NCBI GenBank assembly: GCA_021286765.1
Contig: JAJTBS010000002.1
Location: forward strand, 248,001 to 312,000
Direction: 5' to 3'
Source of the DNA: Holophagaceae bacterium
Lineage (GTDB): Bacteria; Acidobacteriota; Holophagae; Holophagales; Holophagaceae
Length of the DNA: 64,000 bases
Below, piece after piece: positions 1-64,000 of the stretch. The position numbers were made by a program, and so were the translations under genes. Below the pieces are notes generated by a model, which ran no database searches, was not told the DNA's origin, and saw nothing but the letters and a program-made list of their open reading frames with translations. Each line of letters opens with the position of its first letter. The stretch's first letter is position 1.

Positions 1-217
1 GGTAGTGCTGCCAGCTGAGCTGGAAGATCAGGTTCACGAGCAGCGCCAGACCGACCCAGCAAATCGCCCAGCCTGGCCGGACCACCTCCGGTGTGAAGAC
101 TCGGACGCAGCCCAACCAAGCCAGCCCGGCTAGCATGGCGTCCAGCCCCAGCTTCACAAGCCGGCGCACCAGGGGTTTTCTCAGTTGGGCATGGATGGGA
201 ACGACCAACGGGGGCAT
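1..217 (-). CDS. N-terminal fragment of a membrane protein, possibly CapD/WbpM-like nucleotide-sugar epimerase/dehydratase
   Basis: The window edge cuts this gene, so only the first 72 codons are visible. The start ATG is at 217-215 and an AAGGA sits about seven bases upstream of it. The fragment begins with a basic stretch (QLRKPLVRRLVK) and continues into two hydrophobic segments, roughly residues 22-40 and 49-65, ending near LIFQLSWQHY. A basic lead, two early membrane spans and a short aromatic tail resemble the N-terminus of membrane-anchored CapD/WbpM-type sugar dehydratases, where a similar stretch reads like LYRxxWRY. This is a resemblance only, because the catalytic domain lies outside the window. 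Another polytopic membrane protein is equally possible. Confidence 0.45.
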   Translation of the reverse strand, partial: MPPLVVPIHAQLRKPLVRRLVKLGLDAMLAGLAWLGCVRVFTPEVVRPGWAICWVGLALLVNLIFQLSWQHY

Positions 218-327
218 GACAGATCCTTGCGGATTCCTTAGTCGGGATGGACCGGAGCACTGACGCCCAAATCATAGCCCAGGGCCTCCTTTTCCAAGGG
301 CACAAGTCACCCGTGGAGCCCCGGTGG

Positions 328-395
328 ATCCAGACCCTGAGCTGGATGTTGGGGTCCCGGTTACAATGAAGGGCCCCGCCGCTGCGGGGCCTTTT
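328..395 (+). terminator. Two hairpins ahead of queD, the second an intrinsic-terminator-like structure
   Basis: A small hairpin (ATCCAG at 328-333 pairing with CTGGAT at 342-347) is followed by a strong GC stem (GGCCCCGC 372-379, loop CGCT, GCGGGGCC 384-391) and then TTTT at 392-395. The T-run follows only in the plus-strand orientation. No plus-strand gene lies upstream in the visible window, and the hairpin ends a few bases before the queD start. It could be an attenuator for queD or the end of an unseen short transcript. I could not fit a preQ1 riboswitch consensus to the leader. Confidence 0.5.
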
Positions 396-408
396 CATCG
401 TGAGTGCC

Positions 409-756
409 ATGATCCTGCGCAAAGAGTACTGGTTTGAAGCCGCCCACTTTATCTACAACCACCCGGGCAAGTGCAGGAACCTGCACGGCCACAGTTACAA
501 GCTCTTCGTGTTGCTGGAGGGGCAGGTGAACGCGGAGACGGGCATGATCATCGATTTCGACGACCTGTCGAAGGTGGTGGTCGAGAAGGTCATCTCCAAG
601 CTGGACCACCGCTTCCTCAACGACCTGATCCCCCTCTCCACCGCCGAGAACATCTCGGTGTGGATCTGGGAGCAGCTGAAGCCCGAGCTGCCGGCCCTCT
701 GCCAGATCGAGGTCTACGAGACCACCGACAACTGCGTGATCTACCGGGGGGCCTGA
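409..756 (+). CDS. queD: 6-carboxy-5,6,7,8-tetrahydropterin synthase QueD
   Basis: QueD converts 7,8-dihydroneopterin triphosphate to 6-carboxytetrahydropterin, the second step towards preQ0 and queuosine. The 115-residue protein has the usual family length. It shows the zinc-binding histidines (AAHF near the N-terminus and the CRNLHGHSY segment, whose Cys is the catalytic residue), the DFDDL stretch, the LDHRFLND active-site segment and the C-terminal EVYETTDN glutamate. The start is uncertain. ATG at 409 is used here, a GTG at 400 would add three residues, and neither has a good ribosome site because a terminator-like hairpin ends at 395. One base separates its stop from the following lipoprotein gene, so the two are probably cotranscribed. 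Confidence 0.93.
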   Translation: MILRKEYWFEAAHFIYNHPGKCRNLHGHSYKLFVLLEGQVNAETGMIIDFDDLSKVVVEKVISKLDHRFLNDLIPLSTAENISVWIWEQLKPELPALCQIEVYETTDNCVIYRGA

Positions 757-757
757 C

Positions 758-1258
758 ATGCGCCGCCTCCTGGTCCTTCCCGCCCTGCTGGTCCTGGTCG
801 GCTGCGAGGCCCTCAGCCCGGCCCTGAAGTACGAGGAGGCGGCCCGGCAGCTGCGGTTCACCCTGGACCGCGTGGAACCAAGAATCGAGCTGGCCCTTCC
901 CCTGGAGCAATCGCACCTGCGGCTTCGCCTGGAGGTGGGTGTGGACAACCCCTCCGACCAGCGCCTGCGGACCCGGCGCGTGGCCGGGGATCTGAAGCTG
1001 AACGCCAAAGGCGCCGACCACGCCCTGGGCTCCGTGAGCTTTCCCGAGGGCGCCGACATAGCCCCCAAGAGCCGCAGCATCCTCAAGGTGGACGTGACGC
1101 TGGGCTACAGCGACCTGAAGGCCGCCTGGGGCCCGCTATCCGGCGCGGTCCTGCGCCACGAGCCCGCCACCTGGAGCCTGGCCGGGGAGGCCCGCTTCGA
1201 GATCCTGGGCATCGAGTTCGGCGTGCCTTTCCGCACCAGCAAGGGCAGCGGGTCATGA
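758..1258 (+). CDS. Lipoprotein with LEA type 2 (WHy-like) domain
   Basis: The 166-residue protein begins with a lipoprotein signal peptide. MRRLL is followed by a hydrophobic run and a lipobox LVGC, with the lipidated Cys at residue 16, so export and membrane anchoring are expected. The mature part has the alternating beta pattern of LEA14/WHy domains. Its key stretch is LRLEVGVDNPSDQRL, close to the conserved hxVxNPN motif of that family, followed by a basic/charged strand and a C-terminal FGVPFRTS strand. These domains are known from desiccation-related and envelope proteins, but no enzymatic role is established. It starts one base after queD, which suggests translational coupling rather than a functional link. 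Confidence 0.7.
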   Translation: MRRLLVLPALLVLVGCEALSPALKYEEAARQLRFTLDRVEPRIELALPLEQSHLRLRLEVGVDNPSDQRLRTRRVAGDLKLNAKGADHALGSVSFPEGADIAPKSRSILKVDVTLGYSDLKAAWGPLSGAVLRHEPATWSLAGEARFEILGIEFGVPFRTSKGSGS

Positions 1259-1268
1259 CGGACCTCCA

Positions 1269-1949
1269 TTGATCCGCGCCGTCGTCTTCGACCTCTGGAA
1301 CACGCTGGTCTTCAGCCCGGCGGGGAGTCCCTTCCAGCGGATGAAGGAGCTGCTGCGGCCGGAGCAGGCCCACGTGTTCACGGCCCTCATGCGTGACGGC
1401 ATGGTGCAACCCTACCCGTCTGTTCGGACCTTCCTGGAGGCCTGGCAGTCCCGGGTGGATCTGGATGAAGCCCAGATGGATGCCATGGCCGAGGCCTTCC
1501 TGGCGGCGGGCCAGCAGGCCGAGTGCTTTGCGGGCTCCCCGGAGGCCGTGGGAGCCGTGAGGGACCTGGCCCGGGTGGCCCTGCTCTCCAACACCCAGAC
1601 CTTCGGGCTGGAGCTGCTGGACCGCCTCGGCATCGCCGGACGCATCCGCACGCGGATTCTCAGCGCCGAGATCGGGGCCCTCAAGCCGGAACCGGCGGCC
1701 TTTGAGGCGGTGCAGCGGAAGCTGGGGGTGTTCCCCGGCAACCTCGTCATGGTGGGCGACAGCTGGATCGACGATGTGAAGGGTGCCGTGGCCGCGGGCT
1801 GGACGGCCATTTGGGTGAACCGCGAGGCCAAGCCGCGGCCCGACCATGACCAGGACCACCCCATCTACGAGGTGCGCAGCCTGGACCGGGTGCCGGAGCT
1901 CATTCAGGGCCTGCAGGACGGCCTGCGCTGTCCCACCTGCCTGGGGTGA
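1269..1949 (+). CDS. HAD superfamily hydrolase (HAD-IA type)
   Basis: The 226-residue protein starts at TTG 1269, as no in-frame ATG precedes the catalytic motif. HAD motif I is FDLWNTLVF near residue 8, with the nucleophilic Asp. Motif II is LLSNT, motif III is the Lys of LKPEPAAF, and motif IV is VGDSWIDDVKGA, which ligates magnesium. A helical cap of about 80 residues lies between motifs I and II, typical of subfamily I. The second Asp of the classic DxD motif, the general acid of phosphatases, is Trp here. This is seen in many uncharacterised HAD-IA members, so a standard phosphatase activity should not be assumed. It converges with the RNase G gene with a nine-base gap. Confidence 0.85.
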   Translation: MIRAVVFDLWNTLVFSPAGSPFQRMKELLRPEQAHVFTALMRDGMVQPYPSVRTFLEAWQSRVDLDEAQMDAMAEAFLAAGQQAECFAGSPEAVGAVRDLARVALLSNTQTFGLELLDRLGIAGRIRTRILSAEIGALKPEPAAFEAVQRKLGVFPGNLVMVGDSWIDDVKGAVAAGWTAIWVNREAKPRPDHDQDHPIYEVRSLDRVPELIQGLQDGLRCPTCLG

Positions 1950-1958
1950 GGGACGACT

Positions 1959-3488
1959 TCAGGCGCTGGCGCTGTCCTGGCCGGGGAACTGTAGGTCCAT
2001 GACCACGGCGTGGCGGGGGGTGTCGGCGCGCTCGATCCAGGACACCCGGGCGCCCAGGAGGCGGGCCAACTGCATGAGGCTTTCCCGGGACTCCTGGTGG
2101 AGCGAGGCGGAGAGCTCAGGATGCAGGGTCAGGCGCACCTCGGCGCCGCGAAGGCGCTCGCCCAGGCGCACCAGCTCGCGGTAGGCCTTGAGCAGGGAGG
2201 TCTCGGGGCTCTGGGTCCGGCCGGCGCCATTGCAGGTGGGGCAGGGCTGGGTGAGCTGGCGCTCCAGGGAGGGGCCCGTACGCTTGCGGGTGAGTTCCAC
2301 CAGGCCGAATTCGGAGATGCCGCCGGCGCGGGCATGGTTGCGGTCCCGTTTGAGCTCCTCCTGGAAGCGGGCCAGCACCTCGTCGCGGTGGAGGGGGTCC
2401 ACCATGTCGATGAAGTCGATGACCACGATGCCGCCCAGGTTGCGCAGGCGCAGCTGGCGCACGATCTCGGGGATTGCTTCCAGGTTGGTGAGGTAGACGG
2501 TCTCCTCGAGGTCCTTCTTTCCTACGAACTTGCCGGTGTTCACATCCACGCTGACCAGGGCCTCGGTTTGGTTCAGCACGATGGACCCACCGTGCTTGAG
2601 GAAGACCTTGGGCTGACGGGCGGAGTCGATCTCGGATTCGATGCCGAAGGCCTCGAAGATGGGCAGGTCCGAGGTGAAGCGCTTGACGCGGTTCGACCAC
2701 TCCGGATGGATGTTCTCCACGAAGGAGACGACCTCCCGGTGGGCGGCGTCATCATCCACCCAGAAGGTGGAGACCTCTTCGCGGAAGATGTCGCGCATGA
2801 CCTTCTGCAGCAGGCGCAGGTCCTGCCACACGAGCCCGGGGGCTTGGACCGTCTCGGCCTTGGCCTGGATGCCCTCCCAGAGGCGGCGCAGGAAGATCAC
2901 GTCGCCCACCAGGTCCTCGTCCTTCTCGCCGATGGCGGCGGTGCGGACGATGAAACCCTCGCCGGGCTGGACGTGGGCCCGGATCAGCTCACGCAGGCGG
3001 TCGCGCTCCTCGGGGTCGGTGATCTTGCGGGAGATGCCGATGTGGTCGATGCCCGGCATGAAGACCAGGAAGCGGCCCGGGAAGCTCAGGTGCCGGGAGA
3101 GTCGGGGGCCCTTCGAGCCGATGGGATCCTTCACCACCTGGACCAAGGTCTCCTCGCCCTCCTTGAGGGGGGGCAGGGGCGGAGGCGGCGGCGGCAGGTC
3201 CTCGCTGGGGGTCTCGTCACCCTCATCCTCGGCGGACAGGTCGGCCCCGATGCGCTGGGCGACGGGGTCATCCAGGTACAGGAACCCATCCTTGACGCCG
3301 CCGATGTTGACGAAAGCGCTCTGCATGCCGGGCAGAAGCTTGGCCACCTTGCCTTTGTAGACATCCCCCACCTGGCTCTTGTTCATCGTTCGTTCGAGAA
3401 ACAGCTCGCAGAGCTGGCCATTCTCAAGCAGAGCGATGCGCGTCTCCAGGGGGGTCGAATTGACCACCAGGGACTTCCGGACTTCCAT
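1959..3488 (-). CDS. rng: Ribonuclease G (RNase E/G family)
   Basis: This endoribonuclease acts in rRNA 5' processing and mRNA decay. The 509 residues match RNase G length rather than the longer RNase E with its scaffold tail. The N-terminus (KSLVVNSTPLETRIALLENG) leads into an S1-like RNA-binding domain, whose loop carries an acidic stretch and a run of seven prolines before the conserved LVQVVKDPIGSKGPRL. The catalytic DNase I-like core has the metal-binding aspartates of SVDVNTG and VVIDFIDM. The zinc-link CPTC follows in TRKRTGPSLERQL. The ATG is at 3488 with AAAGG upstream. It is transcribed away from the accessory region that begins behind it. Confidence 0.95.
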   Translation of the reverse strand: MEVRKSLVVNSTPLETRIALLENGQLCELFLERTMNKSQVGDVYKGKVAKLLPGMQSAFVNIGGVKDGFLYLDDPVAQRIGADLSAEDEGDETPSEDLPPPPPPLPPLKEGEETLVQVVKDPIGSKGPRLSRHLSFPGRFLVFMPGIDHIGISRKITDPEERDRLRELIRAHVQPGEGFIVRTAAIGEKDEDLVGDVIFLRRLWEGIQAKAETVQAPGLVWQDLRLLQKVMRDIFREEVSTFWVDDDAAHREVVSFVENIHPEWSNRVKRFTSDLPIFEAFGIESEIDSARQPKVFLKHGGSIVLNQTEALVSVDVNTGKFVGKKDLEETVYLTNLEAIPEIVRQLRLRNLGGIVVIDFIDMVDPLHRDEVLARFQEELKRDRNHARAGGISEFGLVELTRKRTGPSLERQLTQPCPTCNGAGRTQSPETSLLKAYRELVRLGERLRGAEVRLTLHPELSASLHQESRESLMQLARLLGARVSWIERADTPRHAVVMDLQFPGQDSASA

Positions 3489-3959
3489 GGAACCAACCTT
3501 TCAGAACTTTGCAGGGAGTCGCCTTGCCCCCACTGCGGGCCCCAGGGTCGTACCAGACCGAAGGGTGATTCATTTCTACCATGACCCTTGGATGCCGCGC
3601 CAACGGTCAAAGGTTCCAGAATCGGGTTTTATTTCGCGGTTTCTGATTCGAAATTCTAAATAAAATATTTTATTTTAACAATTACGCAACAAGCTAACGC
3701 TTGGCTCGCATGAGGGCTCCTCGTACAAAAGTCAAACCCTTCTTCGCAATCCTGGACAAAGGCTGCCAAGCCATGCTGCTGATCGTGTTCTGCGGGGAGG
3801 GGTGGGAAACGCACAGCGGTTTCCAAGGAACTGTGGGCAGCCTGTGGATCCGAAGGATCAAGTCAATGGCCTGTTGCCGCTAGGCAATCCGCAGACTGTC
3901 CATGGATCCGTCGGCTCTCCGCAGGGTTTAGATATGGCCTAAGGTAGTCCCTGGTACGG
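3489..3959. other. Gap between rng and the XRE gene with a strongly AT-rich tract
   Basis: I see no convincing gene here. A short tract around 3640-3690 consists almost entirely of A and T, unlike the GC-rich surroundings, and a 60-codon frame at 3701-3883 has no ribosome site and no recognisable sequence. The base composition falls sharply here and stays lower until about 9070, so this is the probable left boundary of an acquired region. The rng promoter should lie in 3489-3650, but I could not assign -35/-10 boxes with confidence. No tRNA or attachment-site repeat was recognised. Confidence 0.4.
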
Positions 3960-4274
3960 TCACCTCGGTGCCGGAGGATTAGTCCCCCCATCACCGGAAT
4001 TATTGGAGTCTTGAGGGTCAGTAGGGTGGGGAAGGGCAGCTAGGCGCTCAAACTGAAGAAGGAATTCGGGGAAGGATTGCCCGAGTCCCAGGACCCAGCG
4101 GCGGAGTTCGATTACATCGAGCCTTCGCTCACCGCGTTCCACCTTTGATATCAAGCTTTGTTTGGTACCGAGCCTTCCTGCGAGCTGCTCCTGGGTAATG
4201 CATGAGGATTCCCTTACTTCTCGAAGAAGGCCAAGCAGGACCCCGTATTCCGAACTGAATAGCGACTTTTCCAT
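3960..4274 (-). CDS. XRE-family helix-turn-helix transcriptional regulator
   Basis: The 104-residue protein (start ATG at 4274, chosen because it opens the domain) contains one Cro/C1-type helix-turn-helix at about residues 13-60. Its recognition region reads TQEQLAGRLGTKQSLISKVERGERR, broken only by the usual turn. A frame extending upstream to 4358 would run through the operator and is unlikely. The tail is Pro/Asn/Ser rich and has no second domain. It is divergent from a Cys-rich miniprotein gene, and the gap between them holds a perfect palindrome (4311-4331) overlapping a possible promoter. An autoregulatory repressor of both directions is the natural inference. Confidence 0.8.
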   Translation of the reverse strand: MEKSLFSSEYGVLLGLLREVRESSCITQEQLAGRLGTKQSLISKVERGERRLDVIELRRWVLGLGQSFPEFLLQFERLAALPHPTDPQDSNNSGDGGTNPPAPR

Positions 4275-4310
4275 TGACCCTGCCCAGGGCCAATCTGTAT
4301 TCTGTTTTAG

Positions 4311-4331
4311 AATAGTCCAAATTGGACTATT
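4311..4331. promoter_or_regulatory. Perfect palindromic operator between divergent genes
   Basis: The half-site AATAGTCCAA (4311-4320) is followed by a single A and then its exact reverse complement (4322-4331). It lies 36 bases upstream of the XRE start and 37 bases upstream of the miniprotein start. Each strand carries TTGGAC within it, a plausible -35 element. In the minus direction a TACAGA-like -10 follows at 16-17 bp. Dimeric XRE repressors bind this kind of site, so it is the likely operator for the neighbouring regulator. Confidence 0.7.
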
Positions 4332-4368
4332 TGATTGAACACCTGCTCCGCCTATCAAGGAGGAAACA

Positions 4369-4581
4369 ATGTTCGACCTGACGCCCCGCTGGTGTCCGTG
4401 TGGTTGCGAGACGAGCTACACCATCGAATGCGATGCTCTCGTCGCTCCAGCCGATGGCGCTTGGCTTCACTACACCTGCCCCAAATCCCAGGACCGCCTG
4501 TCCTTCCAGAGCTGTGGTTGCTGGGGCTCATCCCGTAATGACAATAGCCACCAGGTGGTTATCGCCAGCCTGAACTACTGA
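4369..4581 (+). CDS. Small cysteine-rich protein, family not recognised
   Basis: The 70-residue protein has an excellent ribosome site (AAGGAGG, five bases before the ATG), much stronger than most genes nearby, which supports translation. It has seven cysteines: C9, C11 and C13 in a WCPCGC cluster, then C21, C37, and C49 and C51 in SCGCW. There is no signal peptide or membrane segment. Clustered cysteines suggest a metal-binding (zinc ribbon-like) fold in the cytoplasm, which is inference. It lies directly downstream of the palindromic operator and is probably the gene controlled by the divergent XRE regulator. Confidence 0.6.
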   Translation: MFDLTPRWCPCGCETSYTIECDALVAPADGAWLHYTCPKSQDRLSFQSCGCWGSSRNDNSHQVVIASLNY

Positions 4582-4627
4582 ATATCAGAGGTTCGGGATC
4601 TGGCTGGAAGCATTCACGCGGGCCTGG

Positions 4628-5443
4628 ATGCTATGTGGGGATGCTCCACTGCTCGTCCCATGGTCCATGTTGGACAAGGTGCCAATGGACACGGATTGGA
4701 ATGACCGGATGACTCGTGTGGTGTTCCCCGCCTTGCTAAGGGGGGTACATGTCTATACGGGAATCGGTGAGATTATTCCGGGCCTAGGAATCCCTCAGAC
4801 CGACAGCGGCAGCCCAGGGGCAAAGGAGGCCGTCAGCAGGAAGCCGATTGGGTTGCCTGTCTGGCAGGTCTACCTCGGAGTGAAGGAGACCCAGCCGCCC
4901 ATCCGCTTTCTTCAGTTCATCCACAAAGTGGAAACCCTTCGGGGCCCGGGGGCACTTGTCTACCCAACCAAATTGCAGCGGGACAGGGATCGCGGGGTGG
5001 CGTTAATGGTGCCGCTCGGCGAGGGACTAGCGACGCCGCCTTACGAGATGTCGCTGGCCCGGGAAGTCCAGGCTGTATTCCTGAACAAAGTCGTTCGAGT
5101 AATTGCTCTCGGAAGGGTCCGGCCCTTCACCACGAAAAGCCCATGGTCATTGAGTGAACATCTCCTGATGGAAGTCTTTTCTGAAGCCGGGCAATTGATT
5201 TGGACCAATCCGGTCATCGGAATGGGTCTCGAGGAATGCTTGGAAAGGCTAGGAAACAATGAGGAGTTCACGCTGGCTAGGCCCAAGCATGGACCCGCAG
5301 TTGAATCACGACTCAATGCTTGTCACACCAGCGAGGCATGCGCCCGGATCGTGCTTGAAGCGGCCTTTCAAGCAGAATTGATGGGCGATGCAAACTTGGG
5401 GTCGACGCTTCGGGCAATGGGGGAGCGCATGCACCGGCCCTAA
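4628..5443 (+). CDS. Hypothetical protein of the accessory region
   Basis: I do not recognise this 271-residue protein. It looks soluble, of mixed alpha/beta character, with no signal peptide or membrane span and no catalytic motif that I can name. The C-terminal third (about residues 180-265) is helical. The start is uncertain. ATG 4628 has a poor ribosome site, whereas an ATG at 4685 is preceded by AAGGTG and would give 252 residues. Base composition is lower in GC than the core genes. It follows the miniprotein by 46 bases on the same strand, so both may belong to the XRE-controlled unit. It converges with panD. Confidence 0.55.
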   Translation: MLCGDAPLLVPWSMLDKVPMDTDWNDRMTRVVFPALLRGVHVYTGIGEIIPGLGIPQTDSGSPGAKEAVSRKPIGLPVWQVYLGVKETQPPIRFLQFIHKVETLRGPGALVYPTKLQRDRDRGVALMVPLGEGLATPPYEMSLAREVQAVFLNKVVRVIALGRVRPFTTKSPWSLSEHLLMEVFSEAGQLIWTNPVIGMGLEECLERLGNNEEFTLARPKHGPAVESRLNACHTSEACARIVLEAAFQAELMGDANLGSTLRAMGERMHRP

Positions 5444-5514
5444 GTCCTCCGAACGGTTGAGGTTGTTTGGTGGCAAGGGTATCGGCCATGGCTCGACATG
5501 GCTAGAGGCGCCGA

Positions 5515-5913
<399 letters not shown>

Positions 5914-6229
5914 GCATCCTCCGGTCCAGGCTCCGTCCGGAGTCCCGGCCAACGGACAAGGATGGCCCCACAAGGGTGCCAGGTCCAGAGTCGATGTTTT
6001 ACAACTTCTACCGATTTGGTTGGAATCCAATGGTGGATGGGGAATTGGGCAATATTTACATTTTTTTGAGGTTAAGAATCCCATGCAGTTAATTGCGCAA
6101 CCAGCGCGCAAAAAATGTCCAAAAAATTAACTTAGACAAATCCAAAATGCGCAAAATAATGTGGGCAAAAATAGCTGGTCTAAAACTTCGTTATTGTGGT
6201 CTGGAGCTTCACCTTCGAAGGGCCAGGCC
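5914..6229. other. AT-rich intergenic tract with GCGCAAAA repeats
   Basis: This 316-base gap between divergent panD and a three-gene operon is AT-rich from about 6000 on. Short related elements stand out: the palindrome TTGCGCAA at 6093-6100, GCGCAAAAAATGT at 6106-6118 and GCGCAAAATAATGT at 6149-6162. The last two are near-identical direct repeats with start-to-start spacing of 43 bases. Such elements could be binding sites of a replication or transfer initiator, or of a repressor. No gene is supported. The panD promoter and the operon promoter should both be in here, but I could not place them. Confidence 0.4.
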
Positions 6230-6478
6230 ATGACTCAGAAAAAAGAACCAAATCGGCATTTTAATTCAATAATAGATTGGATTAGGTCGCTGTTTTCAGG
6301 TAATCACAAGTCGAATCCGGTCATGATCGATACCGGTGGATTAACCGCGATTCTAAGAGAATCGCGCCAAGTTCCTGTGAAACGCCTGAAGCCTGGTTTT
6401 AAGAAGATCCCGGGCCAGGTCTGCGATACGGTCGGTAGCGGCCAGGAGGCATTTCACAGTTCTGTGTGGGAGGCGTGA
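6230..6478 (+). CDS. Small hypothetical protein, first gene of accessory operon
   Basis: The 82-residue frame starts at ATG 6230 with only a weak AAGGG upstream. A longer version from 6161 would run into the repeat tract. The product is basic (many Lys/Arg) with a hydrophobic patch around IIDWIRSLF, no signal peptide and no family that I recognise. Its stop is four bases before the next ATG, and a GGGAGG ribosome site for that gene lies inside its end, so it is cotranscribed. Function is unknown. A small DNA-binding accessory protein would fit the context but is not shown by sequence. Confidence 0.5.
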   Translation: MTQKKEPNRHFNSIIDWIRSLFSGNHKSNPVMIDTGGLTAILRESRQVPVKRLKPGFKKIPGQVCDTVGSGQEAFHSSVWEA

Positions 6479-6482
6479 AGCC

Positions 6483-8336
6483 ATGAATCCTCCTGCCTTC
6501 GTAAATACCGTAGACACCTTCAAATCTCCCGCCAGCTTGGTTCAGTACGTCAATGAGCACCTTCGAGCTCCCACGGAAGCTGGAGCTTTCAAGGACTTGC
6601 CCGGTTACCTGGATCAGTGGGGGCGAGTGATCCCGATCCTGGCCAACCGGGAGTTATGGGAGGAGATTGGTCTGCCGGTTGGCTGCACAATTCCGCCCGA
6701 CGAGGTGCTGGTTAGCCTATGTCTTGGTAGGGATGCGTCTGGTCGGCTACTCACCAGAATGCAGCTACGTAGAATGCCTCGGGAATTCCTGATCCCGCTC
6801 CCCTGCGAGTTGTCCGAAGCCCTCAAGGATCATCCTTTAGTCGGCATGGCCGTGGCCGTCGCCGTCACCAAGACATTCCTGGGTCGAATGGAATCGATAG
6901 CTGTCCTAGACCGTAAGGGAGGAACGGAGAACTGGCGTAAGGCCACGACGCTCTCCATGTTTTTCATTCACGGGACGAACCAAGCTAGCGAAAGTCACAT
7001 CCAGAGCCACATTTTCACGTTTGGACCTGCGCGATTGGAATCTGGGCGTTGGCTGACCTATGAAAACTGGGCCTGTTTGCGGGAACTGCATGTGGATGGG
7101 GGCATCAGGGAAGACCTCGGCAAGACAATGGTCAAGGAGGCTGCCAAATTTGGCTATGAGGTGATCTTGGTTCCAGGGAAGGCCTCTCGAAACCAAACCA
7201 ATGGATGTACTGTGATTTGCCCGGACGGTCGGATCATTCATGCGGGGAGTGTGGCCCGGGTGCAGAGTGCCGGGATCCTCGCCAGCCGTGCAATCAAGGC
7301 AATGCTGGGAGTTCAGACGCTAACTTCTCGGGAACTCGATGTCGTGTTGGGGAACCCCGGGGAGCCTCTTCTGTCAATTCCTAACTGGCGCCCGAATGCT
7401 TACCAAATTTACAAACTGACCATGCTTGGAATTCTTGATTCTTCGGGGCGAATAAAAATGGACCTGATGCCCCTACTCCAACAACTGGACGATGGACTGG
7501 CAGTGGCACAAGCCAGCTTGGCTGATATGAACAGCGCGAATTGCCACAGGGCGCAGGCCATGATCCGGAATACGAGAGAACTTCTGCAATTTCGCGTGCC
7601 TGAGATCAACCCTGAACCCGGAATGGCGGCACTTGGTTGGCATAGGATGCGTGATGGGATGCTACGACTTGTCGCATCCCAGCCAGGAGGACTGAGCCAA
7701 GAGGGCTGGGCGAAGGAGACCGTGGATTGCCTCCTCTATCTCCAACGGGGGGGCTTCCTGGAGGTCTCTGGCTACAAAAACCGCTCCATTTACTCGCTTA
7801 GCTCGAAAGGGAAGAAGCAGTTGGTCGATGTGTATTGCATTGAATCGGACATCGAGAAGGCCCTCGCCTGCCTTCGAGAGCGACTGCTTGGCGACCAGGG
7901 CATTCCTGAAGTGAACCTTGGCAGATTAGAAATGGCGGGCCTAAGAGTGCATGAAAACCAGTTGGTGTTCGTAAAGTACGGTCGGGCCGTAGATGGTTCC
8001 CCCTTGCTAAAGTCCCTCGGGATTGACACCAAGACTGAAACCTTGCTCGACTACGATTGGTGGCGGCGCCTGTGGGATGAGCGCCATGCCCTTCCCAAAG
8101 CGCTTGCGGACAGTCTTATGAGACCTGACGAGATTGCAAAGCGATGGCCCTGGCTTGGTCGCCAGAAGATCGGGTTGCCAGCAAACAAACAGAATGGGGG
8201 GGCCACAAAGCCAAAAGATGAAGTTGTTATTGATACAGTACCAGAGCCCCGGAAGCCTCATAGGAGTATTGGGAATCCCCATTTCCAGGTAGAACCTCAT
8301 TTCGGACCAAGACCCGATCGTGCGCGATCAATCTAA
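6483..8336 (+). CDS. Large accessory protein with faint TrwC/MobF relaxase-like segment and winged helix
   Basis: The 617-residue protein has a clear GGGAGG ribosome site. Residues 155-260 recall the histidine region of MobF/TrwC relaxases, whose pattern is H, then D-P-x-L-H-T-H, then a GRW strand. Here H163, H172 and H176 occur in FIHGTNQASESHIQSH, followed by LESGRWLTYEN, a helical stretch, FGYEV and a VARV strand resembling the usual SxR. The HxH pair is not preserved exactly, and no early tandem Tyr is evident, so nuclease activity is doubtful. Residues 391-447 look like a winged helix (GGLSQEG, then RSIYSLSSKGKKQL). The C-terminus is basic and disordered. A plasmid or ICE-derived DNA-processing protein is my best inference. 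Confidence 0.6.
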   Translation: MNPPAFVNTVDTFKSPASLVQYVNEHLRAPTEAGAFKDLPGYLDQWGRVIPILANRELWEEIGLPVGCTIPPDEVLVSLCLGRDASGRLLTRMQLRRMPREFLIPLPCELSEALKDHPLVGMAVAVAVTKTFLGRMESIAVLDRKGGTENWRKATTLSMFFIHGTNQASESHIQSHIFTFGPARLESGRWLTYENWACLRELHVDGGIREDLGKTMVKEAAKFGYEVILVPGKASRNQTNGCTVICPDGRIIHAGSVARVQSAGILASRAIKAMLGVQTLTSRELDVVLGNPGEPLLSIPNWRPNAYQIYKLTMLGILDSSGRIKMDLMPLLQQLDDGLAVAQASLADMNSANCHRAQAMIRNTRELLQFRVPEINPEPGMAALGWHRMRDGMLRLVASQPGGLSQEGWAKETVDCLLYLQRGGFLEVSGYKNRSIYSLSSKGKKQLVDVYCIESDIEKALACLRERLLGDQGIPEVNLGRLEMAGLRVHENQLVFVKYGRAVDGSPLLKSLGIDTKTETLLDYDWWRRLWDERHALPKALADSLMRPDEIAKRWPWLGRQKIGLPANKQNGGATKPKDEVVIDTVPEPRKPHRSIGNPHFQVEPHFGPRPDRARSI

Positions 8337-9069
8337 TCGGCTCCTTCCCTTTTGGGCTAAGGGTGTTTCCATTCCCTACAGAATGGAGAAACTTCCGTTC
8401 AGATTCACGGATATCGCGCAGAGGATTTGGACTGGATGGCAGATAGATAAAGAAGACATAGGGTATTGGCGATTACTCGATCCGTTCCCAGAAGGGCCGC
8501 GCCGCACACTTGAGCGAATGATTTCGGAAGACAGGCGATCCCATACATTTTGGGAATATCCAGATCTGAAGCCTGAGCTCATCTCCCGGCTAAATGTAGA
8601 GTTTGAGACAGATCAATTGATAATCCACCAGCTAAATTCCACCCTCAAGGAAGGCCTGCGTAATTTCGCGGAATCCTCTTTGGTGAAATTATTCAATACT
8701 CACATTTACGCGGAAGAATTCATCCCTTTCCAGGATTCATGGGAGGCCTCGTTATGTAATACAGATCGGGTGAAGGGGATCCTGCCCTCGATTCGGCCCC
8801 TGTCTGAAATGAACTACTGGGTGGCCGAGTTTTCAGTTGGATCTTCCTCGAAACTCGTGCTGCTTGAGGTACTTTCAGATGCGGATTTAGGAAAGCCCTG
8901 CCCGATTGCTATCTGGACTCATGGACAACGAACAGTCGAATTCCTGGAGAGACCAGCGCTCCGGATCGACCCCAACTGGCCACTGCTTTCACGCGTAATT
9001 GCCTCTGCCCGATGGTATTTTCGTTTCCATAGGGCTTATCCAGAGCGGGATATTTATATGAATACCTAA
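8320..9069 (+). CDS. Hypothetical protein, third gene of accessory operon
   Basis: The 249-residue frame starts at GTG 8320 and overlaps the preceding gene by 17 bases. An alternative ATG at 8383 would remove 21 residues, and neither has a good ribosome site. The protein is rich in Trp, Tyr and Phe and looks soluble, with no signal peptide. The N-terminal half is helical and charged, and the second half has strands (YWVAEFSVGSSSKLVLLEVL). I do not recognise a family. GC content is clearly below that of the core genes, as for the rest of this operon, which suggests common acquisition. Confidence 0.55.
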   Translation: MRDQSNRLLPFWAKGVSIPYRMEKLPFRFTDIAQRIWTGWQIDKEDIGYWRLLDPFPEGPRRTLERMISEDRRSHTFWEYPDLKPELISRLNVEFETDQLIIHQLNSTLKEGLRNFAESSLVKLFNTHIYAEEFIPFQDSWEASLCNTDRVKGILPSIRPLSEMNYWVAEFSVGSSSKLVLLEVLSDADLGKPCPIAIWTHGQRTVEFLERPALRIDPNWPLLSRVIASARWYFRFHRAYPERDIYMNT

Positions 9070-9124
9070 GTGCCAACCCGGAGCCAACTTGCTATTTCTT
9101 GCTGAAGATTTATGAGGAACTGCT

Positions 9125-9151
9125 GGGCCAAGCGAATCCTTACTTTGGCCC
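9125..9151 (+). terminator. Possible hairpin terminator after the accessory operon
   Basis: GGGCCAA (9125-9131) pairs with TTGGCCC (9145-9151) across a 13-base loop, about 55 bases after the last operon gene. There is no T-run behind it, so it is only a weak candidate terminator in the gap between convergent genes. Confidence 0.25.
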
Positions 9152-9168
9152 GGCGTAGAATTGGCCTG

Positions 9169-9648
9169 TTAGTTAAATAGTACCACGTGCAGATCCAGCC
9201 CGATCCGTGGCGGGGCGATGGGCGGGGGGGCCATGGGCAGGCGGAAGGCGCCCTCCAGGTCCAGCCGGGCCCTGGGGTCCCGGACTCGGCGAAGCACCCA
9301 GCGGCCATCCAGAAACACATACATGCGGGAGGGATCGCCGGGTACCAGGGCCACGTAGCGCCGTGTTTCGCCCGCGCGCCAGTACCCATTCATCCAAGGC
9401 GGGGCGACATGCCGACGGTCACGGTCGTGATCCCGGTCCTCATCGTAGCGGTGGGCATGGTGATCGCCCTTCCGTTCCTTCCAGTACTCCCGTTCGCGGC
9501 GGTCGTGTTCCTTCCAATAGCGCCGGTCCTCTTTCTGCTCCTCCTTCCACTCCCGGCGCCGCTCCTTGTCGTCGTGGCGGTCGGGAAGGGCCAGGGCGGG
9601 CAGGGCCGAGGCGGCGAGGAGGCAGGCGGTCAGCAGGGGGCGGAACAT
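9169..9648 (-). CDS. Secreted highly charged protein, tandem paralogue A
   Basis: The 159-residue protein has a signal peptide (MFRPLLTACLLAASALPALA, cleavage near residue 20). A long Asp/Glu/Arg/Lys/His-rich segment follows (about 22-85, with repeated WKE, RRE and DRD units), then a short folded domain. The last 25 residues (LPMAPPPI then PRIGLDLHVVLFN) are almost the same as the end of the gene just upstream, so the two arose by duplication while their middle parts diverged. His and Asp abundance may bind metal ions at the cell surface, which is inference. No known family is recognised with certainty. An RcnB-like protein was considered but the match is poor. Confidence 0.65.
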   Translation of the reverse strand: MFRPLLTACLLAASALPALALPDRHDDKERRREWKEEQKEDRRYWKEHDRREREYWKERKGDHHAHRYDEDRDHDRDRRHVAPPWMNGYWRAGETRRYVALVPGDPSRMYVFLDGRWVLRRVRDPRARLDLEGAFRLPMAPPPIAPPRIGLDLHVVLFN

Positions 9649-9656
9649 GATGACTC

Positions 9657-10022
9657 CTAGTTGAAGAGCACGACGTGGAGGTCCACCCCAACCCTGGGCA
9701 GGGGGATGGGCGGAGGTGCGGCGGGCAGGCGGAGAACATCCCGGATCTCGCCCTGGAGCCCCACATCGAAGCCCTTGCGCAGCTCCCAGCGGCCCTCGAT
9801 GAGGAACCAGGCCCGGTCGTGGTAGCGGGGATCCACGGCCACGTAGGGCCGCTCAGGGAGCCGACCGTATTTCTTGGCCAGGCCCGGGGGAAGCCCCCCC
9901 TTCTTGGCCAAGCCGGGAGGCGCGCCTCCCTTTTTGGCGAGCCCCGGAGGGACGCCCTTGTCGTGGCCTCGGCCTTGGGGGCCAGCCAGCAAAGACGAGA
10001 TCAGGAGCAGGGAAGGGAACAT
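9657..10022 (-). CDS. Secreted PPGLAKKGG-repeat protein, tandem paralogue B
   Basis: The 121-residue protein has a short signal peptide (MFPSLLLISSLLAG). Three PPGLAKK units follow at about residues 25-52 (separated by GG dipeptides), then a folded region (RPYVAVDPRYHDRAWFLIEGRWELRK) and the tail LPAAPPPIPLPRVGVDLHVVLFN. The tail is shared with the gene eight bases downstream on the same strand, and the RxYxxLV/DGRW core also aligns. The Pro/Lys repeats are likely extended and basic, in contrast to the acidic/basic alternating repeats of the partner. The protein is exported, probably periplasmic, with unknown function. The two genes look like one transcript. Confidence 0.65.
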   Translation of the reverse strand: MFPSLLLISSLLAGPQGRGHDKGVPPGLAKKGGAPPGLAKKGGLPPGLAKKYGRLPERPYVAVDPRYHDRAWFLIEGRWELRKGFDVGLQGEIRDVLRLPAAPPPIPLPRVGVDLHVVLFN

Positions 10023-10110
10023 GCGGCACCCCAGCGGTGAGGTCCCAAGCCTAGGCCCAAAGCAGGCGGAAGGCCATACACCGAATGGATGATCCAGGTG
10101 CTCGCAAGAC

Positions 10111-10983
10111 TCAGGATGCGGATGCCGCTAGGTCTGAGGCCGGGGGCGAAAGCAGCACGTTGTCGATGAGGCGGGTGCTGCCGACATAGGCGGCCACGCA
10201 CAGGGCGGCGCTGCGATCCACCCGGCCCTGGATAGGTTCCAGGTTCTGGGTGTCCACCAGTTCCAGGTACTGGATGGAGTCCACCCCCGAAAGGGGCTTC
10301 CGGGCGATCTCGACCAGCTTGGCCCCATCCCGTTCCCCAGCCTCGAAGGCGGCCTTCGCGGAAAGGAGGCCTTCGCTCAGCCGGAGGGCCCGGCGCCGGG
10401 CGTCCTCATCGAGGTAGGTGTTGCGGCTGCTCAGGGCCAGGCCATCGGCCTCCCGGACCGTGGGGACCACCACCACATCCACGGGCAGGTTCAGGTCCCG
10501 GGCCATGCGCCGGATGACCACGGTCTGCTGGAAGTCCTTCTGGCCGAAGAAGGCCAGGTCCGGCTCCACCATGTTGAAAAGCTTGGCCACCACCGTGGCG
10601 ACACCGCGGAAATGGCCGGGTCGGAAGCGCCCGCAGAGCGGCTCGGCCAGCCGGCCGGGCTCCACGTGGGTCTGGAAGCCGGTGGGGTAGATCTCGGCGG
10701 CTTCGGGAAGGAAGAGCACAGTGGTGCCGGCTTCCAGGCAGAGGTTCTGGTCCCGCTCCAGGTCCTTGGGATAGCTGGCCAGGTCTTCGCTGGGTCCGAA
10801 CTGGGTGGGGTTCACGAAGATCGACACCACGGTGGCATCGCAGCGGGCGGCGCTCTGGCGGATCAGGGCCCCGTGGCCTTCGTGGAGGAAACCCATGGTG
10901 GGAACGAAGCCGATCCGCTTCCCTGCTTCTCTCAAGGGACGGAGCAGGGCGCGCAAATCAGCGATGGTACGGACAACTCGCAT
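10111..10983 (-). CDS. panC: Pantothenate synthetase PanC
   Basis: PanC condenses pantoate with beta-alanine using ATP, the last step of pantothenate synthesis. The roughly 290-residue protein shows the nucleotidyl-transferase signature PTMGFLHEGH, then FVNPTQFGPSEDL, the FGQKDFQQ substrate segment and LSSRN with its catalytic loop. ATG 10983 opens the family-typical MRVVRTIADL. A TTG six bases upstream has the better-placed AAGGA and could also be used. panB lies directly upstream on the same strand, so panB-panC form a unit. panD is about 4 kb away beyond the accessory operon and the two secreted paralogues. Confidence 0.95.
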   Translation of the reverse strand: MRVVRTIADLRALLRPLREAGKRIGFVPTMGFLHEGHGALIRQSAARCDATVVSIFVNPTQFGPSEDLASYPKDLERDQNLCLEAGTTVLFLPEAAEIYPTGFQTHVEPGRLAEPLCGRFRPGHFRGVATVVAKLFNMVEPDLAFFGQKDFQQTVVIRRMARDLNLPVDVVVVPTVREADGLALSSRNTYLDEDARRRALRLSEGLLSAKAAFEAGERDGAKLVEIARKPLSGVDSIQYLELVDTQNLEPIQGRVDRSAALCVAAYVGSTRLIDNVLLSPPASDLAASAS

Positions 10984-11035
10984 GGACAAAAGCGGGATCC
11001 TTCAGAAGGCACCTGCCAGCTTACCAAGGGGGGCC

Positions 11036-11899
11036 CTAGGGGCGCCACTGGGTCAAAGCCGGACGAACGGCTTCTGGAAGGGTATAGGATTCCCGCTCAT
11101 CCGGGAACCCTCCCGCCCGCACATCCTCGGCCCAGGCGGCCAAGGCGACCCGTAGGTCTTCGAATCCTTCGGCATAGCGCCGAACGAATTTGGGGGAGCT
11201 GCCGGGCAGCAGACCCAGCACATCGTGGATGACCAACACCTGGCCCGAGCAATGGGGGCCGGCTCCGATCCCGATGGTGGGAATCTCCACCGTTTCGGTG
11301 ACCTTGGCGGCCAGGTCGGCGGGGATCCCCTCCAGGACCATGCTGAAGCAGCCGGCGTCCTGAAGCCGCTGGGCATCCTCCAGCAGGCGGAGGGCCTCGC
11401 CCTTGTGCTTGCCCTGGACCTTGTAGCCACCCATGGGGTTGATGCTCTGGGGCGTGAGGCCCAGATGGCCCATGACGGGGATCTCCGCGTCGATCAGGGC
11501 ATGGATCATGGGAAGGCGCTTGGCGCCCCCCTCCAGCTTCACGGCCTGGGCCCCCCGCTGAAGGAAGCCCCCTGCATTGCGCAGGGTGTCCTCCACGCTG
11601 AGGTGGAAGCTCAGGTAGGGCATGTCCGCGATGAGCATGGCTCCCGGGCGGGTGCGGGCCACGGCCTCCAGGTGATGGTTCATCATGGCCATGCTGACGG
11701 GCAGGGTGTTCTCGAAGCCCAGGCAGACGTTCCCCACGCTGTCTCCCACCAGGATGATTTCCACCCCGGCAGCATCGGCGATGCGGGCTGTGACGGCATC
11801 GTAGGCGGTGGTCATCACCAGCTTGCGTCCCGCGCGATGCCAGCTGTGCAGCTGGGACAGGGTGATGCGGGCACGCGAATCGGCGGGCAGGTGGCTCAT
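11036..11899 (-). CDS. panB: 3-methyl-2-oxobutanoate hydroxymethyltransferase PanB
   Basis: PanB makes ketopantoate from alpha-ketoisovalerate with methylene-tetrahydrofolate. The 287-residue protein has the signature metal/substrate motifs: MTTAYDAVTARIADAAG, GDSVGNVCLGFENT, ADMPYLSFH, the KLEGG lysine/glutamate segment, GHLGLTPQS, and IGIGAGPHCSGQVLV with the catalytic Glu region before it (MVLEGIP). The start has GGAGA a few bases upstream. It precedes panC by 46-52 bases on the same strand, so co-expression is expected. The protein is a cytoplasmic, decameric class II enzyme by family knowledge. Confidence 0.95.
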   Translation of the reverse strand: MSHLPADSRARITLSQLHSWHRAGRKLVMTTAYDAVTARIADAAGVEIILVGDSVGNVCLGFENTLPVSMAMMNHHLEAVARTRPGAMLIADMPYLSFHLSVEDTLRNAGGFLQRGAQAVKLEGGAKRLPMIHALIDAEIPVMGHLGLTPQSINPMGGYKVQGKHKGEALRLLEDAQRLQDAGCFSMVLEGIPADLAAKVTETVEIPTIGIGAGPHCSGQVLVIHDVLGLLPGSSPKFVRRYAEGFEDLRVALAAWAEDVRAGGFPDERESYTLPEAVRPALTQWRP

Positions 11900-11960
11900 G
11901 GGGTCTCCGCTGGAGGGTCGAAGCCTGGACCCTCCATCAGACCACCGAACCCGGCGGGCG

Positions 11961-14900
11961 TCACCCGGGATCGGGGAAGGCCGGCAGGTTCATCTGGGTG
12001 GGGGTCCAGTCCACCAGCGGGTCGGCCCGCTCGGGCTGGATGAACCGGAGGCCCACGGCCTCCACGGTCTGCCGGAAGCGGTGCAGGTCCTCCCGGCCCA
12101 GGAAGCTGGTCTCCTGGCCCTCGGGAAGCCGCGCCCACAGCTGCTGGAAGCTGGGGAAGGCATCCTGCATGCGGGCCCGGGCCCCCAGCTTCTCGCCCCG
12201 TTGCAACAGGAGCTGGGCGCCCTCGGCACTGGCCTCGAGGATGATCGCGGGGAACTGCAGGTCGCGGGCGGCGGCCTGGACTTCGCTCCAGGCTTCAAGA
12301 GACTCCAGGGCCACAGCCTCCGAGGCCGGCACCGTGGACAGCAGTAGGGCGTGGGCCCGGTGCCACTCCAGGTCCAGCCAGCGGGATCCCGAGCCCTCGA
12401 CGGGCCCCTTCAGGTTCTCCAGGATGGCCCAACCCTGCTCGGGGGCTTCGAGGCCCGACTGGCGGGCCTCCCGGGCCACGGCCTGGCTGTGGCGGAGCTG
12501 GGCGAGGCGCTGGCGCCAGAGGAGGCCTGTGGATTCGTAGTGATCGGCCGCGGCACGGAAAAGGCGACTCGCGTCCCGCCAGGCGCTGCGGAAGCGGGCC
12601 ACCTCACCCTGCAGGAAGAGGTGGTCCCCCTGCTCCTCGGGCGAAAGAAGGGGTGGCTGGGCGGCCAGGGCCTCGAACTGGGCATGGTCGGCGCCCAGGG
12701 AATCACCCATGGCGGCGAGGGTCCGGGCCCGCCAGATCTGGGTGAGGGAAACCAGGGCTGCGTCGCCCAGACGCTGGGCCCGCGCCAGGGAACGGTCCAG
12801 GTGGGACAGGGCGGGGCCGAGGAATTGCTGGATGCTGCGGACCATGCCGAGGGCCAGGTGCCCCCTGGCCTGGAGGGTGGTGTCGCCTTGCAATCGAGCG
12901 GTCTGCAGGGCCTCCCGCAGCAGGTGGATGCAGGCCTCGGACTGGCCCTGCGCCAGCCGGACCTGGGCGAGGGCGATCTGCACCGAGACCAGGCTGCGGA
13001 AGTCCTGGGCGTGCTCGAGCATCCGCTGGGCCGATTGCATCATGGAGCCGGCCCGCAGGAATTGGGACTGGCCTGCGAGGGCTTGACCGAGGGTGAGCAT
13101 GAGGGCGGCCTGATCCTGGGGCAGAGGCTTGAAGCCGCCCTGGGGATGCAGGCCCTCCTCCAGGGCCCGGATGCCCTTGGTGAGATGGCCCTGGAGCAGG
13201 TGGAGCTGGCCCAGGGCCAGGCGCAGGCGCGGCTGCTCGGGGTGCAGGGGGTGGTCGGTCAGCCGCTCCGAGGCGAACTGGAGGGCCTCCTGGGCCTCGC
13301 TGGGCCGTCGAAGGCGCAGGAACAGGGCGGCCCGCTTGCGGAAGAGCCGGGCTGCGGTGAGGCGGGTGTCCTCGTCGTCGGCGCCCTGGGCCAGGGCGCC
13401 GAGGGCCCGGCCCAGCGAGGCGAGGGCCTCCTCGAAGGGGGAGCGCTCCGCGGGCTCGTCGGGCAGGCGGACCCCGCCGGCCCAGGCATCGGCCAGATGC
13501 TCGTGGAGGCGGGCTTCCTCCCTGGGCGCCGGCTTGAGCTGAAGGGCCTGGGCCACGATCCGCCGGACGTCCTCAGGGGAACCGCTGGTCGCATGGTCGA
13601 GGGAACTGAGCACTGCGGCCAGCGCCGTGGCCTCGTCTGAGGCCAGCGACCGGAGCGGCACAGGGCAGTCCCAACCCTGCTCCTGGAAGGCGGCGGACAG
13701 GGCCCGGGCCAGGCGCTTGAGCTCCGGCTGGGGCGTGTGGGCCAGCACCAGCTCCCGCCAGCGCGGATCGGGGATCAGGGCAAGGCCGCGTTGGAGCTGG
13801 GCCAGCCGGGAGCCCACGGCGCCGTGCAGGGCATCTTCCAGCGCCTCGTCCTGGAGCCCAAGCAGCCGACCCAGCGCACCGGAGGGCAGGGGACGCTCGG
13901 CCAGGGACAACAGGCGCACCAGGGTGGCCGAGGCCGCTGTCAGCCGTTGGAGCCGGCCGAGGAAGATCTGGCGCATCAGGTCCTCTTCCGCCCGCAGGGT
14001 CGCCGGCTGACCCGGCACCAGGCACCACTGGTTCCGGTCCCAGGTGAGGGTCCCGGACTGGTGGGCGAGTTCCAGGAAGTTCCGGAGCAGCCCAGGGTTG
14101 CCCAGGCTCTGGGTGATCAGGTCGGAGCGGAAGGCCTCCGGCAGGTCGTGCTGGCCTAGCAGGTCCTCCATCACCAGGCCCAGGTCCTCGTCCTCCAGGC
14201 GGTTCACACCCACCAGCGCCGCCGTTTCTTCCCCGCGCAGCTGGGTGATGAGGGGCTTGAGCCCCGCGCCCTGGGCGCCCGTGGTCAGGGAGAGAAGCCA
14301 TGGCAGGGTGGAGGCGTGGACCAGTTCCCTGATGAGGTTCAGTACCCCGGGGGTGGCCCGGTCGAGGCCCGAGAGGTGGATGAGGCGGTGGTGCAGGAGG
14401 CCGGCGAAATCCAGAGCCTCCAGGGCCGCCTTGACCTCTTCCGCCTCGGGCACAGCCTCCTGACCGTTCACATGGCGCCCGCCGGTGAGGAAGGCGAAGG
14501 CCTGGACCCGCAGCGAGAGGGTCTTGGCGGCCTCGGGGCGTTCCGCGTAGAAGTCCACTTCGCTGCCGCTCAGCAACGCTTCCAGGAGGCGGCCCAGGAA
14601 CCGACCCGGGGTCTCGTCGGCGGAGGCCGCGAGATGGTGGACCCAGATGCCCTCCCCCTCGGCCACGGCAGAGGCGAAGGCGGCCAGGTGCTCCTTGCCC
14701 ACACCCTCCTCACCCTGAAGCAGGACGATGCGCTCCATGGGGATGGGGGCGCTGAAGCCCAGCATGAGCGACTTGAGGTAGGGGAGCTCCTGGCTGCGAC
14801 CCCGGAGGGGACGGGCGATGGGTTCGGAGAGGTCCCGCGGGTGGTTCCAGGGCAGATCCTCGGACAGGGCTGGAGTTGGAGCTGTCTGGGGCAGGAAGCC

Positions 14901-15365
14901 CGCCACCAATTCCAGGCCCCAGGGGGCCTCGCCGATGACCCGGGGAACCTGGGTGAGGCCGGGCCGGAAGGTGATGACCTCGGGATGGAGGAAGCGGGGG
15001 TGCGGATCCCGGCCAAGCTGGTCGCCGAGGTGCGCCAGCAGTGCCTCCCGCTGGGCCTCGCCCCAGCCGGCCCAGAGTCGCGACAGCGGCGTGCCCTGGA
15101 TGGCCTGGAGGAACCAGGCTTGCTCCCCATCGAAGCCCAGGTGGCTGATGACGGGGTCGAGGGGCGTGGCATCCAGGAATCGCGCGAGGAAGGTGTCCCG
15201 GATGTGGTCGAGATCGCGGTCCGTGGGCAGGGGCGACCAGATCTGTGCGAGGAAGCGGGTGCCATCCAGCTCCCGCCGCATGAAATGCCAGGAACAGCGC
15301 TCCCCACGGCTCAGCTCGGCGAGCCAGGTGTAGCGGTGGGTGCCGAGGAAGCGTGTCACGTCCAC
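11961..15365 (-). CDS. Large pseudokinase-like / P-loop ATPase / TPR protein
   Basis: The 1134-residue protein starts at GTG 15365, with GAGG about eight bases upstream. The open frame continues to 15656 but the extra part is not protein-like. Residues 1-150 follow the order of a Ser/Thr kinase lobe without its catalytic residues. EQAWFLQAIQGTPLSRLW matches the hinge, and a later LHPEVITFRPG takes the place of HRDLKPxN. A P-loop GEEGVGKE is at about 218-225, with a Walker B-like LIHLSGLDRA further on, as in MalT/STAND ATPases. The C-terminal half (about 560-1100) is made of TPR-like helical pairs. PknK-type regulators share this layout, so a signalling role is inferred. It is followed by panB on the same strand. 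Confidence 0.7.
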   Translation of the reverse strand: MDVTRFLGTHRYTWLAELSRGERCSWHFMRRELDGTRFLAQIWSPLPTDRDLDHIRDTFLARFLDATPLDPVISHLGFDGEQAWFLQAIQGTPLSRLWAGWGEAQREALLAHLGDQLGRDPHPRFLHPEVITFRPGLTQVPRVIGEAPWGLELVAGFLPQTAPTPALSEDLPWNHPRDLSEPIARPLRGRSQELPYLKSLMLGFSAPIPMERIVLLQGEEGVGKEHLAAFASAVAEGEGIWVHHLAASADETPGRFLGRLLEALLSGSEVDFYAERPEAAKTLSLRVQAFAFLTGGRHVNGQEAVPEAEEVKAALEALDFAGLLHHRLIHLSGLDRATPGVLNLIRELVHASTLPWLLSLTTGAQGAGLKPLITQLRGEETAALVGVNRLEDEDLGLVMEDLLGQHDLPEAFRSDLITQSLGNPGLLRNFLELAHQSGTLTWDRNQWCLVPGQPATLRAEEDLMRQIFLGRLQRLTAASATLVRLLSLAERPLPSGALGRLLGLQDEALEDALHGAVGSRLAQLQRGLALIPDPRWRELVLAHTPQPELKRLARALSAAFQEQGWDCPVPLRSLASDEATALAAVLSSLDHATSGSPEDVRRIVAQALQLKPAPREEARLHEHLADAWAGGVRLPDEPAERSPFEEALASLGRALGALAQGADDEDTRLTAARLFRKRAALFLRLRRPSEAQEALQFASERLTDHPLHPEQPRLRLALGQLHLLQGHLTKGIRALEEGLHPQGGFKPLPQDQAALMLTLGQALAGQSQFLRAGSMMQSAQRMLEHAQDFRSLVSVQIALAQVRLAQGQSEACIHLLREALQTARLQGDTTLQARGHLALGMVRSIQQFLGPALSHLDRSLARAQRLGDAALVSLTQIWRARTLAAMGDSLGADHAQFEALAAQPPLLSPEEQGDHLFLQGEVARFRSAWRDASRLFRAAADHYESTGLLWRQRLAQLRHSQAVAREARQSGLEAPEQGWAILENLKGPVEGSGSRWLDLEWHRAHALLLSTVPASEAVALESLEAWSEVQAAARDLQFPAIILEASAEGAQLLLQRGEKLGARARMQDAFPSFQQLWARLPEGQETSFLGREDLHRFRQTVEAVGLRFIQPERADPLVDWTPTQMNLPAFPDPG

Positions 15366-15498
15366 GGGTGGGCCTCGGGATTTCCGGCTGGATGGCGAGG
15401 GGGCATGGCCGAGAGTGTACCCCAGCGGCCACCGCGCGCTCCGGGAAGGCCGGGCCCTCCAGGGCGGAGCTCCGACAAGGCTGTACCGACATTTTTCC

Positions 15499-15526
15499 TC
15501 AACTCTGCGTGCTTGTTGGCCGATAG
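15499..15526 (+). promoter_or_regulatory. Possible sigma-28 (FliA-type) promoter
   Basis: TCAACTCT (15499-15506) and GCCGATAG (15519-15526), 12 bases apart, resemble the flagellar sigma-28 consensus TAAAGTTT-N11-GCCGATAA, with 5/8 and 7/8 matches. It sits 60 bases before the ATG of the repeat protein. The -10 match is good but the -35 match and spacing are only fair. An overlapping GTTGGC/GCCAAC inverted repeat is an alternative explanation. Confidence 0.35.
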
Positions 15527-15540
15527 GCAGCCAACCAACA

Positions 15541-15564
15541 GGAATGGGAACGGAGTCCCATTCC
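15541..15564 (+). promoter_or_regulatory. Hairpin in the leader of the repeat protein
   Basis: GGAATGGGA (15541-15549) and TCCCATTCC (15556-15564) form a perfect nine-base inverted repeat with a six-base loop. It ends 13 bases before the ribosome site GGAGGGG of the downstream gene. It could stabilise the message or gate translation. There is no T-run, so it is not an intrinsic terminator. Confidence 0.4.
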
Positions 15565-15585
15565 AACCCGACCCACGGAGGGGTT

Positions 15586-16359
15586 ATGTCAAATCTGAGT
15601 GTCACCACCACCAGCAGCACCACGCCCGCCCTGCAGGACCGTTGGGCCCAGCGCAAAGCCCTCTTCGATCAGCTCGGGCAGGCCCTTCAGGCCGGAGACC
15701 TCAAGGCCGCCCAGGATGCCTTTGCCGCCTTGCGTCCCAGCACAGGATCAGAGGCCCCCCAGGGGGGCTGGGGCCCCCCCCGGGGACCTTTCGCGATCCT
15801 GGCCGATGCCCTGCAGAAGGGGGATCTCGCCGCGGCTCAGGATGCCTTCGCCCAGATCACCCAGCGCCGGGAGCATTCCCACCACGACATCGAAGAAGGC
15901 GGGCATTCCGAGGCAGACTCCTTCAGGCAGATGAAGGCCCTGTTCGATCAGCTCGGGCAGGCCCTGCAGGCCGGGGACCTGGCGGGAGCCCAGGAGGCCT
16001 TTGCCAACCTTCAATCCCGAGCGCCAGGGGATGGTCCCGGCCGCCGGGAAGGTCGCGGAGGCCGTGGCCAGGGGCCCTTCGCTGCCTTGGCGACCGCCCT
16101 GCAGAATGGCGACTTGACCGCAGCCCAGGACGCCTTTGGCCAGATCCAGCAGGCCCGGGGGCATCATCACCGGCACCACGAGGAGGAAACCGAGACCGGG
16201 CCTTCCTCAACCCCTCCCCCTGCTGCCGACCCGGCCACCGCTTCGACCCCCGCTTCGACCCCAGCCTCCGGCTCGTCGACGGGCCAGAACAGAGGCGACG
16301 ATGACGATGACGGTGCTGCGGTCCGGTCTAGGCGGGCGCGGATCGATGTAACGGCCTGA
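15586..16359 (+). CDS. Four-repeat protein with ALQxGDLxAAQxAF motif
   Basis: The 257-residue protein has a strong ribosome site (GGAGGGG) at ATG 15586. It carries four copies of a 23-residue helical unit, consensus FxxLxxALQxGDLxAAQxAFxxL, at about residues 27-49, 69-91, 119-141 and 164-186. Units 1/3 (FDQLGQALQAGDL) and 2/4 (FAxLAxALQxGDL) are closest to each other, so a two-unit block was duplicated, and DNA of units 1 and 3 (15661-15720, 15941-16000) is still highly similar. Linkers are Gly/Pro or His/Glu-rich and the tail is Thr/Pro/Ala followed by a run of Asp. There is no signal peptide. Similar ALQxGDLxxAQxA repeats occur in bacterial proteins of unknown role. Confidence 0.7.
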   Translation: MSNLSVTTTSSTTPALQDRWAQRKALFDQLGQALQAGDLKAAQDAFAALRPSTGSEAPQGGWGPPRGPFAILADALQKGDLAAAQDAFAQITQRREHSHHDIEEGGHSEADSFRQMKALFDQLGQALQAGDLAGAQEAFANLQSRAPGDGPGRREGRGGRGQGPFAALATALQNGDLTAAQDAFGQIQQARGHHHRHHEEETETGPSSTPPPAADPATASTPASTPASGSSTGQNRGDDDDDGAAVRSRRARIDVTA

Positions 16360-16365
16360 GGGCCC

Positions 16366-17259
16366 CTAGCGGGCGAAGAACGGATCCAGGATGACGGCGG
16401 CGGTGAGGACCAGCGCGAAGAGGTTGATGTTCATGAAGACGCGTCGGTACAGGGCCGCATCCTGGCCGGGTTTCAGCAGGGGCAGCGATCCGGCGATGAG
16501 CCAGGCGGCGCCCAGGCCCAGCATGAATTCCGCGGGCCAGGACACCAGCACCCGGAACAGGGGCAGCAGGCCGCAGGCCGCGGCCGTGCCGCAGGTCCAG
16601 GTGAAGGTGAGGCGGGAGAGGCGGGGACGCCCGAAGACACTCACCAGGGTGGGATAGCCTGCCTCCTCGTAGCCCTCGGCGTGGAGCCCCACCAGCAGCC
16701 AGAAGTGGGGCACCTGCCAGATGAAGAAGACGAAGGCGAGGGCCAGCACCGAAGGATCGGCCACGCTGCCACCCGCCGCGGTCCAGCCAATGGCTGGTGG
16801 CAGCGCGCCGATGAGGGAACCCGGCACCACGGCGAAGGCGCTGACACGCTTCAGGGGGGTGTAGAAGCCGTTGTACCAGCCCAGGGCCAGAGCCCCGAGC
16901 AGGGCGGAGGTAAGGTTGTGGGCGAGCCACAGCACCAGGAAGCCGCAGATGGCCATCACCGTGGCAATGACCGCGGCCTGGGCCGGGGACAGGTCCCCCC
17001 TCGGGATGGGCCGGTTCGCGGTGCGGGGCATGAGGGCATCGAAGCGGTGCTCCTGCACCTCGTTCAGGGCGCTGCTGCCCATGGCCAGCAGCAGGATGCC
17101 CAGGAGCGTCGTCACCAGCCCCAGGTCCGCGCCCCGGAGGAAGGCCACATAGCCCGCCGCCGCCGTGAAGGTGGAGGCGCCCGAGATCCGGAGCTTGGTC
17201 AGCTCCAGGAAGGTGGAGATCGGGTGTGATTTCGGGGCGGGGAGTGCGGCCACGCTCAA
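16366..17259 (-). CDS. ctaB: Protoheme IX farnesyltransferase (heme O synthase)
   Basis: CtaB transfers a farnesyl group to heme B, giving heme O for the oxidase encoded just upstream. The 297-residue protein is polytopic (about nine membrane segments). It has the UbiA-family prenyl-diphosphate site in the first loop, NEVQEHRFDALMPRTANRP. The usual first Asp is Glu, while the later Asp is kept. The family segment YNGFYTPLKR also fits. It starts at TTG 17259, supported by AGGAG about seven bases upstream. As the last gene of the oxidase operon it follows subunit II by ten bases. No ctaA was seen in the window. Confidence 0.93.
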   Translation of the reverse strand: MSVAALPAPKSHPISTFLELTKLRISGASTFTAAAGYVAFLRGADLGLVTTLLGILLLAMGSSALNEVQEHRFDALMPRTANRPIPRGDLSPAQAAVIATVMAICGFLVLWLAHNLTSALLGALALGWYNGFYTPLKRVSAFAVVPGSLIGALPPAIGWTAAGGSVADPSVLALAFVFFIWQVPHFWLLVGLHAEGYEEAGYPTLVSVFGRPRLSRLTFTWTCGTAAACGLLPLFRVLVSWPAEFMLGLGAAWLIAGSLPLLKPGQDAALYRRVFMNINLFALVLTAAVILDPFFAR

Positions 17260-17269
17260 GGGTACGCTC

Positions 17270-18226
17270 CTAGTTGAGGCTCTTGATGTATCGCACGACC
17301 TCGTTCAGCTCTTGTTCGGTGAGCTGAGTCTTGGGCATGGCGTTCGGATAGCCGCGGACCACCTGGTCGGTGGGATTCGTGATGGACCGGCGCAGGTAGG
17401 CATCATCCACTTGCACGACTTTCATGGTCCCGGCCATGAGGATCTGCTCTTCGCGGCCATAGAGGGCCTTCAGCGTGGGGCCCACCTTGGGCTTGCCGTC
17501 CACGGAGTGGCAGGCGAGGCAGCCCTTGGCCGTCAGCACGGCCAGCCCCTGGGGCATGTCCTTGAGGTCGGGGTGGGCCTCGGCGGCGCGGAAGCTCTTG
17601 CCGGGCTCCGGGGCATCCTCGCCACCGAAGTACCAGGCCTTGAACTCCTCCTCGGGCACCACGATGACCTTGCTCAGCATGAGGCTGTGGTCCACGCCGC
17701 AGATGACCGTGCACTCGATGTCATACGAGCCCACTTTGGTGGCCTGGAACCAGGTGGTGTTGGTGCGGCTGGGCACGGCGTCGATCTTGATGCGGAAGGA
17801 GGGCACGAAGAACCCATGCACCACGTCGGCGCTGCGCACCTCCATCTTCATGGGCTTGCCCATGGGGGCGAAGAGCACGCGGCTCTGCTTGCCGTTGGGG
17901 TATTCGAAGGACCAACTCCACTGGCGGGCGGTGACCTTCACGGCCATGGCATCGCGGGGGGCCTGGCTCATGTAGTCGTAGTTGGTCCAGCCGTAGTAGA
18001 AGATCGACAGGAACAGCACCAGGGGGATGAGGGTCCAGACAATCTCCAGGCCCACGTGGCCGTCGATCTGTTCGGCCTTCGGGTGGCGCTTCTTGTTGTA
18101 GCGCACCACGAAGTAGATCATCAGCGCCGTGATGCCGATCAGGAAGACCACCGACAGCCCGAACACGTAGAAGAAGACCGCGTCGGACTTCTGGGCCGAT
18201 ACGGCGGCTTGGTTCATCCAGTCCAT
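17270..18226 (-). CDS. ctaC: Cytochrome c oxidase subunit II with fused cytochrome c domain (caa3 type)
   Basis: The 318-residue subunit accepts electrons at CuA. Two membrane segments (about 17-41 and 60-80) are followed by the periplasmic cupredoxin domain, with CuA ligands H137, C172, C176, H180 and M183. The conserved Glu between the two cysteines (CxExC) is Val174 here (CTVIC). That residue ligates through its backbone carbonyl, so copper binding may survive. A class I cytochrome c domain follows, with heme site CLACH at 236-240 and a later Met ligand candidate (NAMPK), which defines a caa3 enzyme. It lies after subunits I, III and IV, which is an unusual position for subunit II. Confidence 0.94.
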   Translation of the reverse strand: MDWMNQAAVSAQKSDAVFFYVFGLSVVFLIGITALMIYFVVRYNKKRHPKAEQIDGHVGLEIVWTLIPLVLFLSIFYYGWTNYDYMSQAPRDAMAVKVTARQWSWSFEYPNGKQSRVLFAPMGKPMKMEVRSADVVHGFFVPSFRIKIDAVPSRTNTTWFQATKVGSYDIECTVICGVDHSLMLSKVIVVPEEEFKAWYFGGEDAPEPGKSFRAAEAHPDLKDMPQGLAVLTAKGCLACHSVDGKPKVGPTLKALYGREEQILMAGTMKVVQVDDAYLRRSITNPTDQVVRGYPNAMPKTQLTEQELNEVVRYIKSLN

Positions 18227-18233
18227 GGGAGCC

Positions 18234-18533
18234 TCAGCGGAAAGCGACGTCGGAGAACAGCAGGGCGAAGAAGATCAGCAGGGTGCCCAGGGTCACCAGG
18301 ACCACGACCTTGAAGAGCGGTCCTTCGTATTTCAGGTGCATGAAGTAGTAGAAGACCAGCCCGGCCTTGAGTGGCGTCAGCGTGAGCAGGCCCCAAACGG
18401 CGGCCGTCTGGCCCAGGTGGCTGACCCCCACCAGGCAACCGGTGAGGACCACCAGGATCAACCAGATCTTGATGAAGGTGCCATAGCCGGGGTGTTCGGC
18501 GTGCTCGGCGGAATGTTCGGCGTGTTCGCTCAT
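18234..18533 (-). CDS. ctaF: Cytochrome c oxidase subunit IV
   Basis: The 99-residue protein has a His/Glu-rich N-terminus (SEHAEHSAEHAEH) and three hydrophobic segments. The pattern LKAGLVFYYFMHLKYE in the second helix is the signature of bacterial oxidase subunit IV. It is a small membrane subunit that helps stabilise the copper centre of subunit I, by family knowledge. Its ATG has AAGGG upstream, and it is seven bases from subunit II and nine from subunit III, inside one operon. Confidence 0.88.
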   Translation of the reverse strand: MSEHAEHSAEHAEHPGYGTFIKIWLILVVLTGCLVGVSHLGQTAAVWGLLTLTPLKAGLVFYYFMHLKYEGPLFKVVVLVTLGTLLIFFALLFSDVAFR

Positions 18534-18542
18534 GGGAAACCC

Positions 18543-19145
18543 TTACGCGGCCAGGTAGAACAGCGGGAGGAGGAAGATCCAGATGACGTCCACCAGGTGC
18601 CAGTAGAGGCCACTGTTCTCCAGGTGGACGTAGCGGTCCTGCCGGACGCGGTCGGTGGCCACCCACCAGAGCATGACGCTGAGCAGGCCAAGGCCCACGA
18701 TGACGTGGACCCCGTGCAGGCCGGTCATCGTGAAGTAGAGGCCGAAGAAGACCTGTTCCCCGGGGGGCATGGTGGCCAGGTGGTGGGAGTTGGGATAGAT
18801 GCCGTGGTGGAACTTGGCACCCCACTCGAAGCCCTTGATCACCAGGAAGGTGAGGCCGAGGGCCAGGGTGGTCCCCAGGAAGGCCATGGCCCGCTTCTTC
18901 TCGGCCCGTTGGATGGCCACGATGGCCAACACCACCGTGAGGCTGCTGGTGAGCAGAACCAGGGTGTTGATGATGCCCAGCGTGGCGTTCAACTCGCCGC
19001 CGCCGTGGTGGAATTCGGCGGGGTAGCGGTAGCGCATGTAGGAGTAGCCGATGAAGAGCCCGCCGAAGAGCACCATCTCCGTGACCAGGAACAGCCACAT
19101 GCCCAGGCGCGACCCGAAGTCGTCACGATGAACGTGCCCGGTCAT
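18543..19145 (-). CDS. ctaE: Cytochrome c oxidase subunit III
   Basis: The 200-residue protein starts at ATG 19145, which overlaps the TGA of subunit I (ATGA). A longer upstream frame is rejected. It opens with MTGHVHRDDFGSRLGMWLF, and the hydrophobic segment with LVTEMVLFGGLF contains the helix III Glu. LHGVHVIVGL and the terminal YWHLVDVIWIFLLPLFYLA are typical subunit III signatures. The short five-helix form fits A2-type oxidases. It acts with subunits I and II in the inner membrane. Confidence 0.94.
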   Translation of the reverse strand: MTGHVHRDDFGSRLGMWLFLVTEMVLFGGLFIGYSYMRYRYPAEFHHGGGELNATLGIINTLVLLTSSLTVVLAIVAIQRAEKKRAMAFLGTTLALGLTFLVIKGFEWGAKFHHGIYPNSHHLATMPPGEQVFFGLYFTMTGLHGVHVIVGLGLLSVMLWWVATDRVRQDRYVHLENSGLYWHLVDVIWIFLLPLFYLAA

Positions 19146-20764
19146 TTCGCCTCCTGCTGCTCGAAGTGGTAGGGGCCGTGCGTGATGGTGGGGATTTCCT
19201 CGAAGTTCTCCAGCGGGGGCGGGCTGGGGATGGTCCACTCCAGCGTGACGCCGCCCCAGGGGTTGTCCTCAGCCTTCTCGCCCTTGAAGATCGCGTAGAG
19301 CAGCGTGCCGAAGAACATGACCAGCCCGAGGATCAAAAGCCAGCTGCCCACGGTGGCCACCACGTGCATGGTGTGGAACTGGGGCAGGTGCACGTAGTAG
19401 CGGCGGGGCATGCCCATCATTCCGAGGATCATCATGCCGAAATACAGCATGTTGAAGCCGATGAACATGGGAAACCACGAGGCGTAGATGGCCTTCTTGG
19501 AATACATCTTTCCCCACATCTTGGGGAACCAGTAGAGCAGGGCCGCGAAGAGCGCCATGCCCGTGCCGCCGAACATCACGTAATGGAAGTGACCCACGAT
19601 GAAGTAGGTGTCGTGGATGTGCACGTTGAGCGCCAGGGCCCCCTGCATGACGCCCGTGAGGCCGCCGATGCAGAACAGGAAGATGAAGGTCAGGGTGAAG
19701 AGCAAGGGGGGCTGGAAATCGATGCTGCCCTTGTAGAGGGTGCTCACCCAGTTGAAGACCTTGATGGCGCTGGGAACCGCCACGATCATCGTGAGCAGGG
19801 AGAAGACCATGTTAGCGGTGGCGCTCATGCCGGAGGTGAACATGTGGTGGGCCCAGACCAGGCTCCCCACGGCGGCGATGGACATGGAGCTGAAGGCGAT
19901 GGCCTTGTAGCCGAAGATCGGGCGCTTCGCGAAGGTGGGCAGGATCTCGGAGATGGCGCCCATGGCCGGCAGGATCATGATGTAGACCGCCGGGTGCGAG
20001 TAGATCCAGAAGAGGTGCTGGTAGAGCAGGGGATCGCCCCCCTTGGATGGATCGAAGATGCCGATGCCGAAGAAGCGCTCCAGGATGACCAGCACCAGGG
20101 TGATGGCCACGATGGGGGTGGCCAGCAGCTGGATCCAGGCCGTGGAGTAGAGGGCCCAGCACATCAGCGGCATGCGGAACCACTTCATGCCCGGCGCCCG
20201 GAGACGGTGGATGGTGGTGATGAAGTTGATGCCCGTGAGCATGGAGGAGAAGCCCAGCACGAAGGCGGCGAAGACGGCCAGGCTCACGTTGGTGCCCGTC
20301 TTTAGGCTGAAGGGCGCATAGAAGGTCCAGCCCGTGTCCGGCGCGCCGCCGCCCGTGAAGAGCGAGAGTACCGCCAGGATGGCTCCAGCCACGAAGAAGT
20401 ACCAGGAGGCCAGGTTCAGGCGGGGGAACGAGACGTCCTTGGCGCCGATCAGGATGGGCAGGAAGAAGTTTCCGAAGATGGCAGGCAGGCCCGGGACCAC
20501 GAACAGGAAGATCATGATCACGCCGTGGACCGTGAACAGGGCGTTGTAGGTCTGGGCGCTGATGAGCTTCTGGAAGGTGGTCAGCTGCACTAGGCGCATG
20601 ACGAAGCCGATGCCCACGCCCACGAAGAAGAAGGTGATCATGGAATAGAGGTAGAGCAGACCGATGCGCTTGTGGTCCGTGGTGGTCAGCCAGGCCATCA
20701 GGCCTTTCCGCGCCCCGGTGTCCACTAGGTAGCTCGGCTGCGCCGTGGATGCATGCGTGCTCAT
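19142..20764 (-). CDS. ctaD: Cytochrome c oxidase subunit I (A2-type heme-copper oxidase)
   Basis: The 540-residue catalytic subunit reduces O2 at the heme a3-CuB site and pumps protons. Visible ligands are TVHGVIM (low-spin heme His), the HPAVY pair (CuB His and cross-linked Tyr), WAHHMF (two CuB His) and HDTYFIVGHFHYV (magnesium site and heme His). The classic Glu of HPEVY is absent and the sequence is YSHPAV, which marks the A2 type with its YS motif, as in Rhodothermus and Thermus caa3 enzymes. The N-terminal ATG overlaps the SCO gene stop (ATGA) and has GGAGG upstream. It is the first oxidase gene after the ACIII block. Confidence 0.97.
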   Translation of the reverse strand: MSTHASTAQPSYLVDTGARKGLMAWLTTTDHKRIGLLYLYSMITFFFVGVGIGFVMRLVQLTTFQKLISAQTYNALFTVHGVIMIFLFVVPGLPAIFGNFFLPILIGAKDVSFPRLNLASWYFFVAGAILAVLSLFTGGGAPDTGWTFYAPFSLKTGTNVSLAVFAAFVLGFSSMLTGINFITTIHRLRAPGMKWFRMPLMCWALYSTAWIQLLATPIVAITLVLVILERFFGIGIFDPSKGGDPLLYQHLFWIYSHPAVYIMILPAMGAISEILPTFAKRPIFGYKAIAFSSMSIAAVGSLVWAHHMFTSGMSATANMVFSLLTMIVAVPSAIKVFNWVSTLYKGSIDFQPPLLFTLTFIFLFCIGGLTGVMQGALALNVHIHDTYFIVGHFHYVMFGGTGMALFAALLYWFPKMWGKMYSKKAIYASWFPMFIGFNMLYFGMMILGMMGMPRRYYVHLPQFHTMHVVATVGSWLLILGLVMFFGTLLYAIFKGEKAEDNPWGGVTLEWTIPSPPPLENFEEIPTITHGPYHFEQQEAK

Positions 20765-21573
20765 TGAACCTCCTCTGACCGGGTCCTGCGCCCCTTCCGG
20801 GTGAGTGCGAACACGAAAACCAGGGCCGCGAGCAGGATGACGGTGGCGCCGATGGTGGTGGTGTTCAGGACGTACTTGCGCCCGACGGGGTCGTAGCTGA
20901 AACAGAACTTCAGGAACTTGTTGATGGTGGGCTGGGCCTCGCCGCGGGCTGCCTCCTGGGCGGCCAGCTGCAGGTCCGCGGGCAGGTAGGTGGTTCCGTA
21001 CATGTAGCGGGTCACCTGGCCCCTGGGGCTGATGAAAATGATGGCGGCCGCGTGGATGAAGTCGTCCTTGTCGCGCTTGAACCGGAAGCCCACGGCATCG
21101 GCCAGGGCCTTCGTCGTCGCGCCGGGCCCGGTGAGGAAACGCCAGGCGGCGGGTGGCATGGGCCGCTTGATCTCGCCCAAGTAGTTGGTGCGCTTCTGGG
21201 CGGCCACCTCGGGCTCATCCCGCTCGTCGAAGCTCACGGTGAGCACCTGGAAATCCTGGCCAGGCACGGCCTCCGTGCGGTTCAGGACCTCGGCCACGCC
21301 GCCCAGCTGGGGGGTGCAGATGCCAGCGCATCGGAAATAGTTCAGCGTCAGGATGGTGGGCTTGTCGATGAGCTGGCGCAGGGTGACAGTCCGGCCATCC
21401 TCGTCCTTCAATTGGAGGTCGAGGGGGATGGTGGCGCCCAGCTTCTCGCTGATGCCCACCTCTTCGGCGTTAAAGGTGGGAGCGGGAGTCTGTGCCTTCA
21501 TGATCGGGGTACTCACCGCCATGGAGGTGAGTGCGAGGGGCAGCAGAAGGCGACGGAACGAAGGGTTGGTCAT
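20761..21573 (-). CDS. SCO1/SenC-type copper chaperone
   Basis: The 270-residue protein has an N-terminal signal/anchor, a thioredoxin-like SCO domain, and an additional C-terminal membrane helix (about 240-260), so it is anchored with its domain in the periplasm. Copper ligands are present: the CxxxC of RCAGICTPQ (about residue 83) and the distal His of DDFIHAAAI. SCO proteins deliver copper to, or reduce, the CuA site of subunit II, consistent with its position right before the oxidase genes. Its stop overlaps the subunit I start, which suggests coupled translation. Confidence 0.93.
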   Translation of the reverse strand: MTNPSFRRLLLPLALTSMAVSTPIMKAQTPAPTFNAEEVGISEKLGATIPLDLQLKDEDGRTVTLRQLIDKPTILTLNYFRCAGICTPQLGGVAEVLNRTEAVPGQDFQVLTVSFDERDEPEVAAQKRTNYLGEIKRPMPPAAWRFLTGPGATTKALADAVGFRFKRDKDDFIHAAAIIFISPRGQVTRYMYGTTYLPADLQLAAQEAARGEAQPTINKFLKFCFSYDPVGRKYVLNTTTIGATVILLAALVFVFALTRKGRRTRSEEVQ

Positions 21574-21577
21574 GGGC

Positions 21578-22276
21578 TCAGCGGATCGTCGATGGCGCGG
21601 GCTGGGGATGGGCTTCCGCGTACTCGCGGCAGAGGACGGTCACGGCCCGGCTCACGGGGATGCGGTTGGGGATGACCTCCCCGGCGCTGGCGAAGAGCTT
21701 CTCCAGGTTGGCGAGGGCCTTGGGGTCGCTGGTGCCGTGGTCGAAGGCGCCCATGGCCTGCACCGCGTGCGCCAGGGCCATGCGGTCCTTCTTGCGCAGG
21801 TAGTTGTAGGACACCATGGAACTGCCCTTGATGCCCTCGTCCAGGGTCTTGTAGATGTCCTCGATTCGGGTGCCGTTCTTCCAACCCGCCTTCTCGGCGA
21901 AGTTGCGGGGCCTGGGGTTGAGCCCCTTGCCGGCGGCACCATCGCCCTTGCCCTCTGCGCCGTGGCAGGTGGCGCAGTTCTGATCGAAGAGGACCTTGCC
22001 CCGGGCCAGCAGCTCGGGGTTGGGGGTCATGACGGTCTTGGGGTCGATGGGGGGGATGACCTCGCGGGGCAGGGCGGGGTACTCCGTGGGATCCAGCCAG
22101 CCAGTTTCGCCCTGCACGGCCTGCACCGAGGAGTCGGTGGTGTGGGCCTGGTAGCGCAGGCCGGGCACCACGGTGAAGCCGAAGAAGGCGGCGATGGCGA
22201 TGAAGCCCAGCACCACCAGCAGGGCAGAGGCGAGGCGCTTCAGCTCCTCGGGGGAGAGGTAGTCGTTGAGCTTCAT
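21578..22276 (-). CDS. Membrane-anchored monoheme cytochrome c
   Basis: The 232-residue protein has one N-terminal membrane helix (about 16-39) and a periplasmic class I cytochrome c domain with heme site CATCH at 101-105 and a later Met ligand candidate (SSMVSYNYL). It lies between actF and SCO, overlapping actF by an ATGA junction. In alternative complex III, ActE is a monoheme cytochrome c. Here an ActE-like heme domain is already fused to ActD, so this second cytochrome may be an extra electron carrier between complex III and the oxidase, or the true ActE. The sequence does not decide between these options. Confidence 0.88.
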   Translation of the reverse strand: MKLNDYLSPEELKRLASALLVVLGFIAIAAFFGFTVVPGLRYQAHTTDSSVQAVQGETGWLDPTEYPALPREVIPPIDPKTVMTPNPELLARGKVLFDQNCATCHGAEGKGDGAAGKGLNPRPRNFAEKAGWKNGTRIEDIYKTLDEGIKGSSMVSYNYLRKKDRMALAHAVQAMGAFDHGTSDPKALANLEKLFASAGEVIPNRIPVSRAVTVLCREYAEAHPQPAPSTIR

Positions 22277-23421
22277 AGCCGGAACTCCAGGCCCTCGCGG
22301 AGGAAGGGATCGCCGACGGGCATGTCCTCGCCCTTCTGCATGGCGCCGCGGATCCAGAGGAGGATCCCGCCGATGAAGAAGAGGGCGAAGCTGATCTCGG
22401 GCCAGGAGAAGAGCGGCTTGGCGCCGAGGGTGGGGAAGATGAGCCAGTACATGTCCAGCACGTGGGCGCCGAGCATCAGGTAGGCCACGCGGCGCATCCG
22501 CCGGGGATCCTTCTTCGAGTCCCGGGTCACCAGGGCGAAGAAGGGCAGGATGAAGTGCAGGCAGGCCAGGGAGATGGTGATGGCGCGCCAGGCACCGGCT
22601 AGGCGGACCTTGTAGTAGATGACTTCATCCGGCAGGTTGGCGTACCACATCAGCATGTACTGGGCGAAGCCGATGTAGGACCAGAACACGGTGAAGCCGA
22701 AGAGGAAGGCGCCGAGGTTGTAGAGGTGGTCGCCCTTCACGCCTTCCAGCCGGTTCTGGTCCTGAAGGTGGAGGACGCAGAGCGCCGTGGCGGCGAGACC
22801 GCTGAGGAAGGCGCCGGCGAAGACGTAGACCCCGAAGATGTCGCTGTACCACTCGGGCGTGAGGCCCGAGATCCAGTCGAAGGCGATGAGGGTGATGACC
22901 ACGGCGAAGATGGCCATGAACGCGGGGGCGAACTTCCGGGCGCGGAGGTTGAAGGCGGGATCCTTGGTGCTGTCCTGGCTTAGGGAGCCTTTCACGAGCA
23001 CGACCAGTCCGAGGAGGACCAGGCCGAAGGCGATCAGGGTGCGCACGGAAAAGAAGGGCAGGCTCAGCCAAAAAGCCTTGCCGGCCAGGAGGGGGTGATG
23101 GGCTGCTTCGGGCCGGGCACCTGGGTAGAGCACGGGGATGGCGCCCAGGGCGATGAGGCCCACAGGGATGGCGGGCAGCAGCAGGGTGGCCAGGCGCTCG
23201 GGAATGCGGCGGACGGGGACGCTCCACCGGGCGCTCACCAGGTGCTCGAGGGCGACGATGAAGAGGGAGCCGAGGCCCAGGGTGAACATGAGGACAAACC
23301 AGAGGATCCAGTTGGCCCAGAAGCGTTCGGGACCGGCGGCCGCGTAAGTGCCGGCGACGCCCAGGGCGCCGAGCGCCATGGCGCCCCAGAGCAGGGGAGA
23401 GGCGTTCTTGTTCGGGCTCAT
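22273..23421 (-). CDS. actF: Alternative complex III subunit ActF (NrfD/PsrC-like membrane protein)
   Basis: The 382-residue polytopic protein has about ten hydrophobic segments with loops of charged residues, and resembles ActC of the same cluster in size and pattern, as expected for the paired NrfD-like quinol-binding subunits of ACIII. There is no heme site. Both ends overlap neighbours by ATGA junctions (with the ActD fusion upstream and the cytochrome c gene downstream), which argues for tight coupling. The assignment rests mainly on membrane pattern and order in the cluster rather than on a unique motif. Confidence 0.85.
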   Translation of the reverse strand: MSPNKNASPLLWGAMALGALGVAGTYAAAGPERFWANWILWFVLMFTLGLGSLFIVALEHLVSARWSVPVRRIPERLATLLLPAIPVGLIALGAIPVLYPGARPEAAHHPLLAGKAFWLSLPFFSVRTLIAFGLVLLGLVVLVKGSLSQDSTKDPAFNLRARKFAPAFMAIFAVVITLIAFDWISGLTPEWYSDIFGVYVFAGAFLSGLAATALCVLHLQDQNRLEGVKGDHLYNLGAFLFGFTVFWSYIGFAQYMLMWYANLPDEVIYYKVRLAGAWRAITISLACLHFILPFFALVTRDSKKDPRRMRRVAYLMLGAHVLDMYWLIFPTLGAKPLFSWPEISFALFFIGGILLWIRGAMQKGEDMPVGDPFLREGLEFRL

Positions 23422-24560
23422 CGCGCCACCACCTTCAGGTCTTCATCCTTGGCGTTCTGGGCGCGCTGCAGGGCGCGCACGTAGTGCACCACGGCCCAGC
23501 GCTCCCGCTCGGAGAGGTAGGGGGCGTGGGAGGGCATGGCATTCTTGCCGTTCACGATGGCCCAGTAGATCTTGCCATCTGGATAGTCCCGGAACTGCTG
23601 GGACTGCAGGTTGGCGGCCTTGGCGCCATAGGCCGAGGTCAGGCTGCCGGAGCCGTTGCCCACGGCGCCATGGCAGACTTCGCAGCGGGTGGTGAAGACC
23701 TTCTTGCCCACCGCAAAAACGTCCGGGGTGCGCGGCAGGGGATTCACGAGGTTGGCCGAGGCATCCTGGCTGCCGACGGCGGTCGGCAGATGGCCCCGGG
23801 CCACGGTGCCGGGCACCGGCTTCTGCATGCCGTGACCGTCCTTGAAGAAGGCCGACGGCTTCTGGGCATTCAGGCGCGGCTGATCCTGCATGTAGACCAT
23901 GGGCTTCAGCAGGGGGAACCACTTGGTAAGGGAGTAGATCGCCACCCCCGCCACCAGGCAGGCCAGGAAGATGCCGCCCAGGGTGCGGAGGATGAAGGCG
24001 CTGGTGAGGAAGGGGCTGCGGTCCGGGGCGGGCAGCACCTCCACCTCGACGGCGCCCGCGGCCCGCAGGGCGGCGGCGGCGGCTGTGCTGTCAAAGCCCT
24101 CGTCCTCGGCCTCCAGGGCCAGGACGTAGCGGTCACGGGTGATGCCCGTGATGGCCTTCGAGGCCAGCACGGGATGTCCGAAGAAGGGCAGCTTGTTGAG
24201 CAGGAACAGCATGCCGAGGCCGGCCGTGAAGGTCGCGAAGAGCACCGTCACTTCGAACATGATGGGGATGAAGGCTTCCCAGGAGCCGATGGGCTTGCCG
24301 CCGGTGATGATCGGGTAGTCGACGGCGCTGATCCAGTACTGGAAGCCAAGGGCCGTGAGGGCGCCGATGACGCCCATGACCAGCACCATGCCGCCCAGGG
24401 GCGACTTGCGCAGGCCCAAGGCCTCATCGATGCCATGGATGGGATAGGGCGTGTAGGCTTCGACGGCACCCAGCTTGGCCGCGCGGGCCTTGGGAATGGC
24501 CGCCATCAAGGCATTGGGCGTGTCGAAGATGCCGAGGACGGCGTACGAGGTCTCAGGCAT
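23418..24560 (-). CDS. actDE: Alternative complex III ActD fused to ActE-like cytochrome c
   Basis: The 380-residue protein joins two ACIII subunits. The N-terminal 175 residues are DUF3341 (ActD): YAVLGIFDTPNALM, two membrane helices (about 57-80 and 103-123), then HPVLASKAITG and DRYVLALEA. After a third helix (about 192-213) comes a cytochrome c domain with heme site CEVCH at about 293-297 and Met ligand candidate NAMPSHAPYL. In most ACIII clusters ActD and ActE are separate genes. The start ATG 24560 is preferred over 24575 because GGAG lies nine bases before it. It overlaps actC and actF. Confidence 0.9.
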   Translation of the reverse strand: MPETSYAVLGIFDTPNALMAAIPKARAAKLGAVEAYTPYPIHGIDEALGLRKSPLGGMVLVMGVIGALTALGFQYWISAVDYPIITGGKPIGSWEAFIPIMFEVTVLFATFTAGLGMLFLLNKLPFFGHPVLASKAITGITRDRYVLALEAEDEGFDSTAAAAALRAAGAVEVEVLPAPDRSPFLTSAFILRTLGGIFLACLVAGVAIYSLTKWFPLLKPMVYMQDQPRLNAQKPSAFFKDGHGMQKPVPGTVARGHLPTAVGSQDASANLVNPLPRTPDVFAVGKKVFTTRCEVCHGAVGNGSGSLTSAYGAKAANLQSQQFRDYPDGKIYWAIVNGKNAMPSHAPYLSERERWAVVHYVRALQRAQNAKDEDLKVVAR

Positions 24561-25956
24561 GGTGGTCGTCTCCATGGTGAGAGGGCTGCGCGTCCGGCAG
24601 GATCGCCTTCACCTCCGTGGTGGCGATGACCGGCAGGACTCGGGCGAAGAGCAGGACCAAGGTGAAGAAGATCCCGAAGGTGCCCAGGAGGACGCCGAAG
24701 TCGGTCATGGTCGGCTTGTAGATGCGCCAAGCCGAGGGCAGGAAGTCCTGATGCAGCGAGATCACAATGATCACGAAGCGCTCGAACCACATGCCAATAG
24801 TCACGCCAACGGCCACGAGGATCATCCAGAAGTAGCTGGCCCGGGCCTTCTTGAACCAGAGGAGCTGGGGGATGAGGATGTTGCAGCTAATGGTGACCCA
24901 GCCGGCCCAGCCGTAGGTGCCCGTGATGATGTTCATGAAACCGTGGTGCAGGAACTCGTTCATGGAATACCAGGCCGTGAAGCCTTCCATCATGTAGCTG
25001 TAGCCCATGATGCAGCTCATGGCGAGGATCACCTTGTTCATCACGTCAAGGTGGCGCATGGTGATCAAGTTCTTCAGCTGCATGGTCTCGCGCACCACCA
25101 CCAGCACCATCACCACCATGGCGAAGCCCGCGAAGATGGCGCCCGCCACGAAGTAGGGCGGGAAGATGGTCATGTGCCAGCCGGGCACCACGGAGGTGGC
25201 GAAGTCGAAGCTCACCACCGAGTGCACGGAGAGCACAAGGCCCGTGGCCAGACCCGCCAGCAGCAGGTAGGCCTTCTCGTAGTGCTGCCAGTGGGTGGCA
25301 GCGCCCCGCCAGCCCAGGGCCAGGATGGTGTAGATGGTCTTGCGAAGCTTGCTGGTGGTGCGGTCGCGCATGGAGGCGATGTCGGGGATCAGGCCCAGGT
25401 ACCAGAACATCAGGGACACGGAGAAGTAGGTGTTCACCGCGAAGACGTCCCACAGCAGGGGGGACCGGAAGTTGGTCCAGAGGGCGCGCTGGTTTGGGTA
25501 GGGGAAGAGCCAGTAGGCCAGCCAGGGCCTGCCCACGTGGATCAGCGGGAAGATCACGGCGCAGATGACGGCGAAGATGGTCATGGCCTCGGCGAACCGG
25601 GCGATGGCGTTGCGCCAGCGCTTGCGGAAGAGGAAGAGGATGGCCGAGATCAGCGTGCCGGCGTGGCCGATGCCCACCCAGAACACGAAGTTGATGATGT
25701 CGAAGGCCCAGAACACGGGGCTGGTGTTGCCCCAGGCGCCGATGCCCTTCACGAAGGTGTAGCCGATGAATCCGAGGCCGATGAACATCGCGGTCAGGGT
25801 GATGGCCAGGCCGACGTACCATTGCCTCGGGGGCTTGGTCTCAGGGAAGGCCAGGACCTGATCGTCAAGGCTGCCGGGGGTGACCGTACCCACGGTGAGC
25901 GCGGGCTCCAGCAGGGCCTCCGGAATGGCGCCTGCCTGGGCGGCGTCAGTGCGCAT
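24553..25956 (-). CDS. actC: Alternative complex III subunit ActC (NrfD/PsrC family)
   Basis: The 467-residue polytopic protein (about ten membrane helices) starts at ATG 25956 with GGAGG five bases upstream. It has NrfD-type features: FWVGIGHAGTLISAILFL in helix 2-3, the HVGRPWLAYWLFPYPNQR segment, and FATSVVPGWHMTIFPPYFVAGAI split by the usual turns. NrfD subunits bind the quinol that feeds the Fe-S protein. It overlaps actB by eleven bases and actD by eight, in the order typical of ACIII clusters. Confidence 0.95.
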   Translation of the reverse strand: MRTDAAQAGAIPEALLEPALTVGTVTPGSLDDQVLAFPETKPPRQWYVGLAITLTAMFIGLGFIGYTFVKGIGAWGNTSPVFWAFDIINFVFWVGIGHAGTLISAILFLFRKRWRNAIARFAEAMTIFAVICAVIFPLIHVGRPWLAYWLFPYPNQRALWTNFRSPLLWDVFAVNTYFSVSLMFWYLGLIPDIASMRDRTTSKLRKTIYTILALGWRGAATHWQHYEKAYLLLAGLATGLVLSVHSVVSFDFATSVVPGWHMTIFPPYFVAGAIFAGFAMVVMVLVVVRETMQLKNLITMRHLDVMNKVILAMSCIMGYSYMMEGFTAWYSMNEFLHHGFMNIITGTYGWAGWVTISCNILIPQLLWFKKARASYFWMILVAVGVTIGMWFERFVIIVISLHQDFLPSAWRIYKPTMTDFGVLLGTFGIFFTLVLLFARVLPVIATTEVKAILPDAQPSHHGDDHHA

Positions 25957-28948
25957 GGGAGCCTCCCTCGATGGACGCGGCACTCACTGGGGGGTTCTTC
26001 AGATCGGCCAGGTAGGTGATGGCAGGCTTGGCGCCCAGTTCCTCGAGCACCTTGTAGGCCCGACTGGCAGCCACCAGCTGGGCGACCTTGCTCTTAGGAT
26101 CCTTCAGGTCGCCGAAGACGATGGCGTCCGAGGGGCAGCCGGCCATGCAGGCGGTGGTGACCTCGCCGTCGAAGATGCTCCTGCCTTCACCCTTGGCGCG
26201 GATCTTCACGTCCTGGATGCGCTGCACGCAGAAGGAGCACTTCTCCATGACGCCGCGGGGACGGACCGTGACCTCGGGGTTGTTCACCAGGGTCTCGGGT
26301 TCGGTCTTGTAGGCGGTGTATTCCAGGAAGTTGAAGCGGCGCACTTTGTAGGGGCAGTTGTTGGCGCAGTAGCGGGTGCCCACGCAGCGGTTGTAGGCCA
26401 TCTGGTTGAGGCCGTCCGGGCTGTGGTTGGTTGCGTTCACCGGACAGACGTTCTCGCAGGGGGCGCTGTCGCAGTGCTGGCAGAGCATCGGCTGATGCAC
26501 GACCTTCGGGTTCTCCAGCTCGCCCTCGTAGTAGCGGTCGATGCGGATCCAGTGCATCTCGCGGCCCCGGGCGACCTGCTCAGGACCCACCACCGGCACG
26601 TTGTTCTCGGACTGGCAGGCCACCACGCAGGCGGAGCACCCGGTGCAGGCGGCCAGGTCGATGACCATGCCCCACTTGTGATCCGGGAACTTCTGGTCTT
26701 CGTAGAGGGTGACCAGCTCGGGCATGTGGTGGTGCCCCTTGGGGTTGTGCTCGAACTCATCCATGGTGAGGGAGCGGACGATGTCGCGGCCCTCCATGCG
26801 GTGGTGGCTCTGGGTGCGGGAGAGCTCCTTCCGGCCGCCGGCCTTGGCGAGGCGCACTCCCTGGACGAGGTTCGCGCTGGCGGGATCCAGGCTCATCAGG
26901 GGGAAGGCATTGGCGCCCACGCCCTTGGCGACGCCGCCGGTGCTGCGGCCGTAGCCGAGGGCCAGGGTGAGCACGCCCTTGGCTTGACCGGGCTGAAGCA
27001 CCGCCGGAAGCCGCAGGGTGGTGTCCCCGAGGCTGAGGTTGACCCAGTCACCTTCCTGGATGCCCAGCGCCTGTGCATCCTGCACGGAAACGGCCACGGG
27101 GTTGTCCCAGGTCATCTTGCTGATGGGGTCCGGGGTCTCCTGCAGCCAGCTGTTGTTGGCGTGACGACCGTCATGGGTGGCGAAGCCCGGCACGAGCACC
27201 AGTTCCAGCCCACCTGCCCGGGAAACCGCGGCCTTCTTCGCGGCCGCGGCCACCGAGGCCGCCTTGAAGGAGGGGGCGGAGGCCTTGTCCTCAACCTTGA
27301 CGAGGCCATCGTGGAGGGCCTGTTCGAAGGACGTCGTGGCGGGCAGGCTCTTCTGCCAGCGGGCTTTCAGATACGCGTGGTAGCTGTCGGAGGCCGAGGC
27401 CCCGAGTGCCTTCAGTGCGCCGAGCAGGATGTCCTCGCCCTGGCGGGTGTCATAGAGGGTGCCCACCGTGGGTTGCTGGAGGACCGCCGCGCCCGGGGTG
27501 CTGAAATCCCCCCAGCTCTCCAGCCAGTGGCTCTCGGGCAACAGGACTTGGCACTGGGCCGAAGTCTCGTCCTCCACCTGGCCGATCCAGGCGCGGAACG
27601 GCACCTTGGCGAGGGCCTGCTTCCAGGCCTGGGCCTTCGGGAAGGTGAAGGCGGGGTTCACATCCCAGAAGATCGCGGCGGCGTAGTGGCCCGCGGCCAT
27701 GGCCGTCACGGCGGCTTCAAGGTCCTTCACGGTGGCCAGGGGTTCTGCGGCGCGCGTGGCCACGGCCTCGGAACCCAGCATGGTGTTCAGCAGGTGGGCG
27801 GCTTGGTGGGCCTCAGCGGGCATCTGGGCCCCGCAGAGCACCACGGCATTCCGGCCGGCGTGCTGCAGGTCCTTCACGAGGTTCGCCCAGGCCTTGGCAG
27901 GCACAGCATCCTGGGACGAGGCGGCCGACAGGTCCGTGCCGGCAGGCAGGGCAACTCCCTTGGCCGCCAGCTCCTTCGCCAAGGCGAAGGCCACGGCGCC
28001 CAGGCGCGAAGGCGACACGGGAACCCGCACGTCCGCGTTGGTGCCAGTCAACGTCAGTGGTCCTTCCAGGACCCACAGACGGTTGATGCTGTCCTTGGCA
28101 CTCTTCAGCCGGCGCTGGGCGCCCCAGGCACCCAGTGCCTCGGGGTCTTCGCCGTTGAGGAAGTCGGCGCCCAGGGACAGGATGACCTTGGCCTTGGCCA
28201 GGCGGGGCTGGATGTCCACCGCCTGACCGAAGCTGGCTTTGGCCGCCTCTTCGGCAGCATCGCCCGCAGCAGGTTCATAGGCGAGGTGTTCCAGGGTGGG
28301 CAGGGCGGCCTTGAAGTCGGCCAGCAGGGCCTTCCGGCTGGGTGAGGCCACGGCAGGGGAGATCAGCAGCACTGCCTTGCCGGAGGACTTGGACGAGCGC
28401 AGGACGCCGTGAAGCTGGCCCTCGACCTCGGTCCAGCTGGTGGTTCGGCCTTCGGCCTTGGGCGCGCGGAGTCGATCGGGGTCATAGAGGCGAAGCACGT
28501 CGGCCAGGGTGCGGGGGCTGGTCTTGCCCTTCACGCCGGGGTGCTCGTCGTTGCCCGTCAGGTGGATGGGGCGACCCTCGCGGGTCTTCACCAGCACGGG
28601 GTAGACACGGCGGCCCTCGTGGGTGGCGCTGGCGTAGTAGTTGGCCACACCGGGCACGACCTCCACAGGGCGCTTGGTGTAGGGCACCACGGTGCCCTGG
28701 CCCTTGCGGTCGCAGGCCACGGTGGCAGCCAGGGCCGCCGTGGCGCTGACCAGGCCCAGGAAGTCGCGGCGGGAGAAACCGCTCTGGACGGGCAGGCCAT
28801 GGACATCGTCAAAGGCGCCAGGGCCTGCGCCCGGAAGGAATTCGTCGTGGGCCGCAGCCTGGGCCTCGGGCGTCTCGATGCGTTCTTCGAGGGTCCGCCA
28901 GAAGCGCGGAGTCTCGAGGGGGCCGTGTTCGGGAAGTCGTGTCTTCAT
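25946..28948 (-). CDS. actB: Alternative complex III subunit ActB (molybdopterin-like plus Fe-S domains)
   Basis: The 1000-residue protein has a twin-arginine signal (SRRDFLGL near residue 63) with a hydrophobic stretch, so it folds before export to the periplasm. The large middle part is a molybdopterin oxidoreductase-like domain, which in ACIII binds no cofactor. The C-terminal 240 residues carry four iron-sulfur motifs: CTGCSACVVAC, CQHCDSAPCENVC, CVGTRYCANNC and CSFC followed by CMAGC. ActB relays electrons from the NrfD-like subunits to cytochromes. It starts 5 bases after the small ORF and overlaps actC. Confidence 0.96.
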   Translation of the reverse strand: MKTRLPEHGPLETPRFWRTLEERIETPEAQAAAHDEFLPGAGPGAFDDVHGLPVQSGFSRRDFLGLVSATAALAATVACDRKGQGTVVPYTKRPVEVVPGVANYYASATHEGRRVYPVLVKTREGRPIHLTGNDEHPGVKGKTSPRTLADVLRLYDPDRLRAPKAEGRTTSWTEVEGQLHGVLRSSKSSGKAVLLISPAVASPSRKALLADFKAALPTLEHLAYEPAAGDAAEEAAKASFGQAVDIQPRLAKAKVILSLGADFLNGEDPEALGAWGAQRRLKSAKDSINRLWVLEGPLTLTGTNADVRVPVSPSRLGAVAFALAKELAAKGVALPAGTDLSAASSQDAVPAKAWANLVKDLQHAGRNAVVLCGAQMPAEAHQAAHLLNTMLGSEAVATRAAEPLATVKDLEAAVTAMAAGHYAAAIFWDVNPAFTFPKAQAWKQALAKVPFRAWIGQVEDETSAQCQVLLPESHWLESWGDFSTPGAAVLQQPTVGTLYDTRQGEDILLGALKALGASASDSYHAYLKARWQKSLPATTSFEQALHDGLVKVEDKASAPSFKAASVAAAAKKAAVSRAGGLELVLVPGFATHDGRHANNSWLQETPDPISKMTWDNPVAVSVQDAQALGIQEGDWVNLSLGDTTLRLPAVLQPGQAKGVLTLALGYGRSTGGVAKGVGANAFPLMSLDPASANLVQGVRLAKAGGRKELSRTQSHHRMEGRDIVRSLTMDEFEHNPKGHHHMPELVTLYEDQKFPDHKWGMVIDLAACTGCSACVVACQSENNVPVVGPEQVARGREMHWIRIDRYYEGELENPKVVHQPMLCQHCDSAPCENVCPVNATNHSPDGLNQMAYNRCVGTRYCANNCPYKVRRFNFLEYTAYKTEPETLVNNPEVTVRPRGVMEKCSFCVQRIQDVKIRAKGEGRSIFDGEVTTACMAGCPSDAIVFGDLKDPKSKVAQLVAASRAYKVLEELGAKPAITYLADLKNPPVSAASIEGGSHAH

Positions 28949-28952
28949 CGGG

Positions 28953-29144
28953 TCATCCGCGGCGCTTGATGGCGTGTTCAGGGGGCGTGATGGTGAGGCG
29001 GGAGACGGCGGGCGCGGGCGCCTCGGCCGGGGCGTCCTGGCCGGGGGCGAACACGACGCTCAGCGCACGCTGGCCCAGCAGGAAGGGACCTGCCAGCAGG
29101 GCCGTGGCGCGTTCCACGATGGGCTTGCGGGGGGTGTCGGCCAT
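28953..29144 (-). CDS. Small protein between actA and actB, family not recognised
   Basis: The 63-residue frame starts at ATG 29144 with GGAG about nine bases upstream and ends five bases before actB, so it fills exactly the space in a tightly packed operon. It has a modest hydrophobic stretch (ALLAGPFLLGQRALSVVF, about 15-32) and then an Ala/Pro-rich tail. It might be a small membrane subunit or assembly factor of the complex. No known ACIII subunit of this type is recognised by me. Confidence 0.55.
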   Translation of the reverse strand: MADTPRKPIVERATALLAGPFLLGQRALSVVFAPGQDAPAEAPAPAVSRLTITPPEHAIKRRG

Positions 29145-29156
29145 CGTCGGGTGCTC

Positions 29157-29720
29157 CTAGCGGTGGCAGGCGGCGCAGTGCTCGGCGCCCTTGGTGATCT
29201 TCGAGCCCGGCGGCAGGGCCGCATGGGGGTCCCGGTGGCAGCCCAGGCAGTTGCCCATGCGCATGCCCATCTCGCGGGTCAGCACCTTCATGGTCTGCAC
29301 CTCGCCGTGGCAGCTCTGGCAGGCGATGCCGGCATTCACATGGGGCCGGTGGTCGAAGAAGACATGGTCGGGCAGCGTGTGGACCCGCTGCCAGGCCAGG
29401 GGCGCGCCGGTGTTGGCAATCTGGGCCAGCTTCTGGATGGCCGGGCGGTCCACCTTGGTGACCTTGTGGCAGTCCATGCAGAGGTCCGGGCTGGGAATGC
29501 CCGCATGCCGGGACTTGTCCACGCCCGAGTGGCAGTACTGGCACTGGATGCGGAGGGTGCCGGCATGAAGCTCGTGGGAGAAGGGGATGGGCTGCTCGGG
29601 GGCATAGCCCTTGGCAAAGCGGTCGGGCTGGGTGAACCAGCCCACGCTGAGGACGGTGGCGAGGACCGCCACGGCCGCGGCCGGCAGGACGAAGCGGAAC
29701 GCTCGGTCGAATCGGTGCAT
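29157..29720 (-). CDS. actA: Alternative complex III subunit ActA, pentaheme cytochrome c
   Basis: The 187-residue protein has an N-terminal membrane anchor/signal (about 10-29) and five CxxCH heme sites in order: CQYCH, CMDCH, CQSCH, CLGCH and CAACH, plus extra histidines (SHELH, FDHRPH) suitable as distal ligands. Five hemes are the hallmark of ActA, which passes electrons from ActB. The ATG at 29720 is chosen with AAGGGG six bases upstream. A TTG two codons earlier is less likely. It is the first gene of the roughly 13-kb act-cox cluster. Confidence 0.95.
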   Translation of the reverse strand: MHRFDRAFRFVLPAAAVAVLATVLSVGWFTQPDRFAKGYAPEQPIPFSHELHAGTLRIQCQYCHSGVDKSRHAGIPSPDLCMDCHKVTKVDRPAIQKLAQIANTGAPLAWQRVHTLPDHVFFDHRPHVNAGIACQSCHGEVQTMKVLTREMGMRMGNCLGCHRDPHAALPPGSKITKGAEHCAACHR

Positions 29721-30109
29721 GCACAACCCCTTGGAAAGCGCTGGCTCACGGAATGGGCCCGGGAGGCCATCAGGGAACGGTGTTCGGTGGGACAGATCTG
29801 GGGACCTGCAAACCTGGGGGGTGTGGGCGGGGGATCCCCCGACCTGAGGCTGATCTGCTTGGACAAGAAAGCGCAGCCCCGTCTAAAAAATAGTTCGGAC
29901 ATTATCCAAACCTGGGGCTTCCACCCCAAGGCGACCACTCGGCAAGTTGTGTCGCAGATCACGATGATAGGGCAGTGGAACCCGAATGTTTACCTATTTT
30001 TTCTGAGGCGTTTTCAGACATTTAAGAGGATTTTGCGGTGGTCTATATCCGCCTCGTCCGAAAGGACGATTTCCTCCAGGATCGGACCCGGAATTCCTTA
30101 GTAAAACCG
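29721..30109. other. 389-base gap that should carry the act-cox promoter
   Basis: No gene is seen. The tract around 29980-30035 is AT-rich and contains TATCAT-like elements on the minus strand, but I could not match a full promoter. A small hairpin (TCGTCC 30054-30059, GAAA loop, GGACGA 30064-30069) lies between the end of maf and the act genes. It has no T-run in the maf direction. A gap of this size before a large respiratory operon suggests regulatory sites. Confidence 0.4.
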
Positions 30110-30732
<623 letters not shown>

Positions 30733-30736
<4 letters not shown>

Positions 30737-31233
30737 CGGAGGCCCCGGGCCTGGAGGTCGGCAGTCTTCACGCGCATGTGGAAACTCTCCACTTCATGGC
30801 CCGGCTGGAAGCCGAAGCGGGGGTAGAACTCCGTGGCGTCCCGGGTCTCAAGGACGAAGCGGTGGACTTCGCCGACCCAGGGATGCCGCAGGGCCCACTT
30901 CACCAGCTCCGAGGCGACCCCGAAGTTCATGAGGTCGCGGGCCACTACCACGTCATAGAGCTTGGCCTCGTAGGCATGGTCGGACCAGAGCCGCGTCGCT
31001 CCCACCAGGCGGCCACCCATGTGGCCCTCGGGCACCAGCCGGGCCGTCAGCATGCGAGAGCAGGCGAGCAGGCGCCGCCACTGCTCGACGGTCCGGTAGG
31101 CGGTCCAGTAGACTTCCTCCGCCTGGAAGAAGATCTGGAGCTCCCGGGGGTCCACGGTCCAGGTCTCGTCGAAGAAGGCCACGGTGCCCTGAGGCGTCGC
31201 CAAGGGCTCGGGTACGAGGAAATCACGGTTCAT
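30733..31233 (-). CDS. GNAT-family N-acetyltransferase
   Basis: The 166-residue protein starts at ATG 31233, which overlaps the lnt stop. The longer frame upstream is inside lnt. The fold follows GNAT: a strand with GHMGGRLVGATRLW, then LYDVVVARDLMNFGVASELVKWAL as the acetyl-CoA-binding region (a relaxed R/Q-x-x-G-x-G/A), and FVLETRDATEFYPRFGFQP as the final motif. The substrate is not predictable. It is in a chain with lnt and maf. Confidence 0.8.
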
Positions 31234-32780
31234 CAGGGTTTCCGGTGCTGGGGCTTCCATCCTAGCAGGAGGCATCCGGTGAGAAGTCCGGCCATCAGGC
31301 TGGGCAGGAACCAGGCGAAGCGCACAGGCGTGCGCACGGGCCGCCACTGGAGCTCCAGCGTGTAGGCGCCCTCCGAGAGGGGCTCGCCCCACAGCTCGAA
31401 GCGGCCGTCCTCCCGGAAGACCCCAGATTTCCCGGTGAGGGTGGCCCGCAAGAGTGGCACCCCGAGCTCAGTGGCCCGCAGTCTTATCTGGACTGCATGT
31501 AGGTCGGTCGCCACGCTCCGGTCGAACCAGCCGTCATTGGTGTGGTTGCTCAGCAGATCCGCGTGGCCCAGAGCCAGGCCCCGGCGGGCGCGCTCCGGCA
31601 GCAACGCTTCGCTACAGATCAGGGGGTGGACCCGCACCTCGCCGGTGGTTGATGGCACAACGAAGGCGCAGCCTTCCTTCAGCTCACCCGCCTCCTGGGA
31701 GAGGAAGCCCAGCTGCCGATCCAGCCAGCCCCGGAGCGGGGCGGGACCAGGCATGCGCTCGCCGAAGGGCATGGGCTCGGCCTTGGCGAACAGGAAGGTA
31801 GACCGGCCCGCCGCCTCACCCCGGACCAGGTTGAAGAGCCCGCCCTCGGTGCCATAGAGCCAGGCCACGCCGCGGGCGGCCGCTTCACGCTGGAGGCGCG
31901 GGTCGGGTTGGCGGTCATCCCGGCCCATGACCGAGCTCTCGGGCCAGAGCAGCAGGGTGGCGCGGCCCGGGCGGGGCCAACTCCGGGCTTTCAGCACCGC
32001 GTCGCTGCGCCGCCACATGTCGGCCTCCATGCCCTCCCAGCGCTGGCCTGCCGGGAAGTTGGGCTGGATCATCACCACATCGAGGCCATGGGCCGCCTGC
32101 CGCGGCAGCAGGTACCAGAGGCCACCTGCCAGCGTCAGAAAACCAAGGGCCAGTCCAGGGCCGGCAAGGGCCCGCCGGGGCGTACCACCCCCCGCCAGGA
32201 CCGCCGCGGTCCAGGCCCCGGCGCCCCAGGCCAGGGCTGAGAGACCCGAGGCGCCCAGGAAGGCGGCAGAGCGGGCGGTCCAGGGCAGGGCGCCGAAGGC
32301 GGCGCCCCAGGTCCAGGGATAGATGTGGAAGCCCCAGGACTCCCAGGCGAGGAGGATCAGACCCGCCGCCAGGGCGGCGCCCAGGGCCCCGGTCCGGTGG
32401 AACATCCAGCGCGAACCCACAGCCACCACCCAGAGCCCGGTGGCCTCCCAGAGGCTCAGCAGGACCATTCCCAGTAGGGCCATGCTCAAGGGTAGGCCGC
32501 CTTTGCTGGCCAAGGTCTGGGGCACCCAAAGGTAGAGAAGGACTAGCCCGGCCGCCAGGGTCAGCCAGGTCCAGCCGGCGTGGCGCCCCTTGAACAGTCC
32601 GTCCAGCAGCAGCAGGGGGAAGAGCAGCGCCATGACTGGCTCCAGCCAGCCCCCCAGGGCGCCGGGGAAGCGGAAGGCCAGCACGAAGACAAGGGCCAGG
32701 ATCAGGGAACTGAGAGGGCGGAGGAGCCAGGCGTTGGGCATTCGGGCTCCAGAGGGAGGGGGTTGGTGCCGCGAGATCAT
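31233..32780 (-). CDS. lnt: Apolipoprotein N-acyltransferase Lnt
   Basis: Lnt adds the third acyl chain to lipoproteins in the inner membrane, and its presence points to a Gram-negative envelope. The 515-residue length is standard: about seven N-terminal membrane helices, a nitrilase-like periplasmic domain with catalytic Glu (LLWPESS), Lys (LFAKAEPMPFGE) and Cys (HPLICSEALLP), then a final helix. The Cys is followed by Ser rather than the frequent Tyr. Start ATG overlaps the aldo/keto reductase stop (ATGA). Its substrates would include lipoproteins of this window. Confidence 0.94.
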   Translation of the reverse strand: MISRHQPPPSGARMPNAWLLRPLSSLILALVFVLAFRFPGALGGWLEPVMALLFPLLLLDGLFKGRHAGWTWLTLAAGLVLLYLWVPQTLASKGGLPLSMALLGMVLLSLWEATGLWVVAVGSRWMFHRTGALGAALAAGLILLAWESWGFHIYPWTWGAAFGALPWTARSAAFLGASGLSALAWGAGAWTAAVLAGGGTPRRALAGPGLALGFLTLAGGLWYLLPRQAAHGLDVVMIQPNFPAGQRWEGMEADMWRRSDAVLKARSWPRPGRATLLLWPESSVMGRDDRQPDPRLQREAAARGVAWLYGTEGGLFNLVRGEAAGRSTFLFAKAEPMPFGERMPGPAPLRGWLDRQLGFLSQEAGELKEGCAFVVPSTTGEVRVHPLICSEALLPERARRGLALGHADLLSNHTNDGWFDRSVATDLHAVQIRLRATELGVPLLRATLTGKSGVFREDGRFELWGEPLSEGAYTLELQWRPVRTPVRFAWFLPSLMAGLLTGCLLLGWKPQHRKP

Positions 32781-33763
32781 CGGCCCAGAAGGGTCGCGAT
32801 CTCGCGCATCTGGTTGGGAGAGAGGGGGCCCAACTGAAGGGCACCGCAGTTATCGCGGACCTGGGCTACCGTGCGGAACCCAGGGATGGGGATGGTCTGG
32901 GGGCTGCGGGCCCAGAGCCAGGCGAGGGCCCCCTGGGCGACCGTTCGGCCTTGGCTGGTAAGGATGCTCCGGATGGCGGCGACTTTTGCAAGCCACTCCG
33001 GGTTGGGTTTGCCCTTGCTGAAATACTTCATCCATTCGGGGCTGTGCTCACCGCGCACGTCATCCGAGGAAGGCTGCGTGGCGGAGGAATAGGCACCGGT
33101 GAGCAGCCCCATGGCCAGGGGGCCCCGGTTGATGGCCGCGAGGTTGTGACGCTCGCAAAGGGTGACCATGTCCGGATTGTCATCCAGGACATTCAACTGG
33201 AATTGGATGGCTGTGCAGGCCGGACCCTCGGCGAAGCAGGTTGCACTCTTGGGAAAGTCAGTACTCCAGCCATAGGCCCTAATCTTTCCTTCGGCCACGA
33301 GGGCCTCCAGAGTGTGCCTTACCGGGACCGCCTCTTCGGGGGGGAAGCCATTGTCGTGGAACTGGTAGAGGTCAAGGTAGTCAGTACCCAGGCGGCGGAG
33401 GGAGGCTTCGCAGGCTGCTCGAATGCCGGGGGGAGTCGGGTCCGAACCTGTCACCTGGCGAGTGGTCTCATCGAAGACGGCGTTAAACTTGCTGGCGATC
33501 ACCACCTGGGACCGGCGGCCCCCGGCCAGGGCGCGGCCCAGCACCAACTCGCTGTGCCCAGCGCCGTATACGTTCGCCGTGTCGAAGAAAGTGATCCCGA
33601 GGTCCAGGGCCGTATGGATGGCGCGGACGGATTCTGCATCGTCTACATGGCCCCAGCCCAGGGGTGTGGTGCCTGACCAGGAGGGACCCCCGATGGCCCA
33701 GCAGCCCATACCAAGGGCACTGACGGAAATCTCGGAGCGGCCGAGGGTGCGTGCGTGGGTCAT
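32777..33763 (-). CDS. Aldo/keto reductase
   Basis: The 328-residue protein is a TIM-barrel NADPH-dependent reductase. The start ATG 33763 has AAGGA about six bases upstream, and a longer frame is rejected. Motifs include GMGCWAIGG, the catalytic Asp/Tyr region FFDTANVYGAGHSE, catalytic Lys in VIASKF, and LDLYQFHD with the active-site His. The C-terminal TIPIPGFRTVAQVRDN is the NADPH-binding part. The substrate is unknown. Its genomic neighbours give no obvious pathway. Confidence 0.92.
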   Translation of the reverse strand: MTHARTLGRSEISVSALGMGCWAIGGPSWSGTTPLGWGHVDDAESVRAIHTALDLGITFFDTANVYGAGHSELVLGRALAGGRRSQVVIASKFNAVFDETTRQVTGSDPTPPGIRAACEASLRRLGTDYLDLYQFHDNGFPPEEAVPVRHTLEALVAEGKIRAYGWSTDFPKSATCFAEGPACTAIQFQLNVLDDNPDMVTLCERHNLAAINRGPLAMGLLTGAYSSATQPSSDDVRGEHSPEWMKYFSKGKPNPEWLAKVAAIRSILTSQGRTVAQGALAWLWARSPQTIPIPGFRTVAQVRDNCGALQLGPLSPNQMREIATLLGR

Positions 33764-33811
33764 GATGATCCTTGGATTATCCCGGTCGCGGGGCATGGTT
33801 CAACGAGTCCT

Positions 33812-34585
33812 TCAGTCCAGAGCGCCCATCCTTCGTGCCGTTTCAAAGCAGGCGATGCCGGCCGCCACGGCCGCGTTGAGGCTCTCCACGCCCTGGATGG
33901 GGATGGCTAGGCGCTGGACGCCCCTGGGTAGATCGATCCCCTGCCAGCCATGCCCCTCATTGCCCACCAGGAGGCGCAGGGGCTCGGACAGGTCGGCTTC
34001 GGCCATGGGGATCGCACCTGGTCCGCCATCCAGGGCGAACCAGTGACCGGCATCCGGGGCCAGGACTTCGACCCGGCGCAGGGGCAGGAGGAAGGCAGCG
34101 CCCATGCTGCCCCGCAGGGCCTTGGGGTGGAAGGGGTCGGCGCAGCCGGGGCCCAGCAGGGCCTCCTGGAAGCCGAAGGCTGCGGCGCTACGGAGGATGC
34201 CGCCGAGGTTGCCGGGGTCCTGGATGCCCCAGGCGCCGATGACCCTCGAGGCCAGCGGACCGGCGGGTTCAGGGCCGAGCTCCACCAGCAGGGCATGTTC
34301 CGGGGGGCTGCCCGCATCGGCGAGCTCTCGCATGAGGGCCTCGCCCAGCACCTGGGTCTCAACCCCCAAGGCCATCTCCAAAGGGTGGGGATCGGTCTGC
34401 TCCAGCCTCAGCCAGAGGGCTGGGCGCAGGCGCTTTCCGGCAGTGGTCTGTCGGGCCTCAGCCCAGGCCTCGATGAGCTTTCCTCCCAATAGCAGCGTGC
34501 TTTCGCGCCGCTGGCCACCCGCCTTCAAACGGGTCTGCAGCGCCCGGAAGCGCGGGTTGGCCTTGCTGGTGAGGGTCGGGGTCAT
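33812..34585 (-). CDS. SpoU/TrmH-family RNA 2'-O-methyltransferase
   Basis: The 257-residue protein has the SPOUT knot motifs: GIQDPGNLGGILRSAAAFG (motif 1), LLVGNEGHGWQGIDL (motif 2) and IPIQGVESLNAAVAAGI (motif 3), which bind S-adenosylmethionine. The N-terminal 100 residues form a substrate-binding domain as in RlmB/TsnR-like enzymes. The exact RNA (23S rRNA or tRNA) cannot be told from motifs alone. It is the first gene of the minus-strand chain towards maf. Confidence 0.92.
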   Translation of the reverse strand: MTPTLTSKANPRFRALQTRLKAGGQRRESTLLLGGKLIEAWAEARQTTAGKRLRPALWLRLEQTDPHPLEMALGVETQVLGEALMRELADAGSPPEHALLVELGPEPAGPLASRVIGAWGIQDPGNLGGILRSAAAFGFQEALLGPGCADPFHPKALRGSMGAAFLLPLRRVEVLAPDAGHWFALDGGPGAIPMAEADLSEPLRLLVGNEGHGWQGIDLPRGVQRLAIPIQGVESLNAAVAAGIACFETARRMGALD

Positions 34586-34669
34586 GGGCTTGTGAAATCG
34601 TCGATGTATTAGACTATCCGCTCCAACCGGCCTTACTCATTCCCCTGTGGCGCCTTTTCAGGAGCACCG

Positions 34670-36784
34670 ATGCAACCCTTTGTCCCATCCGACCAGAACC
34701 TGCGGGAATTCTCCCTGCGGGCGGTGCTCATCGGCCTCGTCATGGCCGTGGTGCTCGGCTCCGCCAACGCCTACCTGGGCTTGAAGGCCGGCATGACCAT
34801 CGCCGCCACCTACCCGGCCGCGGTCATCGGCATGGCCCTCATCAAGCTGATGAAGGGCACCATCCTGGAAGAGAACATGGCCCGCACCGTGGGCAGCATC
34901 GGCGAGTCCGTCGCCGCCGGCGCCATCTTCACCGTGCCCGCCTTTGTCATCAGCGGCATCTGGCCCAAGTTCTTCACGGCCGGCAACTACGTCACCAGCT
35001 CCCTGATCATGTTCACGGGCGGCGTGCTCGGCATCATGTTCGTGGCCCTGCTCCGCCGCGTGATGGTGGAGGACGCCGAGCTGCCCTACCCCGAGAGCGT
35101 GGCCGCCGCCGAGATCCACAAGGCCGGCGCCCGCGGGGGCAGCGGCACCAAGTTCCTCTTCGGCGCCATGGGCATCGGCGCCGCCGTGCAGGCCCTGGTC
35201 CAGCTCTCCCTCTTCGCCAGCGCCTGGGAGAAGTTCGTCCACTTCAAGACCTCGGCCATCAGCCTAGTGGGCACCTGGAAGGCCAAGGTCGCCGGCGGCA
35301 TGCTCCTGAGCTCCCCCGGCATCAGCCCCGCCTACATGGGCGTGGGTTACATCATCGGGCCCAAGCTCGGTGCCCTGAACTTCTCCGGCGGCATCATCGC
35401 CTGGGGCCTGCTGGTTCCGATCATCACCTACTTCCTGGCCCCCGGCGTGCTGCCTGAGGGCGCCGCCGAAGGCGACTGGATCGCCCTTTCCTATTCCGTG
35501 TGGAAGTTCATCGTCCGCCCCATCGCCATCGGCGGCATGCTCGTGGGCGCCGGCTTCACCCTCTTCAAGATGCGCAAGAGCCTGGTTACCGGTCTGGCCC
35601 GCTCCGTCTCCGACGTGAAGAAGGCCGCCTCCGGCGACCACGTGGTGGACCGCGTCAACAAGGACCTGCCCTTCACCTACGTGCTGGGCGGCATCGGCTT
35701 CGCCGCCGCCGTCACCTTCCTCGTCACCTGGCAGATCTTCCACGTGGCCCTGCTCGTCTCCTTCGTGGCCGCCCTGGTGATGATCATCCTGGGCTTCTTC
35801 TTTGCGGCCATCAGCGGCTACCTCGTCGGCATCATGGGCTCCAGCAACAACCCCATTTCGGGTCTGACCCTCACCGCGCTCGTGCTCACCGCCCTGGTCA
35901 TGGTCATCCTCGGCGTCAAGGGCCAGGAGGGTGTGGCCGCCGTGCTGGGTGTCGCTGCCATCGTCTGCGTCAGTGCCGCCGTCGCGGGCGAGATGCTGCA
36001 GGACCTCAAGGCCGGCCATATCCTGGGCGGCACCCCCTGGCGCATGGAGATGGGCGACCTGCTCGGCGTGGCCCTGGCCTCCGTCGTGCTGTTCATTCCC
36101 CTCATGGTGCTGCACGAGGGTGACATCACGGCCCAGGGCACCAAGCGCATTGCCGAGCTGACCGCCCAGCAGGTGCAGGTGGTCACCGCGCCCGATGGCA
36201 AGACCTACACCCTGGACCAGGTGAAGCAGCTGCCCGCGGACCAGAAGAAGGCCGTCCTCTCCCTGGATGCCGGCTTCGGCTCCAAGCAGCTGGCCGCGCC
36301 CCAGGCAGGCCTCATGGCCCTGCTCAGCCGCGGCATCGTGGAAGGCAAGATGGCCTGGCCGCTGATCATCGTCGGCATGATGATGGGCTTCGCCTTCATC
36401 CTCATGCAGGTGAAGAGCCCCATGCTGGTCTCCGTGGGCATGTATCTGCCGCTTGAGACCACCTTCGCCATCTTCCTGGGCGGCCTCATCAAGGGCGCCG
36501 TGGAGATGTTCGGCGCCAAGCGAGGCCTCAACGAGGCGCAGAAGGTGCGCGTGGAGAACAACGGCGTGCTGTTGGCCGCGGGCCTCATCGCCGGCGAGGC
36601 TCTGGTGGGCCTGCTCTTCGCGTCCTTCGCCTTCTTCGAGGTGAAGTACAAGATCTTCGCCAATCCGGGCATGTTCTGGATCAGCCTCCTGATCCTGGCC
36701 GCCATTGCGGTCTACCTGGTGAAGGTGCCCCTCGACAACGCCGGGGAAGCCGACGAGCCTGCGCCGCCCAGCGCGAATTTCTAG
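34670..36784 (+). CDS. OPT-family oligopeptide transporter
   Basis: The 704-residue polytopic protein has about fourteen membrane segments. It shows early OPT signatures (RAVLIGLVMAVVLGSANAYLGLKAGMT, split by the helix turn) and late ones (GLIKGAVEMFGAKRG). OPT proteins import peptides or metal chelates using the proton gradient. A ribosome site (CAGGAG) is eight bases upstream. It stands alone with a strong hairpin terminator shortly after its stop. The substrate remains unknown. Confidence 0.93.
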   Translation: MQPFVPSDQNLREFSLRAVLIGLVMAVVLGSANAYLGLKAGMTIAATYPAAVIGMALIKLMKGTILEENMARTVGSIGESVAAGAIFTVPAFVISGIWPKFFTAGNYVTSSLIMFTGGVLGIMFVALLRRVMVEDAELPYPESVAAAEIHKAGARGGSGTKFLFGAMGIGAAVQALVQLSLFASAWEKFVHFKTSAISLVGTWKAKVAGGMLLSSPGISPAYMGVGYIIGPKLGALNFSGGIIAWGLLVPIITYFLAPGVLPEGAAEGDWIALSYSVWKFIVRPIAIGGMLVGAGFTLFKMRKSLVTGLARSVSDVKKAASGDHVVDRVNKDLPFTYVLGGIGFAAAVTFLVTWQIFHVALLVSFVAALVMIILGFFFAAISGYLVGIMGSSNNPISGLTLTALVLTALVMVILGVKGQEGVAAVLGVAAIVCVSAAVAGEMLQDLKAGHILGGTPWRMEMGDLLGVALASVVLFIPLMVLHEGDITAQGTKRIAELTAQQVQVVTAPDGKTYTLDQVKQLPADQKKAVLSLDAGFGSKQLAAPQAGLMALLSRGIVEGKMAWPLIIVGMMMGFAFILMQVKSPMLVSVGMYLPLETTFAIFLGGLIKGAVEMFGAKRGLNEAQKVRVENNGVLLAAGLIAGEALVGLLFASFAFFEVKYKIFANPGMFWISLLILAAIAVYLVKVPLDNAGEADEPAPPSANF

Positions 36785-36800
36785 GCCTTCCCGCTTCAAC

Positions 36801-36828
36801 AACAGGGCGCAGGAAACTGCGCCCTGTT
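36801..36828 (+). terminator. Terminator after the OPT transporter
   Basis: AACAGGGCGCA (36801-36811) and TGCGCCCTGTT (36818-36828) form a perfect eleven-base stem with a six-base loop, 16 bases after the transporter stop. The T-run is short (CATTT), so strength is uncertain, but the stem is the best in the area. Confidence 0.65.
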
Positions 36829-36840
36829 CATTTAGGCCTG

Positions 36841-36919
36841 AACCACAGATGGCGCAGATCGCGCAGGTCCAGAACCGAAGCAGGCTTTTCCTCTGTGCCC
36901 ATCAGCGTCAACTGCGGTT
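36841..36919. repeat. Degenerate intergenic inverted repeat (AACCACAGAT...TGCGGTT type)
   Basis: The element begins AACCACAGATGGCGCAGAT and ends with CAGCGTCAACTGCGGTT. The two ends are imperfect inverted copies built from AGAT/CATC-like units. It resembles a family of short intergenic repeats, found in many bacterial genomes, whose copies begin with AACCACAGATG and end with CATCTGCGGTT. This copy is diverged. It lies just behind a terminator, in non-coding space. Confidence 0.5.
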
Positions 36920-36961
36920 TCATGTCGTTCTTGCCCGTCCGTTTTTATTCCCAGGTGATCG

Positions 36962-37306
36962 ATGAATTCTTTTCCCGATGACGCCTTCCTCGCTGCCATC
37001 CCTGTTCATGCGCTTGCCGACGAACCGGGCGAGGGCGGAAACCTGGTCCTGATCCGCCCCAAGATCCTGTCCAAGCGCTGGACCTGGCTGCTGCGGATGA
37101 TGAAGAAGCCCGCCTACCGGGTGAAGCTCGATGCTCGGGGCACAGCCGTCTGGCAGGCCTGTGACGGCCATCGGACGGTGCGGCAGGTGGCCGAGATCGT
37201 CGGCCAGGCCTTCCCAGGCGAGCCCGACACCCTCACCCGCACGGCCCTCTTCATTCGAGAGCTGGCCCGGGGCAGGTTCATCACCCTCATGGAGAAGCTA
37301 TCCTGA
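36962..37306 (+). CDS. PqqD-family (RRE-like) protein
   Basis: The 114-residue protein has the winged-helix pattern of PqqD/RRE domains, including VKLDARGTAVWQACDGHRTVRQVAEIV, which fits the family signature (DxxGxxxWxxcDGxrTvxeI). PqqD-like proteins bind precursor peptides for radical SAM modification. No radical SAM gene or precursor peptide is visible nearby, so this would act with a partner encoded elsewhere or have another role. An AGGTG precedes the ATG. The clpS gene starts 19 bases downstream. Confidence 0.7.
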   Translation: MNSFPDDAFLAAIPVHALADEPGEGGNLVLIRPKILSKRWTWLLRMMKKPAYRVKLDARGTAVWQACDGHRTVRQVAEIVGQAFPGEPDTLTRTALFIRELARGRFITLMEKLS

Positions 37307-37325
37307 TCCCCTGGAGGCGCCATCG

Positions 37326-37643
37326 ATGGCCAGGCAGGTAAAGGAAGACGGCCAGGTCCTCACCCGCAAGCGCGCGAAGGTGAAAGAGCCGGGCATGTGG
37401 AAGGTCCTGCTCCACAACGATGACTACACCACGCAGGAGTTCGTGGTGTTCCTGCTGAAGACCGTGTTCCGCAAGCCGGAGCCCGAGGCCACGGCCATCA
37501 TGCTGGCGGTGCACCGGGCGGGCATGGGCGTGGCCGGCGTGTACACGCGCGACGTGGCCGAAACCCGGGCCGAGCGGGGTCGCCAGTTGGCGGAGCGCGA
37601 GGGCTTCCCCCTGCTGCTCACCGTGGAGGGCGACGATGCCTGA
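37326..37643 (+). CDS. clpS: ATP-dependent Clp protease adaptor ClpS
   Basis: The 105-residue protein has the ClpS core: WKVLLHNDDYTTQEFVVFLL (NDD(Y/F)T motif binding N-degron residues), followed by the AxxIMLxVHxxG helix and YTRDVAETR. It recruits proteins with Leu, Phe, Trp or Tyr N-termini to ClpA. GGAGG is eight bases before the ATG at 37326. The upstream part of the frame is out of the family. It overlaps clpA by eight bases, so translation is coupled. Confidence 0.95.
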   Translation: MARQVKEDGQVLTRKRAKVKEPGMWKVLLHNDDYTTQEFVVFLLKTVFRKPEPEATAIMLAVHRAGMGVAGVYTRDVAETRAERGRQLAEREGFPLLLTVEGDDA

Positions 37644-39882
37644 TTCGCCCCAGCTCAGCGCTGGACTGAACCTGGATTTCCAGCGGGCCTTTGAGCTCGC
37701 CAGGGCGCGCCGTCATGAGGATGTGGGGCTCGAACACCTGCTGCTGGCCCTCTTGGACGATGCCCACGCGGCCAAGGCCCTGCTGGGCTGCGGCGTGAAG
37801 ATCGAGGCCCTCCGCGCCGACCTGGAGGGCGTGCTGGTGAAGGCCTTTGAAAAGGTGCCCGAGGGTGAGGCCTTTCAGCCCCACAGCACTCTGGGTTTTG
37901 TGCGGGTGGTGGAGCGGGCGCTCATCCACGCCTTCAGCTCGGGCCGCAAGGAAGTGCTGGCGGGCGAGTTGCTGCCAGCCTTTCTCGAAGAGGAATCCAG
38001 CCATGCGCGGCAGCTGCTGGAGCGCCATGGCGTGAAGCGACTGGTCCTGCTCAGGGTGCTGAGCCATGGTCCGGCGGCGCCGAAGGTGACCCCCAAGCAA
38101 GCGGCGACGGAAGGGGATGAGGACGAACCTGTGGTGGCCGTGAATCCGCTGGAGGCCTACGCCACGGATCTGGTGGCCCGGGCCGCCGCCGGGAGGCTGG
38201 ATCCCCTGGTGGGCCGCGAGGCGGAGATCACCCGCATGGCCCAGGTGCTCTGCCGCCGTCGCAAGAACAATCCCCTGCTGGTGGGCGAACCCGGCGTGGG
38301 CAAGACTGCCATCGTGGAAGGGCTTGCGCGTCGCATCCACGAGGGTCAGGTGCCCGAGCCCCTGAAGGCCGCCCGGGTCTTTGCCCTGGACCTCGGGGCG
38401 CTGCTGGCCGGAAGCCGCTACCGCGGCGACTTCGAGGAGCGCCTGAAGGCGGTGCTCAAGGCCCTGGCCGAGCAGGCGGGTGCCATCCTCTTTGTGGACG
38501 AGCTGCACACCCTCGTGGGCGCCGGATCCACCGGCGGCGGCGCCATGGACGCGGCCAACCTCCTGAAGCCGGTCCTGGCCTCCGGCGAGCTGCGCTGCAT
38601 CGGCGCCACCACCTTCCAGGACCTGAAGGGCTCGCTGGACCGTGACCGCGCCCTCTCGCGACGCTTCCAGGTGGTGGAGGTGAATGAACCCTCCAGCGAG
38701 GACGCCTTGGGCGTGTTGCGGGGGCTCCAGGCGGCCTACGAAAAGCACCACGGTGTGCGCTACTCGACTGAGGCCCTGGAGGCTGCCGTGCGCTTGGCCT
38801 CCAAGCACCTGCCGGATCGCCGTCTGCCGGATAGCGCCTTGGACGTGGTGGACGAGGCCGGCGCGGCCCAGAAGCTGCTGCCGAAGAAAGAGCGCGTGAA
38901 GCAGGTCGGGCCGGCGGAGATCGAAGCCGTCATCGCCCGCATGGCGCGGGTGCCGGTGGCCAGCGTGACCGCGGATGATCGGGAGGCCCTGGCCTCGCTC
39001 GAAGCCGCGCTTCGAGCGCAGATTTTCGGTCAGGATGCGGCCTGCGAATCGGTGGCGAGCGCTGTCAAGCTGGCGAGATCCGGGCTGCGCGATCCGCTCA
39101 AACCCATGGGCTGCTTCCTCTTTGCCGGCCCCACGGGCGTCGGGAAGACGGAACTGGCCAAACAGCTGGCCAAGGCCCTGGGCATCGCCTTCCTGCGCTT
39201 CGACATGAGCGAATATCAGGAGAAGCATGCCGTGGCCCGGCTCATCGGCGCGCCGCCCGGCTACGTGGGCTACGAGGAGGGCGGCCTGCTCACGGATGCG
39301 GTGCGGAAGTCGCCCCACGCCGTGCTCCTGCTGGACGAGCTGGAGAAGGCCCACCCGGATCTCTTCGGCGTGTTGCTGCAGGTCATGGACCATGCCTCGC
39401 TCACGGACAGCCATGGCCGCAGTGCGGACTTCCGGAACACGGTGATCGTCATGACCACCAATGTGGGTGCCCGGGAGCTGTCGGCCCGGCAGGTGGGCTT
39501 CGCGGAGGCTGGGGCCCGGCGCTCGGCCACGGGAACCCTCGAGAAGGCCTTCAGCCCAGAGTTCCGCAACCGCCTGGACGCCATCCTCCAGTTTGCGCCG
39601 CTGGGCCGGGCGGAGATGGAGCGGGTGGCGGACAAGCACCTTCGAGAACTTGAGGCCCAGCTGGCCGAGAAGGCCGTCACGCTCGCCTGCACGCCGAAGG
39701 CGCGGGCATGGCTGGCGGAAAAGGGCTACGATCCCGCCTTCGGTGCCCGCCCCATGGCCCGGCTCATCGAGCGAGAGCTGCGCCGACCCCTGGCAGAGGC
39801 GCTGCTGTTCGGGCCCCTGGCCAAGGGGGGCAAGGCCAAGGTGGACCTCAAGGGCGACCGGCTGTGCCTGTCTTTCGGCTGA
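37636..39882 (+). CDS. clpA: ATP-dependent Clp protease ATP-binding subunit ClpA
   Basis: The 748-residue unfoldase has the N-domain ([26 protein letters not shown], broken by the repeat turn), a first AAA+ module with Walker A GEPGVGKT and Walker B ILFVDELH, and a second with [12 protein letters not shown] and [14 protein letters not shown]. The C-terminal D2-small domain ends with [15 protein letters not shown]. There is no middle ClpB-type coiled coil. It feeds substrates to ClpP, which is not in the window. It overlaps clpS at its start and aat at its end. Confidence 0.96.
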
Positions 39883-40544
39883 CGGAGAAGCTGGTCTTCC
39901 CGGATCCCGAACTGGCCGAGGACGGGCTTCTGGCCATCGGCGGGGACCTTGGCGTGGATCGCCTTCTGCTGGCCTACCGCAGCGGCATCTTTCCTTGGTA
40001 CGGCGAGGGGGACCCCATCCTCTGGTGGTCGCCGCCGGAGCGGGCCCTGCTGCGCCCCGGGCGCCTGCACCTGTCTGCCCGGACCCGCCGCAGCCTTCGT
40101 CAGCACCCCTTCGAGATCCGCTTCGACACGGCCTTCGAGGCGGTCATCGGCCATTGCTCCCGGGTGCCGCGCCCCGGCCAGGATGGCACCTGGATCATGC
40201 CGGAGATGCGCTCGGCCTACCTGGACCTGCACCGCGCCGGGTATGCGCACAGTGTGGAGGCCTGGCGAGCGGGCGAGCTGCGCGGCGGGCTGTATGGCGT
40301 CTCCCTGGGCGGGGCCTTCTTCGGGGAGAGCATGTTCAGCTTGGAGCCCGAGGCCAGCCGGGCGGCTCTGGCGGCCCTGGACGCACGGCTGGCGGACTGG
40401 GGCTTCAGCCTCCTGGATGGCCAACTTCCCCATAAGGGCCTGATGGGCTACGGGTTCCAGGGTGTGCCAAGGGCGCTCTTCCTGATGGACCTCGCCCTGG
40501 CCCTCGAGGCCGGGGACCGTCTGGGGGACTGGTCAGTTCAGTAG
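39864..40544 (+). CDS. aat: Leucyl/phenylalanyl-tRNA-protein transferase Aat
   Basis: Aat attaches Leu or Phe to proteins with N-terminal Arg, Lys or Met, making ClpS ligands. The 226-residue protein has VFPDPELAEDGLLAIGGDL, the SGIFPWYGEGDPILWWSP block, and FGESMFSLEPEASRAALAAL, which hold the aminoacyl-tRNA site. The start is inferred as GTG 39864, inside the end of clpA (overlap 19 bases). A longer frame upstream lies in clpA. It is the third gene of the N-degron set. Confidence 0.93.
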   Translation: MPVFRLTEKLVFPDPELAEDGLLAIGGDLGVDRLLLAYRSGIFPWYGEGDPILWWSPPERALLRPGRLHLSARTRRSLRQHPFEIRFDTAFEAVIGHCSRVPRPGQDGTWIMPEMRSAYLDLHRAGYAHSVEAWRAGELRGGLYGVSLGGAFFGESMFSLEPEASRAALAALDARLADWGFSLLDGQLPHKGLMGYGFQGVPRALFLMDLALALEAGDRLGDWSVQ

Positions 40545-40599
40545 GGAGATCCGGCCAGGGCGTGGCTATCATTCCCACAGGCCACCACCGAGGACTTCC

Positions 40600-41865
40600 A
40601 TGCAGACGATCTCGGAATCGCGACTCTCCCCTCGCCACACCATCGCGCTGGTGATGGCCGGCGGGCGCGGCAAGCGGCTGATGGACCTCACGGACCACTA
40701 CTCCAAGCCCGGCCTCGATTTCGGCGGCAAGTACCGCATCATCGACTTCACCCTGTCGAATTGCGTGAACTCAGGCTTCCGGCGGATCATGGTGCTCACG
40801 CAGTACAACTCCCACAAGCTGCTTGAGCACCTCCAGTTCGGCTGGACCTTCCTGCCCGGCAAGCTGAATGAGTACGTCCATGTGCTTCCGGCCCAGCAGA
40901 GCTTCGACAAGAATGCCTGGTACAGCGGCACGGCCGATGCTGTCTTCCAGAACATGAGCAATATCCAGTCGGCCAATCCCAAGAACGTGCTGATCCTGGC
41001 CGGAGACCACATCTACCGCATGGACTACAAGGTGTTCCTGCGGGATCACCTCGAGAACCAGGCGGACATGACCATCGCCTGCCTGGAGGTGCCCCGGGAC
41101 GCGGCACGAGGTTTCGGGATCGCCCAGGTGGATGACCAGGACCGCATCGTCTCCTTCGTGGAGAAGCCGGACGATCCCCCGGCCATCCCCGGAAAGCCCG
41201 ACAGTGCCTTTGCCTCCATGGGCATCTACCTTTTCAGGGCGGAGTTCCTGTACGAGCAGCTACGCCTCGATGCCGAAGATCCAAACTCAGGCCATGACTT
41301 CGGCAAGGACATCATCCCCAGGATCGTCGGCCAGGCCCGGGTCTTCGCCCACCGCTTCGAGAGCAGCTGCATCCCGAATGCCGGCCACCCCGAGCCCTAC
41401 TGGCGCGACGTGGGCAGCGTGGATTCATACTGGGAGGCCAACATGGATCTCACCAGCGTGCTTCCGGCCCTGAACCTCTACGACGAGGCTTGGCCCATCA
41501 CCACACACCAGGAGCAGCTGCCGCCCGCGAAGTTCGTCCATGCCGGCGAGATGCGCAACGGCGTGGCGCTCTCCAGCTTGGTGTCTGGCGGTTGCGTCAT
41601 CTCCGGCGCCCACGTACACCACTCCCTACTGTCCAGTCGCGTCCGCGTGCACTCCCACGCCCGGCTGGACGGCGCCATGATCCTGCCGAACTGCGACATT
41701 GGTCGCCACGCCCGCCTGCGCCGCTGCATCGTGGCCCGGGATTGCCTGATTCCGGAAGGTCTGGTGGTGGGTGAGGATCCCGAAGAGGACAGCCGGCGCT
41801 TCTACCGCACGGACGCAGGGGTTACGCTGATCTCCCAGCGGATGCTGGATCAGCTGGAGCGCTAG
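40600..41865 (+). CDS. glgC: Glucose-1-phosphate adenylyltransferase GlgC
   Basis: GlgC makes ADP-glucose, the committed step of glycogen synthesis. The 421-residue protein has the GGRGKRLMDLT nucleotide loop, SKPGLDFGGKYRIIDF, AGDHIYRMDY (catalytic metal Asp region), VEKP and PYWRDVGSVDSYW. The C-terminal part is a left-handed beta-helix. Regulatory sites cannot be assessed by eye. GAGGAC precedes the ATG. glgA starts four bases after the stop. Confidence 0.96.
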   Translation: MQTISESRLSPRHTIALVMAGGRGKRLMDLTDHYSKPGLDFGGKYRIIDFTLSNCVNSGFRRIMVLTQYNSHKLLEHLQFGWTFLPGKLNEYVHVLPAQQSFDKNAWYSGTADAVFQNMSNIQSANPKNVLILAGDHIYRMDYKVFLRDHLENQADMTIACLEVPRDAARGFGIAQVDDQDRIVSFVEKPDDPPAIPGKPDSAFASMGIYLFRAEFLYEQLRLDAEDPNSGHDFGKDIIPRIVGQARVFAHRFESSCIPNAGHPEPYWRDVGSVDSYWEANMDLTSVLPALNLYDEAWPITTHQEQLPPAKFVHAGEMRNGVALSSLVSGGCVISGAHVHHSLLSSRVRVHSHARLDGAMILPNCDIGRHARLRRCIVARDCLIPEGLVVGEDPEEDSRRFYRTDAGVTLISQRMLDQLER

Positions 41866-41868
41866 CAT

Positions 41869-43302
41869 TTGAGAGTTCTTTTCGTCGCCTCTGAGCTGTT
41901 CCCCTACGTCAAGACCGGTGGCCTCGGCGACGTGATGGCCGCCCTGCCCAGGGCCATGCGCGTCCTCGGTGCCGATGTCCGCCTGCTCCTTCCCGCCTAT
42001 CCGGCGGTCTGCGACGCGGTCACGCTGCAAGGCGAGGTCACGGCGCTGCCGGATCTCATGGGAGGAGGGCCGGCCCGGATCCTGCGCGCTGAGGCCCCGG
42101 GCCTACCCCTCTACCTGCTGGATCAGCCCGCCTACTTCGAGCGACCCGGCGGCCCCTACGACCAGCCAGAGGACCTGGCCCACCGCTTCGCGGCCCTGGC
42201 CTGGGCTGGGGCTTACCTGGGCCGCAGCGGAGACGTGGCCGGCTGGCGGCCGGAGGTCCTACACGGGCACGACTGGCACACGGGTCTGATGCCGGCCTAC
42301 GTGGCCTATGGGAGTGGACCCCGGCCCGCGACAGTGATGACCATCCACAACATCGCCTTCCAGGGGCGCTTCTCCTCAGCGCTGTTGAATGACCTGTGGC
42401 TGCCCAGCCAGGCCCTCACGCCGGAGGGCGTCGAGTTCCACGGCGACATCGGCTTCCTCAAAGCCGGCCTGCGGCTTGCTGACCGCATCAGCACCGTGAG
42501 CCCCACCTACGCCCGAGAGATCCAGGTGGCCGGGGGACACGGGCTCGAGGGGCTGCTGGCGCACCGGAGCGGTGACCTGCACGGCATCCTCAATGGCGTG
42601 GACCGCACCGTGTGGAATCCCGCGCGGGATCCCCACATCCTGAGCCGCTACGACCTCAGGCACCCGGGCCGACGCGCGCCGAACCGCCCGGACTTCCAGC
42701 GGCGGATGGGCCTGCAGGAGGACGCGGAAGCCCCCCTCTTCGCCGCCATCAGTCGCCTGGACCCCCTCAAGGGCCTGGACCTCGTGCTGGACAACGTGGA
42801 CCACCTCGTCCGCCAGGGTGGGCAGCTGGCGGTCCTGGGCACGGGGGACCCCCATGCCGAAGGCGCCTTCCGCCAGGCGGCCCAGCGCCACCCGGGCCGC
42901 GTCGCCGTCTTCATCGGCTACGACGAGATCCTGGCCCACCGCGCCTTTGCGGCGGCGGACGTGATCCTGGTGCCCTCGCGCCAGGAGCCCTGCGGCCTCA
43001 CCCAGCTCTACGCCCAAGCCTATGGCGCCCTGCCCCTGGTGCGCCGCACGGGTGGGCTGGCCGACACCGTGGTGGGCGCCACGCCTGCCACCCTGGCCGC
43101 GGATACCGCCACAGGCTTCCAGTTCGACTGGGCTAATGGGCTGGCCTTGGGCGAGGCGATCAACGACGCCTTGGCGCTGTTCCGTGATCCTGCCACCTGG
43201 CGGCAGGTGCAGCGACGGGGCATGGCCACGGAATTCGGCTGGGAGGGCCCGGCCCGCGCCTACCTCGAGCTCTATGCGACCATTCCACCGAAGGGGGATT
43301 GA
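41869..43302 (+). CDS. glgA: Glycogen synthase GlgA
   Basis: The 477-residue GT5 enzyme extends alpha-1,4-glucan from ADP-glucose. It has KTGGLGDVMAALP at the N-terminus (ADP-glucose loop), HGHDWHTGLMPAY, the FxxGLDLVL-type segment DPLKGLDLVLDN, and VPSRQEPCGLTQLYAQAYGALPLVRRTGGLADTV broken by the usual turn. The start is TTG 41869, with GGAGC upstream inside the glgC end, so it is coupled. pgi follows one base after its stop. Confidence 0.96.
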   Translation: MRVLFVASELFPYVKTGGLGDVMAALPRAMRVLGADVRLLLPAYPAVCDAVTLQGEVTALPDLMGGGPARILRAEAPGLPLYLLDQPAYFERPGGPYDQPEDLAHRFAALAWAGAYLGRSGDVAGWRPEVLHGHDWHTGLMPAYVAYGSGPRPATVMTIHNIAFQGRFSSALLNDLWLPSQALTPEGVEFHGDIGFLKAGLRLADRISTVSPTYAREIQVAGGHGLEGLLAHRSGDLHGILNGVDRTVWNPARDPHILSRYDLRHPGRRAPNRPDFQRRMGLQEDAEAPLFAAISRLDPLKGLDLVLDNVDHLVRQGGQLAVLGTGDPHAEGAFRQAAQRHPGRVAVFIGYDEILAHRAFAAADVILVPSRQEPCGLTQLYAQAYGALPLVRRTGGLADTVVGATPATLAADTATGFQFDWANGLALGEAINDALALFRDPATWRQVQRRGMATEFGWEGPARAYLELYATIPPKGD

Positions 43303-43303
43303 G

Positions 43304-44440
43304 ATGGACATCCACGCGCACTGGCGGACCATCGCCGCCCACCCCATGGGCGGCTGGCGGCAGGTGGCGGAGCCGGCGCTGCCCGGTCTCGACCCGGACA
43401 AGCGCCTGCTCTGGTGCGGCATCGGCGGCTCCCTCCTGCCCTCCGAGACCCTGGTGCGCGCCTTCGGAGATGAGCGGGCCTTCCGGAACTGGGTGCCCCT
43501 GGCCTCGCCGGAACCGACCCCGGATTTCCGGCTCCAGGCCGGTGACCAGCTGGTCCTGGCCTCCAAGAGCGGCAAGACCCTGGAACTCTGGACCTGGATC
43601 TCCCGGCTGCGGGCCCTGCCGGGCCACGGTGACCTCGCCGCCCCCATCCTCATCACCCAAGACGATGCGAACCCCCTGGCCACCTGGGGCCGGGCGAACG
43701 GCTGCCGCATCCTGCCGATTCCCGTGGAAGTGGGCGGGCGATTCTCCGCGTTCACGCCCATCGGGACCCTGCCCCTGGCCTGGATGGGCCGGGATGCCTC
43801 GGCCTTCCTGCGCGGGGGCCGCGAGGTCGCCGCGCAGCTCGAGGCGGATGAGGGCCCCTGGCGCGACCGGGTGGCCGCCACCGTGGACCTGCTGCTGGAC
43901 GCCCACCAGAAGGGCATCACGGAGTGGGTGCTCATGCCCTACGCCATGCGCCTGGACAACCTCTCGGCGTGGTGGGTGCAGCTGGTGGCCGAGTCCCTGG
44001 GCAAGGTGGCGAGGGACGGCGCCCGCAAGGGCTACACCCCCATCCGCGCCGTGGGCCCCGTGGACCAGCACAGCCAGCTGCAGCGCTGGATGGCCGGACC
44101 GAGGAACCTCGGCGTGATCGTGCTGACCCTGGATGGCACGCCGGCCCCCGAGAAGCTGGATCCTCCGCCCGGGTCACCCTATCCGGGCCTGGCCGGGCTG
44201 CAGGGCGCCGAGATCCTGCGGGCCCAAGCCGAAGGCACCATGGGGGCCCTGGAGGCAGCCGGGGTGCCGGTGCTGCGCTGGCCCATGCCGGCGCTCAGCG
44301 AGCAGGAAGTGGGCGCCTTCATGATGGCCTGGCAGGCCATCATCGGGATCCTGGGCTTCGCCCTGGACCTCGACCCCTTCGACCAGCCCGAGGTGGAGGA
44401 CGGGAAGAAGCGCACCTTCAAGCGCCTCGGCCTGGCCTGA
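43304..44440 (+). CDS. pgi: Glucose-6-phosphate isomerase (Pgi)
   Basis: The 378-residue protein interconverts glucose-6-phosphate and fructose-6-phosphate. It is much shorter than the Escherichia coli form (about 550 residues) but similar to compact bacterial SIS-type isomerases. Motifs are WCGIGGSLLPSETL, LASKSGKTLE (phosphate site), GPVDQHSQLQ (catalytic His region) and a C-terminal VEDGKKRTF, where the catalytic Lys lies. The ATG is one base after the glgA stop, and glycogen and glycolysis genes are thus in one transcript. Confidence 0.9.
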   Translation: MDIHAHWRTIAAHPMGGWRQVAEPALPGLDPDKRLLWCGIGGSLLPSETLVRAFGDERAFRNWVPLASPEPTPDFRLQAGDQLVLASKSGKTLELWTWISRLRALPGHGDLAAPILITQDDANPLATWGRANGCRILPIPVEVGGRFSAFTPIGTLPLAWMGRDASAFLRGGREVAAQLEADEGPWRDRVAATVDLLLDAHQKGITEWVLMPYAMRLDNLSAWWVQLVAESLGKVARDGARKGYTPIRAVGPVDQHSQLQRWMAGPRNLGVIVLTLDGTPAPEKLDPPPGSPYPGLAGLQGAEILRAQAEGTMGALEAAGVPVLRWPMPALSEQEVGAFMMAWQAIIGILGFALDLDPFDQPEVEDGKKRTFKRLGLA

Positions 44441-44446
44441 GATTCC

Positions 44447-45295
44447 TCATAGATCCGTGATCAGGGCCTTGTCGCGCTCCAGGGCCTCCAGGGCCGAGGT
44501 ACGGTGTTCCTGGTAGGCCACGTCGTTCAGACGCAGGATGTCCATGGCCTCCCAGGTGGCTCCGGCGAGTGCGTCGGGCATGCCGATGCCCACCTGGAGG
44601 TCGAAGGCCATCTGGTTGCCCAGGGCCACCAGGGCCACCAGCCGCTGGTGTTCCACGGCCGCTTGCAGGGGATCGTGGTGCCAGCGGGCCACGGTCTCGA
44701 TGCCTTCCGCGATGTTCCAGGAAGCCAGCAGGGCCTCCCCCACCATGGCGTGGTCGAACCCAAAGGTATCCAGCTCCAGGCTGAGCCCGTCGCCCCCCTC
44801 CTCCTGCAGCCGCCGGAGCAGGGCGCTGTAACTCTCAGGGAACTTCAGGATCATGACGCTCTTCCCGATGTCGTGCATCAGGCCGGCCAGGAAGACCTCC
44901 TCGGCGATGGGGAAGCGCATGGCCTTGCTGAAGGCACTGCCCGTGAGGGCCGTCACCAGGGCGTGCTCCCAGAGGATTCGTTCCTGGAGGCCCACGGGAC
45001 CGCGGGTGAAGAGGTTCTTGACGCTGGAGGCCAGCACCACGCTGCGGGTGGTGGAGAAGCCCAGGGTCAGAATGGCCTGGGTCAGGGTGGTGACCTCCCG
45101 CATCCGGCCGAACATGGCGGAATTGGCCACCTTGAGGATCTGCGACGTGAGGGCCTGGTCTGTCCGGATCAGGTTCTGGAGCTGGTCGGTGGAGGTGTCG
45201 GAGTCCGCGCTGATCCGGATGACCCGGGTGGCCACCTGGGGCAGGGGCGGCAGTTCGCCCAGGTTCTGGATGACTTCGTGGGGTGACATGGGCAT
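44447..45295 (-). CDS. HDOD-domain signalling protein
   Basis: The 282-residue protein is almost entirely an HDOD domain: LPPLPQVATRVIRI, the central helices (TSQILKVANSAMFGRMREVTTLTQAIL broken by turns), then FLAGLMHDIGKSVM, where HD residues remain but the full metal site of HD-GYP enzymes is not clear. HDOD proteins are signal-output or scaffold components in two-component and c-di-GMP networks. It converges with pgi (six-base gap). The GAF gene lies upstream, 74 bases away. Confidence 0.88.
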   Translation of the reverse strand: MPMSPHEVIQNLGELPPLPQVATRVIRISADSDTSTDQLQNLIRTDQALTSQILKVANSAMFGRMREVTTLTQAILTLGFSTTRSVVLASSVKNLFTRGPVGLQERILWEHALVTALTGSAFSKAMRFPIAEEVFLAGLMHDIGKSVMILKFPESYSALLRRLQEEGGDGLSLELDTFGFDHAMVGEALLASWNIAEGIETVARWHHDPLQAAVEHQRLVALVALGNQMAFDLQVGIGMPDALAGATWEAMDILRLNDVAYQEHRTSALEALERDKALITDL

Positions 45296-45369
45296 GGCGA
45301 AATCCGAGATGGACTGCTGTCCAACTCATCTTCCCGAGGAGGCTCGGACATGAGTTCGGTCGCGGAGCC

Positions 45370-45996
45370 TCAGGCCATGGTCAGCTGGAACAGGTGCGCG
45401 GCGCTGGCGGCCAGGTGTTCCATCAAGTCGATGCCTTCCACCGTGAGCCGGCCAGGCCGGGAGTCATTGCACTGGATCAGGCCGTAGGTCACGTCATCCC
45501 GGCGGATGGGGAAGAGCCCCAGGGTCTCGTATCCATCCGCGCAGCAGCGATTGCGGGTCTGGCCCAGGCAGCCGGCCTCCGGCGAGGCCAGCAGCTCGCT
45601 GGTGGAGGCGGAGATAAAGCTGCCCCGGTCCGTGCCGAAGCGCCGGGTACGGTCCAGCTGGCAGGACAACACCTTGCCGCACAGGCAGGCCAGGATCGGG
45701 CGGCGATCGGCGTCCCGGAGCAGGTGCCCGGCCCCATCCGTGGCAATGAGGTCGCTTTCCTGGGAGATGAAGTGGTCCCGGAACCCGAGATGGGCGGCGT
45801 AGGGATAGCCCGGCCCGGATTTCAGGCGGACAGCCACCGCTTCGCAGCCGGACAGGTGTTGGGCCAGGACCACCAGCTGCCGGGCCAATTCCCTGGGCTC
45901 GGCCAGCGTGTTCGCCATCTGGAGCAGGTCCAGGAAGGCCCTGCGCTCCAAGTCCAGGCGCTTCGTCATCGATGGGGCATGAGCTGATCCAGCCAT
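45370..45996 (-). CDS. GAF-domain sensor protein
   Basis: The 208-residue protein starts at ATG 45996, with AAGGAG eight bases upstream. It is a single GAF domain of the type found in histidine kinases, with no kinase or output domain. Conserved cysteines occur in LACLCGKVLSC and RNRCCADGYETL, a pattern seen in GAF sensors that may bind metals or react to redox changes. The HDOD gene follows on the same strand, so they may form a two-gene signalling unit. Partners are unknown. Confidence 0.75.
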   Translation of the reverse strand: MAGSAHAPSMTKRLDLERRAFLDLLQMANTLAEPRELARQLVVLAQHLSGCEAVAVRLKSGPGYPYAAHLGFRDHFISQESDLIATDGAGHLLRDADRRPILACLCGKVLSCQLDRTRRFGTDRGSFISASTSELLASPEAGCLGQTRNRCCADGYETLGLFPIRRDDVTYGLIQCNDSRPGRLTVEGIDLMEHLAASAAHLFQLTMA

Positions 45997-46106
45997 GGCC
46001 GCCGCTCCTTATTCCCCATATCGGCAGGGCCGGTGCTGGCAATAAGAAACGGTGGCACTTTTAAGATGGCCGGTTATTTCTGAGGATCGGATCTGGTCGC
46101 CGGAGC

Positions 46107-48233
46107 TCAGGCGGGGGGCATCTGGCAGCTGTTCCCGATGGCGGCGGGTAGGTAGAGATGTTCGACGTAGTCCTGCACCATGCGATCGGCGTTGAAGCGC
46201 CAGGCCAACGTGCGGATGGAGTTCTTCATGCGCTCCACCCAGCAGCGCGGCACCCCGGCTGCGTTGCGGTTCTCGTAGTAGAGGGGCACCACCTCATCTT
46301 CCAGCAGGCGGAAGAGGTCCTCGGCGTCGCGGTGGTCCTGGACGGACTGATCGGCGTGGATTTCCCCGGTGCCGATGGCGAAGCCGTTGTCGCCGTCATA
46401 GGACTCGGCCCACCAGCCATCCCGGACCGAGATGTGGAGGCCGCCGTTGAGCACCACCTTCATGCCGCTGGTGCCGCAGGCCTCCAAGGGGCGCTGGGGG
46501 TTGTTCAGCCAGGCGTCGATGCCCTGGTAGAGGATGCGGCCCACGTGGATGTTGTAGTTCTCGACGAAGACGATGCGGTGGCGGAAGCGCGGGTCCTCCA
46601 GGATTTTGGCGACCTTCTGGATGAGCCCCTTGCCCGTGTTGTCCGCGGGGTGGGCCCGGCCCGAGAAGATCAGGTTCACAGGACGTTCCGGATGGTTCAC
46701 CAGGCGGTCCAGGCGGTCCAAGTCCGAGAAGAGCAGGTCGGGCCGCTTGTAGGGCACGAAGCGGCGGGCGAACCCGATGGTGAGGGCCTCCGGATCCAGG
46801 GGCGCGGGCTCGATCTCGGGCAGGCCCAGGCGGGCGCGGGTCTGGGCGCTGCGCTCGCGGATGAAGCGGATCGTGCGGGCCTTCAGGACCTGCTTGGTCT
46901 CCCAGATCTCCGCCGACGACACCGAGGTGATCCGCGACCAGGTGGCGGGCCGGGTGAGGGAACTCTGGTAGTCCACACCCAGATGGGACTCGTAGAGGTG
47001 GTTCATCTCCGTGGCCAGCCAGGTGGGCAGGTGCACGCCGTTGGTGACATGGCCGATGGGCACGGCCTCTTCCCGCAGGCCGGGGTAGAGGTGGTTCCAC
47101 ATCTTGCGGGACACCACGCCGTGCAAGGCGGAAACGCCGTTGGCGCGCCGGGACAGCTTGAGGGCCAGCACGGTGGGAAGGAAGGGCGAGCCGTGGTCGT
47201 GGGGGTTCACCCGACCCAGGCCCATGACCTCGTCCAGGGGCAGCCTCAGTCCCTCGGCCAGGGGCAGCAGGTGCTCGGCGGCCAGGTCCGCGGGGAAGCG
47301 GTCGTGGCCGGCGTCCACCGGCGTGTGGGTGGTGAAGACCGTGGCCGAGGCAACTTCCTGCAGAGCCTGCTGGGGGGTCATGCCGTCCATCTGGACGCGA
47401 TACCGGGCCCGCTCCAGCAGCGAGAAGGCTGAGTGCCCCTCGTTGAGGTGGAAGACGCTGGCATTGATGCCCAAGGCCCGCAGGGCGCGGGTGCCGCCCA
47501 CGCCCAGCAGAAGTTCCTGCTCGATGCGCATGCGCTGGTCGCCACCGTAGAGCCGGGCAGCCAGGGCCACGTCCTTCGGGTCGTTCTGCTTCACACGCGT
47601 GTCCAGGAGGATGAGGCGGATGCGCCCGACCTTGACCTCCAGCACGGCGGCATGCACCAGCCGGCCGGACATCTCCACAGACACATGGACGGGCTCACCG
47701 AAGCGGTCCACCGCGGGTACCAGCGGCAGGTCCGCGATGTCGAAAGGTTCCACCACGTCCTGCTGCCAGAAGTCGGCGTTGAGGACTTGGCTGGTGTAGC
47801 CCTCGTGGTACAGCAGGCCCACGCCCACCAGGGGCACGCCTAGGTCCGAGGCGGACTTGAGGTGGTCGCCTGCCAGGATGCCCAGGCCCCCCGAGTAGAT
47901 AGGCAGCGACTCGTGGATGCCGAATTCCATGCAGAAGTAGGCGATGGGACGGGAGCGCATGGCCCCGGCATGGGTCAGGCCCCAGGTGGTGGGGGCCGTG
48001 AGGTACTCCTGCAATTGCCGCAGGGCGCGGTCCACCCGGGCCGGCACGTCCACATCCGCCGCCCGCTTCTCCAGCTGCTCGGGCGTGATCTGCTTGAGCA
48101 CGGACATGGGGTTGCGATGGGCCTTGTGGTACAGATCCAGGTCGAGGTCGCGGAAGATGGTCCGCACCTCGGGCTTCCAGGTCCACCACAGGTTCTGGGT
48201 GAGCTTCTGCATTTTGAGGATGAGCTTTTCCAT
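46107..48233 (-). CDS. glgP: Alpha-glucan (glycogen) phosphorylase GlgP
   Basis: The 708-residue GT35 enzyme releases glucose-1-phosphate from glycogen. The N-terminal 100 residues match DUF3417 (NLWWTWKPEVRTIFRDLD), which marks the shorter, unregulated bacterial form. The PLP site is in the C-terminal half, where GTSGMKVVLNGGLHISVRDG contains the conserved region, and FARRFVPYKRPDLLF lines the phosphate/substrate site. It is followed downstream by the GAF gene after 110 bases. It lies nine bases after glgB, so both genes are likely one operon. Confidence 0.95.
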   Translation of the reverse strand: MEKLILKMQKLTQNLWWTWKPEVRTIFRDLDLDLYHKAHRNPMSVLKQITPEQLEKRAADVDVPARVDRALRQLQEYLTAPTTWGLTHAGAMRSRPIAYFCMEFGIHESLPIYSGGLGILAGDHLKSASDLGVPLVGVGLLYHEGYTSQVLNADFWQQDVVEPFDIADLPLVPAVDRFGEPVHVSVEMSGRLVHAAVLEVKVGRIRLILLDTRVKQNDPKDVALAARLYGGDQRMRIEQELLLGVGGTRALRALGINASVFHLNEGHSAFSLLERARYRVQMDGMTPQQALQEVASATVFTTHTPVDAGHDRFPADLAAEHLLPLAEGLRLPLDEVMGLGRVNPHDHGSPFLPTVLALKLSRRANGVSALHGVVSRKMWNHLYPGLREEAVPIGHVTNGVHLPTWLATEMNHLYESHLGVDYQSSLTRPATWSRITSVSSAEIWETKQVLKARTIRFIRERSAQTRARLGLPEIEPAPLDPEALTIGFARRFVPYKRPDLLFSDLDRLDRLVNHPERPVNLIFSGRAHPADNTGKGLIQKVAKILEDPRFRHRIVFVENYNIHVGRILYQGIDAWLNNPQRPLEACGTSGMKVVLNGGLHISVRDGWWAESYDGDNGFAIGTGEIHADQSVQDHRDAEDLFRLLEDEVVPLYYENRNAAGVPRCWVERMKNSIRTLAWRFNADRMVQDYVEHLYLPAAIGNSCQMPPA

Positions 48234-48241
48234 GTCAGGTC

Positions 48242-50170
48242 CTAGGGCTGTTGCGGGGTGGTGAGTGGTTCGGGCTTCAGGAAGAGCGCGGCCAGGGGCG
48301 GCAAGGTGAGGTTCAACGACTGAGGGAAGCCATGGGCGGGGATGGGCTCGGTCTGGACTCGCCCGGTATTGCCCTGGTTGCGTCCCCCGTAATAGGCCGA
48401 ATCGGTGTTCAACAGCTCGACGTAGGTGCCGGCCGTGGGTACGCCGATGCGGTAGCCGCCCTGGGGCAGGGCCGTGAAGTTGAAGGCGATGACGGTGAAG
48501 TCTCCGGGGTCCGCGGCGCGACGCAGCAAGGTGAGCACGCTGTTGAAGCGGTCGCCGCAGTCGATCCAGGCGAAGCCGCCCAGCTGGCAGTCGCCCTCGT
48601 GGAGGGACGGCAGGCGGCGATAGAGGTGGTTCAGGTCGCGGACGAGGTCGTGGATGCCCTTGTGGGCGGGTTCCTCCAGGAGGCTCCAGTCCAGGGCCGT
48701 GTCATGGTTCCACTCCCTCCCCTGGGCGAACTCGCTGCCCATGAAGAGCAGCTTCTTGCCGCCGTGGGCGTAGAGCCAGGCGTAGAGCAGGCGCAGGTTC
48801 GCCATGCGCTCCCAGGCATCGCCCGGCATGCGGCCATAGAGGCTGCGCTTGCCATGGACCACCTCGTCGTGGGACAGGGGCAGCATGTAGTTCTCAGCGT
48901 CGTGGTAGAGCATGGAGAACGTGATGTCATCGTGGTGATGGGGCCGCGCCATCATGCCCTGGCCCAGGTAGCGCAGGGTGTCGTGCATCCAGCCCATGTC
49001 CCACTTGAAGCCGAAGCCCAGACCACCCTTGTCGGTGGGGCGCGACACGCCGGGCCAGGCCGTGGATTCCTCGGCCACCGTGAAGGCATCCGGGAACTGG
49101 GCGTAGACCACTTCGTTCAGGCGCCGCAGAAAGGCCACGGCCTCCAGGTTCTCGCGGCCCCCGTGGCGGTTGGGGATCCACTGGCCCTCCTCCCGGCTGT
49201 AGTCCAGGTAGAGCATGGAGGCCACGGCATCCACCCGCAGGCCGTCCACATGGAACTGGTCCAGCCAGAACAAGGCGTTGGAGATGAGGTAGTTCTGCAC
49301 CTCCACGCGGCCGTAGTTGTAGATCAGGGTGCCCCAGTCCATGTGGCGGCCCTGGCGGGGGTCCGCATGTTCATAGAGGTGGGTGCCGTCAAAGCGGCCC
49401 AGGCCGTGGGCATCTTCCGGGAAGTGCGCGGGCACCCAGTCGAGGATGACGCCCAGGCCCGCCTGGTGCAGCGTGTCCACGAAGGCCTTGAAGTCTTCCG
49501 GCCCGCCGAAGCGGTTGGTGGGCGCGAACATCCCCAGTGGCTGGTACCCCCAGGAGGGATCAAAGGGGTGTTCGGTCACAGGAAGCAACTGCACGTGGGT
49601 GAAGCCCAGCCAGCTGGCATAGGGCGCCAGATCCGCGGCGATCTCGCGATAGCTCATGAAGGAGCCGTCCGGCCGCCGTCGCCAGGAACCCAGGTGCAGC
49701 TCATAGATGCTGACCGGCGCCGCGTGGGCCTTGGTGTGCCGGCGCGCCACCATCCAGGCGCCGTCGCCCCATTCGTGGGCGGGAAGGCCGTGGATGATCG
49801 AAGCGGTACCCGGCGCGCGCTCGCTGCGGAAGGCGTAGGGATCGGCCTTGAGGGGCAGCAGCCTGCCGTCTGGTCCGTGCAGCTCGAACTTGTAGATCAT
49901 CCCCGGGACCAGCCCTGGTACGAAGGTCTCCCAGAACCCGTTGGGCCCCACCTGGGCCATGGGATGGGCCCGGCCGTCCCAGCCGTTGAAGTCGCCCACC
50001 ACGCTCACGGCCCTCGCATTCGGCGCCCAGACCGCAAAGCTCACGCCCTGGATGCCGGCCACCGTCCGCAGGTGGGCGCCCAGTTTCTCGTAGGCCCGCA
50101 GGTGCGTTCCCTCGCCAAGCAGGTGCAGATCGAGGTCGCCTAAGGTCGAAGGAGCGCGGGGTGCTTCCAT
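48242..50170 (-). CDS. glgB: 1,4-alpha-glucan branching enzyme GlgB
   Basis: The 642-residue GH13 enzyme makes alpha-1,6 branches. An N-terminal CBM48 ([22 protein letters not shown]) precedes the catalytic barrel with DWVPAHFP, the nucleophile Asp in [11 protein letters not shown], the acid Glu in [10 protein letters not shown], and the transition-state pair in [12 protein letters not shown]. The C-terminal all-beta domain ends with [13 protein letters not shown]. Length fits the short N-domain class. Ribosome site is weak. glgP follows directly. Confidence 0.95.
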
Positions 50171-50344
50171 GGACCATTCTAGGGTGTGAAGCCCCTCCGT
50201 GGACCCACGGATTCAGTGGATCTGACGATCCTGAACCCCGCGCATTGTGGATGGACTTGTCCGGCAAACCTGCGGCCAGCGTGATTGCCAGCGCTCCGGC
50301 TTGGGGGGCAGAATGGCCCCTCGCTGCTCCTGTGGAGGATGGTC

Positions 50345-51541
50345 ATGCCCGAATACCTCGCTCCCGGCGTCTTCGTCGAAGAGACCAGCTTCCGGTCCCA
50401 GGCCATTCAGGGCATCGACACCACCACGGCGGCCTTTGTGGGGCCGACCCGCAAGGGGCCTTACGGCAATCGCCCCTCGCTGCTCACCAGCCTGGTGGAC
50501 TTCCAGCGCATCTACGGCAGCTTCGCCGATCTGCTGGTGTCAGGCCCGGCGGAGCTGAAGCGCAACCATGTCGCCCACGCGGTGCAGGCCTACTTCGCCA
50601 ACGGCGGCCGGCGCCTGTATGTGGCGCGCACCCGGCCCAATCGGACGCGGACGCTGCCGACGCCCGCGGACTACGCGGCGGCCCTGGCCACGCTACAGCC
50701 CCTGGAGGACCTTTCCACGGTGGCGGCTCCGGGTTATTCCGTGCGAAAGGCCACAGAACCGACAGCCAGGGAGGCCATCCAGGGACAGCTCGTGGCCTTT
50801 GCCGAGCAAGCAGGAACCTACCGCTTCGCCGTGCTGGACGCGCCACCCGCCTGCACCCTGAGCGATATCCGCGGCATCCGCAGCCGGCTGGACTCCAGCC
50901 ACGCCGCGCTGTACTACCCCTGGGTGACGGTGGCCAACCCCCTGGCGGGAACCTCCTCAAAACAGCCTGCCACCCTCGACCTGCCACCCTCTGGCTTCCT
51001 CTGCGGCATCTACGCAGCGACAGACCTGGCCCGGTCCGTGAGCAAGGCGCCAGCCAACGCGGTGATCGTCGGCGCACTTGGTCTTGAGCAGGCCATCACC
51101 CTGGGGCAGCAGGAAATCCTGAACCCCGAGGGCATCAACTGCCTGCGTTTCTTCGAAGGGCGAGGCAACCTGGTGTGGGGGGCCCGCACCGTCTCCAGCG
51201 ACCCCGAGTGGAAGTATCTGAACGTGCGCCGCTACTTCAACTACCTGGAAGGCTCCATCGACCGCGGCACGCAGTGGGCCGTGTTCGAGCCCAACGGCGA
51301 GGCGCTATGGGCCAACCTGCGCCGCACCATCGAGGACTTCCTCTACCACGAGTGGCAGAACGGTACGCTGATGGGGACCAAGCCGGCGGAGGCCTTCTTC
51401 GTGCGGTGCGACCGCAGCACCATGACGCAGAGCGACCTCGACCAGGGCCGGCTGGTCTGCCTCATCGGCGTCGCCCCGCTGAAGCCAGCCGAGTTCGTCA
51501 TCTTCCGCATGGGCCAATGGACGGCGGACCGGAAGGGCTGA
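50345..51541 (+). CDS. Orphan phage tail sheath protein
   Basis: The 398-residue protein opens with MPEYLAPGVFVEE, the hallmark N-terminus of contractile-tail sheath proteins, and has TAAFVGPTRKGP soon after. The C-terminal half has the sheath core (LNVRRYFNYLEGSIDRGTQW split by usual turn, RRTIEDFLYHEW and VRCDRSTMT). ATG 50345 is preferred since GGAGG lies seven bases upstream. Sheaths are normally next to tube, baseplate and spike genes, none of which are seen here. It could work with a contractile system encoded elsewhere, or be a remnant, though the frame looks intact. Confidence 0.88.
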   Translation: MPEYLAPGVFVEETSFRSQAIQGIDTTTAAFVGPTRKGPYGNRPSLLTSLVDFQRIYGSFADLLVSGPAELKRNHVAHAVQAYFANGGRRLYVARTRPNRTRTLPTPADYAAALATLQPLEDLSTVAAPGYSVRKATEPTAREAIQGQLVAFAEQAGTYRFAVLDAPPACTLSDIRGIRSRLDSSHAALYYPWVTVANPLAGTSSKQPATLDLPPSGFLCGIYAATDLARSVSKAPANAVIVGALGLEQAITLGQQEILNPEGINCLRFFEGRGNLVWGARTVSSDPEWKYLNVRRYFNYLEGSIDRGTQWAVFEPNGEALWANLRRTIEDFLYHEWQNGTLMGTKPAEAFFVRCDRSTMTQSDLDQGRLVCLIGVAPLKPAEFVIFRMGQWTADRKG

Positions 51542-51551
51542 ACCCGGCGGA

Positions 51552-54500
51552 TCAGGCCAGGAGCTTCCATACCCGCAGCGCCTCGCTCACGCTCCAGGCC
51601 TGGGCATCGCAGCCGCGGGGCGTGTGGGGCGCGTCGCCGTCGAGGATCTCGGGCAGCTGGCCAAGGCAGCCCCTGTCCAGCTGCGGGGCGATGGAGCCCA
51701 GCCAGGCGCGGGCGGTGGCGCGGGCGGCGACATCGCCCTCCCAGGCCAGGTCCAGGGCCTCGCAGAGCATGGGCAGCTGCCAGGCCCAGGCCGTGCCGTT
51801 GTGGTAGGCGGGCTTGCGGCGGGTGTCCTCGTCGCCTTCGTAGCGGCCCTGGTAGGGCTGCAAGGGATCATTGAGGGTGCCGCCCCAGGGGGCGGGGATG
51901 GGCAGGGGTACCGTGACCGGCAGAGGCGCCAGGCTGCGCAGGCCGCCGGGCACCAGCAGGTGGCGGGCGCAGGCGGCCACGCAGCGCCGGGCCCGATCAC
52001 CGTCCACCAACCCCAGTGACACCAGGAACAGCTGGTTGGGACGCAGGTGATCGGCAGGCAGGGCCGCCTGAGCCGGCACATCCTTGGCCGCCAGCAGCAC
52101 ATCAGCGAACCAGCCCCGGTCCTCCAGCCAGAAGGCCCCGAGGGAACCCTCGGCCCGGGCCAAGGTGGTGGCCCAGGGCTCGCCGTCGCTGGGCGCGCAG
52201 AGCCTGTCCAGCAGGCGCAGCAGGCGGATCCACAAGGCCTGGATCTCCACGGGGTAGCCTTCGCGCGGGGTGCCCATGGGATAGCGGGTGTCCATCCAGG
52301 TGCAGTGCGCCGGGCTCCAAAGCAGGCCCGAGGCGGGGTCCATGCGGACGCCATTGCGCGCCCCGGCGCGCAGGTTCTCGCCCAGGGAGGTCAGCACCGT
52401 GAGGATGCTGCGGCCCCCGGCTTCAGCTTGGAAGAAGGCCGGGCCCAGGTGATCGGCGGCCTCCTCGCAGGCCACGGCCAGCCAGAGGGGGGCATCCGAC
52501 GTGTCCCGGTCCGCGGTGTGGTCAGCGCCCAGCATATTGGGCAGGGTGCCCCCCTCCTCCAGGGCCGCGAAGGTGCGCAGGATGAGGGCTGTGTCCTCGA
52601 CTTGTCCGGCCGCCAGGAGTCCCCGGCAGGCGATGAGGGTGTCCCGGCCCCAGTCCAGGAACCACGGATAGCCCGCGATGATGGTGAGGCCGCTGGCGCG
52701 GCGGGCCACGAAGGCCTGCAGGGCCTGGCGCAGGCGCTCCGGAATATCGGGGGCCACGGGGCGCGCGACACGGAGGGGGGCCGCCGGAGGGGCGGCATCG
52801 GCCGAGACCACCATGCGTGTTTCGGACCCTGGCGGCAGGGGCAGGTCGAACCAGCCAGGGCTCCAGGCATCGCCTGAATCCGCCAGCCCTCGCGAGCCCT
52901 CGATGGGATGCGGGATGCCCCGGCAGGCCTCTGGCTGCGGGTGGTAGGTTCCGGCCTCCACCCAGGCCTCCAGGTGTCGGTCCGGGGCCGGTTCGAAGCG
53001 GAACCCCGGGTGGGCCACATGCGCCTTTGTGTGCGACAGGAAGTGGCTCTCGGTCGCCCCATCGAGGCGGGTCTCGCCGTGGAAGGAGCGGTCCTCCAGG
53101 TCCAGCCGCACGGTCAGGCGAACCAAGTGGTCGGAGGACAGGTCCGTGTCCGTGCCGGCGTTGGCTGGGCGGGACCAGCGCAGCATGACCGCATTGTGGT
53201 CCAGGGGCATCTCCGCCTCAAGGCAGATCTCCACCTGCCGGCCATCGCCGGCGCTGGCCCGGAACACCCAACGCGCCCTGGGCCCGGCTTCAAAGCTCAC
53301 GAGGTTATGGCCGTCCAAGGGCGTGATGAAGCCATCGGCATTCACCCAGGCGCGGAGGCGCTTGGCCAGCACGTGACGGTCCGAGGGGGCGGAGGGATGG
53401 AGGTTCGCCCCCAGAAGGCAGTCGTATTTGGAGGCGATGGCGCCGAGATCAGCGTGCAACCGGGCCATGCCACCGCGGCCATTGGTGAGGAGCGCCAATC
53501 CCTGGCGGACGGGACGGGGGGGTGCCGGCGTCTCCGGCAGGAACAGCAGGTCGGCTTGAAGGTCCTCTGCGCCGGTGACGTGGCGGCGCAGGGTGAGGGT
53601 GGCGGTGCCCTGGCGGCGTGGGCTGGGCGGAATGGCGGCGATGAAGCCACCTTGCGCGGGGATGCTCCGCAGGTGCAGGTCCGTGGTTTCCAACGACTGG
53701 AGGGTGGCGTCGAAGGGGGCTGGCGACTGCAGCAGCAGCCAGTGCCGCGGCGCCACCAGGCTCACGCGCCGCACATCTTCGATCCGCCAAACCGTCACCT
53801 GGGGGAAGGCCCGGGCCGCGAGGGCGGCATCGAGGGCCGCCAGCAGGTCCCGCCGGAGCAGGTCCTGATCCAGGTGAGGCAGGGCGGCGAGGAAGGCTGC
53901 GGGATCTGATGCCACACGCTCGGCCAGGCCCCGCCAGGACGCGGGACCGAGGGCCTCGGCCGGGTGGACCGCCGCCAGGGCCTGAAGCCCCCAGGCGGCC
54001 TGGGCCCGGGCTTGCCGGTAGGCTTCGCCCGCCAGACCTCGGGGCGTGGGCTGGGCGGCCAGGCAGCAGCAGGCGCCGGGCTGCAGGCCAACCTCGCGCT
54101 CCCCGGCGGGCAGGAGCCGGGCGGTGGGGGCCGGCTGGCCCAGCAGATCGAGGCCCGCTTCCCCGAGGATGGCCCAGTCCGCAGCCCCCACGCAGCAGGT
54201 CTGGGGGCGGTCTGGATCCAGGTTGACCAGCACGAGGATGGCGTCGAGGCCCTCGGCGGAGCGCCGAAGCAGGGCCAACACGGGCGCTTCTTCCGCGCTG
54301 AGGCGGCGGATTTCGGCGCCGTCGAAGAAACAGGGGTGCTCTGCGAGCAGGCGGTTGAGGGTGGCAAGTTCGTCCACCAGGTTCGGTTCTGCCCCCCAGG
54401 CGAGGTCGCGAGCCTCGTGGACATCCACCTTCTCCGTGGCCAGCCACTCCACGCCCGCGGTGAAGCCGAAGCCGCCGTTCTGACCAGCCAGGGCGCAGAG

Positions 54501-55793
54501 GCGGTTCCTCAGGCGGGACCAGGCCGCGCCGCGCGCCGCCAGCCGCAGGTTGTCGTGGGTCTCGCTGTAGTGCACCAGCAGGCCCGTGCGCTTGCCCTGA
54601 TGCAGGCAGTGGTCCACGTAGCGGGCCACCTCGACGGGCTGGTGGTTCTGGAACAGCTCTGAGTAGGCCCACTGCATGCCGCCCCGGGTGAGCAGGGCCT
54701 CGGTGGCCTCCCAGCCGCCGCCCAGGCCCTCCAGCAGGAAGACGGTCTCCGGGTAGGCCTGGTGGACCTTGGCGGTGATGTACTGCCAGGCGGGCAGGGG
54801 CACCATGTAGCCCGCGTCGCACCGGAAGCCGTCCACGCCGCGCCCACACCAGACCAGCAGGGCCCGGGCCACCACGTCCCATAGGGCGGGACTGCCGTGG
54901 TCCAACTCCACCAGATCCTCCCAGGTGGTGCCCCAGGCGCCGGGGCTGTGGAAGGTGCCGTCGGGATTGCGCCGGAACCAGTCCGGCTTGCTCTCGAGCA
55001 GCCGCGAGCCCCAGCCCGTGTGGTTCACGAGGATGTCGAGGAGGACTTGGCCGCCCCGCTGGTGGACGGCTTCCGTCAGCTCGCGGAACTGGTCCTCGGC
55101 GGTGGTGCTGCGGTCGAAGTCCACCAGGGCCGGATCGATGGCCGTGAGGTCCAACTGGGCGTAGGGGCTGCCAAAGCGGCCCATGCGGGCGTAGGTGGTG
55201 GGCACGGGGCCCACGGGCAGCAGGTGCAGGATGCGGCTGCCCAGGCGCCCGAAGATGTGGGGCACGGCCGCCGTGAGGTCCCGAAGGCGCCCCGAGGGAG
55301 GGATCACCGCGTAGCCGGCCGCATCCAGGGTCTGGATGGCCCCGGCGAGCGCCGGCACCTGGCGGGCGGCCGCGCCCCCGAACATGCGCGGAAAGGCGCA
55401 GTAGATCGTGTTGGCGGTGCGCAGGCGGTCGGGGTGGATGGAGAGGCTGGCATCCTCGCCTTCGGGCCAGTGCTGGAACCCTTGGGGATCCACGCAGTAG
55501 GCCTTCGCCCGGAAGCAGCCGGCCTCGGTGAGGGGCAGGTCCAGGGTCCAACCGCTCCCGCTTTCTCGCAGGGGGATGTCACGCCAGGAGGAGCCTCCGG
55601 GATCGCGGTCTCCCTCTCCGAGCAGGGCCAGCGTCTCGGCGCGCATCCGGGCGCCGCGGGTCAGGTTCGTGCGGAGGAAGGCGCGCCAGCCATGGGACCC
55701 GGGCGCGGGGTGCGCCAGCCCGAAGGCCACCCGGTCCCCCACGAAGCGGAGCAGCTGGGAGCCCGGGGGCGGGGTCATGGCGGGGAGTGGCAT
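51552..55793 (-). CDS. Bifunctional glycogen debranching enzyme: GH13 domain fused to GH133 amylo-alpha-1,6-glucosidase
   Basis: The protein has 1413 residues from ATG 55793 (a GTG at 55808 is possible). The N-terminal half is GH13: DILVNHTGWG, nucleophile Asp in DGFRCDAGYM (about 325), acid Glu in FLLEGLGGG (about 355), and ETHDNLR. The C-terminal third is GH133: GYPWFLDWGRDTLIACRGLL at about 1040, GGTLPNMLG, and late helical barrel segments such as YPVEIQALWIRLL. This order (transferase then glucosidase) is that of eukaryotic debranching enzyme, and would clear branches left by phosphorylase. It converges with the sheath gene and is 24 bases after ftsZ. Confidence 0.88.
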   Translation of the reverse strand: MPLPAMTPPPGSQLLRFVGDRVAFGLAHPAPGSHGWRAFLRTNLTRGARMRAETLALLGEGDRDPGGSSWRDIPLRESGSGWTLDLPLTEAGCFRAKAYCVDPQGFQHWPEGEDASLSIHPDRLRTANTIYCAFPRMFGGAAARQVPALAGAIQTLDAAGYAVIPPSGRLRDLTAAVPHIFGRLGSRILHLLPVGPVPTTYARMGRFGSPYAQLDLTAIDPALVDFDRSTTAEDQFRELTEAVHQRGGQVLLDILVNHTGWGSRLLESKPDWFRRNPDGTFHSPGAWGTTWEDLVELDHGSPALWDVVARALLVWCGRGVDGFRCDAGYMVPLPAWQYITAKVHQAYPETVFLLEGLGGGWEATEALLTRGGMQWAYSELFQNHQPVEVARYVDHCLHQGKRTGLLVHYSETHDNLRLAARGAAWSRLRNRLCALAGQNGGFGFTAGVEWLATEKVDVHEARDLAWGAEPNLVDELATLNRLLAEHPCFFDGAEIRRLSAEEAPVLALLRRSAEGLDAILVLVNLDPDRPQTCCVGAADWAILGEAGLDLLGQPAPTARLLPAGEREVGLQPGACCCLAAQPTPRGLAGEAYRQARAQAAWGLQALAAVHPAEALGPASWRGLAERVASDPAAFLAALPHLDQDLLRRDLLAALDAALAARAFPQVTVWRIEDVRRVSLVAPRHWLLLQSPAPFDATLQSLETTDLHLRSIPAQGGFIAAIPPSPRRQGTATLTLRRHVTGAEDLQADLLFLPETPAPPRPVRQGLALLTNGRGGMARLHADLGAIASKYDCLLGANLHPSAPSDRHVLAKRLRAWVNADGFITPLDGHNLVSFEAGPRARWVFRASAGDGRQVEICLEAEMPLDHNAVMLRWSRPANAGTDTDLSSDHLVRLTVRLDLEDRSFHGETRLDGATESHFLSHTKAHVAHPGFRFEPAPDRHLEAWVEAGTYHPQPEACRGIPHPIEGSRGLADSGDAWSPGWFDLPLPPGSETRMVVSADAAPPAAPLRVARPVAPDIPERLRQALQAFVARRASGLTIIAGYPWFLDWGRDTLIACRGLLAAGQVEDTALILRTFAALEEGGTLPNMLGADHTADRDTSDAPLWLAVACEEAADHLGPAFFQAEAGGRSILTVLTSLGENLRAGARNGVRMDPASGLLWSPAHCTWMDTRYPMGTPREGYPVEIQALWIRLLRLLDRLCAPSDGEPWATTLARAEGSLGAFWLEDRGWFADVLLAAKDVPAQAALPADHLRPNQLFLVSLGLVDGDRARRCVAACARHLLVPGGLRSLAPLPVTVPLPIPAPWGGTLNDPLQPYQGRYEGDEDTRRKPAYHNGTAWAWQLPMLCEALDLAWEGDVAARATARAWLGSIAPQLDRGCLGQLPEILDGDAPHTPRGCDAQAWSVSEALRVWKLLA

Positions 55794-55832
55794 GGAAGCT
55801 TCAGCCACCGGGTGGTGGCGCGATGGGTCGGA

Positions 55833-57086
55833 CTACTCGATCCCCAGCCGGCCCTGGCCCATGCGGATGATCGCGGGCACGTGCAGGTCGTCGGCGGCAC
55901 CCGGCAGCTCACCGCTGGGGGTGGGGGCCTGGGGCAGCAGGCGGGTGGGCGTGGGGCCCTGCAATTCCCCGGCGGGGACTTCGCCGTAGACGCGGCCGCT
56001 CACCACGTTGGCGGGCACGGGCCCCGACTGGATGGGCGGGACGGTGGTGTAGGACTGGACGGGGGCTTCGGCGCCCAGGTGCAGGCTGTTGCGCCGCTCC
56101 TCCAGGAGCCTCTCTTCCTGGTCGAAGCCGCTGGCGAGCACGGTGACCAGCACGCGGTCCTCCATGCCCTCGCCCTCCACGGTGCAGGCCTTGATGTCGG
56201 GCCGGCCGCTGTAGTGGTCCTGCAGGTAGTTCATGGCGGTCTCGATGGCCGAAGCCTCCATGACCTCCCAGTCCGCGGTGATGGACACCATGACGTTGGA
56301 GGCAGCGCCGGACTGCGCGCGCTCCAGCAGGGGGCAGGCCAGGGCCTTGCGGAGGGCGTCCATGACGGCCTCTTCGCCGCGGCCCGCGCCGGTGCCGATG
56401 AGGGCCTCGCCGCCGTTGCGCAGCACGGCCTCCACGTCGGCAAAGTCGCCGTTGATGATGCCGGGCTTGAGGATGAGGTCCGCGATGCCGCGCACGCCCT
56501 GGATGAGCACGCCGTCCGCCACGCGGAAGGCTTCCTTCATGGTGACGCGGGCGTCACAGACATTCTTCAGCCGCTCATTGCTCACCACGATGACGGTGTC
56601 GGCGGTGTCGCGCAGGTTGGAGAGGCCGGCCAGGGCGAGGTCACCCTTCTTGCGGCCTTCCCAGGCGAAAGGCGTGATGACCACGGCCACGGTGAGGGCG
56701 CCCAGTTCGCGGGCGTAGCTGGCCAGGACCGGCGCCGCGCCAGTGCCGGTGCCGCCGCCCATGCCGGCGGTGATGAAGATCATGTCGGCGCCCTGGAGGG
56801 CCGCCAGCACTTCCTCGCGGCTTTCCTCCGCCGCGACGGCGCCGCGCTCGGCATTGCCGCCCGCGCCCAGGCCCCGGCTGCTCTGGGGGCCGAGGGGCAG
56901 CTTCAGGTGGGCCTTGCTGTGGGCGAGGCTCTGCTGATCGGTGTTCATGGCGATGAACTGCACGCCGGTGACGCCGCTGTCGATCATGCGGTTGATGGCG
57001 TTGCAGCCGGCGCCGCCCACGCCAAGCACCTTGATGTTGGCGCCGGGGAGGCTGTGGGGGCAGGGCAGGAAGGGGGTCTCAGACAT
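55833..57086 (-). CDS. ftsZ: Cell division protein FtsZ
   Basis: FtsZ is the tubulin-like GTPase of the Z-ring. The 417-residue protein has NIKVLGVGGAGCNAINRM, the tubulin signature GGGTGTG, PFAWEGRKKGDLAL, and the T7 catalytic loop NGDFADVEAVL. The C-terminal linker is Pro-rich and short, and the terminal peptide VPAIIRMGQGRLG is a variant of the usual IPAFLRRQ, which binds FtsA and other tethers. Start ATG 57086 is chosen, with GGGAG seven bases upstream. GTG 57122/ATG 57119 would add up to 12 residues and touch the ftsA stop. Confidence 0.96.
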   Translation of the reverse strand: MSETPFLPCPHSLPGANIKVLGVGGAGCNAINRMIDSGVTGVQFIAMNTDQQSLAHSKAHLKLPLGPQSSRGLGAGGNAERGAVAAEESREEVLAALQGADMIFITAGMGGGTGTGAAPVLASYARELGALTVAVVITPFAWEGRKKGDLALAGLSNLRDTADTVIVVSNERLKNVCDARVTMKEAFRVADGVLIQGVRGIADLILKPGIINGDFADVEAVLRNGGEALIGTGAGRGEEAVMDALRKALACPLLERAQSGAASNVMVSITADWEVMEASAIETAMNYLQDHYSGRPDIKACTVEGEGMEDRVLVTVLASGFDQEERLLEERRNSLHLGAEAPVQSYTTVPPIQSGPVPANVVSGRVYGEVPAGELQGPTPTRLLPQAPTPSGELPGAADDLHVPAIIRMGQGRLGIE

Positions 57087-57121
57087 CGGGGCTCCCGGAT
57101 GCGTATCGCTGGGGGTCATCA

Positions 57122-58336
57122 CTAGAACAGCTTCTTGAAGCGGCCGAGGAAACCATCGCCCCGGTCGGTCTTGCTGCGCACTTCGCCCAGGTCGCGCGAC
57201 AGCGCCTTTACGGCGCCCAGGGCGTTCACGAAGAAAGGATTGCCCGTGGCCTGGGGCAGGCCCACCACGCCCTGGATGCGGCCCAGCACCACACGGGGCC
57301 GGCCCAGCAGGGTCTGGGCCAGGATGGGCAGGTGGGTCAGGAGGGCACCGCCGCCCACCAGATGCACGCCGCCGTGGATCTCGTGCATGAGGCCCGTCCG
57401 GCCCATTTCGGCGAGGACATGATTCAGCAGCTCTGCGGCGCGGGCCTGCAGCACCTCGGCGATCTCGCGGCGCGAGACCAGCCGGCCCTCCTCCTCAAGC
57501 TCGATGGATTCCTCGGCGGGGATGTGGCTGGGCAACACGGTGCCGAAGCGCATCTTGACGCGCTCTGAGGCCGCGATGCCGCCCAGGTGCTTGGTGATCT
57601 CCAGGTCGCGGGTGAAATGCGCGCCGCCGATGGGGATGATCGCGGAGTGGAAGAGCGTGCCGTGCAGGAAGATGCCCAAGTGCGTGAGCTGCTCGCCGAT
57701 GTCCACCATGACAGCCCCGTTCTCACGGTCCTCGCGGCTCAGCACGGCCTCCGCGCTGGCCAGGGGCGAATACATCAGCTCCGCGCCATGCAGGCCGGCG
57801 TTCTTCAGGGCCAGCTGGATGTTCATGATCACGGGGCTGGGGGCCACGACGATGCGGACCTCGGCCTCCAGCGTCTCGCCGAACATACCCACGGGATTGC
57901 GGATGTCCCGCTGGCCCTTGATGTGGAAGATCTGCGGGATGCGGTGGAGGACCAGCTCCTCCTTGGCCAGCTTGCAGCTGTTGGTGGCCTGCTCCAGCAC
58001 ACGGTCCCGGTCGCCGGCGGTGATGATCTTGTCGCCGCTGGAGATGGTGATGGAATCACGGAGGTTCTCGCCCTTGAACTGGATGCCGTCCACGGCCACG
58101 CGGATGCCATCGACCTTGGTCTGGCCCGCGGTGTTCATGGCCTCTTCCACCGCCCGCACGATGGCCCGGGTGCTGAGGTCCATGTCCGTGATCTGGCCCT
58201 GGGTCATGCCGCCCTGGGGCGAGGCCTGGCCCGTTCCGGTCACGTTGAGGGTCCCGTCTTCCTCTTGGACGGCGACCACCGCCACCACTTTGCTTGCACC
58301 AAGGTCGAGTCCGAGGAGTACGGCGCGCTGCGGCAT
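57122..58336 (-). CDS. ftsA: Cell division protein FtsA
   Basis: FtsA is the actin-like protein that anchors FtsZ to the membrane. The 404-residue protein has the phosphate-1 motif LLGLDLGASKVV, the 1C SHS2-type domain (about 80-160), VMVDIGEQLTHLGIF, the adenosine motif HLVGGGALL and the C-terminal amphipathic targeting helix GFLGRFKKLF. It is preceded by its own promoter-like sequence and AAGGA ribosome site. ftsQ lies 93 bases upstream, ftsZ directly downstream. Confidence 0.96.
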   Translation of the reverse strand: MPQRAVLLGLDLGASKVVAVVAVQEEDGTLNVTGTGQASPQGGMTQGQITDMDLSTRAIVRAVEEAMNTAGQTKVDGIRVAVDGIQFKGENLRDSITISSGDKIITAGDRDRVLEQATNSCKLAKEELVLHRIPQIFHIKGQRDIRNPVGMFGETLEAEVRIVVAPSPVIMNIQLALKNAGLHGAELMYSPLASAEAVLSREDRENGAVMVDIGEQLTHLGIFLHGTLFHSAIIPIGGAHFTRDLEITKHLGGIAASERVKMRFGTVLPSHIPAEESIELEEEGRLVSRREIAEVLQARAAELLNHVLAEMGRTGLMHEIHGGVHLVGGGALLTHLPILAQTLLGRPRVVLGRIQGVVGLPQATGNPFFVNALGAVKALSRDLGEVRSKTDRGDGFLGRFKKLF

Positions 58337-58360
58337 GAAAGTCCTTTTCCTTGCTCTAGC

Positions 58361-58369
58361 TTTATACCA
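58361..58369 (-). promoter_or_regulatory. Extended -10 promoter of ftsA-ftsZ
   Basis: On the minus strand TGGTATAAA (TGN plus TATAAA) fits an extended -10 element, 25 bases before the ftsA ATG, with AAGGAAAAGGA between them as a ribosome site. The -35 region has only a poor match, as is usual for extended -10 promoters. It would allow ftsAZ transcription independent of murB-ftsQ. Confidence 0.5.
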
Positions 58370-58429
58370 GTTCCGCCCGAGAAATCGAGGATTCGTGGGT
58401 CAGAAAACGCCGATTTCTTCCCGCGCGCT

Positions 58430-59218
58430 TCAGCGCCGCGGCTTTGCCGGGGCCGGTTCGTCTTCGGGTTCGCCCACGGCCACCTCGTCGTCCCAGCGCA
58501 GGTCGATGTACCTCAGCCGGGCGAGATCCGGCCGCTGGGAGAGGCGATCCACGAAAAGGCCCTGGAAATTGGGAACGTTTTTGGTGACATCTTTGCGTGA
58601 AAGGTAGATTGGAGCCAATAACCCCTCAATGTAGGCCACAGGCCCCTTTGGGCTATCTCTCAGTTCCGTGATCCGTTCGTAAAAACCCTGCTGTTTTTCC
58701 CGGAGCATGCGTGCAGCGCTCACCAAATGAGCCAGTCCCTGGTCTGTCTGGCTGGCGGGATCCACCACCACGGGAATGGGGTTTAGGTTGGAAGGGTTGA
58801 CTCGATCGAGCAGCACACCATCATCCGATACCAGGAACACGCCGTTGGTCCGGACCAGCCAGAGCACGGGGCGCCGCTCCTCGATGGCGAGGCTGAGGCG
58901 GTCCGGCGGGTCCTTGCGGATCTGCAGGCCCCGCACCCAGCGCTTGGCTTCGATGCGCGAGCGCAGCTCCTCGGCATCCACCCAGAAGAGGGGCTTGCCC
59001 AGCACCAGCTGCTCCGCCAGCTTCTGGACCTCGATCTGTCGCTCGCCCCGGCAGCCGCTCACGTTCACCTGTTCGATGACCAGCTTCTGGAGGCCCAGGT
59101 ACCGGGTGCCCAGCTCCATGAGGCCCCAGCCCGCCAGGCCGATGATCGCCACGGTGATCCCGGCCCTTGCCCAGGGGAGCCAGGGACGCTTGGGGCGGGT
59201 GCGGGGGAGCATGGACAT
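58430..59218 (-). CDS. ftsQ: Cell division protein FtsQ
   Basis: The 262-residue protein has the FtsQ/DivIB plan: a short basic cytoplasmic tail, a membrane helix (about 18-38), a POTRA domain (VIEQVNVSGCRGERQIEVQKL split by turns, up to LSLAIEERRPV), and the FtsQ domain (NGVFLVSDDGVLLDRV, ...). The last 60 residues end in an acidic/Pro tail. It recruits FtsB and FtsL in the divisome. It overlaps no neighbour but lies nine bases after murB. Confidence 0.9.
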   Translation of the reverse strand: MSMLPRTRPKRPWLPWARAGITVAIIGLAGWGLMELGTRYLGLQKLVIEQVNVSGCRGERQIEVQKLAEQLVLGKPLFWVDAEELRSRIEAKRWVRGLQIRKDPPDRLSLAIEERRPVLWLVRTNGVFLVSDDGVLLDRVNPSNLNPIPVVVDPASQTDQGLAHLVSAARMLREKQQGFYERITELRDSPKGPVAYIEGLLAPIYLSRKDVTKNVPNFQGLFVDRLSQRPDLARLRYIDLRWDDEVAVGEPEDEPAPAKPRR

Positions 59219-59227
59219 GGAGCCAGT

Positions 59228-60115
59228 CTACTCCCGCCAGATCTCCACCTCGGGTTCGAGGTCCACGCCGTGGACCTCGCGGACCCTGGTCCGGACCCGT
59301 TCCATCAATTCAGCAAACTCTGCGGCGGTGGCATGGCCGTGGTTCACGAGGAAGTTGCCGTGCTCCGGGCTCACCTCGGCATCGCCGATGCGCAGGCCCT
59401 TGAGGTGCGCCTGATCGATGAGCCGCCCCGCGCTCTGCCCCGGCGGGTTCTTGAAGATGCAGCCCGCATTGCGCTTGGACAGGGGCTGGCTGGTTCCGCG
59501 CTTCTCGCGGTACTCGGCCACCCGGGCACGGATGGCGGCTGGATCCCCTTCCACCAGGTTCGCCGTGGCCGACAGCACCACATGACCGCTGGTCAGGAAG
59601 CTCCAGCGGTAGTGGAACTCGCCCGCTTCCGGCGCCTTCTCCACCATGTCTCCCGCCGGAGTGAGGAACCGGTACCGGTCCAGCACCTCCACCCACTCGC
59701 GGCCATAGGCTCCGGCGTTCATGCGGATGGCGCCACCCAGGGAACCCGGGATGCCGCTCGCAAACTCCAGTCCCGACAGGCCTGTGGCAGCGGCGGCCTC
59801 GGCCAGGGCGATGTGGCCATGACTGGCGGGGGCGGTGAGGCGGTTTCCCTCCCGATGAGGTGTTTTCGGCAGGGCCAGGCGCAGTACCAGGGCGTCGATA
59901 TCGCCCAGCACCACCAGGTTCGAGCCGCCCCCCAGCACCCGCCAGGGCAGGCCCTCGCGGGCGCAGGCGCGGACGAAGGCCTGCGCTTCCAGCTCGGTGG
60001 TGGGCTCAAAGAGCCAGCGGCAGAGCCCGCCCACGCCCAACGTGGTGAGCTTCGAGAAGGGCAGGTCCCGGCGGTGCGGGATCTGCAGCAGGTCATCAGG
60101 CAGGGGGCGCGTCAT
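59228..60115 (-). CDS. murB: UDP-N-acetylenolpyruvoylglucosamine reductase MurB
   Basis: The 295-residue FAD enzyme reduces enolpyruvyl-UDP-GlcNAc to UDP-MurNAc with NADPH. Motifs are TTLGVGGLCRWL, LGGGSNLVV (FAD), SGIPGSLGGAIRMNAGAYG, and AGCIFKNPPGQSAGRLID. In the last one a Cys occupies the position of the proton-donating Ser or Cys. The terminal HGNFLVNHGHATAAEFAELM holds the C-terminal domain. Start ATG 60115 lies inside the end of ogt (20-base overlap). A longer frame would run further into ogt. Confidence 0.94.
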   Translation of the reverse strand: MTRPLPDDLLQIPHRRDLPFSKLTTLGVGGLCRWLFEPTTELEAQAFVRACAREGLPWRVLGGGSNLVVLGDIDALVLRLALPKTPHREGNRLTAPASHGHIALAEAAAATGLSGLEFASGIPGSLGGAIRMNAGAYGREWVEVLDRYRFLTPAGDMVEKAPEAGEFHYRWSFLTSGHVVLSATANLVEGDPAAIRARVAEYREKRGTSQPLSKRNAGCIFKNPPGQSAGRLIDQAHLKGLRIGDAEVSPEHGNFLVNHGHATAAEFAELMERVRTRVREVHGVDLEPEVEIWRE

Positions 60116-60659
60116 CGAGTCCAGTATGAGGCTGCTCCAGGTCCAGCAGCCGGGCCTTGCGTTCGGGCGTGCCGAAAGCGCTCCAGCCACCGGGACCCCG
60201 GGCCGCGACCACGCGGTGGCAGGGCACCAAGATGAGGATGGGATTGGCCTTCACGGCTTGGCCCACGGCCCGGGCGGTACCGGGACGGCCACAGAGCAGC
60301 GCCACCTCACCGTAGCTGATGGTTCGGCCTGGCCGGGTGCCCCGCAGCACCTCGGCCACCTGCCGCTGAAAGGGCGTCAGCTCCGACAAATCGAGGGGGA
60401 TGCCGCCCAGATCCTGGGGCTGGCCGGCCAGGTGGGCCATCAGCTGGCGCATGGCCTCCATCGCATGGCCCGGCGCCTCCAGGGCCTCTTCCTGGTCGCG
60501 GGTGTGGGTGAAACGCAACTGGCAGATCCCTGCGGCCGTCCAGGCCAGGCGGACGCGGCCCAGGGCGGTGGCGAAGGTGCAGGTGGCGGGCCTGCCCGGG
60601 CTCGATGGGCGCTGGATTGGGGTCATGCCGGTGCCCTCGGGGCTGGATTGAGGATTCAT
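60096..60659 (-). CDS. ogt: Methylated-DNA--protein-cysteine methyltransferase Ogt
   Basis: The 187-residue protein directly repairs O6-alkylguanine. It has the DNA-binding helix-turn-helix (YGEVALLCGRPGTARAVGQAV, the arginine finger near the end) and the acceptor Cys in NPILILVPCHRVV. The N-terminal ribonuclease H-like half is weakly conserved as usual. The start is taken as ATG 60659. An ATG at 60626 or one further up is possible. It is the first gene of the minus-strand unit that continues into murB and the fts genes. Confidence 0.9.
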   Translation of the reverse strand: MNPQSSPEGTGMTPIQRPSSPGRPATCTFATALGRVRLAWTAAGICQLRFTHTRDQEEALEAPGHAMEAMRQLMAHLAGQPQDLGGIPLDLSELTPFQRQVAEVLRGTRPGRTISYGEVALLCGRPGTARAVGQAVKANPILILVPCHRVVAARGPGGWSAFGTPERKARLLDLEQPHTGLDDAPPA

Positions 60660-60769
60660 ACTTGATGCCCTAGTATGGTTTTTCAAGCCCGACCTCCAGT
60701 CCTGGAAGCGATCGTCCACTTTCGCCGGCATTCCGTCTCACGATCCGGTGTTTCTCCCACCCGGATCCC

Positions 60770-62602
60770 ATGCTTAGACTTCTGTTTGTCTGCGCCTTTG
60801 CCTGCTGCCTGCTCCCGGCCGCGGGCCCAGCCCCCGCCGAGGGGCCAGACCTTGCCTACTCAAAGGTGATCCAGTACCAGATCAAGGAGACCCCCTCGGG
60901 TTACCAGCTCAGCTCCGAGATCACGGTCCGGCGCACGGCGCTCACGGAGCGCGCAGCCCGCATCCGCTCCTTCGAGGTGGTGGAGCAGCCCTACACCACG
61001 GTCAGCGGCCTCCGGGGCGAAAGCCGGGGCCGTGAACTCAAGCCGGAGGCCATCACCTTCCACTTCCCCAAGCTTGAGGACACTTTCATCCCGCCCGCCC
61101 GGCTGCACGAACTGGAATTTCCGGCGGACCTGAAGGCCGGAGACACCCTCGAATACGCCTGGAAGGAGTCCTTCAAGGACCTGGCCTTCCTGCCGGTGGC
61201 CCTCATTCCGGCCCTCGACCGCGTGGAGCGGTTCGAGCTCCAGTTGGCGCATCCGGTCAACCTGCGGGTGGACTTCACGCCCTTCTTCCCCCACGGCGAC
61301 CTGCCCTTCAAGGAAGACCGCACCGTACCCGGCCGGACGATCCTGACCTTCCTGAACCTGCCCCGGCCGAAGCGCTTGCCCAGCGATCCCTACCCGGGCA
61401 TGCAGGCGGCGGTGCTGATCCGGGTCTTCAAGGGGGATGCGGCCCTGACTCCCAGCGAGCCGACAGCCTTCGCCACCTGGTACCTGGGTTTGCTGGGCCC
61501 CCAGGCCCAGCCCACCGAGGCGATGAAGGGCCTGCTGGCCGCGGAACTCGCACAGGCGGCGACGACCCGGGAGAAGGTGAGGGTCCTGTTCGACTATGTG
61601 AAAACGGAAATCCGCTACATCGCCGACGAAGGGGCCATGCATGCCTTCATCCCCCACGATCCCGCCTCGGTGCTGGAGAAGAAGTACGGCGACTGCAAAG
61701 ACAAGGCCTGGCTGCTGACCACACTCGCCCGGATCCACGGGCTACCGGTCCACCCCGTGCTGCTTTCCACCGCGGCCGTGCCCAGTTTCCCAGGGCTCAA
61801 TCCCGCGCTGTTCAACCACGTGATCTGCGCCTGGGAAGAGTCGGGGCGCCTGGAATTCATGGATCCCACGGCCACCTACAGCGAGCTGGGCGACCTGCCG
61901 GAGGCGGATGTCCTGGCTGAAGCGCTGCTGCTGGATCCCGTCCGTCCCCGCCGGGTTCGCATTCCCCTCCGTCAGGAGTCAGCCTCCGTGGAGGTGCGCA
62001 TCGAGGGCGACCTGGCCAAGCCCAAGGCTGCCAAAGCGAAGATCACCCTGCGTCACGGCTGGCGCGCCCAGGCCCTCCGGGCCCGGAAGGAGCTGCGGGC
62101 CTTGGATCTGGAAAATGCCCTCTCCAACCGCCTGAACCGCCTCCTGGCAAAGCTGTCGGTGGACCACTTCCGTTTCCTGGAAGCCGACCGCGACAAGGTC
62201 CTGTTTGAGGCCGACGCGGACCTGACGGACTTCTTCATCCGCACGGACCTCCGCGTCTATGCGCCGTCGGCCCCCTTCCGCACGGTCTCGCCGGAGGGGC
62301 TGGAACGGGGACAGGATCCCTACCCCCTGGAGGCGCAGGGCCCAGCCCACTACCTTCTCGACCTCTCCCTGACCGCTGAGGGCCTGCAGCCGAAGCCGGA
62401 GCGGATCCAGCTGGGGCGCGAGGCTGCGGCGAGCCACTCGGCCAGTTGCGCGGCGGAGGCCGGCAGGGTCCACCTGGCATACGTCTTCACACAGCCGTTC
62501 CGGATCGTCCCCTCGGAAGCCAGGGCCGAGTTCCTCGCCTTCTGCGGCCAGTACCTCCAGTCCAACCGGAAACTCTTCGTCCTCCAAAGGAGTGAACCGT
62601 GA
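60770..62602 (+). CDS. Exported transglutaminase-like protease/amidase with DUF3857 domain
   Basis: The 610-residue protein has a signal peptide (about 1-22), an N-terminal DUF3857 beta domain (about 30-220), and a transglutaminase core with catalytic Cys309 (KYGDCKDKAW), His350 (FNHVI) and Asp365 (FMDPTA). The C-terminal part is beta-rich. Such proteins are envelope cysteine enzymes of unknown substrate. The next gene overlaps its TGA by the first two bases of its GTG start, so both are cotranscribed. Confidence 0.88.
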   Translation: MLRLLFVCAFACCLLPAAGPAPAEGPDLAYSKVIQYQIKETPSGYQLSSEITVRRTALTERAARIRSFEVVEQPYTTVSGLRGESRGRELKPEAITFHFPKLEDTFIPPARLHELEFPADLKAGDTLEYAWKESFKDLAFLPVALIPALDRVERFELQLAHPVNLRVDFTPFFPHGDLPFKEDRTVPGRTILTFLNLPRPKRLPSDPYPGMQAAVLIRVFKGDAALTPSEPTAFATWYLGLLGPQAQPTEAMKGLLAAELAQAATTREKVRVLFDYVKTEIRYIADEGAMHAFIPHDPASVLEKKYGDCKDKAWLLTTLARIHGLPVHPVLLSTAAVPSFPGLNPALFNHVICAWEESGRLEFMDPTATYSELGDLPEADVLAEALLLDPVRPRRVRIPLRQESASVEVRIEGDLAKPKAAKAKITLRHGWRAQALRARKELRALDLENALSNRLNRLLAKLSVDHFRFLEADRDKVLFEADADLTDFFIRTDLRVYAPSAPFRTVSPEGLERGQDPYPLEAQGPAHYLLDLSLTAEGLQPKPERIQLGREAAASHSASCAAEAGRVHLAYVFTQPFRIVPSEARAEFLAFCGQYLQSNRKLFVLQRSEP

Positions 62603-64000
62603 AAGCCCTCCCCCTCCTGAGTGCGGCGCTCGTGATCCTGCTGATCGGCTGCAACAACTCCGCCCGGGTTGTCACCTTCCCCGACACGACGGTCGCTGCG
62701 CCCTCCGAAGCGTTGGACCTGGACGCCCTGGAGAAGCGCCATCCCGGGCAGGACGGCGTCTATCTGAACCGGGACACCTCCTTCGAACACGTCACCAAGA
62801 ACAACTGGCCCGCCCCGATCGAGTGGACCTTCTTTGAAACCCAGAACCGGAGCTATGTGGTCTTCAATCCCGATGCGACCTGGCTGTCCACCTTTGAAGT
62901 CAAGGTCGCGCCGGGGTACGAACTGGAGCAGGTGGCCCTGTCCATCCGCGGCACGGACGGGAAGCCCCGCACCTTCGGCAAGGCTGACCTCAAGGAGGAG
63001 CGGGATTCGAACGGCAAGGTGACCTTCAAGCTGGCTTACCCGGACGTGCGGAAAGGCAGCCTCGTCAAGGAGGCCTACGTGCTCAAGAAGGCCAACTGCT
63101 GGAGCGCGCCCCCGCTCCACCACGAGGTGCCGCTGCAGTTCTCCATCCCATGCCAGCAGGCCAGCTTCCGGTTCCTCTACCCCGACTGGTGGGAGACCAA
63201 GGTGAAGGCCCTGGGGCCCGACCGCCGACTTCCGGTGGAGGTGCGGAAGGATGAGAAGGCCAACAAGGTGATCATGACCTACACCGCGAAGGACATCGCC
63301 GCCGTGGAGAAGGAGCCCTATGCCCCCTTCTTCAAGGAGGTCTCCAACTACGCGGAAATCATGGTGACCAAGCTCAATCTGGGGAATGCCACCTACCGGG
63401 CCGCCGCAAGCTGGGACGCCTACGCGGCGGAGTTCAAGGGCTACGTCATCGATCGGAATCCGATCTTCTCGCAGCGGGTGGTCCGGACGGCCGCGGAAGT
63501 CACCCAGGCCTGCAAGACCGACCGCGAGCGCCTCGAAGCCCTCGTGGGCTGGGTGCAGACCAATCTGGAAGTCGGCTACACCAAGGGGAACTTCGCGGAT
63601 GTGCTGGTCGCGAAGAAGGGCTCGGTCTACCAGCTCACGGGCCTCACCCAGAGCCTGCTGCAGAAGGCGGGCATCTACAGCCGCTTCCTGTTGATCCATT
63701 CGGCCGATGATGGGTTCTTCGACCGGGACTACGTGTCCAGCGAGGAGATGTACATCCCCGCCCTGCTGGTGGAGACCGGGGGGCGGCCCCACGTGGTGCT
63801 GCCCTACCTGAAGGACCTGCCCGTGGATCTCATTCCCGAGCGGTTCCAGGGCCAGACGGCCCTGGCCATCGAGGCCTCGGGCGGCGCGCAGATCATCACG
63901 GTCCCCACCGGCAACCTCGCCACCAACGAGGTGGTCGAGGACTATGCCCTGACCTTCTCCGAGGATGGAAAGGTCCGCGTGGTGGAAGAGAAGGTGTTCC
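62599..64000 (+). CDS. Lipoprotein with DUF3857 and degenerate transglutaminase domain (cut by window end)
   Basis: The frame is open to the window end: 467 residues are visible and the true end is unknown. It starts at GTG 62599 with AAAGGAG upstream and has a lipoprotein signal (lipobox LIGC, Cys at 18). The layout matches the gene before: a beta domain, then a transglutaminase-like helix. However the position of the catalytic Cys is Val343 (KKGSVYQL instead of KYGDCKDK), although a His (H398, GRPHVV) remains. It is therefore probably inactive, perhaps a binding partner of the preceding active enzyme. Confidence 0.8.
   Translation, partial: MKALPLLSAALVILLIGCNNSARVVTFPDTTVAAPSEALDLDALEKRHPGQDGVYLNRDTSFEHVTKNNWPAPIEWTFFETQNRSYVVFNPDATWLSTFEVKVAPGYELEQVALSIRGTDGKPRTFGKADLKEERDSNGKVTFKLAYPDVRKGSLVKEAYVLKKANCWSAPPLHHEVPLQFSIPCQQASFRFLYPDWWETKVKALGPDRRLPVEVRKDEKANKVIMTYTAKDIAAVEKEPYAPFFKEVSNYAEIMVTKLNLGNATYRAAASWDAYAAEFKGYVIDRNPIFSQRVVRTAAEVTQACKTDRERLEALVGWVQTNLEVGYTKGNFADVLVAKKGSVYQLTGLTQSLLQKAGIYSRFLLIHSADDGFFDRDYVSSEEMYIPALLVETGGRPHVVLPYLKDLPVDLIPERFQGQTALAIEASGGAQIITVPTGNLATNEVVEDYALTFSEDGKVRVVEEKVF

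Follow-up and report, generated by a model that had tools for sequence, protein, structure and literature searches.

MOBF relaxases, among them TrwC of R388 and TraI of F, pKM101 and pCU1 (PF08751), harbour a C-terminal SF1 helicase that is needed for transfer (PMC12857230). According to a 2017 review, no canonical integrative mobilizable element (IME) was known to carry a MobF relaxase (PMC5704250). In ColE1-type plasmids, a mobC gene is followed by mobA, within which mobB and mobD are internally encoded (PMC9282650). Here we analyze a three-gene operon beside panD in a Holophagaceae bacterium, within a 64,000-nucleotide stretch of DNA referred to as the window.

The family to which this operon belongs shares with MOBF relaxases the HUH fold (Z 14–18) and the H...HxH spacing together with the residues around the motif, and it has candidate motif-I tyrosines; relatives of the window copy also have a hairpin-adjacent candidate origin of transfer (oriT). 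In contrast to MOBF relaxases, the family has a winged helix instead of the C-terminal SF1 helicase, and the window copy further differs by a glutamine in HxH. Similar to integrative mobilizable elements, the relatives have an integrase, tRNA or tmRNA att repeats and a relaxase of their own, and the host genome of the window likewise has no PF02534 coupling protein. The window copy, however, has neither integrase nor att repeats, and the family differs from canonical IMEs in its MobF relaxase and in a cargo that includes DISARM, type I restriction-modification (RM) and Wadjet. The ColE1-type mobC-mobA/BD layout shares a small upstream protein followed by a relaxase, and eight relatives also share a gene inside the relaxase gene. 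However, the ColE1-type relaxase is MOBP(HEN) while ours is MobF-type, and the third gene of the window is tandem rather than nested; the likeness noted is one of arrangement. Our reading, which we judge quite probable, is that Holophagaceae host a family of integrative mobilizable elements whose mobilization module is this operon, here stranded beside panD without an integrase.

The panD operon and its MobF-like relaxase

The three open reading frames of 82, 617 and 249 codons described in the first-pass annotation exist as stated and are intact (Table 1). The third gene lies in the +1 frame and overlaps the end of the relaxase gene by 17 nt. The operon is located within a low-GC patch (~53% versus ~67%) that is missing in the closest sampled relative. 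None of the three proteins matched Pfam, NCBIfam or PADLOC, in agreement with the earlier view that the two partner proteins belong to no recognised family, and the 617-aa protein alone had no PHROG match either.

By itself, the 617-aa protein falls below the Pfam TrwC cut-off (PF08751), which eight relatives pass, and its only match in the PDB was TraI of pCU1/pKM101 at E = 0.28. The family profile matched F TraI, pCU1 TraI, pKM101 TraI and TrwC at E values of 3e-11 to 4e-10 (best 3.4e-11), and only MobF relaxases scored below E = 0.8. An AlphaFold model of the 617-aa protein (pLDDT 84.3) contains a predicted HUH domain, and all 27 Foldseek matches at E ≤ 0.001 were TrwC/TraI, with E = 2e-8 to TrwC. 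Because the profile of the relatives matches MobF relaxases, though the window protein alone does not, its identity is settled: on profile and predicted structure, this is a divergent MobF (TrwC/TraI) relaxase. The MobF-like HUH domain proposed from the letters alone is thus upheld, and the comparison with TrwC/TraI suggested at that time returned the fold of an HUH relaxase. The GRW strand and the winged helix noted earlier are also present, the latter spanning residues 380–466 in the model and placed at 391–447 by the first-pass annotation. Neither the window protein nor the longer relatives L010 and L057 matched a helicase, and the model shows a helical part and the winged helix. The statement that the protein has no helicase domain holds, as does the one on the absence of type IV secretion genes nearby.

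Within the family alignment, H163 and H176 are invariant, and both the H...HxH spacing and the neighbouring N/E residues match TraI. The first-pass annotation had assigned the metal histidines to H163, H172 and H176. The first and last of these hold, while H172 is not equivalent; the HxH column is instead occupied by Q174 (codon CAG), a position that is histidine in every other aligned member. All three metal-binding histidines are found in most relatives but not in the window copy. The Q174 substitution may impair the window relaxase. Since circovirus Reps in which glutamine replaces one HUH histidine (HUQ) can still bind metal (PMC9973303), a loss of activity in the Q174 protein, though likely, is no certainty. 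Of the motif I candidates, Y42 is nearly conserved in the family alignment and Y22 not fully.

The 249-aa third protein is kept in five relatives; its model has a pLDDT of 49 and no confident fold. At the position of the window 82-aa gene, relatives encode a small protein of 80–97 aa which looks, by sequence, like the ribbon-helix-helix (RHH) type, and its profile had no match in the PDB. The window 82-aa protein is 7–20% identical to these proteins and not recognisably related. The order of small gene, relaxase and +1-frame third gene is kept in relatives. A frameshift in the 82-aa gene was considered and rejected, as the other frames are not open.

Table 1. Coordinates of features in the window and at related loci
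Feature	Position	Strand	Basis or remark
Second insertion, separating Rng from panD, with an HTH regulator and ORFs of 70 and 271 aa	3633..5515 (also given as 3960-5443)
~150-bp non-coding repeat	3773..3924	+	71–82% identity, along most of the repeat, to its counterparts at other relaxase loci
Further copies of the ~150-bp repeat	L011 12240-12390; L054 4953-5103; L056 11261-11410
Operon-bearing insertion of ~3.2 kb, separating panD from the 159-aa gene	5970..9173		Homology to relatives with an empty site
82-aa small basic protein, first operon gene	6230..6478	+	ATG start at 6230
617-aa MobF-like relaxase, with an HUH domain followed by a helical part, a winged helix and a basic, disordered tail, and lacking a helicase	6483..8336	+
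HUH relaxase domain, residues 4–275	6492..7307	+	Against TrwC 1–249: Z 18.0, 3.3 Å over 239 residues
Y22, candidate catalytic tyrosine, corresponding to about TrwC Y18	6546..6548	+	Inferred from structural-alignment offset
Y42, second candidate tyrosine	6606-6608	+	By position
Metal site H163, Q174, H176	6969..7010	+	Aligned with F TraI H146/H157/H159
Winged helix, residues 380–466, PadR/MarR-like fold	7620..7880	+	AlphaFold model
249-aa third protein	8320..9069	+	GTG start
tRNA-Glu element, 38 kb	G000:C6:420783-458901 (L109, L107, L009)		47-bp att repeat, integrase, HipA-like gene, DISARM, relaxase
tmRNA element, ~64 kb	G000:C7:97110-160759 (L111, L112, L110, L010)		24-bp repeat, integrase, type I RM, relaxase

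Relatives on integrative elements

The family comprises fifteen loci in 12 genomes, all Holophagaceae, and 14 of the fifteen were taken into the family alignment. A tblastn search of plasmids and phages gave no match, nor did viral contigs. Pattern scans of genome contigs, whose sensitivity is limited, gave no match with a single protein and matches only in Holophagaceae with a five-member alignment; the 14-member alignment was too diverse for such a scan.

Two further family copies are present in the window genome, at C6:454 kb and C7:156 kb, and each lies in a computed element. For the first, the 3' half of tRNA-Glu is repeated as a perfect 47-bp match (C6:420,783-420,829 and 458,855-458,901); DISARM genes lie between the two repeats, and an integrase of the family found in relatives is located inside the element next to its far end. 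For the second, a perfect 24-bp copy of the tmRNA 3' end lies at C7:97.1 kb, 63.6 kb from the tmRNA, with an integrase 1 kb beyond this repeat and a type I RM system adjoining the relaxase. Elsewhere, integrases (PF00589) adjoin the operon in L012 and L054 and are more distant in L060; those near L012, L054, L055 and L060 belong to one family. No convincing att repeat of at least 15 bp was found around these four operons in the DNA examined. Wadjet, AbiEii and DrmD-like genes are located near other family relaxases. The Wadjet genes of L014 have as neighbours (10729-17000) a pair of large helicase genes and a TGT-like gene, which recall a Dpd-type DNA modification cluster.

A search for the coupling protein PF02534, the only T4CP family searched, found none in the window genome (assembly about 96% complete) and a match in 10 of 77 family genomes. 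To our knowledge, no helper conjugative element has been described for these hosts. The scarcity of coupling proteins alongside an own relaxase fits mobilizable elements which need a helper.

Upstream of the operon, GCGYARRGTGCTT occurs in six relatives with 0–1 mismatch and in a seventh with 2; as this core was spotted by eye in the same sequences, its count describes them and does not amount to a test. A hairpin directly abuts the core in six of the seven relatives. The arm sequences differ at most loci, and the stems in L054 and L055 have one or two unpaired bases. When scored without gaps, the hairpin exceeded a random-position control at four of seven loci (p<0.006). We propose the hairpin and GCGYARRGTGCTT as a candidate oriT with a putative nic site; for L012, the putative cleavage substrate would be single-stranded DNA carrying its own hairpin and GCGTAGGGTGCTTA. 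The consensus core is absent from the window, L011 and L056, where only GCGCAA-type repeats are found.

From these computed features we infer a transfer cycle for the intact relatives. The small upstream protein would bind the origin of transfer, and the relaxase would nick just 3' of the hairpin upstream of the operon and attach through its tyrosine. A helical part and winged helix would stand in for the helicase half of MobF, the basic tail would recruit the complex to a coupling protein supplied by a helper conjugative element, and the third protein would act as a relaxosome accessory. The tyrosine recombinase would excise the element and insert it at tRNA or tmRNA genes, with DISARM, restriction-modification and other defence genes among its cargo.

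An HUH fold, a winged helix and the lack of a T4SS would also fit a Rep protein, and the 617-aa protein might then initiate replication of a rolling-circle plasmid that has become integrated. We regard this as very improbable: its sequence and structure matches are MobF relaxases and not Rep families, its relatives reside within integrase-att elements, and their basic C-termini and hairpin-plus-core sites resemble transfer modules.

Nested and tandem third genes

Family members differ in where the third gene lies: it follows the relaxase gene in tandem in the window, L011, L012, L054, L055 and L058, and is nested in the +1 frame inside the relaxase ORF in L009, L010, L013, L014, L015, L057, L059 and L060. 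In each of these eight loci, codon-phase GC places the coding signal in the +1 frame from about codon 450 onward, over 240–370 codons, while the relaxase frame remains open throughout the stretch. Synonymous-codon shuffling predicted ~31 stops in the relaxase frame over the eight loci and none was seen (Fisher p = 8e-9). In 145 control windows taken from other genes, stops in the corresponding frame were 0.78 times as frequent as expected, and 6% of these windows were stop-free. With this control taken into account, eight stop-free frames in eight loci are still far from chance.

Seven of the eight nested genes start with ATG (L014 uses TTG), and nearly all are preceded by an AGGAG-like site. 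Beyond the nested gene, the relaxase frame ends after 41–85 codons in seven loci and after 396 in L057. At least three of the last four relaxase residues are K/R in 7/8 loci, compared with 9–13% K/R overall. Because the relaxase frame is free of stops and the C-termini are basic, both frames look translated. Neither HMM nor hhalign detected homology between nested and tandem third proteins, which may be analogous, as far as sequence can tell.

We lean, by a little over even chances, toward the broader view that a helicase-less, winged-helix MobF lineage drives defence-spreading elements in Acidobacteriota, with eight diverged members fully overprinting a conserved accessory gene of 240–370 codons and both frames translated.

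The panD insertion site

Gene order in relatives is panB-panC-(two small genes)-panD-Rng. The closest comparison is G205 (L061), whose panD and Rng proteins are 98% identical to those of the window genome; homology ends near 5970 and restarts at 9173, and the left edge of the operon insertion is uncertain, from 5970 to about 6003. The window panD itself looks native, because its 98% match is with the same neighbour as that of Rng. To the right, at window positions 9169-10022, lie two adjoining small genes that are related to each other and encode 159 and 121 aa; their number and length vary between species, and the 121-aa gene has PPGLAKKGG repeats.

The operon occupies the panD site in the window, L011 and L056, at the same place and in the same orientation, and the site is operon-free in 11 sampled relatives. 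The three copies form their own clade with moderate support (94/94) and are 31–36% identical to each other, against 84–98% for the flanks. At all three sites there is, in addition, DNA separating panD from Rng; among the 11 sampled operon-free sites, a single one has DNA of comparable length there. The 271-aa protein of this second insertion in the window has no significant family match. A ~150-bp non-coding repeat located in this insertion is found at seven relaxase loci (in L059, 89% identity over a 57-bp part), is absent from the empty-site loci, and is single-copy in the window's own genome. The L054 copy lies about 90 bp from a tRNA-Arg. No RNA families were detected in six loci. Simple decay of randomly placed elements does not explain three related copies at one panD site, and separate arrivals of related elements at this site are the likelier reading.

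Site-specific integration by MobF relaxases is established for TrwC. The operon might accordingly be imagined as a self-contained HUH transposon, or site-specific integrase, targeting the region upstream of panD by single-strand transfer. Three diverged copies at one site and in one orientation, with no integrase found and empty sites elsewhere, would suit this proposal, as would the capacity of relaxases such as TrwC for site-specific integration. However, apart from a chance 7-bp repeat, neither a common terminal sequence nor a target duplication was found at the ends of the window insertion, and elsewhere in the family insertion involves different sites and a tyrosine recombinase. We consider this explanation improbable.

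No integrase of the elements' family was found at the panD-site copies in the DNA examined, and the only PF00589 match on contig C6 lies at 422.8 kb, so none is in the window. Without an integrase, a consensus oriT or a histidine at position 174, mobilization of the window copy by its own means is unsupported, and this copy is probably immobile by itself, by the evidence of its sequence. Not the family but the window copy merits the word degenerate of the first-pass annotation, on account of Q174 and of a missing integrase, consensus oriT and recognisable small partner.

The window ORFs are nonetheless intact despite Q174 and the absent integrase and consensus oriT. This could indicate that the panD-site copies have been domesticated, serving the host or a resident system in regulation or defence and not in DNA transfer. 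Their separate clade, the missing integrase and the many relatives that adjoin defence systems are in line with such a role. On the other hand, the other two panD-site copies retain all three histidines, presence is patchy (three panD sites against 11 sampled empty ones), and about 30–36% identity is unlike a vertically kept host gene; domestication is thus unlikely. The related suggestion of a relaxase-derived system with a new role finds less support: relatives are found in elements with an integrase, att repeats and oriT-like hairpins, for which ordinary DNA mobilization is the simpler account and no new role is required.

Read in this way, the family represents a new form both of MobF relaxase and of mobilizable element; a literature search found, with the terms used, no paper on helicase-less MobF relaxases. 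If both frames are translated, the nested gene would represent an independent origin of the ColE1-type gene-in-relaxase layout and an unusually long overlapping gene pair. The family would also offer a test of a MobF relaxase working without a helicase of its own. Additionally, a helicase-less MobF family on tRNA islands bearing DISARM and other defence genes would point to a way in which such islands can move within a phylum that has been little studied.
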